NCBI GenBank assembly: GCA_020351875.1
Contig: CP070671.1
Span: 577,203 to 641,202, forward strand
DNA length: 64,000 nt
Direction of reading: 5' to 3'
Source: Chromatiales bacterium
GTDB taxonomy: Bacteria; Pseudomonadota; Gammaproteobacteria; Steroidobacterales; GCA-2729495
Below, piece after piece: positions 1 through 64,000 of this stretch (within the stretch, counting starts at the first letter, position 1; the number at the start of each line of letters is the position of its first letter). Below the pieces are notes generated by a model, which worked only from the letters and a program-made list of their open reading frames with translations, made no database searches and was not told the origin of the DNA. The translations under genes and the position numbers were made by a program.

Positions 1-2724
1 GGCTACAGCTACGCAGAGCTTGAAGAGTATGCAAAGGCAATCAGGAAAGAACTCAGCCTGGTTAAAGGCGTATCCCGGGTGGAACTCTGGGGCGTACAGC
101 CGAAAGTTATCTACCTTGATTTACCTGAGACGCAACTGGCTGCACTGAAAATTTCCCGCGAGGATGTGCTGGCAACACTGGCCCTGCAGAACATGGTGGT
201 CAGTTCCGGGGCCATCGAAGTTGCCGGACAGCGTCTGCGCGTGGAGACGACAGGGCAGTTCCAGAGCCCGGAAGATATCGGTGACCTGGTCATTCGCCGG
301 TCCATTGCCGACACCATGCAGACAGCTGGCCAGGAGAGCAGTCAATTCTCGCGAACCCTGCAGAGCTCCCGGCCGGTGGGCGGCGCCAGATCGGGGAGCG
401 CGGCAACGGCGGCGGACGCCGAGTTAATCCGGATCCGGGACGTTGCCACCGTGCGCGAGGGCTACCTCGAACCGGCCCAGACCATCATGCGCTTCCAGGG
501 CAAGCCGGCCCTGGCGATTCAGCTGGCGAACGTGGAAGGCGGCAACATCATCACCACCGGCGCTGCGCTGGATGCGCGCCTGGAGGAGATTAAGGCGTTT
601 CTGCCCGTCGGTATAGAAGTCGAGCGCTTCACCTGGCAATCAGACCTGGTCAACGAATCCATCAACGGTTTCATGATCAACCTGGCGGAGGCCGTGCTGA
701 TCGTCCTGGTAGTGCTGGCCCTGGCCATGGGCTGGCGGATGGGCCTGGTGATCGGCTGGGCGCTGATCGTGACCATCCTCGGCACCTTCGTGGTGATGAA
801 CGTCATTGGTATTGACCTGCAGCGAGTGTCGCTGGGTGCGCTCGTGGTCGCGCTCGGCATGATGGTCGATAACGCCATTGTCGTAGCCGATAACTACTCA
901 GTGCGGCTGGCCAAAGGCATGAAGCCGAAAGAAGCGGCCATCGACAGTGCGGCCACGCCCAGCATCGCGCTGCTCGGTGCAACTATTGTTGCCGCGATGG
1001 CCTTTTTCCCGATTTACACCGCCAAATCCGATGCCGGCGAGTACGCACAATCGCTCTTCACCGTGGTCGCCATCGCGCTGATCCTGAGCTGGGTCATTTC
1101 CATGACCATGACGCCACTCAACTGCATTGCTTTCTTGAAGCCACCGAAAGACTCCGGTGGCAAGGGCGATCCTTACGACACAGGGTTCTTCCGCGCTTAT
1201 CGTCGCTTGCTGGAAGGGGCAATCCGGCGCCGGGTGTTCACGATCGCCGCGATGATCGCACTATTTGTTGGCGCGGTGGCCGGCTTCACGAATGTCCCGC
1301 AGGAGTTCTTTCCGGACTCCACGCGCACCCAGCTGATGGTGGACTACTGGGCACCCGAGGGCACGCCCATCGACGCCGTCGCCAGGGGCCTGCAGCCTAT
1401 CGAAGAGAGGCTGATGGCGGATCCACGTGTCAAGCACGTGACCGCGTTTATCGGCGCCGGCGGGCCCAGGTTTTACCTGCCGGTCGATCCCGAGTTTCCG
1501 TACCTGTCCTACGCACAGCTCATTGTGACGACGCAGGATTACGCGGGCTTGAACGAGGTGCTAGACGATACCGAGCCCTGGCTGGCCGAGAACTACCCGA
1601 ACGTCCTGACGCGGGTACGCAAGTACAAAGTAGGATCGGGTGATACCTGGCCCTTTGAACTGCGCATCAGCGGCCCGGCAGAAGCAGATCTGAACACCTT
1701 GCGTCGGCTTGGCGCAGAGAGCGTTGAGATCCTGCGGGAAGAGCCGCTCGCCAAGCAGGCACGCGTCGACATGCGTCAGCGAGTCCCGAAAATCGTGCTG
1801 GACTACGACCAGCAGCGGGCCCGCTGGTCCGCCGTGAACCGGGCCGATGTGGCCGAGGCGACTCGGCGGGCGTTTGACGGCACACCCATCGGGGTCTACC
1901 GCGAAGGCGATGATCTGTTGCCCATCATTGCCCGCAACAACGAAGCGGCGCGCCAGAGCGTGGCCGGGCAATTGGATGTGCTTCAGGTCGTGCCTACCCT
2001 GACTCTGCAAACGCTACCCCTCGGGCAGGTGATGCGGGATATCCGGCTGGAATGGGAAGACCCGATCATCACTCGGTTCAACCGCCGCCGCCAGATAGCC
2101 GTGCAGGCGTCACCGGATGGCGTGACATTTCCGACGCTGCGCAGTGCGGTCATCGACAAGTTCGAAGCCATGGAGCTACCGGGCGGTTACAGCTTTTTCT
2201 GGGACGGCGAATTCGATACGACCCTACGCGCACAAACTTCCCTGATCCCAGGCGGTGTGCCAGCGTTTATCGTGATGATCGTCATCATCGTGGCCTTGTT
2301 CAACGCCGTGCGCCCGGCGCTGGTCATCTTCATGACCGTGCCCTTCGCATTGATCGGCATCACGGCGATCCTCTGGCCCACGCAGGTCGCCTTCGGTTTC
2401 ATGGCACTGCTCGGCGCCATGAGCCTGATCGGGCTGATGATCAAGAATTCCATCGTCCTGCTCGATGAGATCGAGGCCAACAAGGCCGGCGGTCTGGCGC
2501 CCTATGACGCAACCATTGCGGCCGGCATGTCGCGGGTTCGTCCCGTCGCGCTGGGTGCGGCGACGACGATCCTCGGCGTGATGCCGCTGATCCAGGATGC
2601 GTTCTGGATCGCGATGGCACTGACCATCATGTTCGGGCTGACATTCGGCACGCTGCTGACGATGATCATGGTGCCCACGTTCTACGCGACGCTGAACCGC
2701 ATCCCGTCACCCGGAGCGAATTGA
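1..2724 (+). CDS. RND efflux transporter permease, 5' end cut by window edge
   Basis: Inner-membrane pump of the resistance-nodulation-division family, which exports substrates using the proton gradient together with a periplasmic adaptor and outer-membrane channel. The reading frame is open from base 1, so the start lies upstream. The visible part has a porter-domain segment, then a transmembrane block with the TM4 motif GMMVDNAIVVADN, a second porter domain, and a C-terminal block with the repeat motif LIGLMIKNSIVLLDE. In AcrB the TM4 motif has two adjacent Asp. Here the second is Asn, as in several RND subgroups. A Ser/Ala/Gly-rich insertion follows the first visible porter segment (about bases 340-420). 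The adaptor gene is probably upstream and outside the window. Substrate cannot be read from the sequence. Confidence 0.93.
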   Translation, partial: GYSYAELEEYAKAIRKELSLVKGVSRVELWGVQPKVIYLDLPETQLAALKISREDVLATLALQNMVVSSGAIEVAGQRLRVETTGQFQSPEDIGDLVIRRSIADTMQTAGQESSQFSRTLQSSRPVGGARSGSAATAADAELIRIRDVATVREGYLEPAQTIMRFQGKPALAIQLANVEGGNIITTGAALDARLEEIKAFLPVGIEVERFTWQSDLVNESINGFMINLAEAVLIVLVVLALAMGWRMGLVIGWALIVTILGTFVVMNVIGIDLQRVSLGALVVALGMMVDNAIVVADNYSVRLAKGMKPKEAAIDSAATPSIALLGATIVAAMAFFPIYTAKSDAGEYAQSLFTVVAIALILSWVISMTMTPLNCIAFLKPPKDSGGKGDPYDTGFFRAYRRLLEGAIRRRVFTIAAMIALFVGAVAGFTNVPQEFFPDSTRTQLMVDYWAPEGTPIDAVARGLQPIEERLMADPRVKHVTAFIGAGGPRFYLPVDPEFPYLSYAQLIVTTQDYAGLNEVLDDTEPWLAENYPNVLTRVRKYKVGSGDTWPFELRISGPAEADLNTLRRLGAESVEILREEPLAKQARVDMRQRVPKIVLDYDQQRARWSAVNRADVAEATRRAFDGTPIGVYREGDDLLPIIARNNEAARQSVAGQLDVLQVVPTLTLQTLPLGQVMRDIRLEWEDPIITRFNRRRQIAVQASPDGVTFPTLRSAVIDKFEAMELPGGYSFFWDGEFDTTLRAQTSLIPGGVPAFIVMIVIIVALFNAVRPALVIFMTVPFALIGITAILWPTQVAFGFMALLGAMSLIGLMIKNSIVLLDEIEANKAGGLAPYDATIAAGMSRVRPVALGAATTILGVMPLIQDAFWIAMALTIMFGLTFGTLLTMIMVPTFYATLNRIPSPGAN

Positions 2725-2788
2725 CAGCGGGAGTCCACTACAATCGATCCAGAACCTCCGCAGACACCAGAACTATAAGGAGATGGGG

Positions 2789-3121
2789 ATGCCGAAAGCC
2801 AAGGACATCTGGTTCGGCCCGCAGATCGATGCCGTTGCACGCGAGATTTCTAAGCTGGCCATTGCCTGCGATGTTGACATCCTGCAGGAAGGTATCGGGG
2901 TCAAGATACTGCGCAATGACGACAGCGTCTGCGGACGCAAGAACCCCAAGGCCTTTCGATTGCTGCGCGAGCACCTGATGGCGTTTTTCGAAGTGTCGGA
3001 ACATGCTATCCACCATCTGAGCCCAAACGAGGTGGGTGAAATTCTCCAGCAAGTGATCGAGTCGATTCGGGAATTGCGGGAGTCGGGTCATCCCGGGCAC
3101 GCGCATGACGCGGGCCATTAG
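2789..3121 (+). CDS. Small conserved-looking hypothetical protein
   Basis: Encodes about 110 residues, soluble and mixed helical, with no signal peptide or membrane segment and a His/Gly-rich end. I do not recognise the family. The start is set by AAGGAG at 2777-2782, which sits 6 nt before ATG 2789. The in-frame ATG at 2783 abuts that site and is less likely. It lies 64 bp after the RND gene and 38 bp before polyphosphate kinase 2, on the same strand, so the three may be co-transcribed. The N-terminal half resembles no motif I can name, and no function is proposed. Confidence 0.7.
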   Translation: MPKAKDIWFGPQIDAVAREISKLAIACDVDILQEGIGVKILRNDDSVCGRKNPKAFRLLREHLMAFFEVSEHAIHHLSPNEVGEILQQVIESIRELRESGHPGHAHDAGH

Positions 3122-3159
3122 GCCGCCCGCGACAGAACCACAGGAAGAGTGCAGACACA

Positions 3160-3951
3160 GTGAACGACAAACCCAAGAAAATGAAGCGCAAGGGCTTTCA
3201 GAGGGAGCTGGAGAAGCTTCAGACAGAGCTCTGTCACCTGCAGGATCACGTGGTCGAGCACGAAATCAAGGCCATCGTGGTTTTCGAAGGTCGCGATGCG
3301 GCGGGGAAAGGCGGCGTGATCAAGCGGATTACCGAACGTGTGAGCCCGCGCGTGTTCCGCGTCGTGGCGCTGCCGAAGCCCAGCGACCGCGAGAAGACGC
3401 AGTGGTACCCCCAGCGCTATATCCAGCACTTCCCGGCCGGCGGGGAAATCATGCTGTTCGACCGCAGCTGGTACAACCGCGCCGGCGTGGAGCGGGTGAT
3501 GGGCTTCTGTACTAAGCAGGAGTACGAGCGGTTCCTGCGCACGGCGCCGCTATTTGAGGAGGAACTGGTTGAGCAGGGTATTCGGATCATCAAGTACTTC
3601 TTCGATGTGAGCCAGGAAGAACAGAAAAAGCGCTTCCATGCTCGAATGACGGATCCGATGCGCCACTGGAAGCTGAGCCCGATGGACGTGGAGTCCTACC
3701 AGCGCTGGTGGGACTACACCGCCGCCTACGAGCGCATGCTCGAAGCCACGGATACGGCAGCCTGTCCGTGGTACCGGGTTCAGGCCGACGACAAGCGCCG
3801 GGCCCGGCTGAACTGCATCTCCCACCTGTTGAGCCTGTTCGACTACGACGAGCAGGACTGGGTCGCACCGGACCTCGGCGAACGCAAGAAGAAAAAGCCC
3901 GGCACGCCCGACGTGCTCGAGTTCAAGCACACGGTGCCGTCGGTTTACTGA
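3160..3951 (+). CDS. ppk2: Polyphosphate kinase 2 (PPK2 family)
   Basis: Transfers phosphate between polyphosphate and a nucleotide (classically making GTP or ATP from the diphosphate) in the cytoplasm. The 263-residue length fits a one-domain PPK2. The Walker A region GRDAAGKGG is at residues 44-52, and the Walker B/lid region with FDRSWYNRAG is near residues 100-109. A basic Lys-rich N terminus precedes the kinase domain. The start is GTG 3160, following an AGGAAGAG-like site about 10 nt upstream. Substrate preference (ADP, GDP or AMP) cannot be assigned from motifs alone. The last 50 or so codons recur in degenerate form at 5813-5968, downstream of the next gene. Confidence 0.93.
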   Translation: MNDKPKKMKRKGFQRELEKLQTELCHLQDHVVEHEIKAIVVFEGRDAAGKGGVIKRITERVSPRVFRVVALPKPSDREKTQWYPQRYIQHFPAGGEIMLFDRSWYNRAGVERVMGFCTKQEYERFLRTAPLFEEELVEQGIRIIKYFFDVSQEEQKKRFHARMTDPMRHWKLSPMDVESYQRWWDYTAAYERMLEATDTAACPWYRVQADDKRRARLNCISHLLSLFDYDEQDWVAPDLGERKKKKPGTPDVLEFKHTVPSVY

Positions 3952-4035
3952 ACGTTGCCCAATGCCATCGTCGTGCGTCTGACGCTCTTGGCGGCGCCGT
4001 TTTTGCCACATGGACGATTCCATCGGAGACCTGTT

Positions 4036-5751
4036 ATGCCGAAACCAAGCCATCGTGAGTTGCTGGTCTCCGCCGCACTCGCTTGTCTCGCGCCCGTGGC
4101 CCATGCCGACGACTCGGGACCACCGGCCGGGCAGCTCAGGCCGAAGCTGATCCTGCAGCTCACCGTGGACCAACTGCGCGGTGACCTGCCGTGGCGCTAT
4201 TACGAACGTTTTGGTGAGGGCGGGTTCCGGTACCTGATGGAGGAGGGCACCGTGTACCTGGATGCTCACCACCGGCATGCGAATACGGAGACCATCGTCG
4301 GCCATACGACGCTGGCCACGGGTGCAGATCCCGCGGCCCACGGTATGGTGGCTAACGTATGGCTGGACCGGGCCACCGGGCAGCTGACCTACAACGTGGA
4401 GGATGCCAGGTACCCGATCCTGACGGCCGGCGCCGGCGTCGACCGGTCCACGGAGATCGATCCGACCCAGCGGGCCGCGCGCAGCGACGGCCGTTCGCCG
4501 GCCGCGATCCAGGTGTCCACGTTCAGCGACGAGCTGTCATTGTTCTACGGCCGGCAGTCCAAAGTGTTCGGCGTGTCGGTGAAGGACCGCGGCGCAATTT
4601 CGATGGCCGGGCACACTGGCAAGGCCTTCTGGTTCTCCAAGCAGAGCGGCGAGTTCATCACCAGCCGGTTCTACTACGACCGCTATCCCGACTGGGTGAC
4701 GGCGTACAACGAGCGCGGGCCGGCTGCCGGCTATGCGGCGCGTTCCTGGCAGCTGCTGAACAAGGCGTCCACTTACGTGTTCGGGGATGCGGATGACCGG
4801 GCGTATGAGACCGCGCTGCCGGGTTTTGGCCGGGTCTTCCCGCACCCCTTCGGGCAGCCCGAGGACCGCTTCTACACGACGCTACTGACTGTCAGCCCGG
4901 CCGGTGACGAGATCACGGTGGCCTTTGCGAAAGCGGTGATCGATAACGAGGGCCTCGGTGCGGACGAGGTGCCGGACTACCTGGGTGTCAGCCTGTCATC
5001 CACGGACTACGTGGGCCACGTGTTCGGGCCATCGAGCCTGGAGGCGGAAGACAACCTGCTGCGGCTGGACCGCGCGCTGGCGGATCTGCTGGCGTTCGTC
5101 GACAAGCGTGTCGGGCTGGAGCAGACGTTGATCGTGCTGTCCGCCGACCACGGCGCGCCGGAGGCGCCGGGTTACCTGCAGGAACTGGGCTTTGAATCCG
5201 ACTATATCGATCCGGCGAGTTTCGACGCCAAGGTGGAGTTCGCTCCGGTGAAGGCGCAGTTTGGTATTGGTGAGGAGCTGATTACTACCTACTTTCATCC
5301 GTACCTATATCTCAATCGAGTATTGATCGAGGAAAAGGGATTAGATCAGGCGCTGGTGGAAGAAGCGGTGGCGAAGGTTTTAATGGACTTCGACGGCGTG
5401 GCGCTCGCGGTGTCGAGCATGGCGCTGCGTGAAGGCCGGGTGCCGGATTTCCCTCTCGTCGAATCCGTGCGGCGCAATTTCAACCCGACGCGCTCGGGCG
5501 ACATCTACCTGGTATTCGAACCGAACCGCTTCATTAACGATTTCGATGGCCTGATCGTGGCATCGACGCACGGTTCTCCGTGGCGTTATGACTCCCACGT
5601 GCCGATCGTCTTCGCGGGCGCCGGCGTGCCGGCCCGGCGCGTGGCCCGGCGCGTGGAAACCGTCGACGTGGCGCCGACCCTGTCTTTGCTCGTCGGGACG
5701 AAGCCGCCCTCTGGCGCGGTCGGCTTGCCCCTGCACGAAGTCTTGCCCTGA
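4036..5751 (+). CDS. PafA-like alkaline phosphatase / type I phosphodiesterase superfamily, exported
   Basis: A 571-residue alkaline-phosphatase-superfamily enzyme, probably a phosphate monoesterase or diesterase in the periplasm. A signal peptide covers residues 1-24, ending AHA-D. The metal-binding Asp is in LTVDQLRGD near residue 45. The nucleophile region is NTETIVGHTT, with Thr86 the likely nucleophile (PafA also uses Thr). Later metal ligands are DYVGHVFG, SADHG and ASTHGSPW. ATG 4036 is chosen because GGAGAC lies 6 nt upstream and the leader begins there; the open frame extends back to 3955 without a better start. Lying next to ppk2, it suggests a local phosphorus-handling theme, which is inference. 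Ends at 5751, just before a remnant of ppk2. Confidence 0.88.
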   Translation: MPKPSHRELLVSAALACLAPVAHADDSGPPAGQLRPKLILQLTVDQLRGDLPWRYYERFGEGGFRYLMEEGTVYLDAHHRHANTETIVGHTTLATGADPAAHGMVANVWLDRATGQLTYNVEDARYPILTAGAGVDRSTEIDPTQRAARSDGRSPAAIQVSTFSDELSLFYGRQSKVFGVSVKDRGAISMAGHTGKAFWFSKQSGEFITSRFYYDRYPDWVTAYNERGPAAGYAARSWQLLNKASTYVFGDADDRAYETALPGFGRVFPHPFGQPEDRFYTTLLTVSPAGDEITVAFAKAVIDNEGLGADEVPDYLGVSLSSTDYVGHVFGPSSLEAEDNLLRLDRALADLLAFVDKRVGLEQTLIVLSADHGAPEAPGYLQELGFESDYIDPASFDAKVEFAPVKAQFGIGEELITTYFHPYLYLNRVLIEEKGLDQALVEEAVAKVLMDFDGVALAVSSMALREGRVPDFPLVESVRRNFNPTRSGDIYLVFEPNRFINDFDGLIVASTHGSPWRYDSHVPIVFAGAGVPARRVARRVETVDVAPTLSLLVGTKPPSGAVGLPLHEVLP

Positions 5752-5812
5752 TCGATAGCAACGATCGCGCCAGGTCCGGGCACCGGGGATGCCTCAGGCC
5801 GCGTCCGGCCCG

Positions 5813-5968
5813 GTCTTCAGAATCGACCAAGCTGATCACCAGCGCTGCGCGCGCCTGAACTGCATTTCGCTCAGCATGTTCGATTACGACGAGCAGGACT
5901 GGACGTCGGCGAAGCCCGGCACGCCCGACGTGCTCGAGTTCAAGCCCACGGTGCTGTCGGTTTACTAG
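5813..5968 (+). pseudogene. Degenerate partial duplicate of the ppk2 3' end
   Basis: Read from 5813 in frame, this stretch gives a peptide closely matching the C terminus of the PPK2 encoded at 3160-3951. It shares the blocks ARLNCIS, FDYDEQDW and PGTPDVLEFK and an SVY-stop ending. The DNA is also near identical over these blocks. One codon is lost after LNCIS, and the Lys-rich linker before PGTPD is deleted. The kinase domain is absent, so it cannot be a functional PPK2. It has no start codon or ribosome site of its own. It lies just after the phosphatase gene, as if ppk2 had been duplicated and then mostly lost. Its TAG stop shares a CTAG with the stop of the minus-strand glycosylase gene. 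Confidence 0.85.
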
Positions 5969-6468
5969 CTGCCGTTCTTCAGCACCGACCACGCGGCGAG
6001 TTTCTGCTCGAAATTCAGCGCGGCCATCGCCGGGCTCGTGGACGGCAGGCGTTCGTGGACCAGGTAGGGTGCCTGCAGCTGCACGTCGGCCAGCACACGC
6101 CTGCGGTAGATCTCCGCGGCCTTGCTGCCGTTGAAGTACACGCGCTTGATAGTCCGGTGGCGCCGGAAGAAGCCCGGGAAGTCGTTGACCTCGGCCGTGC
6201 GCAGGTCGATGCTCGAATCCAGGCTGCCTTCGCGCTCGCAGGCCTTCAGCACATCCCAGACTGCGATGCCGTTGTCTTGCAGAATCCGCAGCCGGTCGGA
6301 GTAGGGCAGGTCCCGGCCGGCGCCGAAGAGCTCACCCATGATGGCCCAGAACGCGTTGCGCGGCAGCCCGTAGTACTGGTGCACCGCGAGTGAGGCCTCG
6401 CTCGGCATCGAGCCCAGAACTAATAATCGCGGTTGCCGACCGACCACCGGGGCAAAGCCGCTCAGCAT
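5965..6468 (-). CDS. Hypoxanthine/uracil-type DNA glycosylase (UDG superfamily, HDG-like)
   Basis: Base-excision repair enzyme of 167 residues that removes deaminated bases such as hypoxanthine or uracil. The first motif, LGSMPSEAS, is followed by YYGLPRNAFW, the pattern of the family 6 (HDG) glycosylases. The second motif is LPSTSPAM near the C terminus, matching the STSPA loop of that family. It starts at ATG 6468, 30 bp after the HIT-protein stop, and is last in the apparent minus-strand operon. Its stop codon overlaps, on the opposite strand, the stop of the ppk2 remnant, so the two read convergently with no spacer. Substrate specificity is inferred from family only. Confidence 0.85.
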   Translation of the reverse strand: MLSGFAPVVGRQPRLLVLGSMPSEASLAVHQYYGLPRNAFWAIMGELFGAGRDLPYSDRLRILQDNGIAVWDVLKACEREGSLDSSIDLRTAEVNDFPGFFRRHRTIKRVYFNGSKAAEIYRRRVLADVQLQAPYLVHERLPSTSPAMAALNFEQKLAAWSVLKNGS

Positions 6469-6498
6469 GGCGACCGGCTCAGGCCCAGCCGGGATTCC

Positions 6499-6972
6499 TC
6501 AGGCCGCCGGCGCATCCAGGGCTGCATTAATGCGCGCGGCGAGTTCGGCGCATTCATCCGGAGTGGCGATGGCGACGGGCATGTCAGCGACATCCGTTGT
6601 CCACACCGCCTTGCCCCAGCGCGGATCGTCCCGGAAGCGCGGAAAGATGTGCCAGTGCAGGTGCGGCACCAGGTTGCCGAGGCTTTCCACGTTCAGGTGA
6701 TCGGGTTCTACAGCCGCAACGATAGCGCGGCAGGCCTGGCGCAGATCGTCCGCGCACGCCTGCCATTCTTCATCGCTGAGCTCGTCGATCCGGGTCGCGT
6801 GACGGCGGTCGAAAATCAGTACGCCGTGGCCGCGGTAGGCCTGGTTGCGGTCCAGGTACAGGGTGGACGCGGTGAGCTTGCGCACCCGGTAGCGTTCGTC
6901 GTCGCAGTCGGGCAGATCGTGGTCGAAGGGGCAGTCCGCACCCGCCACCCGGTCTGCCCAGTCCGCCGCCAC
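6499..6972 (-). CDS. HIT family nucleotide hydrolase/transferase
   Basis: A cytoplasmic HIT-fold protein of about 157 residues; the family hydrolyses or transfers nucleotidyl groups. The diagnostic HLHWHIF (His-x-His-x-His) lies near residues 104-110, preceded by LNVESLGNLVP. I place the start at GTG 6972, 5 bp after the ABC permease stop. A much longer open frame runs back into the permease gene, but its upstream part is a shadow in another frame. A second in-frame GTG eight codons in is an alternative. Translational coupling with the permease is likely given the spacing. The exact substrate is unknown. Confidence 0.85.
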   Translation of the reverse strand: MAADWADRVAGADCPFDHDLPDCDDERYRVRKLTASTLYLDRNQAYRGHGVLIFDRRHATRIDELSDEEWQACADDLRQACRAIVAAVEPDHLNVESLGNLVPHLHWHIFPRFRDDPRWGKAVWTTDVADMPVAIATPDECAELAARINAALDAPAA

Positions 6973-6977
6973 TCGTC

Positions 6978-8186
6978 TTACTCGTAACGCAGGGCGTCGA
7001 TCGGATTCAGGTTCGCGGCTTTGCGCGCCGGCCAGATGCCGAAGAACAGGCCCACGCCGGCGCTGAACGCAAAGGCAATCGCGACAGCCTGCGGCGACAC
7101 GATGGTCTGCCAGCCGGCGAACTGGGCGATGGCGGCCGATACCCCGGTGCCCAGCAGGATGCCGACCACGCCGCCGAGCAGGCACAGGATCAGTGACTCG
7201 ACCAGGAACTGCATCAGGATGTTCAGCCGCGTGGCCCCCAGCGCCTTGCGGATGCCTACCTCGCGCGTGCGCTCGGTGACCGTGACCAGCATGATATTCA
7301 TGATGCCGATGCCGCCCACGATCAGGCTGATGCTGGCGATGCCGGCCAGCAGCGCGGCGAAGATACTCGTCGCCGCCGCGCGCACGTTGAAGAACTGGGT
7401 CGGGTCGCCGATGCCGAAATCGTTGTTCTTGCCGGGCAGGATCTTGTGCTCGCGCCGCATGATGCGCTCCAGGTCGATGATGGCCTCGTCCGGCGTGAAG
7501 CCGGGGGCGACCTGCGCGTTGATCCGGTCCAGCGTGTCGGTGCCAAACACCCTGAACTGGGCCGTTTCCAGCGGGATCCACAGCTGCTCGTCCACGTTGC
7601 GCCAGCCCACCTGGCCCACCGGCTCCAGGATGCCGACGACCTCGAAGGCAATGCCGTTCATGTACAGGGTTTCGCCCAGCAGGCCTTCGGTTTCCGTGTC
7701 GAACTTCGCCGCTACGCCGTGACCGGCCACCGCGAAGCGACGTTTGGCCGCACCGTCGGCGCGGGTGTAGTTGCTGCCGGCCGCGAGCTCGTAGCCGTTC
7801 ACGTCCTTGAAGTTCGGTGTCGTCCCCACCACCTGCAGGTTCTCGTTCTGGTTGCCGAGCTTGACCTGCAACCGGCTGGATTTCTCCGGCACCACGGCGG
7901 CGACGGTCTCGGCATCTGCCGCGATGGCCCGCGCGTCGTCGATCGTCAGTGTGCTGGTCTGCTGCGACACCCCGCGATGCATCATGCCGCCGCTGCTGAT
8001 CGACAGGATATTCGCACCCAGCTTGTCGATCTGGTCATCGATGGCCTGTTGGGCACCCGAGCCCAGCGACACCATCGTAATCACCGAGCCGACGCCGATG
8101 ATGATGCCGAGCATGGTCAGGAAGCCGCGGAACAGGTTCGCGCGGATCGACTGCAGCGCCACCGCGATCATTTCACCGAGAAGCAT
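6978..8186 (-). CDS. MacB-like ABC transporter permease (FtsX fold)
   Basis: Inner-membrane permease of 402 residues, a MacB/FtsX-type mechanotransmission subunit. One TM near the N terminus contains the GIIIGVGSVI signature. A large periplasmic MacB_PCD domain follows, then three C-terminal TMs with GGIGIMNIMLVTVTERTREV and a final APARKAANLNPIDALR-type end. It lacks an attached ATPase domain; that subunit is encoded separately at 9484-10239, with the adaptor gene between them. Together they form a tripartite MacAB-like exporter that would need an outer-membrane channel such as TolC. Start ATG 8186 is 17 bp after the adaptor stop. Confidence 0.93.
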   Translation of the reverse strand: MLLGEMIAVALQSIRANLFRGFLTMLGIIIGVGSVITMVSLGSGAQQAIDDQIDKLGANILSISSGGMMHRGVSQQTSTLTIDDARAIAADAETVAAVVPEKSSRLQVKLGNQNENLQVVGTTPNFKDVNGYELAAGSNYTRADGAAKRRFAVAGHGVAAKFDTETEGLLGETLYMNGIAFEVVGILEPVGQVGWRNVDEQLWIPLETAQFRVFGTDTLDRINAQVAPGFTPDEAIIDLERIMRREHKILPGKNNDFGIGDPTQFFNVRAAATSIFAALLAGIASISLIVGGIGIMNIMLVTVTERTREVGIRKALGATRLNILMQFLVESLILCLLGGVVGILLGTGVSAAIAQFAGWQTIVSPQAVAIAFAFSAGVGLFFGIWPARKAANLNPIDALRYE

Positions 8187-8203
8187 CGCCCTGACCTCAT
8201 CCC

Positions 8204-9487
8204 TTAGTTCGGCCGTCCGCGCTGGCCGTTGCCGCGTTCACGATTGCTGTCGCGGTTGCCCTGCATGCCCGGGATGCCGGTGAACTGGCGCATGCGCTGC
8301 TGCAGTCGCTGCTGGGACTGCACGAGCCCCGAGCTCGGCAGCAGTATCACCGTCTCGCCCGCGTCCAGGCCCGTGTTCACCTCACTATAGTCCAGGTCCG
8401 TCAGGCCGGTCTCGACATTCACGGCCGTCAGGGTTTCGCCGTCCTGCACGAAGACCCAGTACTGGTTCGCAAAGCGATAGCGATCGGCCGGCGCTCCGCC
8501 TGTGGGTGCCTTGGGGCTCGCGTTCCCGCCGCCGAGCTGGGCCCGCACGTCATCCGGTGACAGGCCCACCAGCTGCGCGGCCACCGGGATGTCGCGGTTC
8601 GTGCGCAGGGCCGCCGTGGGGACGGCCACCGCGTCCATGCTTTGCGCGACGCGAATTTCCACGTCGGCGTTCATGCCCGGGCGCAGCAGGCCGGAGGCGT
8701 TGTCCAGGGTCATCAGCACGGAGAAGGTGGTGACCGTCTGTTCGGCCATGGCCTGGGGCTCGACTTTCAGCACCTCGCCCTCGAAGGGCTGATTCGGATA
8801 GGAAGTCACAGTGACCGTGACCGGCAGGCCGGGCTGGATCTTGCCGATGTCGGTTTCGTCCACCAGCGCCTTCACCTGCACGCGGGCGAGATCGGCCATT
8901 TTGAGCAGCAGCGTGCCGCCACCCACGTCCATGGTCGGGGACGAGATCACCTGGCCGGTTTCCACCAGCTTTTCGATGATTGTGCCGCTGATCGGTGCAC
9001 GCACGTCGGTGTCTTCCAGTGCGATGCGGGCGTTTTCCACCTCCACCTGGGCACCGACGACCTCGGCCTTCGCATTGGCGAGCTCCAGCACGGTCTGTTC
9101 GTAGTCCACCTCGTTGATGGTCTTGGATTCGAACAGCGTTTTCGCCCGCTTCGACTGCGCCTGAGCGATGGACCGGCGGGCCAGCGCGGCTTCCAGCCGG
9201 GCTTCGGCCTGAGCCAGCTGGTTCTTCGGCACCCGCTTGTCGATCTGTACCAGCCGGGTGCCCTGTTCGAGGAAATCGCCGGTCTCGCCCGGGATGTCCA
9301 GGATTTCGCCGGAGGCTTTCGATTTCACTTCCACCGTCAGGAAGGGCTCGATCACGCCGGCGGCCTCCACGCTCACCACGATGTCTCGCTGCACCACTTC
9401 ACCCGTCCGGTAGATCGCCTTTTCCACGGGTTTCTCGCATCCCTGGGCGAGCAGGGCCATCAGGAGCAGCGGGATCAGTCGGTTCAC
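8204..9487 (-). CDS. MacA-like periplasmic adaptor (membrane fusion protein)
   Basis: A 427-residue adaptor linking an ABC permease to an outer-membrane channel. The N-terminal hydrophobic leader contains AQGCEKP, which could be lipidated, although Gln before Gly-Cys is not an ideal lipobox. A lipoyl/biotinyl half-motif, an alpha-helical hairpin rich in Ala, Glu and Arg (about residues 95-160), the second lipoyl half (VRAPISGTI) and beta-barrel/membrane-proximal domains follow in the usual order. The C terminus has an unusual Gln/Arg/Asn/Gly-rich tail after residue 390. Start GTG 9487 overlaps the ATPase stop by 3 bases (GTGA), indicating translational coupling. Confidence 0.92.
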
Positions 9488-10239
9488 GATGTCGAATTCC
9501 TGGTGTCGGACTGCACGCGGCCGTCGAGCATCCTCACGACGCGTTCGGCGTGTTCGCCGACCTTGCGGTCGTGGGTCACCAGCACAATCGTGTTGCCGGC
9601 GCGGTGCAGTTCATCAAATAGCTCGAGGATCTCGGTCGCGGTCGTCGAGTCGAGATTCCCGGTGGGTTCGTCGGCCAGCAGGATGCTGGGTCGGGTGACG
9701 AGCGCCCGGGCGACGGCGACGCGCTGGCGCTGGCCCCCGGACAATTCGTTCGGCTGGTGGTCCAGCCGGGATTCCAGGCCCACCTGCCGCATGGCTTCCA
9801 CCGCCCTCGCGAGGCGCTCCTTGCGGGCGATGCCGGAGTAGATCAGCGGGACTTCGACATTGTGCAAGGCGGTTGCCCGCTGCAGCAGGTTGAAGGTCTG
9901 GAACACGAAGCCGATCTCGCGATTGCGGACCCGGGCGAGCTCGCGGTCATTCATGCTCGAGGCCAGCTGGCCATTCAGCCAGTACTCGCCGCCGTCCGGA
10001 GAATCGAGGCAGCCGATCACGTTCATCAGCGTCGACTTGCCGGAGCCCGACGGGCCCATGATGGCCACGTACTCGCCCGGCCGGATGCTCAGGTCCACGC
10101 CGTCCAGCGCGTTGATCACCGTGTCGCCCATCCGGTACTGGCGCCGCAGCCCGCGGGTCAGGATCACGGCGCCCGAGGACTCGACGGCCCCGGCAGATTC
10201 CGGCGCGCGGGCGGGTGTGTGGATGGCGGTGGCGTCCAT
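9484..10239 (-). CDS. MacB/LolD-type ABC transporter ATPase
   Basis: ATP-binding subunit of about 252 residues powering the exporter encoded downstream. Walker [10 protein letters not shown], signature [15 protein letters not shown], Walker [14 protein letters not shown] and switch His (LVTHD) are all present. The chosen start is ATG 10239, after which a 28-residue Ala/Gly-rich extension precedes the ATPase fold. The open frame reaches upstream to 10341 with no better start, and the ribosome site here is weak, so the exact N terminus is uncertain. First gene of the minus-strand set ATPase, adaptor, permease, HIT, glycosylase. An AT-rich stretch upstream (10345-10400) is the likely promoter. 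Confidence 0.93.
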
Positions 10240-10344
10240 AGCTGCAAGTGTAAGGTGTGGCTCCCCCCAGCAGGCCGCCGAGCGGTAACATCTTGTAACG
10301 ATGTGATCGTGGCTGCCTGGCCGCAACCTGCGCAGCAGCACCAG

Positions 10345-10400
10345 TCAGATAAAGTATAAATCCAATAAGATCAATAGGATAATCTGTTTTTCTAGAAAAC
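10345..10400 (-). promoter_or_regulatory. AT-rich candidate promoter of the ABC exporter operon
   Basis: An AT-rich island in otherwise GC-rich DNA. Read on the minus strand it contains TATACT (plus 10353-10358) as a possible -10 box and a weak TTATCC about 18 nt upstream. The near-palindrome GTTTTTCTAGAAAAC lies at its upstream side. The position, about 105 bp before ATG 10239, suits the exporter operon. The -35 match is poor, so this is a candidate only. Confidence 0.35.
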
Positions 10401-10431
10401 TTGGAGGCTTGCTGGCGAGGCTTTGGCGCAA

Positions 10432-11895
10432 TTAACCCCGGCGCCAGCGGTGAAACCGCGCCGCGACCTTTAGCGCCAGTGGCGAAATCCGCGCCTTCTG
10501 CCAGTTGCCAGCGGCATAGCGGTTCGCTTCGGCCAGGGTGGGGTAGATGTGGATGGTGTTCAGGATCTTGCGCAGCCCCATGCCGTACTTCATCGCCGTC
10601 ACGTACTCGGTAACCAGTTCGGCGGCGTGGTAGCCCACCACGGTGGCGCCGAGTATCCGGTCGCTGCCTTGCTTCGTCACGATCTTCACAAAACCGTGGG
10701 CCTCGCTGTCGGCGATCGCGCGATCGAGATCGTCAATGCCATATTCGGTGACTTCGTAGGGTATGCCCTGGTCCTGCGCCTCGGCGGCCGTGAGACCAAC
10801 TCGTGCGATCTCCGGGTCGGTAAACACAGCCCAGGGCATGACCGAGTAGTCCGCCTTGAAACGCTTGATGCCGCCGAACAGCGCATTCATCGCGCAAAAC
10901 CAGCCCTGGAACCCGGCAGCGTGTGTCAGTTGATAAGGCCCCGTCACGTCGCCACACGCGAGAATCTGGGGCTGGGATGTCTGCAGGTACTCATTGACTG
11001 GAATGGTGCCGTTCTGATTCAGTTCAAGCCCCGCGTTGTCGATGGCCAGCCCGTCCGTATTGGCGCGCCGGCCGACCGCGACCAGCACTTGGTCGAAGGC
11101 CACCTGCTGCTCGCCGGCGTCACTGGAGCAGACTGCGACTTTCGCCTCGCCGCTTTGCTCGAAGCGCTCGGCCTTGTGGCCGGTCAATACCCGGATGCCT
11201 TCCGCCGCGAAGCTCGATGCCAGCGTGGCGGAGACGGCTGTATCTTCCCGGCCCAGCAACACGGGCGCCATTTCTACCAGCGTGACTTCGCTGCCGAGGC
11301 GCGCGAAAGCCTGTGCCAGTTCGCAGCCAATGGGCCCGCCACCCAGCACCAGCAGCCGGCGAGGCAGGGCTTCCAGCTGCCACACGGTGTCCGAGGTCAG
11401 GTAGTCGATGTCCGCGAGCCCCGGGATCGGCGGCACAAAAGGCCGCCCGCCGGTCGCGATCACGATGCTGCGCGTGGTGAGCGTGTCGCCGTTCACTGCC
11501 ACCGTCCACGGCGAGGTGATGCGCGCGGACCCGCTGACGCAGTCCACGCCGAGACCGGTGTAGCGCTCCACCGAATCGTGCGGCTCGACCGTCGCAATGA
11601 CATCCTGCACGCGTTGCATGAGCTGCGGGAAGTTCACGCGGAGCTCGCCGGCGTCCAGGCCGAATTCCTTCGCTCGCCTGATGTAGGCGGCGATTTTCGC
11701 CGAGCGGATGACCGCCTTGCTGGGGACGCAGCCGGTATTCAGGCAGTCGCCGCCCATTTTGTCCCGCTCGATCAGCGTGACCTTTGCCTTGGCGGCAGCG
11801 GCCACGTAAGCGGTTACGAGACCGGCTGACCCGGCGCCGATCACGACCAGGTTGGTATCGAACTTCCTCGGTCGGGTGCTAGCTGGTGCGGACAC
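10432..11895 (-). CDS. Mercuric-reductase-like pyridine nucleotide-disulfide oxidoreductase
   Basis: FAD flavoprotein of 487 residues from the dihydrolipoamide dehydrogenase/mercuric reductase family. The N-terminal FAD motif VIGAGSAGLV is followed by the redox-active pair in GGDCLNTGCVPSK. The NAD(P)-binding GGGPIGCE and the C-terminal FAD/dimer region follow in order. There is no N-terminal heavy-metal-associated domain and no C-terminal vicinal Cys pair, so true mercury reduction is unlikely. It starts at GTG 11895 and overlaps the end of the upstream membrane-protein gene by 17 bp. This TVP38 plus flavoprotein pairing is seen in other Proteobacteria, where the role is unclear. Confidence 0.88.
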   Translation of the reverse strand: MSAPASTRPRKFDTNLVVIGAGSAGLVTAYVAAAAKAKVTLIERDKMGGDCLNTGCVPSKAVIRSAKIAAYIRRAKEFGLDAGELRVNFPQLMQRVQDVIATVEPHDSVERYTGLGVDCVSGSARITSPWTVAVNGDTLTTRSIVIATGGRPFVPPIPGLADIDYLTSDTVWQLEALPRRLLVLGGGPIGCELAQAFARLGSEVTLVEMAPVLLGREDTAVSATLASSFAAEGIRVLTGHKAERFEQSGEAKVAVCSSDAGEQQVAFDQVLVAVGRRANTDGLAIDNAGLELNQNGTIPVNEYLQTSQPQILACGDVTGPYQLTHAAGFQGWFCAMNALFGGIKRFKADYSVMPWAVFTDPEIARVGLTAAEAQDQGIPYEVTEYGIDDLDRAIADSEAHGFVKIVTKQGSDRILGATVVGYHAAELVTEYVTAMKYGMGLRKILNTIHIYPTLAEANRYAAGNWQKARISPLALKVAARFHRWRRG

Positions 11896-12562
11896 GGCGC
11901 AGTAACTCCACGGATTTCTTGGCGAGCAGCGGGAACAGGCCCAGCAGCACGAAAGACCCGATCAGGCCCGGCGACAGGATGTCGGCCGTGCTCTCGAGCT
12001 GGCCGAGCTGTGTGCCGGCGTTGACATAGACAATTGTGCCCGCCAGCATGCCGAGCTGGCTGACCCAGTAGAAGGTCAGCGCTTTCAGACGCGTCAACCC
12101 CATGGCCAGGTTGATCACGAAAAACGGAAACAGCGGCACCAGGCGCAGCGTAAAGAGGTAGTACGCGCCTTCGTTGTCGATACCCTGGTTGAGTTTCTGT
12201 GCGGTAGCCGCGAACTTCTGCTCCACGTAATCGCGCAACAGGAAGCGCGACAGCAGAAATGCCAGCGTGGCGCCCAGACTGCTCGCGAAAGACACCAGTA
12301 TCGTGCCGATGACGAGCCCGAAAATCGCGCCGGCTGCCAGTGTCATCACGGCCGCGCCGGGAATGCTGAGCCCAGTGATCAGGACGTACAGCGCGAAGAA
12401 GCCGCCCACGGACACCCACTGGTTCGCCGCAACGAAAGCCGCGATATCCTGCTGGCTCGCGCGCAGTGACTCCAGCGACAGGAAGCGGCCGAGGTCGAAC
12501 CAGAAGAACAGGCCGACCACCAGGGCCACCAGTCCGATCACGATCAGCTTTTTCTTGTCCAC
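11879..12562 (-). CDS. TVP38/TMEM64 (DedA-like) membrane protein
   Basis: Polytopic inner-membrane protein of about 227 residues with roughly five or six hydrophobic segments. It has the family core around GLSIPGAAVMTLAAG and FTLRLVPLFPFFVINLAMG, the re-entrant-loop region of the VTT/DedA superfamily, whose members act in lipid scrambling or transport. GTG 12562 is preferred because AGGAG lies 7 nt upstream. A GTG at 12583 is also in frame but lies before that site. It is transcribed into the overlapping oxidoreductase gene, and the pair probably works together in the membrane. Confidence 0.87.
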   Translation of the reverse strand: MDKKKLIVIGLVALVVGLFFWFDLGRFLSLESLRASQQDIAAFVAANQWVSVGGFFALYVLITGLSIPGAAVMTLAAGAIFGLVIGTILVSFASSLGATLAFLLSRFLLRDYVEQKFAATAQKLNQGIDNEGAYYLFTLRLVPLFPFFVINLAMGLTRLKALTFYWVSQLGMLAGTIVYVNAGTQLGQLESTADILSPGLIGSFVLLGLFPLLAKKSVELLRRVRTS

Positions 12563-12693
12563 GCCATGACTCCTGGCGGCCACTGCGGGGGTTCGACCGC
12601 GGCCACGGGCCCGGGTTCACTCGCGTTTCACCGGCCGCCGAAACGCAGGTAACCTGTCACCCTCTAAAAGCGCGCCGCTGCATGGAGACCATA

Positions 12694-14124
12694 ATGTATG
12701 AGTTCCAGGATTTCCTGATTGCCGGGCGGTGGACGCCGCCTCTGCGCGGTCGGCCGCTGGATGTGATCAACCCGGCCAACGAGAGGGTGGTGGGCCGGAT
12801 CAGTCTGGGCGATGCAGAAGACGCCGACCGGGCCGTGCGCGCGGCGCGCGCGGCTTTCGCCAGTTATGGGACCAGCGAGCCCGCCGAACGCATGGAGTTA
12901 CTGCGGCGTTTTATCTCGATTTACCAGCGCCGTTACGAGGAAATTGCCCAGGCAATTACCGCCGAGCTGGGAGCGCCCATCGGCCTTTCGCGCGAATCCC
13001 AGGCGGCGCTCGGCGTCGGGCACGTGGAAGCGGCATTGAAAGTGCTGGAGACGTTTTCCTTTCGCGAGCGCCGCGGCAACAACATCATTGCGCACGAGCC
13101 GGTTGGTGTCTGTGCGTTCATCACCCCGTGGAACTGGCCGATGAACCAGGTGGCCTGCAAGGTGGCACCGGCCCTGGCCGCCGGCTGCACCATGGTGCTG
13201 AAGCCGAGCGAAATTGCGCCGCTGAGTGCGCGGCTGTTTGCCGAGGTGCTGCACGAAGCCGGCGTCCCGCCTGGTGTGTTCAACCTGGTGAACGGCGACG
13301 GGCCCGGGGTCGGCCAGGCATTGTCCGGGCACCCGGAAGTCGACATGGTGTCGTTCACCGGGTCGACCCGTGGCGGCGTCGCGGTGGCGAAAACTGCTGC
13401 CGACAGCGTGAAGCGCGTGCACCAGGAGCTGGGCGGCAAGTCACCAAACATCATCCTCGACGCCGACGTGCTGCAGCAGGCTGTGACCGATGGCGTGCTC
13501 GACTGTTTCCAGAATACCGGCCAGTCCTGCAATGCGCCCACGCGCATGCTCGTGCCGCGTGACATGCACGCGCGCGCCGTGGAGGTTGCGCGCGCGGCAG
13601 CCGAAACCGTGGTCGTGGGCGACCCGCTGGATCCCGCGACCACGATGGGCCCGGTAATCAGCCGCCTGCAGTTCGAAAAGATCCAGGCCCTGATCCAGGT
13701 CGGGGTGGACGAAGGTGCGACCCTGGTCACGGGTGGGCCGGGTCGCCCGCCCGGCCTCGACCGCGGTTACTTCGTGCGGCCCACGGTGTTTGCCGACGTG
13801 GACAACAGCATGCGCATTGCCCAGGAAGAAATTTTCGGCCCGGTGCTGGCCATGATTCCGTATGACGGTGAGACCGAAGCGGTGCGTATTGCGAACGACA
13901 CGCCGTATGGCCTGGCGGCCTATATTCAGGGCAGCGACCCGGAAGCGGTGCAGCGGGTGGCCGGGCGGCTGCGGGCGGGCATGGTGCACTGTAATGGCGC
14001 GTCCATGACGCTGGACTCGCCTTTCGGCGGCTACAAGCAGTCGGGCAACGGCCGGGAATGGGGCCCTTACGGCTTCGAGGAATTTCTCGAGACCAAGGCG
14101 ATACTCGGGGTCGCCGTGGGCTGA
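12694..14124 (+). CDS. NAD(P)-dependent aldehyde dehydrogenase
   Basis: A 476-residue cytoplasmic ALDH that oxidises an aldehyde to its acid. The catalytic Cys is residue 279 (TGQSCNAP), the general base Glu is residue 245 (HQELGGKSP), and the cofactor motif FTGST and the ITPWNWP segment are intact. The start is ATG 12694 with GGAG at 12684-12687; a further in-frame ATG at 12682 overlaps that site. It is divergent from the TVP38 gene and converges on the Rieske oxygenase gene with a 15-bp gap. Substrate is unknown; neighbours suggest a role in catabolism of an aromatic or fatty compound, which is inference. Confidence 0.92.
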   Translation: MYEFQDFLIAGRWTPPLRGRPLDVINPANERVVGRISLGDAEDADRAVRAARAAFASYGTSEPAERMELLRRFISIYQRRYEEIAQAITAELGAPIGLSRESQAALGVGHVEAALKVLETFSFRERRGNNIIAHEPVGVCAFITPWNWPMNQVACKVAPALAAGCTMVLKPSEIAPLSARLFAEVLHEAGVPPGVFNLVNGDGPGVGQALSGHPEVDMVSFTGSTRGGVAVAKTAADSVKRVHQELGGKSPNIILDADVLQQAVTDGVLDCFQNTGQSCNAPTRMLVPRDMHARAVEVARAAAETVVVGDPLDPATTMGPVISRLQFEKIQALIQVGVDEGATLVTGGPGRPPGLDRGYFVRPTVFADVDNSMRIAQEEIFGPVLAMIPYDGETEAVRIANDTPYGLAAYIQGSDPEAVQRVAGRLRAGMVHCNGASMTLDSPFGGYKQSGNGREWGPYGFEEFLETKAILGVAVG

Positions 14125-14139
14125 CCGGCGCGTTGCGCG

Positions 14140-15303
14140 CTAGGCGCGCGCCGCTTTGCCGGCCTGGGTAGCCGCGGCGCCCGGGCGCAGAGGCACCGCG
14201 TCGAGTACCCAGCCCTTTTGCTCGCGGCGGGCCTGGCTCGGGATCGCATAGGCCACGCGCTTGCGATCGCGCTCCACTCGGGCGCTGTCGATGCGCCAGC
14301 CCCGGCCTTCCCAGTCCTTGAGGTATTCGCGGTAGCGCGCGATGGGTGTGTCGGCACCGACAAAGAACTCGTGGTTGTTGCTGTCCGGTGTCTGCACCGG
14401 CTGAATCTCGACCAGCACATCGCGATCCTGCAGCGCGACCACTTCGTTGCGGCCCATGACCCGCTCGTCGTCCTTGGTATCTGTCAGGAAATTGCGCAGG
14501 TTCACCAGGTACAGGCGCGTGTTGCTTTCGTCCACCGGGGTTTCGAACAGGTACTGGTGAATCTGGATGTCCGGCGTGGGGTGGATGTAGGTCCAGATGC
14601 TGCACGGCCCGAAATGGCCGGTGCCGGCGCGGATCACCGCGTCTTCTTCCCGGCCCGACGCTTCGCGCATTTTCTTCTCGGCCAGCGGCGGGGCCAGCCG
14701 CTCCGACCAGAAGCCGGTGCCCCAATCCGTGTCTTCCAGCGTGGGTGACGGCATCTGGTAGTCGTCTTGTTCACCGGAGAAACCGTGGGTCGGGTGCACG
14801 TATTCGTTGTGCGCCGGGTCGATGCCGTTTTCCATCGAGCGCTTGTAGTCGAAGGCCCACTCGAAGTGCTGGATGGTGGCAGCCCAGCCGTCGCGCGGGC
14901 CGTCCGGACCGTACTCGTGATCAGGAATCTCCAGGATGGGTGGACGCTCTGCTGCCGGCAGGTCGCCGAGAAACGCGAAGACCAGCCCGTAGCGCTCTTC
15001 GGTCGGGTACGCGTCAACGCGAGCGCGGGCGGGGATGGTCGGGTTCGGCCCGAGTGACGGGATGCGCCGACAGTTGCCGTCACCATCGAATTCCCAACCG
15101 TGGTACGGGCACTGCACGCAGTCGCCGCGCACCTTGCCGCCGGCCAGGGAGCCACCGCGGTGGATACAGGTGTTACTGAGACACCGCGCCCGGCCTTCGC
15201 TGTCGCGAAACAGCACGAAGTCCAAGCCGAGCATGCGGCGCTTCAACGGTTGATCGGTGATTTCGCTGGCGAGGCCGGCGACGTACCAGAAATTGATGAA
15301 CAC
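14140..15303 (-). CDS. Rieske non-heme iron oxygenase, alpha-subunit type
   Basis: A 387-residue oxygenase component of the vanillate-demethylase/phenylpropionate-dioxygenase type, which uses O2 and electrons from a separate reductase. The Rieske 2Fe-2S ligands are Cys46, His48, Cys65 and His68 (CIHRGG, CPYHGWEF). The mononuclear iron site is around Asp162, His165 and His170 (DPAHNEYVHPTHG). The start is GTG 15303, preceded by GAGGGCAGG. The frame runs further upstream, but the homologous N terminus begins at FINFWYVAG. No ferredoxin or reductase gene is adjacent, so its partner is encoded elsewhere. Confidence 0.9.
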   Translation of the reverse strand: MFINFWYVAGLASEITDQPLKRRMLGLDFVLFRDSEGRARCLSNTCIHRGGSLAGGKVRGDCVQCPYHGWEFDGDGNCRRIPSLGPNPTIPARARVDAYPTEERYGLVFAFLGDLPAAERPPILEIPDHEYGPDGPRDGWAATIQHFEWAFDYKRSMENGIDPAHNEYVHPTHGFSGEQDDYQMPSPTLEDTDWGTGFWSERLAPPLAEKKMREASGREEDAVIRAGTGHFGPCSIWTYIHPTPDIQIHQYLFETPVDESNTRLYLVNLRNFLTDTKDDERVMGRNEVVALQDRDVLVEIQPVQTPDSNNHEFFVGADTPIARYREYLKDWEGRGWRIDSARVERDRKRVAYAIPSQARREQKGWVLDAVPLRPGAAATQAGKAARA

Positions 15304-15695
15304 GAGCCTGCCCTCTCGATGCGCGGCAGGGCGCTGGAGGCCGCAGAGAACGGGGCCGGCGCTTGGCCGGCCCCTGATCTCCGGTACACCCGGAGGTTGC
15401 ACCGGTCACCCCACCTGTTGCGTCTCGGCAACGTCGTTCCCCGACGCGTGCGGGCAAGACTAACAGAGTTCGGTAGGCCGCGGGCCCGGCGTTGCTGGAC
15501 GGTCCGCGCAGTGGCGCAGTGCAGTCGAGCCCGTTGGCGAACTATGGCGCAGCCGCAACACAACCTGACCGATTAACGGACAGGGTCCGGCGCGTGATTC
15601 CAAGGTCCTTGGCTTGACGAAGCCATAATGTCATATTCCTATGACGTTTATGACGGCACGGCGCGGGGGCGCCGACCAGCGGGGGGATGCACCTG
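15304..15695. promoter_or_regulatory. Divergent control region between Rieske oxygenase and TonB receptor
   Basis: A 392-bp non-coding interval with several inverted repeats. A 9-bp perfect hairpin GGGGCCGGC/GCCGGCCCC (15352-15360 and 15366-15374, loop GCTTG) lies in the leader of the oxygenase gene. CCAAGGTCCTTGG (15600-15612) is a perfect palindrome. GTCATA-TTCC-TATGAC (15630-15645) is a perfect palindrome followed by a third half-site TATGAC at 15649-15654. TTGACG at 15614-15619 could be a -35 box, but no strong -10 follows at the right distance. The palindromes look like operator sites for one or two regulators. Confidence 0.5.
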
Positions 15696-18600
15696 ATGCG
15701 ACGTTGCACGGCGCCGCGGCGTTTCGCCTTGGCGAACTCGATACTTGGACTGGTCCTGGCCTCACTGGCACTGCCGGCCTGGGGGCAGATGGACGAGGTT
15801 GTCGTCACGGCGCGAAAGACCGAGGAAAGTCTCCAGGACGTGCCGATGAGCGTGACCGCGTTCACGCAGCAGGAAATCGAACGCAAGGGCATCACGAACA
15901 TCGCCGACGTCGCCAAGTTCACGCCAAGCGTGCAGTTCGACGAATCCTTCGCCCAGAGTGACACGCGCATCACGATTCGCGGCCTTGCTCCCACCCGGGG
16001 TCGGCAAAATGTCGCTGTCCTGGTTGACGGTATCGATGTTTCCAGCGAGGCCATTACCAGCTCCGGTGGTTCATTGCTGATCAATACGCGCCTGCTGGAC
16101 CTGGAGCGCATCGAGATTCTGAAGGGTCCGCAGACGGCGCTGTTCGGGCGTGCGGCTTTCGCGGGCGCGATTCAATACATCACGAAAAAACCGGCGGACG
16201 AGTTCGAATGGGACGTGTCTGTCGACGGCAACGACAAGGAGCAATACAGCATCAATGCCGGCGTCAGCTTCCCGATCCTGGATGAAATGCTCGGCGTGCG
16301 TTTCAACGCGTCGGCATGGGACGAGGACGGTTACTACAACAACCAGCTCACACAGGATTCGCTGGCCGACGACGAGGGCTACGGCCTGTCGATGAGTACC
16401 CGCTCCGCGTTCGACAACGGCCTGACCCTGAACTTTCGTGCGGAATTTACCCACGACGAGGGCCGGCCGTCGGCCCAGACCTTCCTGGGTTTCAATACCG
16501 CGGCGCCGCTGCCGCCAGAGGCCTTTACGACCTATACGAACGACCAGGGCCAGGTCGTGCCGGGTGCGGATATTAGCCAGTGTTATGACGGCAGGCCGCT
16601 GGACGGCGTCAACCCCACGGCCGATTTCATCGGCGCGATTTCCAGCCAGGCCACAACACCCAGTGACCGGACCATCGTCGAGAGGGCGCGGCGGATCATC
16701 ACGCCGGGACTCGCCAATCAACTGGGTTTCCCGGACCCGGCAACGGCAACGGATGCAGACTATGCCGCCGTCATCGCAGCGAACCCGTTCCTGTACCCGT
16801 ACTGCGAAGCGCAGACTTTCGCGCTGACCGGCAAGATTCCGGACGGCGGTGACATCACCCAACCGTTTGCCGGCACTGACCCGAGAAACGAAGGCCAGGA
16901 TTACGAGGGCTTCGACCGCGACTTCTGGCGTGTCGCACTGAATGCGGAGTGGGCCCTCGACAAAGGCGCCTTCAACATGTGGGTCGGTTACCTGCGCGAT
17001 CAGAACGATGAGACGCAGGATACGAACGCCTTCGGCATCCCGTCTACTAACCAGTTCCGCGATGGCAACGTCAATACTTTTTCATTCAACAACGAAAAGA
17101 AAACGGAGCAGTTCAGCTTCGAATTGCGTTATGCGACGGACTTCGAGGGGCCCCTGAACCTGGCCCTGGGTGGCCAGTTCTGGCACGAGGACGTAGATAA
17201 CGACAGCAAATCGATTACCGCCCAGGCTTCCGGCAGCCACTGCTTCTGGAGCAGCCCCGCCGGCATCGCGATTCCCGGTACTGATACCTGCACGGGCTAC
17301 ACAGAAACCAGTGTGCTCGCCTACCAGCAGGCTGCGAGTGGTTTTCGCACTGGCGTGGCGAGCCCGGCAAACCGGGAAACGGACCACTATTCCTTCTACG
17401 GTGTCGTCGACTTCGAATTCGCACCCGCCTGGACGCTATCGCTGGAAGGCCGGTTCAGCTTTGAAGAAATCGATGTGGCTGGCCCCCTCGCATACGATCC
17501 GGATGCATCGGGCGGGCCGGGCGGGCTGAACCCATGCGGCATCTTCTTCCGCCCCTGTGAGCCTTTCGACCAGTGGCTGGCGGCGGGGAACTTTTTCGCG
17601 GACAGTTTCGATACCCAGGACCCCGACGACGGACCGGGACTACTGGCCAACATTCCCGATATCTGCTGGGAGCAGGATGCGGCCCGCGTGCAACGCTCGA
17701 TCGATTTTGGCCCGTCCGACGATATCGACGGTGATGGTTTCGCCGACGGTGTCGACACCTTTAACCCGTGGTGCGTTGCCGGGCTCAACGACCAGGAGAG
17801 CTGGTGGTCGCCAAAAGTCATCGTCGACTGGGCGGCGACCGACGACGTGTTGTTGTTTGCGTCCTGGTCGAAGGCCCGTAAACCGGGCGGTTTCAGCACG
17901 CTGACCATCGGGTCTTCTTTCCTGGACCGCGAACTGGCGGAGTTCGATCCGGAAAAGATGGACGCGTGGGAAGTCGGTATGAATAGCGATTGGTTCGACC
18001 GCACGCTGCGGGTCAACGGTGCGCTGTTCTTCCAGGATTTCACCGACAAGCAGGTCCTGACGTCGGCGCTGGGCAACGATGGCCGCCTGGTGTCGAAGAT
18101 CGAGAACGCGAGTGCTGCGGAAGTCTGGGGTGCCGAGGTGGACATCGTGTGGGCACCCGTTGCGCCGTTCCTGGGTGGTAACTGGCGCCTGTCGGGCGGT
18201 TACCAGCTGCTCGATTCGGAATACAAGGACTTCCGCGTGCGCACCGGCAGCTCGGTCAGGACCGCGGCAGCGGGCAATTGTGTTCCCGTGGCATCAAATC
18301 CGGGCGGTCCGTTGGATTTGTGCGAAGTGGATTTCAGCGGCAATGACCTCGAGAACTCGCCAGACGGGTCCTTTGCAGGCCAGATTCGCTACCAGCGCGA
18401 CCTGTTCCGGGACCTGGAATTGTTCATCGAAACGGACGTGCAGTGGGTGGACCAGCGGTATACCGATGAGACGAACATTTCTTTCACGGATGATGTCTGG
18501 AACACGGACTTTCGCATTGGCGTGCAGGCCGACAACTGGGACGCGCTGCTGTACGTGAACAACGTGTTCGACGACGACACGACGCAGTCCACCGGCGGCG

Positions 18601-18770
18601 GCCCGGGGCTCGGCTGCTGCTTTGTGCTGGGCAGTGGCATTGACGTTGGCGGCGCAATACCGCGGTCGCAGGACGTCGTGATGGTGGATCTGCCGCTGTA
18701 CCGGACGGCCTTCCTGCGCCCACCGCGGGTGATCGGCGTGCGCGGCAGCTACCGGTTTGGTGCTAATTGA
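15696..18770 (+). CDS. TonB-dependent outer-membrane receptor
   Basis: Outer-membrane beta-barrel of about 1024 residues that imports a substrate using TonB energy. A signal peptide ends ALPAWGQ, immediately followed by the TonB-box-like DEVVVTARK. The plug domain contains RGLAPTRGRQNVAVLVDGI and KGPQTALFGR, and the barrel ends in an aromatic-rich strand with GSYRF near the C terminus. ATG 15696 is chosen because the G-run at 15681-15686 is well spaced for it; ATG 15687 abuts that run. The plug is clearly paralogous to that of the receptor at 25594-27990, sharing GRAAFAGAI. The substrate is unknown. It ends 3 bp from the convergent hydroxylase stop. Confidence 0.93.
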   Translation: MRRCTAPRRFALANSILGLVLASLALPAWGQMDEVVVTARKTEESLQDVPMSVTAFTQQEIERKGITNIADVAKFTPSVQFDESFAQSDTRITIRGLAPTRGRQNVAVLVDGIDVSSEAITSSGGSLLINTRLLDLERIEILKGPQTALFGRAAFAGAIQYITKKPADEFEWDVSVDGNDKEQYSINAGVSFPILDEMLGVRFNASAWDEDGYYNNQLTQDSLADDEGYGLSMSTRSAFDNGLTLNFRAEFTHDEGRPSAQTFLGFNTAAPLPPEAFTTYTNDQGQVVPGADISQCYDGRPLDGVNPTADFIGAISSQATTPSDRTIVERARRIITPGLANQLGFPDPATATDADYAAVIAANPFLYPYCEAQTFALTGKIPDGGDITQPFAGTDPRNEGQDYEGFDRDFWRVALNAEWALDKGAFNMWVGYLRDQNDETQDTNAFGIPSTNQFRDGNVNTFSFNNEKKTEQFSFELRYATDFEGPLNLALGGQFWHEDVDNDSKSITAQASGSHCFWSSPAGIAIPGTDTCTGYTETSVLAYQQAASGFRTGVASPANRETDHYSFYGVVDFEFAPAWTLSLEGRFSFEEIDVAGPLAYDPDASGGPGGLNPCGIFFRPCEPFDQWLAAGNFFADSFDTQDPDDGPGLLANIPDICWEQDAARVQRSIDFGPSDDIDGDGFADGVDTFNPWCVAGLNDQESWWSPKVIVDWAATDDVLLFASWSKARKPGGFSTLTIGSSFLDRELAEFDPEKMDAWEVGMNSDWFDRTLRVNGALFFQDFTDKQVLTSALGNDGRLVSKIENASAAEVWGAEVDIVWAPVAPFLGGNWRLSGGYQLLDSEYKDFRVRTGSSVRTAAAGNCVPVASNPGGPLDLCEVDFSGNDLENSPDGSFAGQIRYQRDLFRDLELFIETDVQWVDQRYTDETNISFTDDVWNTDFRIGVQADNWDALLYVNNVFDDDTTQSTGGGPGLGCCFVLGSGIDVGGAIPRSQDVVMVDLPLYRTAFLRPPRVIGVRGSYRFGAN

Positions 18771-18773
18771 TTG

Positions 18774-19940
18774 TCACACGGGCACCGTCGCCGCGTCGTA
18801 GTCGAACAGCCCCAGGGTTTCTTCATTGATCAGCTGCTGGGCGTCGAAGTCTTCCGGTGTGGTCGACAGGTAGTTTTCCACCGCCGCGACCGAGCCGTGC
18901 ATGGCCCGCTCACAGCGCCCGGCCCGGGCGCGTTCGTAGCGCGCCAGTGCACTCCCCAACTCGGGCGTGGCCGCAACAGCACGCGCGAGGACCAGCGCGT
19001 CTTCGATTGCGAGATTCGCGCCCTGGCCGATAAAGGGCAGCACCGGGTGGGCTGCGTCACCGAGCAGCGTGATGCGGTCCACTGACCAGGTCGCGAGCGG
19101 GTCTCGAGAGAACAGGCCCCAGCGGAAACAGCCGTCCGGGGGCGTCGCGGCCAGGATTTCTCTGGCGGCGGCATGAAAGTCCGAAAAATCCGCGAGCAGT
19201 TCGTCCACCGGTGCCTTGATATTCCAGCCTTCTTCAGTCCAGGCTTTGCGGCGAGTCGACGCCGCATAGTTCAGTAACCGCCCGTCGCGGAGCAGGTAAT
19301 GCGCAAGCATTCGCCCGGGGCCAATGAATACGCCAGCGGGTACGGACATGGCAGCCCGTGACAGAGATTGCACCGGCACGAGGCCGCGCCAGACCGCGTA
19401 GCCGGTGAAGTGTGGCGCGTCGTCGCCAAACAGCCTGCTGCGTACCAGGCTCCTGATGCCGTCGGCGCCGATCAGTGCTGCAGCTGGTTCGCTGCGACCG
19501 TCCTGGAAGTGCAGGGTGACGGTGTCGCCGTCCTGGTCGCAGTCGGTCAGCCGGTGACCGAGCCGGATGCACTCCGGGTCGCGCGATCTGACCGCGGCAA
19601 GCAGCGTGTCGTGCAGGTCCGCCCGGTGGATCTGCCAGTAAGGCGCCCCGTAGCGACGCTCGGTGTCGGCGCCGCGTGTCACCTGCACCAGCCCGCGGCC
19701 GGTCTGATAGTGCTGGATGATCTGCACGTCCGGCGCGATCGCGACCGCGCGCAGGGGCTCTTCGAGGCCGAGCCCGATCAGTATCCGCGTGGCATTGGGC
19801 GACAGGGTCAGGCCCGCACCCACTTCACCCAACCGGTCCACCTGTTCGTAGACACGAACCCGCCGACCGGACTGCTGCAGCGCAAGTGCGGCGGTCAGGC
19901 CGCCGATGCCGGCGCCGACGATGGCAATCGTATCCTGCAT
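18774..19940 (-). CDS. FAD-dependent aromatic hydroxylase (salicylate-hydroxylase-like)
   Basis: A 388-residue group A flavin monooxygenase, likely a single-component aromatic-ring or heterocycle hydroxylase using NAD(P)H. The FAD motif GAGIGGLTAALALQQ is at the N terminus. The DG motif is IGADGIRSLVR, and the second FAD motif is LLGDAAHPVLPFIGQGAN. The start is ATG 19940 with GGGAG 5 nt upstream. The gene is divergent from the ThDP-enzyme gene across a 96-bp region, so the two could be co-regulated. Substrate cannot be read from the sequence. Confidence 0.9.
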   Translation of the reverse strand: MQDTIAIVGAGIGGLTAALALQQSGRRVRVYEQVDRLGEVGAGLTLSPNATRILIGLGLEEPLRAVAIAPDVQIIQHYQTGRGLVQVTRGADTERRYGAPYWQIHRADLHDTLLAAVRSRDPECIRLGHRLTDCDQDGDTVTLHFQDGRSEPAAALIGADGIRSLVRSRLFGDDAPHFTGYAVWRGLVPVQSLSRAAMSVPAGVFIGPGRMLAHYLLRDGRLLNYAASTRRKAWTEEGWNIKAPVDELLADFSDFHAAAREILAATPPDGCFRWGLFSRDPLATWSVDRITLLGDAAHPVLPFIGQGANLAIEDALVLARAVAATPELGSALARYERARAGRCERAMHGSVAAVENYLSTTPEDFDAQQLINEETLGLFDYDAATVPV

Positions 19941-20036
19941 CCGGTCTCCCAATGCCCGGGGCTTAGATTAAACCCGGGCAGCACGTATTATGACGCCCAC
20001 GCACAGCTTTGAATCGCTGTCAGAGGAGTTGCCGCG

Positions 20037-21950
20037 ATGCGCGATCTCGTGAAGCAGTTCGTAGATCAACGCCTGTCGCGCCGGGATTTCGGCGCCGGCC
20101 TTGCGGCGCTGGGGTTCAGTGCGGCGGCGGTGCAGTCCGTCGTCGGCTCCCTGGCCCAGGCCGCCGAGGCGGGCGCGGCCGCCGGCGTGCGCATGGAAGG
20201 GACCGGTTCGGAAGTCATGCTGGCCACGCTGCAGGCAGGCGGCGTGCGCAACATCTTCGGTACCACGGCCACCGGCATGTCGCCGTTTTTCGACGCGCTG
20301 GCATTGCAGTCGGACACCCGCATGATCCTGTCGATCGCGGAATCTCAGGCCACCAGCATGGCCCACGGCTATGAACTTGCCAGCGGCGAGACGGCGGTCC
20401 TGTTCGTGCCCGGCGTCGCGATCCCGAGCACGATGAACAACCTGTACAACGCGTGGAAGGATCGGTCGGCCATCGCAGTGTTCTCTGACGGCCCGAGCAA
20501 CGAGTTGCCCGGCCGCGATGCGTTCCAGCAGATGCAGGACTGGCTCGAACCGATGGGGCAGTTCACCAAGTGGGTGTGGCAGGTGGATAACACCCGCCAG
20601 ATTGCGGAAATGACGCGGCGCGCGATGAAGGTGGCAGGAACCGCGCCCGGTGGACCGGTGCACGTGCGCTTCCCGTTGAACATCCTGGGTGCGCCTGGTG
20701 TGCGGACTACGATCTATCCGCAGGACCGTTTCCGCGTCCCGGTAGAAATGCGGCCGAAGCCCGAGCTGATAGAAGCGACTGCGCGCGCGCTGCTGGAAGC
20801 CGAGCGGCCGATGCTCTGTGCCGGCGCCGAAGTGACCCGCGCGGGTGCGAACGACGCGCTGGTGGAACTCGCCGAACTGCTCGGCGCATCGGTGGCACAG
20901 GGTTTCAGCGTGTACGGCGACTTTCCGTTCCGCCACCCGCTGTTCGCCGGCTACTACGGGCTTGGCTTGCCGCGAGGCCTGGGCAAAACGGACGTGTTTC
21001 TGAACCTCGGCGCCCCGGCGCCGGATCCGGGATTGTTCACCGCCCCGGTGCCGCGGCGGGCGACCAACATACATGCGCGCATCGAATACGAGACCATTGC
21101 CAACACCTACCCGACCGATATCGCGATCGCGGCCGGCATGGGCGAGACCATCAGCGAACTGACCGAAGCGCTGAAGTCCATGGCCACCGCGTCGCGATTG
21201 CGCAAACTGGCCGCGCCACGCCTGGAAGCGGCGCGGGCGGAACAGAAAAAGGCCGACGACAAGCGCCTGGCCGACAGCCGCGAATACTGGAACGCGAGTC
21301 CTTTGTCATGGGAGCGCCTGTCCTACGAACTGGAAGAGGCGCTGGAAGACGATGCGATCGTGATCGCAGAGCTCGATTACCGCACACCCTTCAAGTGGAT
21401 GGACCTGGGTTCGGACCGCAAGTGGCTCATCGGGCAGACCACCGGTTTTGCACTGGGCTGGGGGCTCGGTGCGGCCATGGGTGCGAAGGTGGCCCAGCCC
21501 GACCGGCAGGTGGTGTGCCTGGTGGGCGACGGCGCACTGCTGTTCGGCCAGATCGAGGCGCTGTGGACCGCGTCGCGCTATGACATTCCGACCCTGATCG
21601 TGGTGTTCAACAACCGCAGTTACGACAACGAACGCAATCGCATCCAGGACCGTTCACCGCTGATGCGCAACCAGGAAACGCGTGACCTGTGGAAAGACAT
21701 CACGTGCTGGCTCGGCGACCCGGTGGTGGATTTCGCCGGCCTCGCCAGCAGTTTCGGTATCGAAGCGGCCACGGTGTCGACACCGGACGAACTGCGTCGC
21801 GCCCTGGACCGCGGCCTGGGCGTGATGCGCGAGGGGCGGCCGTTTGTGCTCGACGCGGTCATCACCCAGCTGGACCGCAAGGGCCGGCGCACCGAGCAGA
21901 CCTGGTTTCCCGACATTTCCATTGCCGCTGAGCGCAGCCGCAAGGTCTGA
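20037..21950 (+). CDS. Thiamine-diphosphate enzyme with Tat-like N-terminal leader
   Basis: A 637-residue member of the acetolactate synthase/benzoylformate decarboxylase superfamily. After the leader comes the PYR domain with catalytic Glu in IAESQATSMAHGYEL, then the central domain. The PP domain carries GDGALLFGQ and, about 27 residues later, FNNRSYDN, the Mg/ThDP motif. Unusually, residues 13-45 are a twin-arginine-like leader, SRRDFGAGLAALGFSAA, followed by Ala-rich sequence ending near AQAAEAG. ThDP enzymes are normally cytosolic, and Tat would export a folded, cofactor-loaded protein. The product is not predictable. Six bases separate it from avtA, so it probably forms an operon with that gene. 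Confidence 0.88.
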   Translation: MRDLVKQFVDQRLSRRDFGAGLAALGFSAAAVQSVVGSLAQAAEAGAAAGVRMEGTGSEVMLATLQAGGVRNIFGTTATGMSPFFDALALQSDTRMILSIAESQATSMAHGYELASGETAVLFVPGVAIPSTMNNLYNAWKDRSAIAVFSDGPSNELPGRDAFQQMQDWLEPMGQFTKWVWQVDNTRQIAEMTRRAMKVAGTAPGGPVHVRFPLNILGAPGVRTTIYPQDRFRVPVEMRPKPELIEATARALLEAERPMLCAGAEVTRAGANDALVELAELLGASVAQGFSVYGDFPFRHPLFAGYYGLGLPRGLGKTDVFLNLGAPAPDPGLFTAPVPRRATNIHARIEYETIANTYPTDIAIAAGMGETISELTEALKSMATASRLRKLAAPRLEAARAEQKKADDKRLADSREYWNASPLSWERLSYELEEALEDDAIVIAELDYRTPFKWMDLGSDRKWLIGQTTGFALGWGLGAAMGAKVAQPDRQVVCLVGDGALLFGQIEALWTASRYDIPTLIVVFNNRSYDNERNRIQDRSPLMRNQETRDLWKDITCWLGDPVVDFAGLASSFGIEAATVSTPDELRRALDRGLGVMREGRPFVLDAVITQLDRKGRRTEQTWFPDISIAAERSRKV

Positions 21951-21955
21951 CCAGG

Positions 21956-23206
21956 ATGGAGTTTTCGTCTTTCGGCAAGCGCTACACGCGCCATACCGGC
22001 GCGCGCGAACTGATGGACGACCTCGGCCAGGCGATGGCCAGCGACGAGCCGGTGATGATGCTGGGAGGCGGTAACCCCGCCCACATTCCAGCGGTGCTCG
22101 GGCTGCTGGCGGAAAGGCTGCGCGTCGTGGCAGACAACCCGCGCGAACTGCGCCGCATGCTGGCCGACTACCCGGCGCCGGAGGGCGAGGTGCGCTTTCG
22201 AACGGCGCTGGCTGCGCTGCTGAAACGCGAGTACGGCTGGCCCCTGGGGCCGGAAAACATCGCGCTGACCGGCGGCAGCCAGAGTGGCTTCTTCCTGCTG
22301 TTCAACCTGCTCGCCGGTGAATTCGACGACGGCTCGATGCGCCGCGTGCTGTTGCCGCTGACACCGGAATACGTGGGCTATACCGACCTCGGCCTGCAGG
22401 ACGACCTGTTCGTTGCCCGCCGACCAGTCATCGAGTACCTGGACAACCGGCAGTTCAAGTACCACATCGACTTCGACGGGCTGCAGGTCGCAGACGACGT
22501 GGCGGCGATCTGCGTGTCAAGGCCGACCAACCCGACCGGCAACGTGCTGACGGACGCGGAGGTGCAACGGTTGGCCGGGCTGGCGCGCGACCGCAACATC
22601 CCGCTGCTGCTGGACAATGCTTACGGTCTGCCGTTTCCGCAGATCGTGTTCACCGACGTGACTCCCTACTGGGACGAAAACGTGATCCTGTGCATGAGCC
22701 TGTCGAAGCTTGGCCTGCCGGCCGTGCGCACCGGCATCGTGATCGCCCGGCCGGAAATTGTCGACGCCTTGACCGGCCTGAACGCGGTGCTGAGCCTGGC
22801 CGTCAGCAGCGTGGGCGCGGTGCTGGCGCGCGAATTGGTGGAGACGGGCCGGATCATTGAGTTGAGCCACGACGTGATCCGGCCGTTCTACCGCAAGCGG
22901 ATGGAGCAGGCGCTGGGCTGGCTGACCGACGCGCTGGCCGGCTGCAACTACTACGTTCACCGACCAGAGGGTGCGCTGTTCCTGTGGTTGTGGTTGCCCG
23001 ACCTGCCGATAACCACTGCCGAGCTCTATACGCGACTGAAGGCGCGGGGCGTCTACGTGTTGCCCGGTCATCACTTCTTTCCCGGGCTGGACGATGACTG
23101 GGACCACCGGCACCAGTGTCTGCGCCTGAGCTATGCGCAGGATCCCGACACGGTACGTCGCGGTATCGGCATACTGGGCGAGGCAGTCAAGAGCCTGCTG
23201 GGCTGA
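21956..23206 (+). CDS. avtA: Valine-pyruvate aminotransferase
   Basis: A 416-residue PLP-dependent fold-type I aminotransferase that interconverts valine/pyruvate with 2-ketoisovalerate/alanine. The N terminus FSSFGKRYTRHTGARELMDD and blocks such as MMLGGGNPAHIP, LTGGSQSGFF, LTPEYVGYTD and FKYHIDFD match E. coli AvtA closely. The PLP lysine is in CMSLSKLGLPAVRTG, and the ligands NPTGN and DNAYGLPFP are present. Start ATG 21956 lies 6 bp after the ThDP-enzyme stop. Linkage with an acetolactate-synthase-like protein would fit branched-chain 2-oxoacid chemistry, except that the neighbour looks exported. Confidence 0.92.
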   Translation: MEFSSFGKRYTRHTGARELMDDLGQAMASDEPVMMLGGGNPAHIPAVLGLLAERLRVVADNPRELRRMLADYPAPEGEVRFRTALAALLKREYGWPLGPENIALTGGSQSGFFLLFNLLAGEFDDGSMRRVLLPLTPEYVGYTDLGLQDDLFVARRPVIEYLDNRQFKYHIDFDGLQVADDVAAICVSRPTNPTGNVLTDAEVQRLAGLARDRNIPLLLDNAYGLPFPQIVFTDVTPYWDENVILCMSLSKLGLPAVRTGIVIARPEIVDALTGLNAVLSLAVSSVGAVLARELVETGRIIELSHDVIRPFYRKRMEQALGWLTDALAGCNYYVHRPEGALFLWLWLPDLPITTAELYTRLKARGVYVLPGHHFFPGLDDDWDHRHQCLRLSYAQDPDTVRRGIGILGEAVKSLLG

Positions 23207-23246
23207 TTCAGCCGGACCGGTTGTACCGCCCCATGACGGGCCTTAT

Positions 23247-23276
23247 GCTCGGCTCCCTTTGAACGGGGAGCCGAGC
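23247..23276 (+). promoter_or_regulatory. Strong hairpin covering the ribosome-binding site of the malonyltransferase gene
   Basis: A perfect 11-bp stem, GCTCGGCTCCC (23247-23257) with GGGAGCCGAGC (23266-23276), with an 8-nt loop. Its right arm contains the only Shine-Dalgarno-like GGGGAG and ends one base before ATG 23278. There is no T-run, so it is a poor intrinsic terminator. A nine-codon frame starting at ATG 23233 stops with TGA inside the loop (23260-23262). Translation of that mini-frame could open the hairpin. Confidence 0.6.
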
Positions 23277-23277
23277 C

Positions 23278-24255
23278 ATGTCCGCGCCACAGGTCATGTT
23301 TGTTTTTCCGGGGCAGGGTTCCCAGTACCGCGGCATGGGCAGCGACCTGCATGATGCCCACGAAGAAGCCCGGGCAGTCTACGAGCGCGCATCGGCCGCA
23401 CTGGGTTTCGACATTCAGCAGCTGTCTTTCGAAGATCCGCAGGATGAAATCGGTCTGACCCGGAATACCCAGCCGGCGCTTCTGGCCCACCAGGTTGCGT
23501 GCCTGCGGGTGTTTGAAAAGCTCACAGGCGGCGCGGTGCAACCGACGCTCGGTGCCGGCCACAGTCTCGGCGAATACACGGCCTTGGTGGCGGCCGGCAG
23601 TTTGAGCCTGGAAGACGGACTGCAGCTCGTGCGCACCCGGGGCGAGCTGATGGGTCGGCACGGCGAGGGCGGCATGGTGGCCCTGACCGTGGACCAGGCG
23701 ACGGCGAAAGAGGTCGCCGATCGCTTCTATTGCCAGGTCGCCAGCTGCAACCTGCCGGAACAGACCGTGGTGGGTGGCCGCGATGCCGATCTCGATGCGC
23801 TGGTGAAATGGGCCGCGGAGCACATGCCGCGTAAACGCGCCGTCGCGCTGGCAACGGAAGGCGCCTTTCACACTTACCTGATGGTCACCGCGGCGCGGGA
23901 GTTTCGCACAGTGCTGGAAGCCACCGAGTTCGCCATGCCCGCTTACCCGGTGCTGTCGAACTACAGCGCGCAGCCCCACGAGAACGACGCGGACGCGATA
24001 CGCACCCGACTTTTCTTCCAGCTGTTCAACCCGGTGAACTGGGTCGGTTGCCTGCAGACGGCGATGGCTGCGGGCATCCAGGCCTTCGTCGAGTTGGGTG
24101 GCGGGCTCGGCAAGGGTGAAGGCCCGGCGGAGAAACGGCCGAACCTGGAAGGCATCATCAAGAAGACGCTGAAGTCAGGCAGCTATGAGGCCGAGTACCT
24201 CGGCGCCATCAACCTGGCGACGCTGGAAGCCACGGCGGCGCGTTTCGCCGCCTGA
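23278..24255 (+). CDS. Malonyl-CoA:ACP transacylase-like acyltransferase (FabD family)
   Basis: A 325-residue acyltransferase of the FabD/polyketide AT fold. The N-terminal FVFPGQGSQYRGMG, nucleophile Ser in GHSLGEYTAL and conserved Arg region VRTRGELM are intact. The catalytic His is in GAFHTYLM, where most FabD proteins read GAFHSPLM. The C terminus (ELGGGLGKGEG) also departs from the usual GPG-type pattern. It is not beside other fatty-acid synthesis genes, so it is probably not the housekeeping FabD and may serve a dedicated acyl-transfer step. It follows avtA by 71 bp, with a stem-loop over its ribosome site. Confidence 0.85.
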   Translation: MSAPQVMFVFPGQGSQYRGMGSDLHDAHEEARAVYERASAALGFDIQQLSFEDPQDEIGLTRNTQPALLAHQVACLRVFEKLTGGAVQPTLGAGHSLGEYTALVAAGSLSLEDGLQLVRTRGELMGRHGEGGMVALTVDQATAKEVADRFYCQVASCNLPEQTVVGGRDADLDALVKWAAEHMPRKRAVALATEGAFHTYLMVTAAREFRTVLEATEFAMPAYPVLSNYSAQPHENDADAIRTRLFFQLFNPVNWVGCLQTAMAAGIQAFVELGGGLGKGEGPAEKRPNLEGIIKKTLKSGSYEAEYLGAINLATLEATAARFAA

Positions 24256-24284
24256 TCGCCGCTTTCCGGGCGGGGCGCGGAATT

Positions 24285-25475
24285 CTATTCTTCGCTGAAG
24301 ACGTGTTCCGCGAAACGCTCGTCCAGGTCTTCCAGGCGGAGCATGCCCGTGGCGCTGGTGTCTTCCGGGTCCATGTCCGGCACGCCGGGGAGGCCCATGC
24401 CTGGAATCGGGGATTCGAACTTGGCGGGCTCCGCCTGCGGTTCCTGCGATTCAGCCGCCGCCTCCGGTTGAGCGGCCGCAGCCGCGGCCAGCGCGCCGTC
24501 CACGGTCGTCGTCAACTCCGGGGCGCGTTCCTTCGGTTCCGGCGCTTTCGGCGCGGGTGCCGCGTTTTCGTCGAGTACGAACTTCGGCGGGACCTCGTTC
24601 TGCTTCGGCGCGGCCGGCTTTGCAGGCGGCTGCGTGGCCTTCGGTCGGGGTCCCGGCGCTTTGCCGCCGAGGGTCCGCCAGCCGAGGCCCTGGGCCACCT
24701 GGCCTACCGCATCGGCGGTAACCCGCGGTGACTGGCGAAGCGCGGCTTCGGTCAGCGCCATGTCCATCATCGTATTGATCAGTCGCGGCACGCCGGCCAC
24801 ATAGCGGTAGACCAGGCCGGGGACTTCGTCGTCCAGCATGCCACCCGGATCGCCGCCCACCCGGCTCAGTCCTTCACCGATGTAGTTGCGGGTTTCGTCT
24901 TCGCTCAGCGGGCGGACGCGGTAGCGCACGGCAACCCGCTGGCGCAGGTGGATCATGCCGGGCACGTCGAGAACCTTGTGCAGCGTGTGCGGGCCCATCA
25001 GTACGACGTTCAGCCCCACGGACGAGTTGCCGATCAGGTGGGCGAGGCGGAGCAGGCGCTTCGCACGCTCGGCCGTCACCGTGCCCACGTCGATCGCGGC
25101 CGTCACACTGCGGCCGGCGCGATTCTGTTCGCTCACGGCAACGCGCAAACGGTGGGCCGACAGCGCTCCGCTGCCGTCGCCGGCATCCATGCCCAGGCCG
25201 AGCAGCAGCTGGTCGAGCAGGGTCTCCGGTTCCAGTTGCCGGATGTCCGCCCAGGCAATGGTCGCGTCGTCGCCGGCAATGGCGGCCGCATGGTTGACCA
25301 GGGCCGTCTTGCCAACGCCCGGTCCGCCGGAAACCACGGCTGCGGCGCCGCGACCGGCCATCACTTCGGCCAGCCGCGTGGCGGTGGTGTCCACGGTTTG
25401 ATTCGGCACGCAAAACTGCGGGTCCGGCCCCTGGGTGTAGGGTCGGCCGTTCAACCTGAAGTGCTTGATATACAT
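24285..25475 (-). CDS. ExeA/GspA-like AAA ATPase
   Basis: A 396-residue AAA+ ATPase with the MYIKHFRLNGRPY start typical of ExeA-type proteins, which help assemble the type II secretion secretin or act in related envelope processes. Walker A is SGGPGVGKTAL and Walker B is NVVLMGP. An arginine-bearing C-lid with VPRLINTMMD follows. After about residue 265 comes a 130-residue Ala/Pro/Glu/Lys-rich, probably disordered tail. Classical ExeA has a TM and peptidoglycan-binding domain there, but neither is visible. No ExeB or gsp genes are adjacent. The frame extends to 25547, but the family start is ATG 25475. Confidence 0.85.
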   Translation of the reverse strand: MYIKHFRLNGRPYTQGPDPQFCVPNQTVDTTATRLAEVMAGRGAAAVVSGGPGVGKTALVNHAAAIAGDDATIAWADIRQLEPETLLDQLLLGLGMDAGDGSGALSAHRLRVAVSEQNRAGRSVTAAIDVGTVTAERAKRLLRLAHLIGNSSVGLNVVLMGPHTLHKVLDVPGMIHLRQRVAVRYRVRPLSEDETRNYIGEGLSRVGGDPGGMLDDEVPGLVYRYVAGVPRLINTMMDMALTEAALRQSPRVTADAVGQVAQGLGWRTLGGKAPGPRPKATQPPAKPAAPKQNEVPPKFVLDENAAPAPKAPEPKERAPELTTTVDGALAAAAAAQPEAAAESQEPQAEPAKFESPIPGMGLPGVPDMDPEDTSATGMLRLEDLDERFAEHVFSEE

Positions 25476-25593
25476 GGCTCTTTGGCAGCTCCGGAGACTG
25501 GGCGCAGTTTGGCCATAACGGCGCTTTGCCGCGATGAACGGGGTCACATAATTCGGCGTATCGTTAGCGCTTGCCGCGATGCGGCAAGCCGCC

Positions 25594-27990
25594 TCAGGGC
25601 GTGCGGAACAGCAGTCTCACGCCGAGGGTCTGGGGCTGCGGCAGATAGGCGTAGTACGCCACCGGGAAGGCGAAACCGCTGCCGAAGACGAACCCCTCCT
25701 GCTGGTCGATGAATTCCTGCGCGTAACGAATCGTGTCGTCATCGAACAGGTTCTCTGCATAACCGATCAGCGTCCACGTGTCGTTGCCGATGCCGAGCTG
25801 CAGGTTGGCCAGCCAGTAGCTGTCCAATGTGACCAGGTTGGCGATGTCCGCGTTGCGTTCGCCCTGGTAGTTGCCCGTCACCTGGGCAAACCAGTTCAGA
25901 TCACGGCCAAAAGGGGCCTGCCGGTCGTAGCGCGCGAGAAAGGCGAAGGCGTGATCCGGGATCCCGACAATGTCGTTACCGGAAAAATCCCCTTCCGGAT
26001 TCCCGGCCTTCACCTGGTTGCTGGTCGATGGATCGCCGGGGATCTCCGACAGGTTGAAGTCGTCGTATTCGCCGTCGACGTAGCTATAGCTGGCCGACAG
26101 CGTCAGGTATTCCATCGGTTGCCAGAGCACTTCTGCCTCGATGCCCCAGATGTCCACCTCGGCGGCATTGACCGAACCGGACCGCGGGATAAAGGTGCCG
26201 GGCGCGGGTGCGAACTGCACGAGCACCTGCTGGTCTTCGTAGTCGTTGTAATAGACCGCGCCGTTCAGGATCAGCCGGTCGTCAAACCAGCTCGTCTTCG
26301 CGCCGACCTCGTATGCCCACAGGTCTTCCTTGTCCACCTGGTTGAGATCCGGGTCGGTCAGGTCCGTCACGTTATAGGTCGGCGGTTTGATGCCCTTGGA
26401 CGCTGACGCATAGACGAGTGCGGATTCGCCCAGTGAATAGTCCAGCGTGAAGCGCGGCACCAGGTTCGTATCGTCCACGTCGTCGTCGGGCGGCGGGCCG
26501 GGATAGCCCGGCGGCAGCAGGAAGGTCGGTGTCAGCGTGTTGGCCAGGCTGGCCGCGGTGTCGGCTTCTACCTCCACCTCGTCGTAGATCCAGCGAGCCT
26601 CGGCAGTGAAATTCAGCTGGTCGGTGATCGCAATGCCCAGCAGACCGAAAGCCGAGTAGCTCGTCGTGTCGCGCTCAATGGTCTTGCCGAATTCGCTGGT
26701 ATCGGCGAAGGTGCACGGCACGCCGCTGCCACACGCCGCACTATCGGGGTCGCGAAACCACAGCCGGCTGTTATTGAGATCCGAGGCTTCTTCATAGAAG
26801 CCCTGCACACCCACGAGCCAGTTGAAGCGTCCCGGTACCGTGGGCCGGAACAGCAATTCCTGCTGCCACTGTTCGTATTCGAACTCGTAGTTGGCATCGG
26901 TGTTGTTACCGGCCGATGGCGGCGTAAAACCGAATTGCTGGGTGGTGTCCAGTTTCAGGTCCTGGTCGCTGTCGAGGTAACCGGTGCGAGACTCCAGGGT
27001 GAAGGCACCAACTTCCCAGTTGACGATCAGGTTGGCCCGCCAGGTTTCGACGTCCGTGCCGGGATAGTCGCTCGTCCCCACGCGCGGATCCGGCGACGCA
27101 TTGATGTCGCGTTCCTTGGCCGAGATCTTGCCCACCACCGCAGCCAGTGAAGTACCGGCGACCGGACCGAGAATCGTGTTGGCTTTCACCGCCGCGATTG
27201 CCGGCGGGTCGAATTCGTCGTCCGTGTAGCTGACGTTCAGGTACGCGTCGAAGGTGTCGACCGGCGTCCAGAGCAGGCCGAGGCTCGCCCCGTCGCTGTC
27301 GCCGCCGCCGACTGCGTCTCCCGTGTTCGGATTATCGTAGTAACCATCCAGCGTGTACGCAGAACCCGCCAGCCGGAAGGCCAGCTTGTCCTCGATGATC
27401 GGGCCGGAGACGCCGGCACGGAACTCCTGGCGGCCGTCTTCAGGAGCGATGTCGAGGCTGCCGTTCGCGCTCCAGTCCATGGTCGGCCGGCGGGTGACGT
27501 AATTGATGGCGCCGGCGAAGGCGGCGCGTCCGTAAAGCGCTACCTGCGGCCCCTTGGCGACTTCCACGCGCTCGATGTCCAGCAGGCGCTGATTCAGCAG
27601 CGCGGAGCCACCGGCACTTTCCAGTTGTTCGCTGCCGGCGTCGATACCATCCACCAGGATTGCCGCGCTGGGTCGCCCGGCCCGGTTGAACAAACCGCGA
27701 ATGGAAACCCGCGTGTCATTCGGCCAGAAACCCTGGTCGAACTGCAGGCTGGGCGTCAGGTCCGCGATATTCGTCAGGTCACGAACGGCCTCGATCTCGA
27801 TCCGCTGTTCGCTGATCACGGACACGGCGACCGGGATTTCCTGCAAATTCTCGTCCAGTCGCCGGGCGGTGACGATGATGTCTTCCAGCGGTGCCTGGGC
27901 GGGCACCGTCAGAGGCGCGAGGATGGTGAACAGGCCGATAAGTCGGAAGTGGCGCCGAACAGCGGCGCAGCGAGGCAAGGCTGCCGGCAT
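25594..27990 (-). CDS. TonB-dependent outer-membrane receptor, paralogue of the one at 15696
   Basis: A 798-residue receptor. The signal peptide ends TVPAQA and is followed by the TonB box LEDIIVTARR. The plug contains RGLFNRAGRPSAAILVDGI and KGPQVALYGRAAFAGAINYVTRR. These share long identical blocks with the first receptor, including the rare GRAAFAGAI where most receptors have a G-x-N-x-x-GGAI-type sequence. The barrel ends TLGVRLLFRTP. GGGG lies 6 nt before ATG 27990. It is divergent from an exported SDR gene and isolated from transport partners. Substrate unknown. Confidence 0.93.
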   Translation of the reverse strand: MPAALPRCAAVRRHFRLIGLFTILAPLTVPAQAPLEDIIVTARRLDENLQEIPVAVSVISEQRIEIEAVRDLTNIADLTPSLQFDQGFWPNDTRVSIRGLFNRAGRPSAAILVDGIDAGSEQLESAGGSALLNQRLLDIERVEVAKGPQVALYGRAAFAGAINYVTRRPTMDWSANGSLDIAPEDGRQEFRAGVSGPIIEDKLAFRLAGSAYTLDGYYDNPNTGDAVGGGDSDGASLGLLWTPVDTFDAYLNVSYTDDEFDPPAIAAVKANTILGPVAGTSLAAVVGKISAKERDINASPDPRVGTSDYPGTDVETWRANLIVNWEVGAFTLESRTGYLDSDQDLKLDTTQQFGFTPPSAGNNTDANYEFEYEQWQQELLFRPTVPGRFNWLVGVQGFYEEASDLNNSRLWFRDPDSAACGSGVPCTFADTSEFGKTIERDTTSYSAFGLLGIAITDQLNFTAEARWIYDEVEVEADTAASLANTLTPTFLLPPGYPGPPPDDDVDDTNLVPRFTLDYSLGESALVYASASKGIKPPTYNVTDLTDPDLNQVDKEDLWAYEVGAKTSWFDDRLILNGAVYYNDYEDQQVLVQFAPAPGTFIPRSGSVNAAEVDIWGIEAEVLWQPMEYLTLSASYSYVDGEYDDFNLSEIPGDPSTSNQVKAGNPEGDFSGNDIVGIPDHAFAFLARYDRQAPFGRDLNWFAQVTGNYQGERNADIANLVTLDSYWLANLQLGIGNDTWTLIGYAENLFDDDTIRYAQEFIDQQEGFVFGSGFAFPVAYYAYLPQPQTLGVRLLFRTP

Positions 27991-28086
27991 GTGTAACCCC
28001 CAATCCGGGCATTCCCCCGAAGCCCGATCACGTTTATTGTAACGCTCGTTTCGCGTCAGCCAATAGTGGCAGGCAGGGGAGGGGGA

Positions 28087-28950
28087 ATGCCGTCATTGCA
28101 GAGTGTGGCCGGCTGGGTACTGCTGGCGGTGGCGCTGTTCGGTCAGGAGAATGTCGAAGCCATGGACGATACGAGTGCAGCGAGTCCCACGGTCCTGATC
28201 ACCGGGTCCAACCGGGGTATCGGCCTGGAGTTTGCGCGCCAGTACGCGCAGTCTGGCTGGCGGGTGATTGCCACCTGTCGCAGGCCTTCGACGGCAACAG
28301 ATCTCCAGGCCATCGCCGACGAGTATCCCACCGTGGTTATCGAAACATTGGATATCGCCAACCCAGTCAGCGTAGGGGCTCTTGCAGACAAATACGAAGG
28401 TCAACCCATAGACGTGCTGCTGAATAACGCGGCGCTGCTCGGCGATCCTCGCCCCCAGGTGTTTCCCGATATCGACTTCGATCTCTTCGAACGTATCCTG
28501 ATGACGAATACGGTCGGCACGATCCGCGTGGTCACGGCCTTCCGGGACCACGTCAGGGCCAGCGAGCAGAAGAAGATCGTGGTGCTCGGCAGCGCGGCAG
28601 GTTCCATCAGCCAGGTCAGCGCGGCGCCGAACAGCTACCTGCCATACCGCGCCAGCAAGGCCGGTCTGCACCTGATCGCGCGGAACCTGTCGCTGCACCT
28701 GGCGGCGGACGGCATTGCGGTGGGACTGATCAACCCCGGGCTCGTCGACACGCGCGGCATCCTTGATCTCAAGCCCGGTGACCCGGTGCCGGAACAGTTC
28801 AAGCCCGTGATGCCGCTGATCGAGCAGGGCGTCATCAAGCTGCAGACTACCGAAGAGGCCGTGGCGGACATTCGCGTGCGCATCGACGAATTGTCGACGG
28901 AGGATCCGGGACGGTTCATGAACTATGACGGACGCGAGATGCCCTGGTAG
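28087..28950 (+). CDS. Short-chain dehydrogenase with N-terminal signal peptide
   Basis: A 287-residue SDR oxidoreductase. The cofactor motif TGSNRGIG, the NNA block LLNNAALLG, the catalytic Ser in LGSAAG and the Tyr-x-x-x-Lys in YRASK are all intact. Before the fold comes a hydrophobic leader, VAGWVLLAVALFGQENVEA, consistent with a Sec signal peptide or membrane anchor. SDRs are normally cytosolic. ATG 28087 is supported by GGAGGGG 5 nt upstream; an in-frame GTG lies at 28066, and ATG 28162 would skip the leader but has a poorer ribosome site. If the internal start is used the protein is an ordinary cytosolic SDR. Confidence 0.85.
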   Translation: MPSLQSVAGWVLLAVALFGQENVEAMDDTSAASPTVLITGSNRGIGLEFARQYAQSGWRVIATCRRPSTATDLQAIADEYPTVVIETLDIANPVSVGALADKYEGQPIDVLLNNAALLGDPRPQVFPDIDFDLFERILMTNTVGTIRVVTAFRDHVRASEQKKIVVLGSAAGSISQVSAAPNSYLPYRASKAGLHLIARNLSLHLAADGIAVGLINPGLVDTRGILDLKPGDPVPEQFKPVMPLIEQGVIKLQTTEEAVADIRVRIDELSTEDPGRFMNYDGREMPW

Positions 28951-29015
28951 GCGCGCACCGTGACGGGGCCCCCGGGTCGGCCCGCTCATCGGCACACGGC
29001 CGGGCCAAACTGGCC

Positions 29016-29630
29016 TCAGTCGATCGTGATACTGTGCTTTTTCGACCGCTTCAGTTTCGGCATCTTCAGTTCCAGCAGGCCGTCCTTGTAGGTGGCCTTG
29101 GTCCTGCGCCCGTCCACCGCGTCCGGCAGCGTGACCGTGCGTACGAACGCGCCCGCGCTGATTTCGCGCCGGTGGATATCGCCTTCGGTCTTCTCTTCTT
29201 CGTGGCGCGTCTTACCCTTGATGGTAAGGCTGCGGTCGCCGACGTTGATCTCCAGGTTTTCTTTGTCCACGCCCGGGATTTCGGCACGTGCGATGATGGC
29301 CGTGTCGCGGTCGATGATGTCCACTGACGGTGGCCGGCCTTCGAAGAAGCCAGTGAAATCCATCGTCGGCGGCCACTCCCAGTTGAGCGGATTCGGGAAC
29401 CGGCTTTTGCGGAAACGCTCGAGGAGGGATTCCAGTTCGGCGATCGGCGCCAGCAGTCGGGATTCCAGGGACACTTCCGGCGCCGCTGCACTCTTCACCG
29501 GCGCCTTGGCCTTGGCGGCGGGTTTCTTCGCGGCTGCGGCCTTCTTCGCCGGCTTCTTGGCGGCTGTCTTTCGGGTGGCCGTCTTCGAGGTCTTTTTGCG
29601 GGTCGTCTTTTTCTTACGGGTCGTCGCCAT
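29016..29630 (-). CDS. Small heat-shock protein (Hsp20) with histone-H1-like N-terminal tail
   Basis: A 204-residue protein with two parts. Residues 1-55 are a Lys/Ala/Thr/Arg-rich, low-complexity tail (TTRKKKTTRKKTSKTATRK, then AAKKPAKKAAAAKKP) of the kind found in bacterial histone H1-like proteins. From about residue 70 comes an alpha-crystallin domain: VDIIDRDTAIIARAEIPGVDKEN, then LTIKGKTRHEEEK and the closing FVRTVTLPDAVDGR...YKDGLLELKMPK. It lacks an IXI motif; the end is SITID. Start ATG 29630 has GAGGTGG 5 nt upstream. The combination suggests an sHSP targeted to nucleic acid, which is inference. Confidence 0.9.
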   Translation of the reverse strand: MATTRKKKTTRKKTSKTATRKTAAKKPAKKAAAAKKPAAKAKAPVKSAAAPEVSLESRLLAPIAELESLLERFRKSRFPNPLNWEWPPTMDFTGFFEGRPPSVDIIDRDTAIIARAEIPGVDKENLEINVGDRSLTIKGKTRHEEEKTEGDIHRREISAGAFVRTVTLPDAVDGRRTKATYKDGLLELKMPKLKRSKKHSITID

Positions 29631-29799
29631 AGAATCCACCTCGCTGAGCGTGCTGTATCGACCGGTAGAAACCACTTAAGGCTATTCTGCGGTCCACGCG
29701 GGCTGTATCCGTGAAATCACCTACTTCCAGGCTCAGGTCGCTGTTGACATGTCGGCGTGCAAGCTTGCGACAAAGGCCGAGCGCCGGACCGCGTGGCTC

Positions 29800-30204
29800 C
29801 TAGATTTCTTCAATCTCGAGTAGCGTGCCGCAGAAATCCTTCGGGTGCAGGAACAGCACGGGCTTGCCGTGGGCCCCGGTGCGCGGTTCGCCGTCGCCGA
29901 GCACCCGCGCGCCCTGCACCAGCAGGTGATCGCGCGCGGCCAGGATATCGGCCACTTCGTAACACAGGTGGTGCATGCCGCCGGCAGGGTTGCGTTGCAG
30001 GAACTTCGCGATCGGGGAGCCCTCACCCAGCGGATGCAACAGCTCGATCTTCGTGTTCGGCAGGTTCACGAAGACCGTGGTCACCCCGTGGTCCGGCAGG
30101 TCCTCGGGTGCCGACACGTCGGCGCCCAGCGTGTCGCGGTATATCGCGCTCGCTGCCGCCAGGTCCGGCACGACGATGGCGACATGGTTCAGTTTGCCTA
30201 TCAT
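29800..30204 (-). CDS. mce: Methylmalonyl-CoA epimerase
   Basis: A 134-residue vicinal-oxygen-chelate enzyme that interconverts (S)- and (R)-methylmalonyl-CoA. It begins LNHVAIVVPDL (first metal His), has KIELLHPLG and GMHHLCYEV (second His), and ends KDFCGTLLEIEE with the metal Glu, all typical of the family. Start ATG 30204 overlaps the MeaB stop (ATGA), so translation is coupled. It is the last gene of the minus-strand propionyl-CoA operon. The frame runs upstream inside meaB, but the homologous start is clear. Confidence 0.93.
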   Translation of the reverse strand: MIGKLNHVAIVVPDLAAASAIYRDTLGADVSAPEDLPDHGVTTVFVNLPNTKIELLHPLGEGSPIAKFLQRNPAGGMHHLCYEVADILAARDHLLVQGARVLGDGEPRTGAHGKPVLFLHPKDFCGTLLEIEEI

Positions 30205-31196
30205 TGCGCGTCTTTCTCTTTCCAGAATTCTTCCACCAGTGCATGCGCGGCCACGCGCGGTGAGCTGTGACCACTCGTTACCGCGGCTTCCAGCGCGGCG
30301 ACGCGCTGGCGCACGGCGGGGTCGCCCTTCAGCGTTTCCAGCAGTTGCTCCGCCGTTTCGTCCCACAGCCATGCCAGCGCCTGCGCAGAGCGCGCGCGCG
30401 CCAATTCCCCGTTGGCCGTCATCGTGGCGCGGAACTTTTCTATCGTCGTCCACACGTCTTCGATGCCACGATTCTCCAGCGCCGAGCAGGTGTTCACCGG
30501 CACCTCCCAGTCCGGGTGGCGCGGGTGCAGGAAGCCGAGCGCGTTGCGGTAGTCGGCGGCCGCACGGCCCGCGGCGGCTTCCAGGTCACCGTCCGCCTTG
30601 TTCACGACAATCAGGTCGGCGAGCTCGACGATACCGCGCTTGATGCCCTGCAGCTCGTCGCCGCCGCCCGGCAATAGCAGCAGCATGAACAGGTCCGTCA
30701 TTTCGGCGACCGCCGTTTCCGACTGGCCGACCCCGACCGTTTCCACCAGCACCACGCCGAAGCCCGCCGCTTCTGCCAGCAGCATGGTCTCCCGCGTGTG
30801 CCTGGCCACACCGCCCAGCGTGCGACCGGCGGGCGACGGGCGGATGAAGGCTGCTTCGCGGCGTGACAGAGTTTCCATGCGCGTCTTGTCGCCGAGTATC
30901 GAGCCGCCGGTCAGCGCGGACGACGGGTCGACGGCCAGCACCGCGAGGCGCTCGTCCCGGTCGATCAGGTAGTTGCCCAGGCTCTCGATAAAGGTGGATT
31001 TGCCGACGCCGGGCACACCGGAGATGCCGATGCGAATGCTGTTGCCGGCATGTGCCGCGACTTTTTCCAGCAGCCGGTCACCCGGTTTGCGATCTTCCGG
31101 CCGGGTGGATTCGACCAGCGTAATGGCCCGCGCCAGCGCCCGGCGGTCGCCCTGCAGCAGCGCATCGGCGAGTTGCTCCGGGTCGTGCCTGGCCAT
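30201..31196 (-). CDS. meaB: Methylmalonyl-CoA mutase-associated GTPase
   Basis: A 331-residue G3E-type GTPase that chaperones methylmalonyl-CoA mutase, gating adenosylcobalamin loading and protecting the holoenzyme. P-loop GVPGVGKST, switch regions VLAVDPSSALTGGSILGDKTRM and VETVGVGQSE, and the base-recognition NKAD are present. It lies 11 bp after pccA in the operon that also encodes the mutase, the expected context. Confidence 0.95.
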   Translation of the reverse strand: MARHDPEQLADALLQGDRRALARAITLVESTRPEDRKPGDRLLEKVAAHAGNSIRIGISGVPGVGKSTFIESLGNYLIDRDERLAVLAVDPSSALTGGSILGDKTRMETLSRREAAFIRPSPAGRTLGGVARHTRETMLLAEAAGFGVVLVETVGVGQSETAVAEMTDLFMLLLLPGGGDELQGIKRGIVELADLIVVNKADGDLEAAAGRAAADYRNALGFLHPRHPDWEVPVNTCSALENRGIEDVWTTIEKFRATMTANGELARARSAQALAWLWDETAEQLLETLKGDPAVRQRVAALEAAVTSGHSSPRVAAHALVEEFWKEKDAQ

Positions 31197-31207
31197 GCGC
31201 CGGTTCG

Positions 31208-33193
31208 CTACTCGAACTCGAGTATCGGCTGGTCGACGACCAGGCTCTGTCCTTGGTCGGCCAGGACCTTCGCGACCACCACGTCTTCGTCGGCGCGCAG
31301 GCTGTTTTCCATTTTCATGGCCTCGACTACCGCGAGTTCCTCGCCTGCCTTGACTTCATCGCCAGCCGCGACGGCCAGGCGCACCAGCAGGCCAGGCATC
31401 GGTGACAGCAGGAACCTGGACAAATCCGGCGGTTCCTTCTCTGGCATCAACGCGGCCAGTTCCGCCACTTTCGGCGACACGACCAGCGCTTCGACCTGGC
31501 TGCCTCGATGTGACAGCCGGTAGCGCAGCCCGACGCGGTCGAGCTGAAAACAGACCGGCTTGCCGTTCACCACCGCTTCGATCAGCGCCTGGCCTGGTTG
31601 CCAGCGGGTAATGATGCGATACACGTCGTCCTTGTCCGTGACTTCGAAGCCGCCGTCGACCGGCACCACGTTTACCGCGTGGGCGTCGCGGGCGATGATC
31701 ACCGCGAATTCCGGCGACACGGTTTTCTCGTGGCTCGGCAGCTGGCCCTCCAGTTTGGCCGCGCGGTCCATCAGCGTGCGGTGCACCATCGCTGCGATGG
31801 CCACCGGCAGACCCGGCTCGTCATGGGGCACGTCGGCAGCGTGGAAGCCCTCCGGGTACTCCTCGGCAATGAAGTTGGTCGACAGCCGGCCCTCGCGAAA
31901 ACGCGGATGTGCAAGCAGTGCGTTCAGGAAGCTGATGTTATGAGACACGCCACGAATCAGGTACGCGTCCAGCGCGTCGTTCATGTTGTCGATGGCCTGC
32001 TCGCGGTCGTCGCCGTAAGTGATGACCTTCGCGATCATCGGGTCGTAGTACATCGACACTTCGCTGCCTTCGCGAATGCCGGTGTCGATGCGCACCGTGT
32101 CGCTCTCGGCTGGGGGCTGGTAGTGAGACAGCCGGCCAATAGACGGCAAAAAATTGCGGAATGGGTCTTCCGCATACACGCGGGCTTCGACAGCCCAGCC
32201 CTTCAGGGTTACGTCCTCCTGTGCCAGCGGGAGTTTCTCGCCCGCAGCGACCCGGATCATCAGCTCGACCAGGTCCTGGCCGGTGATCAACTCGGTCACC
32301 GGGTGTTCCACCTGCAGGCGGGTATTCATCTCCAGGAAGTAGAAATTGCGGTCGGCATCGACGATGAATTCCACGGTGCCGGCGGAGCGGTAGTCCACCG
32401 CGCGCGCCAGCGCGACGGCCTGTTCGCCCATCGCCTTGCGCGTTTTCTTGTTCAGGAACGGGGAGGGCGCTTCCTCAATGACCTTCTGGTGGCGCCGCTG
32501 GATCGAGCACTCGCGCTCGCCGAGGTAAATCACGTTGCCATGGGTATCGGCCAGCACCTGGATCTCGATGTGTCGCGGTTCTTCGATGAACTTTTCGGCA
32601 AACACCCGCCCGTCGCCGAAGCTCGACACCGCTTCGTTCGTCGCGCGCTCGAAGCCGTCGCGGCATTCGTCATCGTTCCAGACCACCCGCATACCCTTGC
32701 CGCCGCCGCCGGCACTGGCCTTCAGCATCACCGGGTAGCCGATGTCCCGCGCAATCTTCACCGCGTGATCCGGCCCGTCGATGATGTCGGTATAGCCGGG
32801 CACCGTGCTGACACCGGCCTCCGCCGCGAGCTTCTTCGACGTGATCTTGTCACCCATGCTGGTGATGGCCTTCACACCGGGGCCGATGAAAGTGATGCCG
32901 GCAGCGTCCAGTGCTTCGGTGAATGCGGCATTCTCGGACAGGAAGCCGTAACCCGGGTGTACCGCCTGGGCGCCGGTGGCCTTGCACGCGTCAACGATGC
33001 GGTCGATGACCAGGTAGCTTTCCGCCGACGGGGCGGGGCCGATGTGCACCGCCTCGTCTGCCATGCGGACGTGCAGCGCGTCGCGGTCGGCGTCGGAATG
33101 AACGGCCACGGTCGCGATACCCATGCGGTGCGCCGTCTTCATCACGCGGCACGCGATCTCGCCACGGTTCGCAATCAGGATCTTGTGGAACAT
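31208..33193 (-). CDS. pccA: Propionyl/acyl-CoA carboxylase alpha subunit (biotin carboxylase plus BCCP)
   Basis: A 661-residue subunit. The biotin carboxylase domain (residues 1-450) has KILIANRGEIACR, the glycine-rich KASAGGGGKGMR and EMNTRLQVEHPVTE. A BT/linker domain follows, then a C-terminal biotin carboxyl carrier domain with the biotinylated Lys in EAMKMEN. It carboxylates biotin with bicarbonate and ATP, and PccB then transfers the carboxyl to propionyl-CoA to give (S)-methylmalonyl-CoA. Gene neighbours make propionyl-CoA the most likely substrate over acetyl- or methylcrotonyl-CoA. Confidence 0.93.
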   Translation of the reverse strand: MFHKILIANRGEIACRVMKTAHRMGIATVAVHSDADRDALHVRMADEAVHIGPAPSAESYLVIDRIVDACKATGAQAVHPGYGFLSENAAFTEALDAAGITFIGPGVKAITSMGDKITSKKLAAEAGVSTVPGYTDIIDGPDHAVKIARDIGYPVMLKASAGGGGKGMRVVWNDDECRDGFERATNEAVSSFGDGRVFAEKFIEEPRHIEIQVLADTHGNVIYLGERECSIQRRHQKVIEEAPSPFLNKKTRKAMGEQAVALARAVDYRSAGTVEFIVDADRNFYFLEMNTRLQVEHPVTELITGQDLVELMIRVAAGEKLPLAQEDVTLKGWAVEARVYAEDPFRNFLPSIGRLSHYQPPAESDTVRIDTGIREGSEVSMYYDPMIAKVITYGDDREQAIDNMNDALDAYLIRGVSHNISFLNALLAHPRFREGRLSTNFIAEEYPEGFHAADVPHDEPGLPVAIAAMVHRTLMDRAAKLEGQLPSHEKTVSPEFAVIIARDAHAVNVVPVDGGFEVTDKDDVYRIITRWQPGQALIEAVVNGKPVCFQLDRVGLRYRLSHRGSQVEALVVSPKVAELAALMPEKEPPDLSRFLLSPMPGLLVRLAVAAGDEVKAGEELAVVEAMKMENSLRADEDVVVAKVLADQGQSLVVDQPILEFE

Positions 33194-33206
33194 GCTCGGC
33201 GCCTTT

Positions 33207-34739
<1,533 letters not shown>

Positions 34740-34808
34740 GGATGGCTCCGTCGTTATTGTGACTCGTGTTCGGCGGGCGCCCGACCCGCCCAGCCTGCCG
34801 GGCCGGCG

Positions 34809-36962
34809 TCAGGCGGCCATGCGCCGCTGCCGCACCAGCCCCAGTACTTCGTGGGCCGCGGCCGGGATGTTCGTGCCCGGACCGAAGATGGCGGACACAC
34901 CGGCCGCCTTCAGCTCGTCGTAGTCTTTCGGCGGAATCACGCCGCCGCAAACCACGACGATGTCACCGGCGCCCTGTGCTTTCAGCGCATCGATCAGTTG
35001 CGGTACCAGCGTCTTGTGCCCGGCAGCCTGGGACGAGACTCCCACCACGTGCACGTCGTTTTCGGTGGCGTGGCGTGCGCCTTCTTCCGGCGTCTGGAAC
35101 AGCGGGCCAATGTCCACGTCGAAACCGAGGTCGGCAAACGCCGTGGCGATGACCTTGGCGCCGCGGTCGTGCCCGTCTTGCCCGAGCTTCACCACCAGCA
35201 TGCGCGGCCGCCGGCCTTCTTCCTTCGCAAAGGCTTCCACGTCGCGCTGGATGCGCGCGAACTCTTCGTCGCCCTCGTAGGCCGACCCGTAAACACCACT
35301 GATGGACTGGATCACGGCACGATGCCTCCCGAAACTGTCTTCCATCGCATCTGAAATTTCACCGACACTGGCCCGTGCACGCGCTGCGGCCACCGCCAGT
35401 TCCAGCAGGTTGCCGTCGCCGCTTTCCGCAGCGGCCGTCAGCGCGTCGAGGGCCTGCCGGAAGTCTTGTTCGTCGCGACCGGCGCGGACTGCGTGCAGGC
35501 GCTGCACCTGCGCTTCCCGCACCGCGGTGTTGTCGATGTCCAGGACGTCGATTTCCGGCTCGTCCTCGCGCTGGTACTTGTTGACACCGACGATGACTTC
35601 CTCGCCGCGATCGATGCGGGCCTGGCGCAGCGCCGCCGCCTGTTCGATACGCAGCTTCGGCATACCGGACTCCACCGCCTTGGTCATGCCGCCCAGCTGT
35701 TCGACTTCGTCGATCAGCTTGCGCGCCTCGGCGGCGAGCGACGCGGTCAGGCTCTCGACGTAGTAGGAGCCGGCCAGTGGGTCCACGACCTTGGTGATAC
35801 CGGTTTCTTCCTGCAGCACCAGCTGGGTGTTGCGCGCAATGTGCGCGGAGAAGGGCGTCGGCAGCGCGAGTGCTTCGTCAAAGGAGTTGGTGTGCAGTGA
35901 CTGCGTGCCGCCAAGCGCCGCGGCCAGCGCTTCGACCGTGGTGCGAATCACGTTGTTATAAGGGTCCTGGCTGGTCAGGCTCACACCCGACGTCTGGCAG
36001 TGGGTGCGCAGCATCAGCGAGCGCGGGTCGTCCGATGCAAATAGTTCCTGCATCAGCTGCGCCCACAGCAGGCGCGCCGCGCGCAGCTTGGCCGCCTCCA
36101 TGAAGAAGTTCATACCAATGCCGAAGAAAAACGACAGTCGCGGTGCGAACCGGTCCACTTGCAGGCCACTCGCAAGCGCCGCACGCACGTATTCGATGCC
36201 ATCAGCAATGGTGAAGCCCAGTTCCTGGACGCACGTCGCACCGGCTTCCTGCATGTGATAACCGGAAATGGAAATCGAGTTGAAGCGCGGCATGTGGTTC
36301 GCCGTGTAACCGATGATGTCTGCAACGATCCGCATGGAGGGTTCCGGCGGATAGATGTAGGTGTTGCGGACCATGAACTCTTTCAGGATGTCATTCTGCA
36401 GGGTCCCGGTAAGCTGCTCAGGTTTCACGCCCTGTTCTTCGGCCGCGATGATATACATCGCCATGATCGGGATCACCGCGCCGTTCATCGTCATGGACAC
36501 GGACATCTTGTCGAGCGGGATGCCGTCGAATAGCGTCTTCATGTCTTCGACGGTGTCGATGGCTACGCCAGCCTTGCCGACATCGCCCACCACGCGCGGG
36601 TGGTCGGAGTCGTAACCACGATGCGTGGCCAGGTCGAAGGCCACGGACAGGCCGGTCTGGCCCGCCGCCAGGTTCTTGCGGTAGAAGGCGTTGGACTCTT
36701 CGGCGGTGGAAAAACCGGCGTACTGGCGCACGGTCCAGGGTCGGCCCGCGTACATCGTGGCTTTGGGGCCCCGGGTGAACGGTGGAAAACCCGGCAGGGT
36801 GTCGAGGTGCTCGATGGCTGCCAGATCCTCTGCTGTGTACAGCGGCTTGACCGGGATGCCTTCCGGGGTCATCCAGACCAGGTCTTCAGGGTCGCGGCCT
36901 CGGCCTTCCTTCCGGGCCAGTTCCTGCCACTGCGCCGTCGAGGGCTTGTTCTTGTTTGCCAT
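34809..36962 (-). CDS. scpA: Methylmalonyl-CoA mutase, single-chain
   Basis: A 717-residue adenosylcobalamin enzyme converting (R)-methylmalonyl-CoA to succinyl-CoA. The catalytic TIM barrel carries [19 protein letters not shown] and the long [15 protein letters not shown]. The C-terminal B12-binding Rossmann domain has the cobalt-ligand motif [16 protein letters not shown] near residue 600. A single chain of this length is the homodimeric (ScpA/MutB-like) form, and no small subunit gene is present. The start is ATG 36962, 6 bp after the CoA-lyase stop. Confidence 0.96.
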
Positions 36963-36968
36963 CCGGTC

Positions 36969-37847
36969 TCAGTCCTCTGAGCGCGCGTTGATCGCCGCGT
37001 GCAGGGCCAGCACCCGCTGCGCGGACTCCGCGTGCAGCGCTTCTATCATTTGTCCGTCTGCCACCGCGACCCCCTGGCCCGCCGCGTCGGCTGCCTGCCA
37101 GGCGGCGACGATGGCCTCCGCCCGCCTCACATCTTCGTCGGTTACACCGAAGATCTCGTTGGCCGGGGCGATCTGCGCGGGGTGAATGAGTGTCTTGCCA
37201 TCGAAGCCGAGGCTTTTGCCCTGGGCGCACTCCCGAGTGAAACCCGCCTGGTCCGCCAGGTCCCCATACGCGCCGTCGAGTATATCAAGCCCCTGCGCGC
37301 GCGCCGCGAGGATGGCCGCGCCCATCGCATGCAGCAGCCCGGTGCGCGCCGGATCGGCGGGCAGGCGCAGGGCTTTCGCCAGGTCGTTGTTGCCCATCAC
37401 GATGGCCTGCAGGGCCGGCTCCGCCGTGGCGATGAGGTCGACCTGGCGGATCGCATCCGGGGTTTCTGCCATCACCCACAGGCCCAGGTCTGTGGCCGCG
37501 CCCGCCACGCGCAGCGCGCGCCCGGCCGAGGCCACGTCTTCCGGGCCGTTTACCTTTGGCAGCAGGACCGCGTTGGCCTGGCTGCCGGCGACCGCGTTCA
37601 GGTCGTCTTCGTGCCAGGGGGTGTCGGGGGCGTTGACCCGGATCACGAGCTCGCGGTACCCGTAGCCCCCTGCGCTGATTGCGTTCAAGACGGCGGTCCT
37701 TGCTGCGGTTTTCGACTGCTGGGCGACGGCGTCTTCAAGATCAAAGATCAGCGCGTCGGCGGGCAGCGTGCGCGCTTTCTGCAGCGCCCGGCCGTTGCTG
37801 CCCGGCATGTACAGCACCGAGCGCCGGGGTTTGATAGGGTTGTTCAT
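36969..37847 (-). CDS. HpcH/HpaI aldolase / CitE-like CoA-ester lyase
   Basis: A 292-residue TIM-barrel enzyme of the citrate lyase beta/malyl-CoA lyase family. It begins RRSVLYMPGSN (CoA-binding start), with DALIFDLEDAV (metal Glu/Asp), VIRVNAPDTPW and VLLPKVNGPEDV. Likely a (S)-citramalyl-CoA, beta-methylmalyl-CoA or malyl-CoA lyase. Its place as first gene of the propionyl-CoA operon suggests it feeds acetyl-CoA, propionyl-CoA or pyruvate/glyoxylate into the same pool, which is inference. The start is ATG 37847. No good ribosome site is seen, and the divergent acylase start is under 60 bp away. Confidence 0.85.
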   Translation of the reverse strand: MNNPIKPRRSVLYMPGSNGRALQKARTLPADALIFDLEDAVAQQSKTAARTAVLNAISAGGYGYRELVIRVNAPDTPWHEDDLNAVAGSQANAVLLPKVNGPEDVASAGRALRVAGAATDLGLWVMAETPDAIRQVDLIATAEPALQAIVMGNNDLAKALRLPADPARTGLLHAMGAAILAARAQGLDILDGAYGDLADQAGFTRECAQGKSLGFDGKTLIHPAQIAPANEIFGVTDEDVRRAEAIVAAWQAADAAGQGVAVADGQMIEALHAESAQRVLALHAAINARSED

Positions 37848-37858
37848 GACAAAAGCAT

Positions 37859-37880
37859 AACCCAATAATTTTGTTGGGTT
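37859..37880. promoter_or_regulatory. Operator-like inverted repeat between CoA-lyase operon and acylase gene
   Basis: AACCCAA (37859-37865) and TTGGGTT (37874-37880) form a perfect 7-bp inverted repeat with an 8-bp AT-rich centre. It fills most of the short space between the divergent starts, so promoters for both directions must overlap it or lie inside the opposing gene. It is a candidate binding site for a regulator controlling both units. Confidence 0.45.
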
Positions 37881-37892
37881 TCATTGGGGGCA

Positions 37893-40280
37893 GTGTTGTT
37901 GCGCAAGCTCGCCTACGTGGTCCTGGCGCTGCTGTTGCTGACCGTCGTCGGCAACTGGCTGTTCCTTGCGAACGTGAACGACTACCAGGCCGACGGCGAG
38001 CGGCAGATGGCGGTACTCGACGCCCCGGTGCGGGTGGTCCGGGACGGGCAGGGCGTACCGTACGTGTTTGCCGACAGCCTGGAAGACGCGATCCGGGCCC
38101 AGGGCTTCGTCACCGCCCAGGACCGGCTGCTGCAGATTGAAATCACCCGGCACCTCGTGAACGGCCGGCTGGCCGAGGTGCTGGGCGAGTCGGTGCTGGA
38201 AACGGATCGTCGCCACCGGGTGGTGGGGCTGCACCGCCACGGCGCGCGTCGGGCTGCCGGGCTCAGTCCCGCCGGACGTCGTATCACCGACTTGTACCTC
38301 GAGGGGCTGAACGACTACATCCAGAATCACCGCGACGACCACCCGTTCGGGCTGAAGCTGCTGGGGCTGGAAGCGCAGCCGTGGACCCTGGCCGACGCGA
38401 TGAGCCTGCGTACCTTCCTGAACTGGGCCAGTTCCCAGAACCTGGGCAGCGAACTGGTCGCCCAGGCCATCGTCGACAAGCTGGGCGCCGAGCGGGCGCA
38501 GCAGATCCTGCCGCTGAGTCTCAATCCGGACGACGGCAGTGAACGCGAAGTTTTGGTCCCGCCCGTATCCGGCCTGTCCCTGCGCGCCGCGGCCGGCTGG
38601 TACCAGGCAGGGCCGCCGGCATTTGCGCTGGGCAGCAACAGCTGGGCGATGTCCGGCACCCGGTCGGCGGGCGGTGTCCCGGTGCTGGTGAACGACCCGC
38701 ACGTGGATTCGCGCAACCTGCCCGGCAACTGGCACCCGATTGGCCTGATCACGCCCGAGCTCCGTGCGGTCGGTCTCGCCGGCGCGGGCGTGCCGGGTTT
38801 CGCGGTCGCGAGAACCACGCACGTGGCCTTCGGCGTCACGAACGCCTATGGCGATGTGATCGACCTGTACGTGGAAACCGTCGATCCGGACAACCCTGAT
38901 CACTACCTGGAGGGCGAGCGTTCCATTGCGTTCCAGGTGATCGACGAAACACTGAAAGTGCGTGATCGCGGCTCGGCAGCCGGTTTCCGGGAAGTGCCGC
39001 TGACCATTCGCCTGACGCGCCGCGGCCCGGTGATTTCCGACCACGGCATGACGCTGGCGGACGGCCGCGCCATTTCCATGCGCTGGACCGCTGCGGAAGC
39101 CGACGGCCCGGAACCTGGCCTGGACCGGCTGATCATGGCGCGCAACGTGGAAGAAGCAGCGGCACACATTGCACAGCTCGATGCGCCCTACAACTTCAAC
39201 GTGGTGGATACCGCGGGCAACATTGCCCACATCACGGCGGGCCGGGTACCGGTGCGCACGCGGGGCGACGGCGCACTGCCGCGGCCGGTCACCGATGGCA
39301 ACGATGATTGGGCCGGTTACATTGCCGCGGATGCGATGCCGGGCTCGCGCAATCCGTCGCGGGGCTGGCTCGGCAATGCCAATCACCGCATCGTGCCGGG
39401 TGACTACCCCTTCGCCTATTCGACCTATTTCGCGGCGTCATGGCGCTACCGTCGAATGCGGGAGCTGCTCGACGGCGAGCAACGGTTCGCCGCGGAAGAC
39501 CACTGGCAGTTCATGCGCGACACAAAGAACCTGATGGCGGCCGGCGTCGCGCCGGTCATGTCAGTGGCCCTGGGTGCAGACCCGGCGCTGGCCGACCTGG
39601 GCGAGCGGCTGGCCGGCTGGGACCACCATGACGACACCGATTCGGTGGCCACCACGATTTTCCAGGCCACCTACCGGCATTTCGCGCGGCTGACTTTCGA
39701 AGACGAACTCGGACCGGAACTGACGGCACGCATGCTGGCGATCTACTACTTCTGGCATGAGCGACTGTTTCGCATGGTGCAGGACGGCGCCCCGGACTGG
39801 TTCGACGACGTGCGCACGCCGGCAACCGAAACGCGCGACGACCTGTTCCGCCAGGCCGCCGCCGCCGCGCGCGCGGAACTCACCGCATTGCTGGGCCCGG
39901 ATCCGGCCGCCTGGACCTGGGGCAGGGTGCACGAAGTGAGTTTCTTCAGCCCGTGGGTGCCGGGCAAACGCGCCGCCGGCATCCTCGGCGGCGGCAACCG
40001 GCCGGCGCCGGGCTCCGGCGAAACCCTGAACCGGGCCGGCTATGCATTCGGCTCACCCTACGATGCCAAGTTCATAGATTCTCTACGCTTTGTCGCGGAT
40101 CTATCTGATCCAGATAAGATTTGGTCGGTCCTTTCCGGCGGCGCCAGCGGCCGCCAGTTCGACCCCCACCTCAGCGACCAGGTGGACCCGTGGCTGTCCG
40201 GCGAGCCCCGCTACCTCTGGTTCAGCGATGCCGCCATCGCCGCCGACGCCCGCTCCGAGCTGCTCCTGACGCCCAACTGA
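37893..40280 (+). CDS. Penicillin acylase family (Ntn-hydrolase) protein
   Basis: A roughly 795-residue precursor of the penicillin/N-acylhomoserine-lactone acylase family. These enzymes self-cleave into alpha and beta chains and hydrolyse amide bonds in the periplasm. An N-terminal hydrophobic segment (LAYVVLALLLLTVVGNWLF) is a signal peptide or anchor. The alpha region has VVRDGQGVPYVFADS and GFVTAQDRLLQIE. The nucleophile Ser starts the beta chain at ALGSNSWAMSGTRSAGG, followed by NDPHVD. The start is uncertain: GTG 37893 follows GGGGG closely, and TTG codons at 37884, 37896 and 37899 are also in frame. The substrate could be a lactam, acyl-homoserine lactone or other amide. Confidence 0.88.
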   Translation: MLLRKLAYVVLALLLLTVVGNWLFLANVNDYQADGERQMAVLDAPVRVVRDGQGVPYVFADSLEDAIRAQGFVTAQDRLLQIEITRHLVNGRLAEVLGESVLETDRRHRVVGLHRHGARRAAGLSPAGRRITDLYLEGLNDYIQNHRDDHPFGLKLLGLEAQPWTLADAMSLRTFLNWASSQNLGSELVAQAIVDKLGAERAQQILPLSLNPDDGSEREVLVPPVSGLSLRAAAGWYQAGPPAFALGSNSWAMSGTRSAGGVPVLVNDPHVDSRNLPGNWHPIGLITPELRAVGLAGAGVPGFAVARTTHVAFGVTNAYGDVIDLYVETVDPDNPDHYLEGERSIAFQVIDETLKVRDRGSAAGFREVPLTIRLTRRGPVISDHGMTLADGRAISMRWTAAEADGPEPGLDRLIMARNVEEAAAHIAQLDAPYNFNVVDTAGNIAHITAGRVPVRTRGDGALPRPVTDGNDDWAGYIAADAMPGSRNPSRGWLGNANHRIVPGDYPFAYSTYFAASWRYRRMRELLDGEQRFAAEDHWQFMRDTKNLMAAGVAPVMSVALGADPALADLGERLAGWDHHDDTDSVATTIFQATYRHFARLTFEDELGPELTARMLAIYYFWHERLFRMVQDGAPDWFDDVRTPATETRDDLFRQAAAAARAELTALLGPDPAAWTWGRVHEVSFFSPWVPGKRAAGILGGGNRPAPGSGETLNRAGYAFGSPYDAKFIDSLRFVADLSDPDKIWSVLSGGASGRQFDPHLSDQVDPWLSGEPRYLWFSDAAIAADARSELLLTPN

Positions 40281-40355
40281 CCCACCAGCAATCACCCCGC
40301 TACCCGCGGGCCAAACGCGGCAAGGCAAGGATCTGCGGCTTACCCACCAAGGTTA

Positions 40356-40704
40356 GGTCAGGCCGCGCTGGGGATGTTTTTCCGGAGCGAATCTGAGACC
40401 CAGGCTCCGCCCCCAGCATGGCCGCGAAGCGTCTTTGCGGGATGGGCTGTTAGGCGCGAGGAGCGTGGTGTGGTCATTCCACATGAGTGACGAGCAACGC
40501 CGCAGCCCGCCCGCAAAGGCGCTTCCCTTCGGGTTTCGACCCACAGGCCCAACTGCGTCGTTAATCGCCTTGCGAATGCGCGACGGCCATTCGACGCGGC
40601 TCGCGCCTAGCAGTTGAGCCTGTGGGCCAGAAACGCGGTCATGCTGGGGGCGGAGCCTGGGTCTTGAGCGTAGGAAAACGCATCGCCAGGAAAGCGGCCA
40701 GACC
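40356..40704. repeat. Inverted-repeat element (MITE-like or structured intergenic element)
   Basis: A roughly 350-bp non-coding block between the acylase and aceE that folds back on itself. The outer arms (about 40356-40396 and 40664-40704) match imperfectly. A perfect 24-bp inverted repeat follows (40397-40420 with 40640-40663), containing GGCTCCGCCCCC. An inner pair TTAGGCGCGAG / CTCGCGCCTA and another pair around ACAGGCCCAACTG / CAGTTGAGCCTGT are nested within. Open frames here are short and share no protein features. No transposase is present. The architecture suits a non-autonomous mobile element or a dispersed structured repeat. Flanking 40281-40355 and 40705-40746 contain nothing else I recognise. 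Confidence 0.7.
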
Positions 40705-40746
40705 ACCGGGCGCTGAGTCAGGACACGCCGATTTCCTGCTGGCCTG

Positions 40747-43431
<2,685 letters not shown>

Positions 43432-43527
43432 AGGCTGGTCGCTCCGTAACACGGGTCTGATGGCCGCAAGGCGGCGGATCAAATATTGTGCCTCACGACG
43501 GCAGCGACTGCAGAAGGGGAAACACCT

Positions 43528-44166
43528 ATGGACGACATAAGGGACGACGACGCGGGACTCGATCGGCGGATGGCCATGGGCCTGCTGCTGGCCCTCGGTG
43601 GCATGGCGGCAGGCAGCCGGGCCGAGGCCGGGGGGCATGTGGGCCGCCGCCCGGCCGCGCCGCCCGTGGTAAAAGACCAGCTTTACCGGGAGATCGAGGT
43701 GGTGCTTGAGCAGACCCGCGACATCTGGAACAGTCAGGATTTCGGCCGCCTGAAAGAGGTGTGGGACAGCGACGACCCGCAGCCCTGGTACGTGCCGGAG
43801 GAGATCGAGGAGCCGTTTTTTTCCTGGCCGCAGATCGACCTGTACTGGAACCCGGGGCGGCGGACACTGAAGGCCTTTCGCTGGGATTTTTCCGACCTGC
43901 GCGTGAAGGCGCTTGCCGACGATCTTGCGCTGGCGATTTTCGATCACTACTACGAGATCGAGCTGGCGGTTGGCCCGCCGACGCCGCCCACGGCCGGCTT
44001 CGATCGGTGCCTGACAATTTTCCGGCGCAAACCGGAAGGCTGGCGCCACATTCTTTACGCCCAGTGCCCGCTCGGGCCAGACACTTATGTGCGCGCACTT
44101 CGCCAGCGCATCGTGCGCGACGACTTTGCCGCCTTCCGCGATTCACTGGCCGACGGCAATGGCTGA
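43528..44166 (+). CDS. NTF2/SnoaL-like protein with twin-arginine-like leader
   Basis: A 212-residue protein. Residues 10-35 are a leader, LDRRMAMGLLLALGGMAAG, with an Arg pair and hydrophobic core, suggesting export. The rest resembles the cystatin-like NTF2 fold: an initial helix with YREIEVVLEQTRDIWNSQDFGRLKEVW, then beta strands with ALAIFDHYYEIEL and a DRCLTIFRRKPEGWRHILY strand pair. Proteins of this kind are often described as ketosteroid-isomerase-like or calcium-dependent-kinase-associated-like. The start is ATG 43528 with AAGGGGA upstream. Its end overlaps the hydroxyacid-oxidase start by 8 bp, so the two are probably a functional pair. Confidence 0.75.
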   Translation: MDDIRDDDAGLDRRMAMGLLLALGGMAAGSRAEAGGHVGRRPAAPPVVKDQLYREIEVVLEQTRDIWNSQDFGRLKEVWDSDDPQPWYVPEEIEEPFFSWPQIDLYWNPGRRTLKAFRWDFSDLRVKALADDLALAIFDHYYEIELAVGPPTPPTAGFDRCLTIFRRKPEGWRHILYAQCPLGPDTYVRALRQRIVRDDFAAFRDSLADGNG

Positions 44167-45337
44167 GTCGGGCACTACGCGCAGAGCCTTGCTGGGAACT
44201 GCACTGGCGTCGCCGTGGCTTGGCGGGCTGACGGGCGTCGTCGCGGGCTGGCCGCGTGATCTGCTGGCCCGGCCGGAACTCGCGATTCCAGAACGCCCAT
44301 CCCAGGCGCTGGATGTCTTCCAGCTGAAAGCCGTGGCCCGCCAGGTGCTCGACCAGCCCACGTGGCATTTCGTGCAGAACGGGGCCGACGACGGCAAGAC
44401 GATGCACGCGAACCGCACCGCGTTCGATGCGTGGCAGATTCGCGCGCGCCGTTTGGTGGATGTCAGCAGCACCGACATGAGCCTGGAACTCTTCGGCGAC
44501 ACGCTGGACAACCCGATCCTGCTCGCGCCGGTGGGTAACCAGCTCGCGTTGCACGCAGACGGCGAACTGGCCAGTGCGCGCGCTGCGGGCTCCAGGCACG
44601 TGATGATCTGTTCCACGGTGACCAGCTATCCCATCGGGGAAATCGCGGCGGCCGGCGGCGGGCCGCTCTGGTTCCAGCTCTACGCGTCACCGAACGAAGC
44701 TTTGATGCGGCACCTGATTGCCGCCGCCGAGTCTGCGGGTTGCCGCGTGCTGGTGCTTACGGTGGATTCGGCCACACGCGGTAACCGCGAGGGCGAACGC
44801 TGGTTTGCGAAGCAGATGGATCGCAGTCGGTCCCGCCTCGGCAACTTCGAGGGTTACGACGGGCCAAAGCGCATCGGCAACCCGGCCGCCACGTGGGAAC
44901 TCGTCGACTGGCTGCGGCAAAACACGCAGATGCGCATCGTGCTGAAAGGCATCGTCACGCGTGAAGATGCGGTGCTCAGCGTGGAGCGCGGTGCAGACGG
45001 CATCATCGTGTCGAACCACGGTGGGCGACAGGAGGAGAGCGGTCGCGGCACGCTCGAGAGCCTGCCGGAAGTGCTCGACGGGGCAGGTGGACGCATCCCC
45101 GTGCTGATCGACGGCGGCTTTCGTCGCGGCACGGACATTTACAAGGCGCTGGCCCTCGGCGCGCGCGCAATCTGCATTGGCCGGCCGTACCTGTGGGGGC
45201 TCGGTGCCTTCGGTGAAGACGGGGTGGCGCGGACGCTGGCGCTGCTGCGCGCCGAGCTGAAACGCATCATGCAGCTGGCCGGCACGCCGCGGCTCGCGGA
45301 TATCGGCCCGGCGTCACTGGTCCGTCGGGGTGCCTGA
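44159..45337 (+). CDS. FMN-dependent alpha-hydroxyacid oxidase/dehydrogenase with Tat-like leader
   Basis: A 392-residue member of the lactate/glycolate oxidase family. FMN-binding and catalytic segments are present: LLAPVGNQLALH, LWFQLYASPNEAL, VLTVDSATRGNRE, the catalytic His-Arg in IIVSNHGGRQ, and DGGFRRGTDIYKALALGA. The N terminus, TTRRALLGTALASPWLGGL, is a twin-arginine-like leader, unusual for this family, whose members are cytosolic or bound to the inner face of the membrane. The start is ATG 44159, overlapping the NTF2-like gene. Electron acceptor and substrate are unknown. It ends 5 bp from the convergent nadB stop. Confidence 0.86.
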   Translation: MAESGTTRRALLGTALASPWLGGLTGVVAGWPRDLLARPELAIPERPSQALDVFQLKAVARQVLDQPTWHFVQNGADDGKTMHANRTAFDAWQIRARRLVDVSSTDMSLELFGDTLDNPILLAPVGNQLALHADGELASARAAGSRHVMICSTVTSYPIGEIAAAGGGPLWFQLYASPNEALMRHLIAAAESAGCRVLVLTVDSATRGNREGERWFAKQMDRSRSRLGNFEGYDGPKRIGNPAATWELVDWLRQNTQMRIVLKGIVTREDAVLSVERGADGIIVSNHGGRQEESGRGTLESLPEVLDGAGGRIPVLIDGGFRRGTDIYKALALGARAICIGRPYLWGLGAFGEDGVARTLALLRAELKRIMQLAGTPRLADIGPASLVRRGA

Positions 45338-45342
45338 CCGCT

Positions 45343-46947
45343 TCAGCCGTAGAGGCGGGGGGTCAGTACCGTGTCTGCCGCGTCATCGTCCGCAAAGCTG
45401 TCCGGGTAGTCGCGGTTGAAATGCAGACCCCGGCTCTCGTGGCGGGCCAGTGCGCTGCGGATAGTCAGCTCTGCGACCAGCGCGAGGTTGCGCAGCTCGA
45501 TCAGGTCGCTGGTCACGCGGAAGTTGCCGTAGAAGTCCGCAATCTCTTCCTGCAGCAGTTCTACCCGGTGGCGCGCGCGCTCCAGCCGCTTGTTCGTGCG
45601 CACGATGCCGACGTAATCCCACATGAAACGGCGCAGCTCGTCCCAGTTGTGTGACACGACGACGAGTTCATCCGGGTCCGTTACCCGGCTTTCGTCCCAG
45701 GCAGGGGCGGGCAGCTCCGGATCACCGAGAGTCTGCAGGTCGGCCAGGATGCGCTTGTGTGCGGCCTCGGCGAAGACCAGGCACTCGAGCAGCGAGTTGC
45801 TGGCCAGGCGGTTGGCGCCGTGCAGCCCGGTACAGGTGCACTCGCCAACCCCGTAGAGCCCGAGGATGTCGGTGCGCGTCTCCAGGTCGGTGACGATGCC
45901 GCCGCAGGTGTAGTGCGCCGCGGGCACCACCGGGATGGGTTCGCGCGTGATGTCGATACCGAATGCCTCGCAGCGTTTTGCGATGTTCGGGAAATGCTGG
46001 CGAATCTCGTCTGCCGGCCGGTGACTGATGTCCAGGTACACTGAGTCGAAGCCGCCGCGCTTCATTTCCGAGTCGATCGCCCGCGCCACGACGTCGCGGG
46101 GTGCGAGTTCCGCGCGTTCGTCGTGGTCCGGCATGAAGCGGTGACCGTTCGGCAGCACCAGGATGCCGCCTTCGCCGCGCAGCGCCTCGGAAATCAGTAC
46201 CGACTTCGCCATCGGGTGGTAGAGATAGGTCGGATGAAACTGCACGAACTCGAGGTTGGCCACCCGGCAACCCGCCCGCCACGCCATCGCGATGCCGTCA
46301 CCGGTGGAGGTATCCGGGTTCGTCGTATAGAGATAGACCTTCGACGCGCCGCCGGTCGCCAGGACTACGGTGCGGGCGGTCAAAGTGGCGACCCGCCGAT
46401 TATTGGCAGCCAGCGCGTACACGCCGATGCAGCGATTCGGTTCCACACCGAGCTTCGCGGTGGTCACCAGGTCGATCGCAAGCAGGCCTTCCAGCCACCG
46501 GATGCCCGGGTGCCGGCGCGCCTGTGCGGTGACGGTATCCATCACCGCCTCGCCGGTGGCGTCGGCCACGTGGGCCACGCGTCGGTGGCCGTGGCCACCC
46601 TCGCGCGTGAGGTGCAGGTCTTCGCCGCCGGCCGTGCGCGTGAACGGCACCCCGCGTTCCTGCAACCAGCGGATGCTGTCCGGGCCACGGCGGGTCACCA
46701 TGTCCACGGTATCGGCATGACAAAGCCCGCCGCCGGCCGTTTGGGTATCCTGCGCGTGTAATGCTGGCGAGTCGTCGGCCCCCAGCGCGGAGGCGATGCC
46801 GCCCTGGGCCCAGTGGCTGGCACTCTCCGCCGTGCTCTTTTTCGTCATCAGGCCCACGCGGCAGCCGTCGTCGGCCAGGCGCAGGGCCAGCGCGGTGCCG
46901 GCAAGACCGGCACCGATGATCAGGACGTCAAAGTCGGCGGTTGGCAC
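45343..46947 (-). CDS. nadB: L-aspartate oxidase
   Basis: A 534-residue FAD enzyme that oxidises L-aspartate to iminoaspartate, the first step of de novo NAD synthesis. FAD motif LIIGAGLAGTALALRLA, then SASHWAQGGIASALG, the substrate region QFHPTYLYHP, AHYTCGGI and GLHGANRLASNSLLECLVF, all conserved in NadB and the succinate dehydrogenase relatives. The start is GTG 46947. It lies 15 bp after nadA on the minus strand, so the two form an operon. Confidence 0.94.
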   Translation of the reverse strand: MPTADFDVLIIGAGLAGTALALRLADDGCRVGLMTKKSTAESASHWAQGGIASALGADDSPALHAQDTQTAGGGLCHADTVDMVTRRGPDSIRWLQERGVPFTRTAGGEDLHLTREGGHGHRRVAHVADATGEAVMDTVTAQARRHPGIRWLEGLLAIDLVTTAKLGVEPNRCIGVYALAANNRRVATLTARTVVLATGGASKVYLYTTNPDTSTGDGIAMAWRAGCRVANLEFVQFHPTYLYHPMAKSVLISEALRGEGGILVLPNGHRFMPDHDERAELAPRDVVARAIDSEMKRGGFDSVYLDISHRPADEIRQHFPNIAKRCEAFGIDITREPIPVVPAAHYTCGGIVTDLETRTDILGLYGVGECTCTGLHGANRLASNSLLECLVFAEAAHKRILADLQTLGDPELPAPAWDESRVTDPDELVVVSHNWDELRRFMWDYVGIVRTNKRLERARHRVELLQEEIADFYGNFRVTSDLIELRNLALVAELTIRSALARHESRGLHFNRDYPDSFADDDAADTVLTPRLYG

Positions 46948-46962
46948 GCGCTGTCCGGCGGG

Positions 46963-47988
46963 TCAGCCCTGCCCCGGGCCCCGCCCGATGGCGAGCATCC
47001 GGTCGAGGGACCGCCTCGCCCGCCGGCCGAGTTCCGGATCGAGCTCCACCTCCGGCGACAGCGTCTCGAGGCTGCGCAAAATCTTCGGCAGCGAAATGCG
47101 CTTCATGTGCGGGCACAGGTTGCAAGGCCGCACGAAATCTACGTCCGGGTATTCCACCGCCACGTTGTCGCTCATGGAACACTCGGTGATCATCACGACC
47201 TTCTCCGGACGCCGCTCGCCGACGTAGCGAATCATGCCGGACGTCGAGCCGACGAAATCCGCTTCTTCGAGCACGTCGGGCGGGCACTCGGGGTGTGCGA
47301 TGACTTCGATGCCCGGAAAGTCGGCCCGGTAGCCGCGCAGTTCGTCGGCCGTGAACCGCTCGTGCACCTCGCAGGCACCGTCCCAGTTGATGAGCTCCAC
47401 GTCCGTCTGGGTTTCGACGTAGCGACCGAGATAGCGGTCCGGCAGGAAGATCACCCGGTCGGCGTTCAGTGATTCCACCACCTGGACCGCGTTGGCCGAC
47501 GTGCAGCAGATATCCACTTCCGCACGCACGTCTGCATAGGTGTTCACGTAGGCGACGACCGGCACGCCCGGGTATTGCTCCCTGAGCCGGCGCACGTCTT
47601 CGCCGGTGATGGATGCCGCCAGCGAACAACCGGCCTCCATGTCCGGCAGCAGCACCGTCTTGTCCGGGCTCAGGATCTTCGCCGTTTCGGCCATGAAGCG
47701 AACGCCGCAGACCACGATGACGTCTGCATCGGTGTCGGCCCCGTACCGCGCCATGCCCAGCGAGTCGCCCGTGTAATCGGCCACGCCGTGGAAGATTTCC
47801 GGCGTCTGGTAGTTGTGCACGACCAGCGTGGCATTGCGTTCCTGCTTCAGTTCGTTGATGCGGGCGATCAGGGGCGCGTGAATCGCCCATTCGACGTCCG
47901 GAATCACGTCCTTCAGGCGCTCGCGAATGGCCGCCGTGGCCGCTTCGACGGCCGGCGTGAATTCCAGGGCTGTGGTGGGGTCGCTCAT
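46963..47988 (-). CDS. nadA: Quinolinate synthase
   Basis: A 341-residue 4Fe-4S enzyme condensing iminoaspartate with dihydroxyacetone phosphate to quinolinate. It has LVVHNYQTPEI, the cluster Cys regions DICCTSANAVQVV, HPECPPDV and PCNLCPHMKR, and IITE-type VVMITECSMSDNV. I use ATG 47988, where the homologous sequence begins; ATG 48024 is in frame with no better ribosome site. It is first gene of a nadA-nadB operon and divergent from the GGDEF-EAL gene. Confidence 0.94.
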   Translation of the reverse strand: MSDPTTALEFTPAVEAATAAIRERLKDVIPDVEWAIHAPLIARINELKQERNATLVVHNYQTPEIFHGVADYTGDSLGMARYGADTDADVIVVCGVRFMAETAKILSPDKTVLLPDMEAGCSLAASITGEDVRRLREQYPGVPVVAYVNTYADVRAEVDICCTSANAVQVVESLNADRVIFLPDRYLGRYVETQTDVELINWDGACEVHERFTADELRGYRADFPGIEVIAHPECPPDVLEEADFVGSTSGMIRYVGERRPEKVVMITECSMSDNVAVEYPDVDFVRPCNLCPHMKRISLPKILRSLETLSPEVELDPELGRRARRSLDRMLAIGRGPGQG

Positions 47989-48143
47989 GGCTGACAGGGT
48001 ATCTCTCGCGGGCGTGCCGGGCATGCTATGCGCCAGTGCGGCGGCCGGTCAATCCGCTGCCTGCGGGGGAACTGGGAGTGCGATCACAGCGCTTTTCGTG
48101 GCTGTGCGGCATAGTGGACGGCAATTTTGCCCCCGGTACCCCG

Positions 48144-50270
48144 ATGACCAAGACCCGCGAGAAGGACCAGGTTCTGGCCGACTACACGGCGTTCCTGACC
48201 GCTTTGTTGCCGCAGACCCAGGGCTTCCTGTGCCACGACCGGCATGGGCGGCCGTTCTGGTTCGACCAGCAGCCTATCTTCGATGCGGTGGGAGGGGACG
48301 CCGGGTTCCGCAAGGCCCTGCAACAGGTGCTCGACTCTGCCGCAGACGCCCCGCACCAGCTGGTCCGCGTCGAGCGGCACAACGCCTACATCCTGAGCCT
48401 GGCCGACGGCGCCGGCACCCATCAAGGCGCGCTGACCGTGGTGGCTCCGACGCGCGAGGGGATCCCGCTTGATTTCGTCGTCGACGCACTGCAGCCGGCC
48501 CTGCGCACGCTGCGTCGCGAACTGAGCCTGCGCGTGAAACTGATGGGCGCGCAGCGCAAGCTCACCGTGCAGGCGGCCGAGGAAAAGCTTTTGCACCATG
48601 TCGAGTCCGTGGTGTGTCGACCGCAGGAATCTGCAAAGACGCTGGGCGACATACTGGAATTGTGCCGAACCTACCTGTCAGTCGCGGAGGCCGGCATGTC
48701 CGTGCCGGACAAACAGTTCCGGTTGCTGAGCAGCGATGGCCGCGATGCCGGCGAGCCGGGTGAGCGGGTCGACGAACTGATTGCGCAGGGCCTTGGCAAG
48801 ACTGGCGGGGATTGCGTGGTGGTGCCAATCGCAGAGGGTGCGGGCCAGTCCGCCGGGCAGCTGGTGCTGGCCGGCTGGGGCCAATCGGCTTTCAGTGGCC
48901 GGCGCCGGCGACGTCTCGCGCGCTATGTGGCATCCCAGATCGACGCGGTGGTGGCGCGTGACTTCGACCCGCTGACGGGCTTGCCGGGCTGGCCGGTGTT
49001 CGAAGCGCTGCTCGTCGCCGAGAGCCAGAAGAGTCCCCGCCGATGGCCCGTGCTGATGTACCTCGACGTGGACCAGCTGCACGTGATCAACCAGAACTAT
49101 GGCCGGGCCGTGGGCGATGAGGTCTTGTGCAACTTTGCGAACGTCTTGCAGGATCGTCTGCAGGACCTGCCGATGAGTCGCATCAGCAGCGACAGTTTCG
49201 CCGCACTGGTGCCGAGCACGGATCGTGAGTCGATCCTCGGTCTCGCTGAAGGGATCTGCAAACACTTCAATTCGCTGCGGTTTCGCGGCGGCAACAAGAG
49301 CTTTCACGCGAGCGTCAGTATCGGGATCGCGCCGTTGGAGGGAGGGGAAGACGGCAGCAGCAATCTGTCTGCGGCGCAGGTGGCCTGCCGGGCCGCCAAA
49401 GACCGCGGCGCCGGTCGCGTAGAAATCTACGAGCCGGCCGACCAGAGCATCGTGCGCCGCATGGACGATATCCAGCTGGTGGGCCACGTCCGCGAGGCCA
49501 TCGACCAGGAGCGCCTGCTGCTGCTGGGCCAGCCGATCCGGTCGCTGAAGAGCGATGAGCCGTTCCAGTACCAGGAAGTGCTCGTGCGCATGCTCGACAA
49601 GCAGGGCCGGCTGGTCGAGCCGCGCGAGTTCATCTCTGCGGCGGAGCGCTACCAGCTGATGAAGGAGCTCGATCGGTGGGTGGTGTCGAGCAGCCTGCGG
49701 AGCCTGCGCGACAGCGGCATGACCCAGGCCTCCGACCCGGTGCGCATGGCCATCAACCTGTCCGGTCAGAGCCTGGGTGATGAAAGGTTCCTGGTTTTCG
49801 TCCGCGAGCAGATCGAGGCAACCGGGGTCGCCCCGGAACTGATCTGCTTCGAGATCACGGAAACCGTCGCCGTGGCGAACTTGCAGCGGGCACAGGCATT
49901 CATGCACGCGCTCAAGGGCATGGGTTGCCGGTTCTCGCTGGACGACTTCGGGACGGGCCTGAGCTCCTTCGCCTACCTGAAGCTCTTTCCGGTGGATACC
50001 CTGAAGATAGACGGCAGTTTCGTGCGTGACCTGGCTGACAACAAGGTGTCGCAGTCCGTGGTCGCGGCGATTTCCGAGGTCGCCCGCGTGATGGAACTGG
50101 AAACGGTTGCTGAGTTCGTGCAGGACGACAACTCGCTGGAGCTGTTGCGCGACCTCGGCGTGCACTGGGGCCAGGGCTATCTGCTTGGCGAGCCGGCGCC
50201 TCTGGCGGAGCAGCTCGGGCAGCCGGATGTCGTGCCCGCTGCCAGCCGGACCTCGTCCTTCAGCCGCTAG
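48144..50270 (+). CDS. GGDEF-EAL protein with degenerate GGDEF and intact EAL domain
   Basis: A roughly 708-residue signalling protein. The N-terminal ~270 residues are an unassigned helical/sensory region similar to the DUF1631-less front of other cytosolic c-di-GMP proteins. A GGDEF domain follows (DFDPLTGLPG, YLDVDQLHVINQNYG), but the active-site motif reads SSDSF, so cyclase activity is unlikely. The C-terminal EAL domain keeps EVLVRM, NLSGQSL, EITET, DDFGTG and KIDGSFV, consistent with c-di-GMP phosphodiesterase activity. The start is placed at ATG 48144; an in-frame ATG at 48036 is possible. Its 3' end overlaps the convergent methyltransferase gene by 11 bp. Confidence 0.9.
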   Translation: MTKTREKDQVLADYTAFLTALLPQTQGFLCHDRHGRPFWFDQQPIFDAVGGDAGFRKALQQVLDSAADAPHQLVRVERHNAYILSLADGAGTHQGALTVVAPTREGIPLDFVVDALQPALRTLRRELSLRVKLMGAQRKLTVQAAEEKLLHHVESVVCRPQESAKTLGDILELCRTYLSVAEAGMSVPDKQFRLLSSDGRDAGEPGERVDELIAQGLGKTGGDCVVVPIAEGAGQSAGQLVLAGWGQSAFSGRRRRRLARYVASQIDAVVARDFDPLTGLPGWPVFEALLVAESQKSPRRWPVLMYLDVDQLHVINQNYGRAVGDEVLCNFANVLQDRLQDLPMSRISSDSFAALVPSTDRESILGLAEGICKHFNSLRFRGGNKSFHASVSIGIAPLEGGEDGSSNLSAAQVACRAAKDRGAGRVEIYEPADQSIVRRMDDIQLVGHVREAIDQERLLLLGQPIRSLKSDEPFQYQEVLVRMLDKQGRLVEPREFISAAERYQLMKELDRWVVSSSLRSLRDSGMTQASDPVRMAINLSGQSLGDERFLVFVREQIEATGVAPELICFEITETVAVANLQRAQAFMHALKGMGCRFSLDDFGTGLSSFAYLKLFPVDTLKIDGSFVRDLADNKVSQSVVAAISEVARVMELETVAEFVQDDNSLELLRDLGVHWGQGYLLGEPAPLAEQLGQPDVVPAASRTSSFSR

Positions 50271-50826
50271 GCAGCAGTTCCCGCGGCCCCGCATCCCGGA
50301 CCCCGCAGAGGCGCTGGCGGACTGCCGGGCGGGGCACCTGCTCCAGCCCGTGTTCATAAGCGACCACCTGCAATTCACCGGCGAAGGCCGCCAGCAGTTC
50401 GCCCGGCTGCAGCAGGAAGTCCGGATTGCGCGGCCGGCCGTAGCGCTCGTTGCCGGCCCCGAAGCTTTCGAACAGCAGCACGCCGCCCGGGGCCAAGGCG
50501 CGACACAGGTGGGGGAAATGCGGCCGATGCAGGTAGTTGGTCACGACGATGCCGTCGAAGGCGCGACCGATGAACGGCCATTTGCCGGTCTCGAGATCGG
50601 CTTCGATGATCTCGCAACCCTCATGCTGCTCCAGGTCTCGCAGTCCCGTCACGTCGATGTCGGTTGCGGTTACGCGGTGGCCGCGCGCGAGGAGAAAGCG
50701 CGTATGCCGCCCCTGGCCCGCGGCGAGGTCCAGCACGTGGCCGCCGGGTGCGATCAGCGGCGCGAAGCGCGCCACCCAGGCGGACACGGCGGATGCGGGC
50801 TGTTGCGGGCGATCGAAACTGGGCAT
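50260..50826 (-). CDS. Class I SAM-dependent methyltransferase
   Basis: A 188-residue cytoplasmic protein with the SAM-binding motif I VLDLAAGQGRHTRFLLARG, motif II TATDIDVTG, and post-motif FDGIVVTNYLHRPHFPHLCRALAPGGVLL. It is similar in style to TehB-like methyltransferases. The substrate is unknown. It sits after the terminator of the surface-protein gene and overlaps the end of the GGDEF-EAL gene on the other strand. Confidence 0.85.
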   Translation of the reverse strand: MPSFDRPQQPASAVSAWVARFAPLIAPGGHVLDLAAGQGRHTRFLLARGHRVTATDIDVTGLRDLEQHEGCEIIEADLETGKWPFIGRAFDGIVVTNYLHRPHFPHLCRALAPGGVLLFESFGAGNERYGRPRNPDFLLQPGELLAAFAGELQVVAYEHGLEQVPRPAVRQRLCGVRDAGPRELLPSG

Positions 50827-50843
50827 TCGGTCGGCGGGAAAAG

Positions 50844-50869
50844 AAAGGCCCCGCCGAAGCGGGGCCTTT
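50844..50869 (-). terminator. Intrinsic terminator of the surface-protein gene
   Basis: AAAGGCCCCGC and GCGGGGCCTTT form an 11-bp perfect stem with a CGAA loop (TTCG tetraloop on the minus strand), followed on the minus strand by TTTCTTTTC. It lies 20 bp after the stop at 50890 and just before the methyltransferase start. Confidence 0.85.
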
Positions 50870-50889
50870 CACCCTTTGGGTTGCGGGCC

Positions 50890-52878
50890 CTAGCCCTGGC
50901 GCCGGCGCCGCAGCAGCGGCAGACCCAGCAGCAGGAGCAGGCTCAGCGGGCTCATCGCCGAGCTGCCACCGGGCAGCTTGACCGTGAGGTCACCGGTGGC
51001 CGGGTCCACGGTAATCGTGACCGTGCCGGTGTCCTGATCGCCATCGGCATCATCAAGCGAGTACGTGAACGTCCCGTCGCCGACGAAGCCAGCATCAGGC
51101 GTGTAGGTCACGATGGTGCCAGCCAGCACTGCCGTGCCGTCGGTCGCACCGGTGACCGCGAGGGCGTGGTCGCTCACCTCGCCGTTGCCGGCCTGGATCA
51201 GCGGCAGCACGTCGACGTCTACCGGCACGTCGGCGTCCGTCTGGGCTGTGCCGTCACCGGCAACCGGCTGGCTGTCCACGTAGTCCACGGTGATGTCACC
51301 GGTGTCGGTATCACCCTGCGCGTCCTCGACCTGGTACGTGTAGGTGTCCGAACCGACGAAGGAGGTGGCTGCCGGCGTATAGGTGATGACCGTGCCGGCC
51401 ACCGTGGCGTTACCCAGCGCACCCTGTGCGGTGATCGTCACCGTGGACGGCGCGTTACCCAAGTCCACGCCGGCGATCGCCGCCACGTCGATCACGCTGG
51501 TCTGGGTTTCCGGCGCGACTCCAGTCGTGTCGATGTCAGGCGCAGCCGCATCTGGTGCCACCGGGGTCACGTCCGCCTCGACCGTGACGTTCACGTCGGC
51601 CGTGTTCGTCGTGAACGGTTGCGCGTTAAGGGTCGTATCGACGTTGTACTGGCAGGTATCGTTGCCGGCGTTGACGCCCGGTGTATAGGTCAGGTCGATG
51701 TCGGCAACCAGACCCGGCGAGCCATTGATCACACAGCTGGCGCCAGCCAGCTGGGCGTCCTGGATGAGGTTCACGGTCACTATGTCGTTCGCCGGGTCCT
51801 CAACGAGGCTTGAATCGTTGGCCAGAATCGGAATATCGACGGGCGGACCGGACGTGATCGCGCTGGCCGAATCATCGACCGCCGTTGGTTCGGTCGGGCA
51901 GTTGTTGCAGGTGCCGGTGAAGCGCCAGACCGGCCCGGTCCAGTTATCGCCGAACTGGTTTGCGCCCTCGCTGTTGAGATAGACGCTGGCGGCATCGATG
52001 GCGCCGGTCTGAAGCACAGAGACGGACCAAAGCGTGTTCTCCCGGACAAGGAGCGCACCCTCCTGGCCGGCCGTCTGGTCGTGATGGTCACCGTCCAGGG
52101 AGCAAGGCCCGATATTCTCGGCGCAAGAGTAGTTGGTGGCGGATTGCAACGTCATGGTGGCACCGACATTCGGGGCCGGCGCGCCAGGTAACCCGCCGTC
52201 GTCGAGTGTGGAGAAACTCGCAACGCCGATGGCACCCTTCGCCGTGTAGGAGCCGACGACGATGTCCTCGTCGGCCGGGTAAGCCGCCCCGGAGGTCAGC
52301 ACCAATTCAGGATTCGGGAAACCGGCCGACCCAATTTCATAATTGCAGCCGCCACCATCCGCGGCGAATGCATCCACCTGGGTTGCAGGCAAGTCGAATA
52401 CCAGCGTGTCCCAGGTCTCTTCGCCGCGCGGCCCGTTGCCAGCGTTGAATGCTCGTGTCGCTGCGCCAACGGTAATGGTTGCGGCGATCGTGTCGTCGGC
52501 ATCACAAGGCGTGCCCTGATCGTCGATGGTCACGGTGCCGGTAATCGGCGGCGCCAGTTTGCCGTCGCCGGGCTCAGGAACCTGGCCCGGATCTGTGCCG
52601 ACGCCGTTACGGTCCCATGGCGAGTCGCCGACGGTGTAGTAGGCGGAGGCAACGACCGGGCCGGTCCAACCCAAAAACGGGTCGAAAGCCGTCCAATTAC
52701 CGCCATTGTACGAGCACGCTGAGTTGGTAAACAGATACAGCAAACCGAGGCAAGCCATATCGACATCCGAGTTCGTGCCCGTGATGTCATTTTGGATTTG
52801 CGACTGAGCGGGTCCTGCCAGGCCTAACATCAGGCCGGCCGTTGCCAGTGCGCTGGTAAACGCGCGAGATCCTGTCAT
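50890..52878 (-). CDS. Exported cadherin-like repeat protein with C-terminal sorting-type tail
   Basis: A 662-residue Asp/Thr/Val-rich secreted protein. The signal peptide is ALATAGLMLGLAGPAQSQ. About 300 residues of unassigned N-terminal domain follow, with several Cys. Then come three or so Ig/cadherin-like repeats recognisable by AVDDSASA, ILANDSS, YTPGVNAGNDTCQYNV, TFVGSDTYTYQVEDAQGDTDTG and FTYSLDDADGDQDTG. The C terminus is GGSSAMSPLSLLLLLGLP followed by LLRRRR, a Gly-Gly/TM/Arg-cluster pattern like the GlyGly-CTERM class cut by rhombosortase. Start ATG 52878 has GGAGG 8 nt upstream. Likely a surface or matrix adhesin. Confidence 0.85.
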   Translation of the reverse strand: MTGSRAFTSALATAGLMLGLAGPAQSQIQNDITGTNSDVDMACLGLLYLFTNSACSYNGGNWTAFDPFLGWTGPVVASAYYTVGDSPWDRNGVGTDPGQVPEPGDGKLAPPITGTVTIDDQGTPCDADDTIAATITVGAATRAFNAGNGPRGEETWDTLVFDLPATQVDAFAADGGGCNYEIGSAGFPNPELVLTSGAAYPADEDIVVGSYTAKGAIGVASFSTLDDGGLPGAPAPNVGATMTLQSATNYSCAENIGPCSLDGDHHDQTAGQEGALLVRENTLWSVSVLQTGAIDAASVYLNSEGANQFGDNWTGPVWRFTGTCNNCPTEPTAVDDSASAITSGPPVDIPILANDSSLVEDPANDIVTVNLIQDAQLAGASCVINGSPGLVADIDLTYTPGVNAGNDTCQYNVDTTLNAQPFTTNTADVNVTVEADVTPVAPDAAAPDIDTTGVAPETQTSVIDVAAIAGVDLGNAPSTVTITAQGALGNATVAGTVITYTPAATSFVGSDTYTYQVEDAQGDTDTGDITVDYVDSQPVAGDGTAQTDADVPVDVDVLPLIQAGNGEVSDHALAVTGATDGTAVLAGTIVTYTPDAGFVGDGTFTYSLDDADGDQDTGTVTITVDPATGDLTVKLPGGSSAMSPLSLLLLLGLPLLRRRRQG

Positions 52879-53260
52879 GCGATTTTCCTCCAACTGCATG
52901 GACTCAATGCGAAAAACCGGGGCATCCCGCAACCGCTATCACGCCGCTCGGATCCTTGATCCGAACACGACATCAACGCGACGGCTGTGCTGGCCGATTG
53001 TCCCCCCTCGTTGCGGACGCCTCGACCGTATCCGCGGCCGGCTAAACTTAGCGCGCGCATCGCCCAGTAGCAAGCAGCGCGCAGCCGGGTCAGGCGAGGT
53101 GCAATTTCGCCACCGGCGCCGGGCGTTTGGTGGCAGGCTGAACGAGCTTGGGCCGGGGTTGCCGAGACTGGCTTAAGTCAATGAAAGGCAAGCGGGTTTC
53201 GTGAAAGAAGCGGTCTCGTTACTGGCGGTAATCGACGCACGGCGCGCTGCGTGGCAACCG
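52879..53260. promoter_or_regulatory. Upstream region of the surface-protein gene
   Basis: A 382-bp interval without a supportable gene. TCGGATC-CTT-GATCCGA (52948-52964) is a perfect 7-bp hairpin or operator about 70 bp upstream of the surface-protein start. The rest, including the 3' flank of the pseudopilin gene, holds nothing I can identify. Confidence 0.4.
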
Positions 53261-53818
53261 TTAGTCCGTGCATTCGAATGGGCGACCGTTTGCCTGTTGG
53301 TCAACCAGCCGGGGCTTGCCCGACGCGTTGATCCACAGACCCCGCCCGGCGGTGTCACTTGACGCTTCGCAGAACCAGAATGCACCGCTTTCGTTAGCAC
53401 CGCGGCTGCTGACCGGTAGACCGTTGGGCTGGTAGCTCAGCGCCTGCGCGAACTCGACGGACTGCACGGTCATGGTTCCCGACAGCCCATACTCGCTGGC
53501 CAGGATCCGGTCGGCGCCGGGCTCACGTTGCAGGGCCGGGTCCACGAAAACCAGCCAGCCCTGCTCCCACGGTGTCGTCGTGCAATTCACCCCGTCAGCG
53601 CTGGGGCAGATCGTGACCGGCTCGTTGCGGGTCATCGCGCTGCTCCGCGCCAGGTGCAATGAACCCACCAGGTTGTTGACGGCGGTGGCCCGCCGCTGAC
53701 CGGCAATCACGTTGTTCAGGCTCGGGACGGCCAGTGACAGGGTCAGGCCCGTGATGGCGAGTGCCGTCAGCAGTTCCGGCAGCGTGAAGCCCCGGGAAGC
53801 GGTGGTAGCAGCGGACAT
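53261..53818 (-). CDS. GspH/FimT-type pseudopilin
   Basis: A 185-residue type IV pilin-like protein. The class III signal SRGFTLPELLTALAITG has the prepilin peptidase site between Gly and Phe and the Glu at +5, followed by the hydrophobic N-helix and NNVIAGQRRATAVNNLVGSL, which is typical of FimT/GspH minor pilins. The C-terminal half has a Cys pair (TICPSADGVNCTT) and ends in ECTD. It is a lone gene here, with no other pilus or type II secretion genes adjacent, so it must work with a system elsewhere. Confidence 0.9.
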   Translation of the reverse strand: MSAATTASRGFTLPELLTALAITGLTLSLAVPSLNNVIAGQRRATAVNNLVGSLHLARSSAMTRNEPVTICPSADGVNCTTTPWEQGWLVFVDPALQREPGADRILASEYGLSGTMTVQSVEFAQALSYQPNGLPVSSRGANESGAFWFCEASSDTAGRGLWINASGKPRLVDQQANGRPFECTD

Positions 53819-53942
53819 CGCGGCGTCCCCTCCCTGGTCATCGCGATGTCTGAACTTAAGCTGTCCGGCCCGCGGGCGCGGTGAAGCCGTTCACAGCTGG
53901 CGTGCACCGGTTGCGCGCGTGTGAACCGGGTCACACTACGGG

Positions 53943-54972
53943 TTAGCGCCAGCGGTCCTGTTCCGCCAGGAAACGCTTGGTGTCGGTCAGGCTCGACGGC
54001 AGGTAATCGGCGAACAGGTTCGCGTCGAAGCGCGGCTCGTAGGCGTCGAAGACCGGGCCGTACAGCGCCTTGTGCACGTCCGGCACCTGGTGGCGCCTGC
54101 GGAAGCTCGCGATCGGCACCCGGGCAATGACCTGTTGCTCGAACTTGGAGTCGGCCTCGGCCAGCGTGTCACCCCGGGGCCCGTAGATTGCCGTGCCGCC
54201 CGCACCCCCGAACGCGTCGTCGAGGAAGCCGGGATTTTCCGGGGAGACCGAGTTGTTCACGATGACCGTATACACGCGGTTGTAGGCGGCGGTCATCTGC
54301 ATGTCGCCGGGCGTAAAGCCGCCGGACGCGGTACGCAGGATCATTTCCGCGCCCTTCATTGCCATCGCGCGAAACAGCTCCGGCTCCATCTGGGTGGTCG
54401 ACGTGGCGAGATTACCGATCGGCGTGCGGTGCACCGGGATCACCGCATCCGCGCCGTACATCTCGACATAGCGATCCAGCACGTTGTAGACCGTGGTGGT
54501 GACGAGTTCGAAGCCGGTGAACACGCCTTTTATATTGCGGGCCTTCCAGTCGCGCGCGACGATCTCGCCGTCGGGACCGATGATGGTGGTCACACTCAGG
54601 ATATGGCCAGGCCATTCATTATCAATGGCATACACGCCAAACTTGATGTAACACTGGTACTGCTTGGCCTTGGCGGCAATGGCTTCGGTCTCCGGCCCCG
54701 GCACTTCGATGGACAGGCGTTCCAGTTCCTTGCGGTCCCACGGGTTCCAGCCCTGCAGTGGAAATTCGTGGAAGCACAGCAGGTCTTTCTTGCCGCCGTA
54801 GAACTGGCTCTTGTCGATGAGTTCCAGCATGTGTTCCAGGTTCGCGCGCAGGCCGGGCCCCCGACGCATGGGTCGCGGCGGTGGCGCGCAGGGGCACGCT
54901 GGCGACCCCGGCGCCGCCGGCCAGGGCCGCGGTGGCGGTGAGCCATTGGCGGCGGTTCATCGTGTCGGGCAT
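53943..54972 (-). pseudogene. Nitrilase-superfamily protein with Tat leader, frame disrupted
   Basis: Two pieces in different frames look like one gene. From ATG 54972 the sequence reads NRRQWLTATAALAGGAGVA, a clear Tat leader, in a frame with no enzyme after it. From 54869 down to 53943 another frame gives 308 residues of carbon-nitrogen hydrolase fold: LLCFHEFPLQGWNP (catalytic Glu), RDWKARNIKG (catalytic Lys). The catalytic Cys position reads NLATSTTQMEPE, with Thr where Cys is expected. The leader joins the fold with a shift near 54870-54890, and the first beta strand of the nitrilase fold is missing. An internal start at ATG 54869 has no ribosome site. It may be a decayed gene, a sequencing error, or a leaderless pseudoenzyme. 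Confidence 0.65.
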
Positions 54973-55076
54973 GGCTGGTCTCCGTCTGGTTTCACTTCCG
55001 GGCAGGACCCGCTGTCGCAGGTGCCGGGCGGTTATCATTGCATGACGAAGCTCACTGGTGATTGCGGGAACGGGTG

Positions 55077-55751
55077 ATGACATCGGCGGAACAGGCACTG
55101 GAACAGAAATCCGGATTCAGCGGCGCGCAGGTGGCGATGATCGTGCTGCTGTTTGTCGCACTGGCCGTGGGCGTGACGCTATGGCTCGCCCGCGTGTACC
55201 TGTTTCCGCAACCCTTCAAACCCGTGGAACTCTCCACGGTGGAACGCGAGCAGCTGAACGACAAGTTGCGGCGGATCAATCCCGAACTCGCGATTCCCGC
55301 CGAGGGTGAGAGCGACGAGGACTGGCTGCGGCCGGAGCCCTACAGCGAGGCGGGCGCCGAGCGACGCGTCGTGCTCAGCGAACGGGAGCTGAACGCAGTG
55401 GTTGCCCAGGACCAGGAACTGGCGCGGCGGATGGCCATCGACCTGTCCCGCGACCTGGCCAGCGCCCGTGTCCTCGTCCCCGTGCCGCCGGACATCCCGG
55501 TGCTGGGCGGCCGCACGCTGCGCGTAGCGGCCGGGCTGGAGCTGAAGTACGCCGAGGACCGCCCGTCGGTGATCCTGCGCGGGGTCAGCATCATGGGTGT
55601 GCCGATTCCGTCAGCGTGGCTGGGTGGGCTGAAGAACAAGGACCTCGTGGCCGAATTCAGCGGCGACCCGGGCTTCTGGCGGGCGTGGGCAGCCGGTGTG
55701 GAAGACATGCGGGTGACCGACGGCAAACTGGTGATCCAGCTGCGAGAGTAG
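55077..55751 (+). CDS. Membrane-anchored protein of unknown function
   Basis: A 224-residue protein with one N-terminal transmembrane segment (AMIVLLFVALAVGVTLWLA) and a periplasmic domain of about 175 residues. The latter contains LSERELNAVVAQDQELARRMAIDL and alternating beta strands such as DIPVLGGRTLRVAAGLEL. This recalls LEA/SRPBCC-like or lipid-binding periplasmic domains, but I cannot assign a family. The start is ATG 55077; ATG 55062 is an alternative. Divergent from the disrupted nitrilase gene and convergent with the CpeT-Rossmann gene, with no space between the ends. Confidence 0.7.
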   Translation: MTSAEQALEQKSGFSGAQVAMIVLLFVALAVGVTLWLARVYLFPQPFKPVELSTVEREQLNDKLRRINPELAIPAEGESDEDWLRPEPYSEAGAERRVVLSERELNAVVAQDQELARRMAIDLSRDLASARVLVPVPPDIPVLGGRTLRVAAGLELKYAEDRPSVILRGVSIMGVPIPSAWLGGLKNKDLVAEFSGDPGFWRAWAAGVEDMRVTDGKLVIQLRE

Positions 55752-57092
55752 TCAGAAGAACATATCCCAGGGCCAGCGGAATTCGGTATCGCGCGCGGTG
55801 TATGCCTTGCCCGCCGTGCTGTCGTCATCCAGGCAGTCGAGAATCAGCACGGCCAGGTCGGGTCGCGTGATCAGGCCCATCGCGTCCGGATCCGTGGTCA
55901 GTTCGCCGTTGCCGGTCGCCTCGGCCGTTTTCAAACCGCCCGGCCGGATGATCGTGTAGTCCAGGTCCAGCGCCTGCAGGTGGTCTTCCGCCTGCGTTTT
56001 CAGGGCCATCACGTCTTTCAGGAACCAGCGGGCGATCCACGGTACCGCGTCCGCGCTGTCGCCGGCGCCGATGGTGGAAATCATGATGACCCGGCGCACG
56101 CCGGCCGCCTCGGCGGCATCGAACACGTTGCGGTTACCGACAAAGTCCGGCGGCGCCTCGCAGCGGTAGCAGCCCAGCGTGGTCACTACCGCGCTGTAGC
56201 GCGCGGCGTCCAGCGCTGCGTTCACTTCGTCTGCGTTCAGCGCGTCACCCTCGACAAAGCGCACGTCCAGCGCTTCCAGCGCCGAGCGGTCAGAGGTCGG
56301 GCGCACGAAGACCGTCACGGTGTCGCCCCGGTCGCGCAGCAGTTTCGCGAGTTCCAGGCCGGTGTTCCAGGTGCCGCCGAATATCAGCACGCCACCGTCG
56401 GGTTTCAGCACGGTCTCCAGGGACGCGGCGCGGACCAGCTTGGTGTGCTCGTCGCTCGCGTTACCCCACATGATCTGGCCGTCTGCATTGGTGTAGCGCC
56501 CCAGGAACCAGAACTCATTGGGGCGGATGACCACCTCGTCGTCTGCGGTCAGCGTCTGGCCGCCCATCTCGATCTGGCACAGCCCGATGGGGCCACGCAC
56601 CTCGCTGCCGTCTGCAGCGGGTTTCAGGAAGAAGTCGCAGCCCGGATTCCACTCAAAGTCGTCGAGCGTCAGGTCGGTAAGGGACCCCGGCTGGAGATGG
56701 GCGTTGTGGAAACGTTTCGGTTCGCGAAAATTCAGTTCCCGCTCGCGGATCGTGCCGGTGTCGTCGTCGCGGATGAATTGCAGCACGCCGTTGCGCCAGA
56801 TTCGGTCCGGGTCGGTGGAGCCATCCACGGAGGCCTGCTGGTAGACCGTATAGCCCGGTATGTTCGGCATTTCCACCGGCACGAACAGCTGGTACATCTG
56901 GCGATGCTTCAGGCCGTCCGGCACGTCGTTGGCCACGTCGGCTGCCACCTGCGCGCCGTTGTCGTAACTGCCCTGCACCCAGGTGCGCACCAGTTGCATC
57001 GTGCGGTCCATCTCGGCCGTTGTGCCCGGCTCCGATGCGCCGGCCGCCGCGACCGACGCGAGCAGCGCCAGGCAGAAGATGACTCGGTTCAT
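55752..57092 (-). CDS. CpeT/CpcT-like domain fused to an NAD(P)-binding NmrA/SDR-type domain, with signal peptide
   Basis: A 446-residue fusion. The signal peptide is VIFCLALLASVAAAGA. Residues about 30-225 match the CpeT/CpcT chromophore-lyase (lipocalin-like) pattern: YDNGAQVA, QMYQLFVPVEMP, GYTVYQQASVDG, a GC pair in NPGCDFF, then GPIGLCQI and MWGNASDEHTKLVR. From about 240 an atypical SDR domain starts with VLIFGGTWNTGLELAKLL (Rossmann), with VVTTLGCYRCEAP, RVIMISTIGAG and DYTIIRPGGL. No phycobilisome genes are near. NAD(P)-binding after a signal peptide is unexpected. ATG 57092 has GGGGGG upstream; the frame extends further, but the signal peptide begins here. Confidence 0.82.
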   Translation of the reverse strand: MNRVIFCLALLASVAAAGASEPGTTAEMDRTMQLVRTWVQGSYDNGAQVAADVANDVPDGLKHRQMYQLFVPVEMPNIPGYTVYQQASVDGSTDPDRIWRNGVLQFIRDDDTGTIRERELNFREPKRFHNAHLQPGSLTDLTLDDFEWNPGCDFFLKPAADGSEVRGPIGLCQIEMGGQTLTADDEVVIRPNEFWFLGRYTNADGQIMWGNASDEHTKLVRAASLETVLKPDGGVLIFGGTWNTGLELAKLLRDRGDTVTVFVRPTSDRSALEALDVRFVEGDALNADEVNAALDAARYSAVVTTLGCYRCEAPPDFVGNRNVFDAAEAAGVRRVIMISTIGAGDSADAVPWIARWFLKDVMALKTQAEDHLQALDLDYTIIRPGGLKTAEATGNGELTTDPDAMGLITRPDLAVLILDCLDDDSTAGKAYTARDTEFRWPWDMFF

Positions 57093-57346
57093 GGCAGCCC
57101 CCCAAAGAGAGGGGCGATTACTAGCAAGTCGGTCGCTGTGGTGCAATGGGCCTATCCGGGCCGGGTGGGGTCTCGATCCTTCATGTCTGTCGCCTCGGTT
57201 GATCCACGGGGACGGGCATAGACTGCTAGACATTAATGGCATGGAAATTAAGGGCTTGTTGTCTTTATCCGAATATCTTGTGAAGGTTTTGTGGCAGCCG
57301 GCCGCGGGGCAGCCCGGCGCGCGCCGGCGCGGCACGGGCTGCTGAC

Positions 57347-57523
57347 ATGGCGCACTGGTACCTGGTATTGCTGGTCAGCTTTGTCGTGATGCTGGTTGGC
57401 CTGTCGATCCACTGGACGGTGGTGCTGGCCGGCGCCTTGCTCCCTTTAGTGCCGCTGGTGACCCTGCTGCTGCGCCGTCGCCGGCGTAATGCAGCGCAAA
57501 AAAACGCCGGCGAAGGGAACTGA
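57347..57523 (+). CDS. Small membrane protein, 58 residues
   Basis: ATG 57347 opens a 58-codon frame coding two hydrophobic segments (WYLVLLVSFVVMLVGLSI and WTVVLAGALLPLVPLVTLLL) and a basic tail RRRRRNAAQ. The charge pattern suits a small inner-membrane protein with a cytoplasmic tail. It lies 63 bp before the photolyase gene on the same strand. There is no strong ribosome site; the coding-like composition and sharp hydrophobic/basic pattern are the only support. Confidence 0.5.
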   Translation: MAHWYLVLLVSFVVMLVGLSIHWTVVLAGALLPLVPLVTLLLRRRRRNAAQKNAGEGN

Positions 57524-57586
57524 AGCCGGGCCACATCCGTCTGATGTTCAGTCTGCGAATACTTCAGGCAGAAAGGACTCGACGCT

Positions 57587-59119
57587 ATGGCAGACAAACC
57601 CAGGCGGCGACACCGCCGCGTATTCCTGTTGCTCGGTAACCAGCTGTTCCCGGTGGCGCGCCTGCGCCCGTGGCAGGGCAACCTCTTTTACATGGCGGAA
57701 GACTACGGCACCTGTCGTTACCTCCAGCACCACAAGCACAAGCTGGTGTTCACCCTGTCGGCCATGCGGGCACACGCCGAACTGCTGCGCAATGAAGGTT
57801 TCAGCGTCGACTACCTGCCGCTGAACGAAGCCAACAACCGGCTGAGCTTCCTCGAGAAACTGCGCCAGTTGCTGAGTCGGACCGGCTTCAGGGAGCTGTT
57901 GCATTTCGAAATTGAGGATCCGGCGATGGAGCGCCGGATTGCGCGTTTCGCGGAGCGTTATGGTTTGCGTCGCACGGTCGTGCCGACGCCAATGTTTCTT
58001 TGCGAGCGGCCAGAATTCTCCGAGTGGCTGGCTACCCAGCAGCAGCCGCGCATGGCGGCGTTCTATAAGTGGCAGCGACGGCGCCTGGACATCCTAGTGG
58101 ACGCCCATGGACGGCCTGAAGGCGGTCGATGGAGTTTCGACCAGGAGAACCGTAAGCCGCTGCCGCCCGGCGTGCCGGTGCCTGATTTGCCAACGGTGCG
58201 TCCGGGCAGGCACGTGCGCCAGGTCAAGGTGCTCGTGGACCAGATGTTCCCCGAGCATCCGGGGTCGACTGCCAATTTCTGGCTGCCGACGACGCGGGCG
58301 CAGGCGCGTGACTGGCTCAAGGATTTCCTGGAGCAGCGTTTCAGCTGCTTTGGCGATTATGAGGACGCGCTCACCACCCGCAGTGACGCGGTCTTCCACA
58401 GTGCGCTGTCACCGTTGCTGAACATTGGCCTGTTGACGCCCCGCGAAGTGATCAGTCGAACCTTGGCCTTTGCGAACGATGAACGGGTGGCCCTGAACAG
58501 TGTCGAGGGTTTCGTGAGACAGGTGGCCGGGTGGCGCGAATTCATCCGTGGCATGTACCACGAATCGGGCACGACGATGGCGCGGCGCAACTTCTGGGGC
58601 CACCAGCGCGGGCTCACGCCCGACTGGTATCGCGGCACGACGGGTATCGATCCCCTGGACCAGGTGATCCACAAAGTGGATCGGCTGGGCTGGGCGCACC
58701 ACATCGAGCGGCTGATGGTCGTGGGTAACCTGATGCTGCTGAGCGAAATTGAACCCCGCCAGGCTTACCGCTGGTACATGGAACTGTTCGTCGACTCGGC
58801 TCACTGGGTCATGAACCCGAATGTTTACGGGATGGCGCTGTTTGCCGACGGCGGTACATTCACGACCAAGCCCTACATCTGCGGGTCTAACTATTTGCTC
58901 CGCATGGGTGATTACCGGCGCGGGCCGTGGGGCGACACGGTGGATGGCCTGTTCTGGCGGTTTGTTGCCAGGCATCGCGCGTGGTTCTCGAAACAACCGC
59001 GCCTGGGCGTGATCGTGCGCAATCTCGATCGGATGCCGCGCGATCGCCGCCGTCGCCTCGAGCAGTGTGCGGACAAGTTCCTGAGCGAGAAGACCCGGCC
59101 CGCGAAGGCCGTCGCCTGA
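57587..59119 (+). CDS. Bacterial (6-4)-type photolyase/cryptochrome lacking Fe-S ligands
   Basis: A 510-residue member of the PhrB/CryPro (FeS-BCP) photolyase family, which uses FAD and light to repair or sense. The N-terminal antenna domain (LLLGNQLFP) resembles the DMRL/ribolumazine-binding form. The helical domain has SALSPLLNIGLLTPREV, GFVRQVAGWREFIRGMY, ARRNFWGHQRGL and WAHHIERLMVVGN, all typical. In family members the C-terminal KPY-x-x-x-x-Y-I-x-R-M-x-DY-C-x-x-C segment carries cluster cysteines. Here, about residues 427-447, it reads KPYICGSNYLLRMGDYRRG, with the CxxC pair absent and the following loop shortened. ATG 57587 has AGAAAGGA upstream. Converges with a MerR regulator gene. 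Confidence 0.9.
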   Translation: MADKPRRRHRRVFLLLGNQLFPVARLRPWQGNLFYMAEDYGTCRYLQHHKHKLVFTLSAMRAHAELLRNEGFSVDYLPLNEANNRLSFLEKLRQLLSRTGFRELLHFEIEDPAMERRIARFAERYGLRRTVVPTPMFLCERPEFSEWLATQQQPRMAAFYKWQRRRLDILVDAHGRPEGGRWSFDQENRKPLPPGVPVPDLPTVRPGRHVRQVKVLVDQMFPEHPGSTANFWLPTTRAQARDWLKDFLEQRFSCFGDYEDALTTRSDAVFHSALSPLLNIGLLTPREVISRTLAFANDERVALNSVEGFVRQVAGWREFIRGMYHESGTTMARRNFWGHQRGLTPDWYRGTTGIDPLDQVIHKVDRLGWAHHIERLMVVGNLMLLSEIEPRQAYRWYMELFVDSAHWVMNPNVYGMALFADGGTFTTKPYICGSNYLLRMGDYRRGPWGDTVDGLFWRFVARHRAWFSKQPRLGVIVRNLDRMPRDRRRRLEQCADKFLSEKTRPAKAVA

Positions 59120-59134
59120 TTCACTCCCTTTACG

Positions 59135-60079
59135 TCACGACTCCAGGCCTTCGGCCTCGGCGACCCGCGCCAGCGCATTTTCCATGATGGCTCTGGCGCG
59201 GGCTGTCTCACGATGGAGCAGGGCGTGCAGCGCTGCGTCTTCCGGGCTGCTGTTCTCGCAACTGGCGCTGTAGGCCTCAAACGCGTTCAGGCCTTGCACC
59301 AGTTGCGCCAGGTGCGCCGGGCATTCGCAGGCGACCGCGGATGATTGTTCGGCCAGCCGCATCAGCTGACCGGCAGTGAATTGCCTAGGCGCCGGGGCTT
59401 TACCTGGGTCGATCAATGCCGGCGCGGGGCTTGCCCCCGGTGCTGGCGCGACGGGTTGCGGTGCCTGCCGCACCAGCCACCAGACATCCGTCGCGGCGAC
59501 GGGGGCCTGCAGCGTGTGCACGCCGGCATCATGCAAAGAGTCCAGGTCGGCCCGGCGCGCGAAGTGAAACACGGCGGCCACGTGCGCCTGCGGGCATTCA
59601 CTGCGCAGCGCGATCACGTCCCTGACGATGGCTGCATCGACCTCGGGCAGTTCCAGCAGCAGCGCATCCGGCTGGCTCGCGACGCAGGCACGTTGAAAAC
59701 GCACCCAGTCGCGATCGCTGACCTGCACGCGACTTTCCAGCCCAGCGGCGCGGATCGCCGCGGGCAGGGACTCGACGAAGACGGCCGCGCGGGCGGGCTC
59801 TTCGGGTGGCGCAGGCGGCTGGGCGGCGCTGGCCAGCCGCTCGTCCAGCTCGGGGTCCGGCAGGCTCGCCAGGGCGCTGATTCGATGGCCCTGGTCCACC
59901 AGCCGCTTCAGGCGGGCCAGGCGCGCCACGTTGTCCGCTGAATAGACCCGGTGGCCCCCGGGCGACCGGGCCACCTCGAGCGCGCCGTACCGCTCCTCCC
60001 ACAGCCTGAGCGTGTGGGCGGCCAGCCCCGTGAGTCGGGCGACCGCCCGGATACTGTAACTACCTGTTTTACTTAACAT
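59135..60079 (-). CDS. MerR-family regulator with C-terminal sensor-like region
   Basis: A 314-residue regulator. The N-terminal MerR HTH is YSIRAVARLTGLAAHTLRLWEERYG, followed by the wing GGHRVYSADNVARLARLK. After a Pro/Ala-rich linker, residues about 110-215 look like a Rossmann (B12-binding-like) domain without the His-x-x-Gly cobalamin signature. The last 80 residues form a helical module with paired Cys (ACECPAHLAQLVQGL...AYSASCEN) and many Ala/Glu. LitR/CarH-type MerR proteins control photolyase genes by light through B12, and this one may have lost or changed the sensor. ATG 60079 lies 10 nt after GGGAGCGAG. It is divergent from the gene at 60218. Confidence 0.85.
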   Translation of the reverse strand: MLSKTGSYSIRAVARLTGLAAHTLRLWEERYGALEVARSPGGHRVYSADNVARLARLKRLVDQGHRISALASLPDPELDERLASAAQPPAPPEEPARAAVFVESLPAAIRAAGLESRVQVSDRDWVRFQRACVASQPDALLLELPEVDAAIVRDVIALRSECPQAHVAAVFHFARRADLDSLHDAGVHTLQAPVAATDVWWLVRQAPQPVAPAPGASPAPALIDPGKAPAPRQFTAGQLMRLAEQSSAVACECPAHLAQLVQGLNAFEAYSASCENSSPEDAALHALLHRETARARAIMENALARVAEAEGLES

Positions 60080-60217
60080 TTTGGCTCGCTCCCGCGCGAG
60101 GGACCCGCAGATCCGGCAATCGGCTGCGTTAGCCGAATCCGAATTCGGAGAGAGGTCGAATTCTAGTCCATCGAGACTTGGAGTCAATCTAAACAGCGTG
60201 AGACAGGAGCCAGGATC
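60080..60217. promoter_or_regulatory. Divergent promoter region of the merR-type gene
   Basis: A 138-bp divergent interval. It contains CGGCT-GCGTT-AGCCG (60121-60135, hairpin) and a 12-bp perfect palindrome TCCGAATTCGGA (60138-60149), followed shortly by another GAATTC core. It ends with an AT-leaning segment before AGGAG. The palindromes are candidate operators for the regulator encoded at 59135-60079. Confidence 0.5.
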
Positions 60218-60868
60218 ATGAGGACTTCAGACATGAAAACCGTTATCGCACCGCTGGCCGGCCTGCTGGTCGGGCTGGCGATCGCCACGCCGGCTGCCGC
60301 TGACACGCCGGCCTTCAAACTGCAGACCACGGACCGCACGATGTACGGCACCGCGCAGGTAGACCAGGGTCACTTCGCCGACGGCGCGCAGCGCCTGGAG
60401 CGCATGCTGCAGCTTGTCGGGACGTCCCGCGATCTGCGGCAGCCGGCACTGAACGACCTGTGCGTGGCCTACACCATGCTGCGTGATTTCGCAGCGGCGC
60501 AGGCGCGCTGCCCGGAGAGCGTGGACAACGGTCGCAGCACCGGGCTGGCGCTGAACAATCGCGGCGTGATGCGGATTGCGGCCGGCGAGTACGAGGCGGG
60601 TGTGCAGGACTTCGCGGCCGCGCTCGCAGCCGGCGGTGCCCGACGCGTCGCGACGCAAAACCTGTCTCTCGCGCAGCAGCGGGTTGCTGAACTGCGTGCC
60701 AAGGACAGCGCTGAGCGTGCCGCCGACAACGAGGTCGATAACGCGACGCAGCCGCAGCGCGACGAGCGCGCCGCCCTGGTCGAAGCGGCCACCGAGCGTT
60801 TCGCGCGGCTGATCGAGGCCGAGACGCTGAAGCTGGCTTCGAGCTTCGCCTTCAGCCAGCGCGGTTAA
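60218..60868 (+). CDS. Exported TPR-like helical protein of unknown function
   Basis: A 216-residue Ala-rich protein. A signal peptide spans about residues 6-28 (ending TPAAAD). The body has paired helices of TPR-like style (FADGAQRLERMLQLVGTS, LNNRGVMRIAAGEYEAGVQDFAAAL) and a charged C-terminal helical tail (AELRAKDSAERAADNEVD). It starts at ATG 60218 after AGGAG; ATG 60233 is in frame as well. It is divergent from the merR gene and followed by an intrinsic terminator, so it is probably a single transcription unit under that regulator. Confidence 0.78.
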   Translation: MRTSDMKTVIAPLAGLLVGLAIATPAAADTPAFKLQTTDRTMYGTAQVDQGHFADGAQRLERMLQLVGTSRDLRQPALNDLCVAYTMLRDFAAAQARCPESVDNGRSTGLALNNRGVMRIAAGEYEAGVQDFAAALAAGGARRVATQNLSLAQQRVAELRAKDSAERAADNEVDNATQPQRDERAALVEAATERFARLIEAETLKLASSFAFSQRG

Positions 60869-60909
60869 GCCGTCACGCTAGCAGTCATCATTCCCCCAAC
60901 CCCCACCTC

Positions 60910-60935
60910 GACCCGCGTTAAGCGGGTCTTTTTTT
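60910..60935 (+). terminator. Intrinsic terminator after the TPR-like gene
   Basis: GACCCGC (60910-60916) pairs with GCGGGTC (60922-60928) across a GTTAA loop, followed by TTTTTTT. It lies 41 bp past the stop at 60868 and 34 bp before the next start. Confidence 0.9.
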
Positions 60936-60969
60936 GTCCGCTCGACACGGGCCGTTATGATGCAAACGC

Positions 60970-61497
60970 ATGAGCCCGCCACGCTGTTCCGTCGCGCTGA
61001 AACTGCCGCTGGCATCGGTCCTGCTGTCCTGGACGCTGGCAGGCTGCGGGCCGGCTGCCGGGACGCCGGACCCGGTCACACCGATCACCGCCGGTGAATT
61101 GCGCCAGCTGCTGGACGAGCAGGACGGGAAAGTCGTGTTGCTGAATTTCTGGGCAACCTGGTGCCGACCCTGCCTGAAAGAGATTCCTGCGCTGCAAACG
61201 CTGGCCGAGCGCTACGCCGACGCCGGTCTGGTCCTGGTTCCGGTGTCCCTGGACGCGCCGGAAACCGCGCAGGACATCGTGCCGCCGTTTCTCGAGCGCT
61301 GGTTTCCAGGCTTTCACACGTGGCTGAGCGTGGAGGCGGAGATGGACTCGATCGTCAGCGTGGTGGACGGGGCCTGGAATGAAGTGCTGCCCACTTCCTA
61401 CGTGCTGGGCCGCGACGGTGAAGTGGTGCTCAGGTTGCAGGGCGGCAAACCCGTGGAAGAGTTCGAGGCCGCGGTCACCACGGCTTTGCAACCCTGA
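60970..61497 (+). CDS. TlpA/thioredoxin-like lipoprotein
   Basis: A 175-residue thioredoxin-fold protein of the TlpA/ResA type, likely a periplasmic thiol-disulfide reductant. A lipobox LAGC follows a hydrophobic leader, so it is probably a lipoprotein. The active site is ATWCRPC in VVLLNFWATWCRPCLKEIP, and the cis-Pro is in VLPTSYVLGRDG. It is followed by rhomboid and alanine-racemase genes on the same strand, each within 20 bp, so the three probably form an operon. Confidence 0.88.
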   Translation: MSPPRCSVALKLPLASVLLSWTLAGCGPAAGTPDPVTPITAGELRQLLDEQDGKVVLLNFWATWCRPCLKEIPALQTLAERYADAGLVLVPVSLDAPETAQDIVPPFLERWFPGFHTWLSVEAEMDSIVSVVDGAWNEVLPTSYVLGRDGEVVLRLQGGKPVEEFEAAVTTALQP

Positions 61498-61512
61498 CGG
61501 GTAGCGGCTGAC

Positions 61513-62286
61513 TTGTTTCCGATTCGCGACGACAACCCGCACTTCCTGACGCCGTATGTGACTTACGGCTTGATCATCATCAACGAGCTGGTGTGGCTCC
61601 TGGTGCAAGGCCTGGGTTTCGAACCCTCGCTGCCAAGGTCTATTTGCAAACTGGGCCTGATTCCGGGGGAACTGACCGGATCGGTACCCGCAGGCACAGC
61701 ATTTCCGCTCGGCCCCACGACCGCCTGTGTGATCGGCACGGACGGCACCTGGTTGCGACTGCTCACGTACATGTTCCTGCACGGCAGCTGGCTGCTCATT
61801 CTTTTCAATATGTGGTTTCTGTGGATCTTCGGTAACAACGTGGAAGACTCGATGGGGCACTGGCGATTCATCGTGTACTATTTGCTGTGCGGTGTGCTGG
61901 CCGCGCTGGCGCAAGTCGTCAGCGCGGCCGATTCCACGGCACCGATGGTGGGTGCGTCGGGTGCGATCGGCGGCGTGATGGGGGCCTACATCCTGTTGTA
62001 CCCCCGCGTGAACGTGCACCTGTTGATCCTGGCCGGTTTTATCGTGACCACCATTGCGGTGCCGGCGGTGTGGATGCTCGGTTACTGGTTCCTGCTGCAG
62101 CTGATCAGCGGGCTGGTGGCAGACAGCGCGACGGGGGGCGTGGCATTCTGGGCGCACGCCGGCGGCTTTATCGCCGGGGCCGCGCTGATACCGTTGTTTC
62201 GCAAGCCCGAACTGGTGGCGCGCCACCCGTACCACGGCTGGAACCCGCGGGCGAAAGTGCCGCGCAGCTGGCGACGTATCCCCTGA
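61513..62286 (+). CDS. Rhomboid family intramembrane serine protease
   Basis: A 257-residue polytopic protein with six TM segments. LTYMFLHGSWLLILFNMWFLWIFG is the usual L1/TM2 signature. The catalytic Ser is in VGASGAIGGVMGA and the catalytic His is in FWAHAGGFIAG. It cleaves type I membrane proteins within the bilayer. It starts at TTG 61513 because the homologous MFPIRDDNP start lies there, 15 bp after the TlpA-like stop. The class is the generic rhomboid rather than the shorter rhombosortase, so a link to the CTERM-like protein at 50890 is only a possibility. Confidence 0.9.
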   Translation: MFPIRDDNPHFLTPYVTYGLIIINELVWLLVQGLGFEPSLPRSICKLGLIPGELTGSVPAGTAFPLGPTTACVIGTDGTWLRLLTYMFLHGSWLLILFNMWFLWIFGNNVEDSMGHWRFIVYYLLCGVLAALAQVVSAADSTAPMVGASGAIGGVMGAYILLYPRVNVHLLILAGFIVTTIAVPAVWMLGYWFLLQLISGLVADSATGGVAFWAHAGGFIAGAALIPLFRKPELVARHPYHGWNPRAKVPRSWRRIP

Positions 62287-62298
62287 CGAGGAACCGGT

Positions 62299-63408
62299 TT
62301 GTCTGCACGATCCGATCGAGAACTGTGTGACGGCCCGCTAACCGGCGGCAGGCTGACCGTCGACCTCGACGCGCTGGCTGCGAACTTTGCGGTACTGACA
62401 GGATTGGCCGCACCGGCGCGCTGCGCGGCAGTGGTGAAGGCCAATGCTTATGGCCTGGGCCTGGAGCCGGTCGCCCGAAAACTCGACGCGGCGGGCTGTG
62501 ATTGTTACTTCGTCGCGAACCTGGCCGAGGCCCTGACCCTGCGGGCAATTCTGCCCGTCGCTGACATCTACGTGTTCGAAGGATCGTGGCCCGGACAGGA
62601 AGCGGCGTTCGTGGCCTCAGAACTGCGCCCGGTCATCAACACGCTCGAGCAGTTCGAGCGTTGGGCGGCGTTGCCGGCGCCGGCACCGTGTGCCCTGCAG
62701 GTGGACACCGGCATGTCGCGCCTGGGACTGAGCCTGGCCGATGCGAGGCAACTCGCAGCGCGCGGGCTTGGCCAGGTCGCCGTCGATTACCTGGTCACGC
62801 ACCTGGCGTGCGCGGACGAACCCGGTCACGCAGTCACCCCGGCGCAGCTCACGCGGTTCGACGAAGCGCGCGTGCTGTTTCCTGGTCTGCCGACCAGCTT
62901 GGGCAACACGGCGGGCATCACCCAGGGTGAGGCGACCCGCGGCGATCTCGTGCGTGCCGGGATTGGTCTGTATGGCGGCAATCCCAGCGCACAGGTGCCG
63001 AACCCTTTTCACGTCGTGGCAAACCTCGAAGGCCGGGTGCTGCAGGTGCGCGAGGTCGGCGTGGGCGCGACGGTCGGCTATGGCGCCGAGTTTCGCGTGC
63101 GCGAAACGGCGCGGCTCGCAACCCTCGGCCTCGGCTATGCAGACGGCTATCCCCGCAGCCTCGGCAATCGCGGCTACGCGGTAGTGGACGGCCACCGGTT
63201 GCCGGTGGTGGGTCGCATCTCGATGGACTCACTGGTGATTGACGTGACCAGTCTGCCACCCGGGAGCCGTGCGGCGGGCGACTTGGTGCAACTCGTCGGG
63301 GGGGATGCCCATCTCGATGAGATTGCCGGCCTGGCCGGCACCATCAGCTACGAGTTGCTGACCGGCCTGGGCGCGCGCCTGGAGCGGTGTTACCGCGGGG
63401 CAGTCTGA
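62299..63408 (+). CDS. alr: Alanine racemase
   Basis: A 369-residue PLP enzyme making D-alanine for peptidoglycan. The PLP lysine is in VVKANAYGLG, the second catalytic Tyr is in TVGYGAEFR, and the SMD motif is GRISMDSLVID. GIGLYGG and LGNTAG are also typical. The start is TTG 62299 with GAGGA about 6 nt upstream. It is the last gene in the lipoprotein-rhomboid-alr set and is followed by tRNA-Pro on the opposite strand. Confidence 0.95.
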   Translation: MSARSDRELCDGPLTGGRLTVDLDALAANFAVLTGLAAPARCAAVVKANAYGLGLEPVARKLDAAGCDCYFVANLAEALTLRAILPVADIYVFEGSWPGQEAAFVASELRPVINTLEQFERWAALPAPAPCALQVDTGMSRLGLSLADARQLAARGLGQVAVDYLVTHLACADEPGHAVTPAQLTRFDEARVLFPGLPTSLGNTAGITQGEATRGDLVRAGIGLYGGNPSAQVPNPFHVVANLEGRVLQVREVGVGATVGYGAEFRVRETARLATLGLGYADGYPRSLGNRGYAVVDGHRLPVVGRISMDSLVIDVTSLPPGSRAAGDLVQLVGGDAHLDEIAGLAGTISYELLTGLGARLERCYRGAV

Positions 63409-63439
63409 AACCTGGACGCGCAGCCGGCTGGCAGGAAAG

Positions 63440-63516
63440 TGGTCGGGGTGACTGGATTCGAACCAACGACCTCGTCGTCCCGAACGACGCGCTCTACCAA
63501 GCTGAGCTACACCCCG
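63440..63516 (-). tRNA. tRNA-Pro(CGG)
   Basis: A 77-nt cloverleaf with encoded CCA. The acceptor stem is CGGGGTG/CACCCCG (C1-G72, typical of tRNA-Pro). The D arm is TAGCTCAGCTTGGTAGAGC and the T arm is GTTGGTTCGAATCCAGT. The anticodon stem CGTCG/CGACG holds loop TTCGGGA, giving anticodon CGG. Confidence 0.97.
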
Positions 63517-63591
63517 AAAGATCGGACGAAACCCGGACGGTGCCGGGGCCGCCTTTATACGCGGCAGCCCGGGGCATCGCAAGCCCAAGGG

Positions 63592-64000
63592 TTAGTAGCG
63601 TCGCTGGACCGCGAATTCGGCCAGCTGAATCAGCGCCGCCTTGCAGCCCGAGTCGGGCACCCGGTCCAGCGCTGCGATCGCCCGCTGCGATGCCTCGCGG
63701 GCCCGTTGCATCGTGTAGGCGAGGGCGCCGCTGCGATTGACCGCAGCGATGATCGGCTCGATGTCGTTGCGCTCACCGTTTTCTATGGCCCGCCGGATCA
63801 CGACCTGTTCCCGCGCGGAACCCCGTTGCAGCGCATAAATCAGCGGCAACGTCGGTTTGCCTTCGGCCAGATCGTCGCCGATGTTCTTGCCGAGCTGTTC
63901 GCGCGTCGCATCGTAGTCCAGTGCATCGTCGACCAGCTGGAATGCGGTACCGAGTTCCCGGCCATACGCAATGAAGGCGTCTTCCACGGCGCGGGACTGG
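63592..64000 (-). CDS. ispB: Octaprenyl/polyprenyl diphosphate synthase, C-terminal part
   Basis: The C-terminal ~136 residues of a trans-prenyltransferase making the ubiquinone side chain. The second Asp-rich motif is GTAFQLVDDALDYD, followed by GKNIGDDLAEGKPTLPL and a helical tail ending FAVQRRY, as in IspB. The frame stays open to the right edge, so the start lies beyond 64000. The 75 bp between this stop and tRNA-Pro contains no other feature. Confidence 0.93.
   Translation of the reverse strand, partial: QSRAVEDAFIAYGRELGTAFQLVDDALDYDATREQLGKNIGDDLAEGKPTLPLIYALQRGSAREQVVIRRAIENGERNDIEPIIAAVNRSGALAYTMQRAREASQRAIAALDRVPDSGCKAALIQLAEFAVQRRY

Follow-up and report, generated by a model that had tools for sequence, protein, structure and literature searches.

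Small heat-shock proteins (sHSPs) act as ATP-independent, oligomeric holdases. Proteins that join a folded domain to a disordered K/A/P-rich, histone H1-like tail are known from Pseudomonas, where PhaF and AlgP bind DNA through their KPAA tails and position granules (PMC9239181). The partner there is a phasin or helical domain rather than an sHSP, and the tail is C-terminal and, in AlgP, longer than the one described here. In actinobacteria, TopA, HupB and Ku carry similar K/A-rich tails on a working domain, with stronger DNA binding or processivity, and lysine repeats stabilize TopA on DNA (PMC7398561). These are DNA proteins already, whereas the partner of the present tail is a chaperone. 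Chlamydial Hc2 (Pfam HC2) is alike in tail composition, but it is a stand-alone nucleoprotein and the tailed sHSPs are not members of the HC2 family. Within the sHSP superfamily itself, RNA binding and granule association are described for IbpA (PMC10474464, PMC10646324). E. coli IbpA binds its own mRNA, and this RNA binding depends on a conserved arginine (PMC10474464).

No sHSP bearing a tail of this kind came to light in a search of the open-access literature. Here we describe one from a Chromatiales bacterium, encoded in a 64,000-nucleotide stretch of DNA (the window, here meaning the whole stretch analyzed).

Architecture of the tailed sHSP

The open reading frame is real, and neither a chance frame nor the product of a mis-called start. 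It runs on the minus strand from an ATG at 29630 to a stop at 29016, with a good ribosome site (GAGGTGG) ~5-6 nt upstream of the ATG. Tail and remainder have GC3 values of 0.82 and 0.80, so the tail is codon-matched coding sequence, and the earlier note's argument from the ribosome site that the tail is translated holds. Two internal starts, GTG45 and GTG53, lack a good ribosome site; ATG90 is preceded by GGGAG, but a start there would remove the N-terminal arm as well. With no well-placed internal start that retains the arm, and with the ribosome site, the codon use and a tailed paralogue all favoring the full frame, a mis-called start or frame artefact was rejected. Homologues beginning near residue 55, which the earlier note had counted against the tail, were not encountered in that form: the orthologues start ahead of the arm, with a charged leader of 10-30 residues.

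Residues 2-51 comprise 16 K, 3 R, 16 A, 8 T and 4 P with no D or E, bearing out the earlier description of ~55 Lys/Ala-rich, strongly cationic N-terminal residues of the H1 type. When the longest non-overlapping ORFs of the window are compared, no other 50-residue stretch is as rich in lysine (16 K here vs 5 in the runner-up). An AlphaFold model computed from the single sequence is of low quality (pLDDT 51) and supports the fold class only; in this low-confidence model the tail has no secondary structure and a helix is predicted at residues 55-76, within the arm. The tail thus has the Lys/Ala-rich, disordered composition of an HC2-type nucleoprotein, with the disorder taken from that same model. 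The Pfam HC2 profile gave no match to the protein at E<=1, and the DNA encoding the tail contains only a weak repeat.

Behind the tail, the protein has every testable feature of an sHSP. Pfam HSP20 matched residues 105-203 (PF00011, E=4e-20; 72 bits against a cut-off of 20.8), the only other Pfam match was to an HSP20-like ArsA domain model, and PDB searches returned sHSPs by sequence and, weakly, by fold. Pfam gave HSP20-type matches alone, with no phasin domain of the PhaF type. The C-terminal IXI-type motif is ITI at 201-203, corresponding to VKL in the paralogue and in the tailed protein of another genome of the genus (G003). The match to the NCBIfam model of IbpA was weak. To our knowledge, IbpA lacks a tail of this kind. 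The earlier view that the remainder is an ordinary alpha-crystallin domain (ACD) applies to residues ~105-203 but overlooked the conserved hydrophobic N-terminal arm, as residues 52-100 align with that of the orthologues. Its corollary, that the tail takes the place of the usual oligomer-controlling N terminus, fails, the arm being intact behind the tail (~52-100). On the same alignment, an origin by fusion of the tail to an ACD that had lost its arm was rejected. The intact arm, together with orthologues bearing a short charged leader, argues for expansion of the leader instead.

Table 1. Features of the tailed sHSP gene (window coordinates) and tailed proteins elsewhere in the genome (locus coordinates, with related loci).
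Feature	Location	Strand	Basis
Tailed sHSP, 204 aa	29016..29630	-	ORF and translation; Pfam HSP20; GAGGTGG before ATG
H1-like cationic tail, residues 1-51, net +19	29478..29630	-	Composition, charge, codon use; unstructured in low-confidence model
Conserved N-terminal arm, residues 52-101 (EVSLESRLLAPIAELESLLERFRK...NWEWPP...FFEGRPP)	29328..29477	-	Alignment to orthologue arm 'SPFEEMERLFESFFPRGWLRPFRWEWP..PFEGR'
ACD (from ~102) and C-terminal IXI-type motif ITI (201-203)	29019..29327	-	Pfam 105-203; PDB sHSP matches
DksA with ~200-residue K/A/R/T-rich H1-like N-terminal tail	L214:806-1795; L285	+	Pfam
Stand-alone 140-aa protein, almost wholly KRKT/KRKA-type repeats	L280:157-576 (G000:C1:3302056); L282, L283	+	
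Polysaccharide-deacetylase-family enzyme, 45-residue K/R-rich N-terminal tail	L201:624-1670; L219-L248	-	
Phasin-like protein, lysine-rich C-terminal tail, ~1.7 kb from sHSP paralogue	L037:6687-7217	+	

Tailed relatives and similar tails on other proteins

The same genome contains three further HSP20 genes, two of them tail-less and the third a tailed paralogue of 274 aa, 43% identical overall to the window sHSP, with a ~95-residue tail of net charge +37. The paralogue matched Pfam HC2 (histone H1-like) at E=4e-7 and 30.7 bits, below the curated cut-off of 40. Slippage probably contributed to its tail, judging from a 15-nt unit present in 6.3 tandem copies. G003 encodes a 238-aa tailed sHSP (57-residue tail, net +29), and a genome from another family of the same order (G131) a 190-aa form with a shorter tail of net +11. 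In a tree of 84 proteins built from arm and ACD columns only, with the tail excluded, the three long-tailed proteins formed a clade (99/94) and were joined by the G131 protein in a four-member clade (100/94). Grouping of the tailed proteins on a tree without tail columns suggests that the tail is old in this clade and survived both a duplication and the divergence of genera; it probably predates the paralogue duplication. Tail composition is kept across the clade while the sequence drifts.

The orthologue group is spread through the class, with matches to the tailed profile at E<=1e-27 in 69 of 369 sampled class genomes. These HSP20 orthologues have the arm ('SPFEEMERLFE..RGW.RPF.WEWP'), ACD and C-terminal motif in common with the window protein, with identity to the tailed protein of at most 57% over ACD columns and 49% over arm plus ACD. 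Ahead of its ACD, a typical orthologue has the sequence 'MAKEKKAVKKRKESHYLSPFDEMERLFESRFPRGWMRPFQLEWPSWGEKTAPFAGKSP'. The other orthologue leaders read are 10-30 residues long with net charge of at most +9, and most mix K and E, in contrast to the almost purely cationic long tails of 51-95 residues. A short charged leader was probably ancestral in the group.

Tailed forms were surveyed in 40 family, 396 order, 369 class and 398 phylum genomes. Among the leaders read in these, no other tailed form stood out beyond the four-member clade; the best new matches of the phylum search begin at model position ~68 and most at ~130, behind the tail, so that this search speaks to the sHSP part and not to N termini. 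A contig scan of the genomes with the window protein as query gave remote matches only. The clade itself is represented in 2 of the 5 genus genomes and in 1 of the 22 genomes of G131's family, a patchy presence attributable to loss, transfer or incomplete assemblies. Among the leaders read, tail plus ACD thus recurs in the paralogue, the genus and the intermediate G131 form.

Profile and pattern searches of the genome identified at least the further tailed proteins of Table 1, as well as a topoisomerase I-like open frame whose C-terminal tail is rich in lysine, and an AlgP-like protein with C-terminal KKA/RKK repeats, both named from inspection of their sequences. DksA is likewise H1-tailed in G003. 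The KRKT-repeat protein had no Pfam match and is likely an H1-like nucleoprotein; its counterparts in two genus members are 153 and 91 aa long, with upstream sequence in common. Copying of the sHSP tail from this stand-alone gene was rejected, as the likeness of the window tail to it is no more than composition predicts (p=0.075 for protein, 0.48 for DNA). For the paralogue tail, the DNA comparison gave a weak and indecisive signal. The leader of the deacetylase-like enzyme differs in length between genera of a single family, being all but absent in some ('MSELTQSRHY', 'MAELTQSEHY') and reaching ~75 residues at its longest. Similar tails on unrelated proteins, and the varying length of this one, suggest that such tails are a labile add-on in the lineage.

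Possible roles of the tail

By analogy with the tailed DNA-binding proteins above, we put at about even the chance that the tailed sHSP is a holdase tethered to a polyanion, the likeliest ligand being the nucleoid and/or RNA. The starting form would have been an ordinary sHSP of the gammaproteobacterial class, with arm, ACD and IXI motif, whose short charged leader probably grew in one small clade into an H1-like polycation of 45-95 residues. An sHSP oligomer, if formed as expected for the family, would display many flexible tails and could bind polyanions with high avidity, and the tether would keep the holdase close to the sites at which stress unfolds DNA-bound and nascent proteins. The nucleoid is a plausible location chiefly in that other proteins with such tails in the genome are linked to DNA or RNA polymerase; tethering to RNA, polyphosphate or granules, or plain solubility, are possible alternatives. 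Retention of the tail in the four-protein clade and the like tails on DksA, topoisomerase I and the AlgP-like protein, together with the stand-alone KRKT-repeat protein, speak for a tether. Against it, the same type of tail is borne, at lengths from almost nil to ~75 aa, by a deacetylase-like metabolic enzyme, indicating that tails can be gained and lost on proteins that have no evident link to DNA, and the sparse occurrence of the tailed sHSP within its genus and in G131's family suggests that it is dispensable or mobile. If the tail does bind DNA or RNA, it would direct a bacterial chaperone to the nucleoid or to RNA, and the case could reveal how a cell whose interior lacks membranes positions its protein quality control.

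A wider reading, somewhat unlikely in our judgment, is that H1-like tails may be a general, evolvable address tag by which unrelated proteins are brought to a single polyanionic compartment, among them the sHSP, DksA, topoisomerase I, the phasin-like protein and the deacetylase-like enzyme, with the tailed sHSPs as a nucleoid-resident class. The same tail on unrelated proteins, with presence varying among close relatives, offers a natural experiment on whether cationic tails serve as such a tag.

It is unlikely that the tail serves as a granule tether, with the arm and ACD coating polyhydroxyalkanoate (PHA) granules, or the tail binding polyphosphate, and the tail linking granule and nucleoid in the way suggested for PhaF and AlgP (PMC9239181). 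PhaC, PhaR and a phasin are encoded in the genome and a polyphosphate kinase 2 (PPK2) in the window, but the pha and ppk genes do not lie beside the sHSP gene, and PPK2 is ~25 kb away. The phasin-like protein with a K-rich C-terminal tail close to the paralogue fits such a tether, but it had no Pfam phasin match over the cut-off. In P. extremaustralis, Hsp20 as well as HU was detected on PHA granules (PMC4041789); in P. putida, granules were found to carry IbpA (PMC10646324); and polyphosphate granules are organized by AlgP (PMC9239181). Nothing in these granule papers indicates a tailed sHSP.

We consider it improbable that the tail is a solubility or charge tag, which would separate substrate-loaded oligomers or modulate assembly with no specific polyanion target. 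The predicted lack of structure, the similar tail on the unrelated deacetylase-like enzyme and the short charged leaders already present on orthologues are all compatible with this, but those leaders mostly mix K and E, and an almost purely cationic tail (+19 to +37) favors polyanion binding. Quite improbable is near-neutral expansion, in which K/A codon repeats lengthen at N termini by slippage and are tolerated: the tandem repeat of the paralogue, the swings in deacetylase tail length and the recurrence of K-rich N termini in the family are in line with it, but the window tail repeat is weak, all four clade members keep the cationic composition in frame, and the tails of the paralogue and G003 resemble each other above composition (z=5.4, where unrelated tails reach 3-4 in the same test).

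Genomic context

Upstream of the sHSP gene, on the same strand and across a gap of ~170 bp, lie genes for a glyoxalase-fold protein, MeaB, a propionyl-CoA carboxylase subunit and methylmalonyl-CoA mutase; its position suggests that the glyoxalase-fold neighbor is methylmalonyl-CoA epimerase. There is no indication of a functional link to propionate metabolism, since other genes flank the paralogue and the G003 gene. No convincing sigma-32 (heat-shock) or sigma-70 promoter was seen upstream of the sHSP gene, and no RNA thermometer or other Rfam element scored over threshold there. The paralogue is adjoined by a gene (L037:5532-6422, plus strand) for a ferredoxin-dependent bilin reductase-like protein with a weak C-terminal PCP_red match. 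PPK2 is encoded at 3160-3948 of the window on the plus strand (PF03976, E=1e-98).
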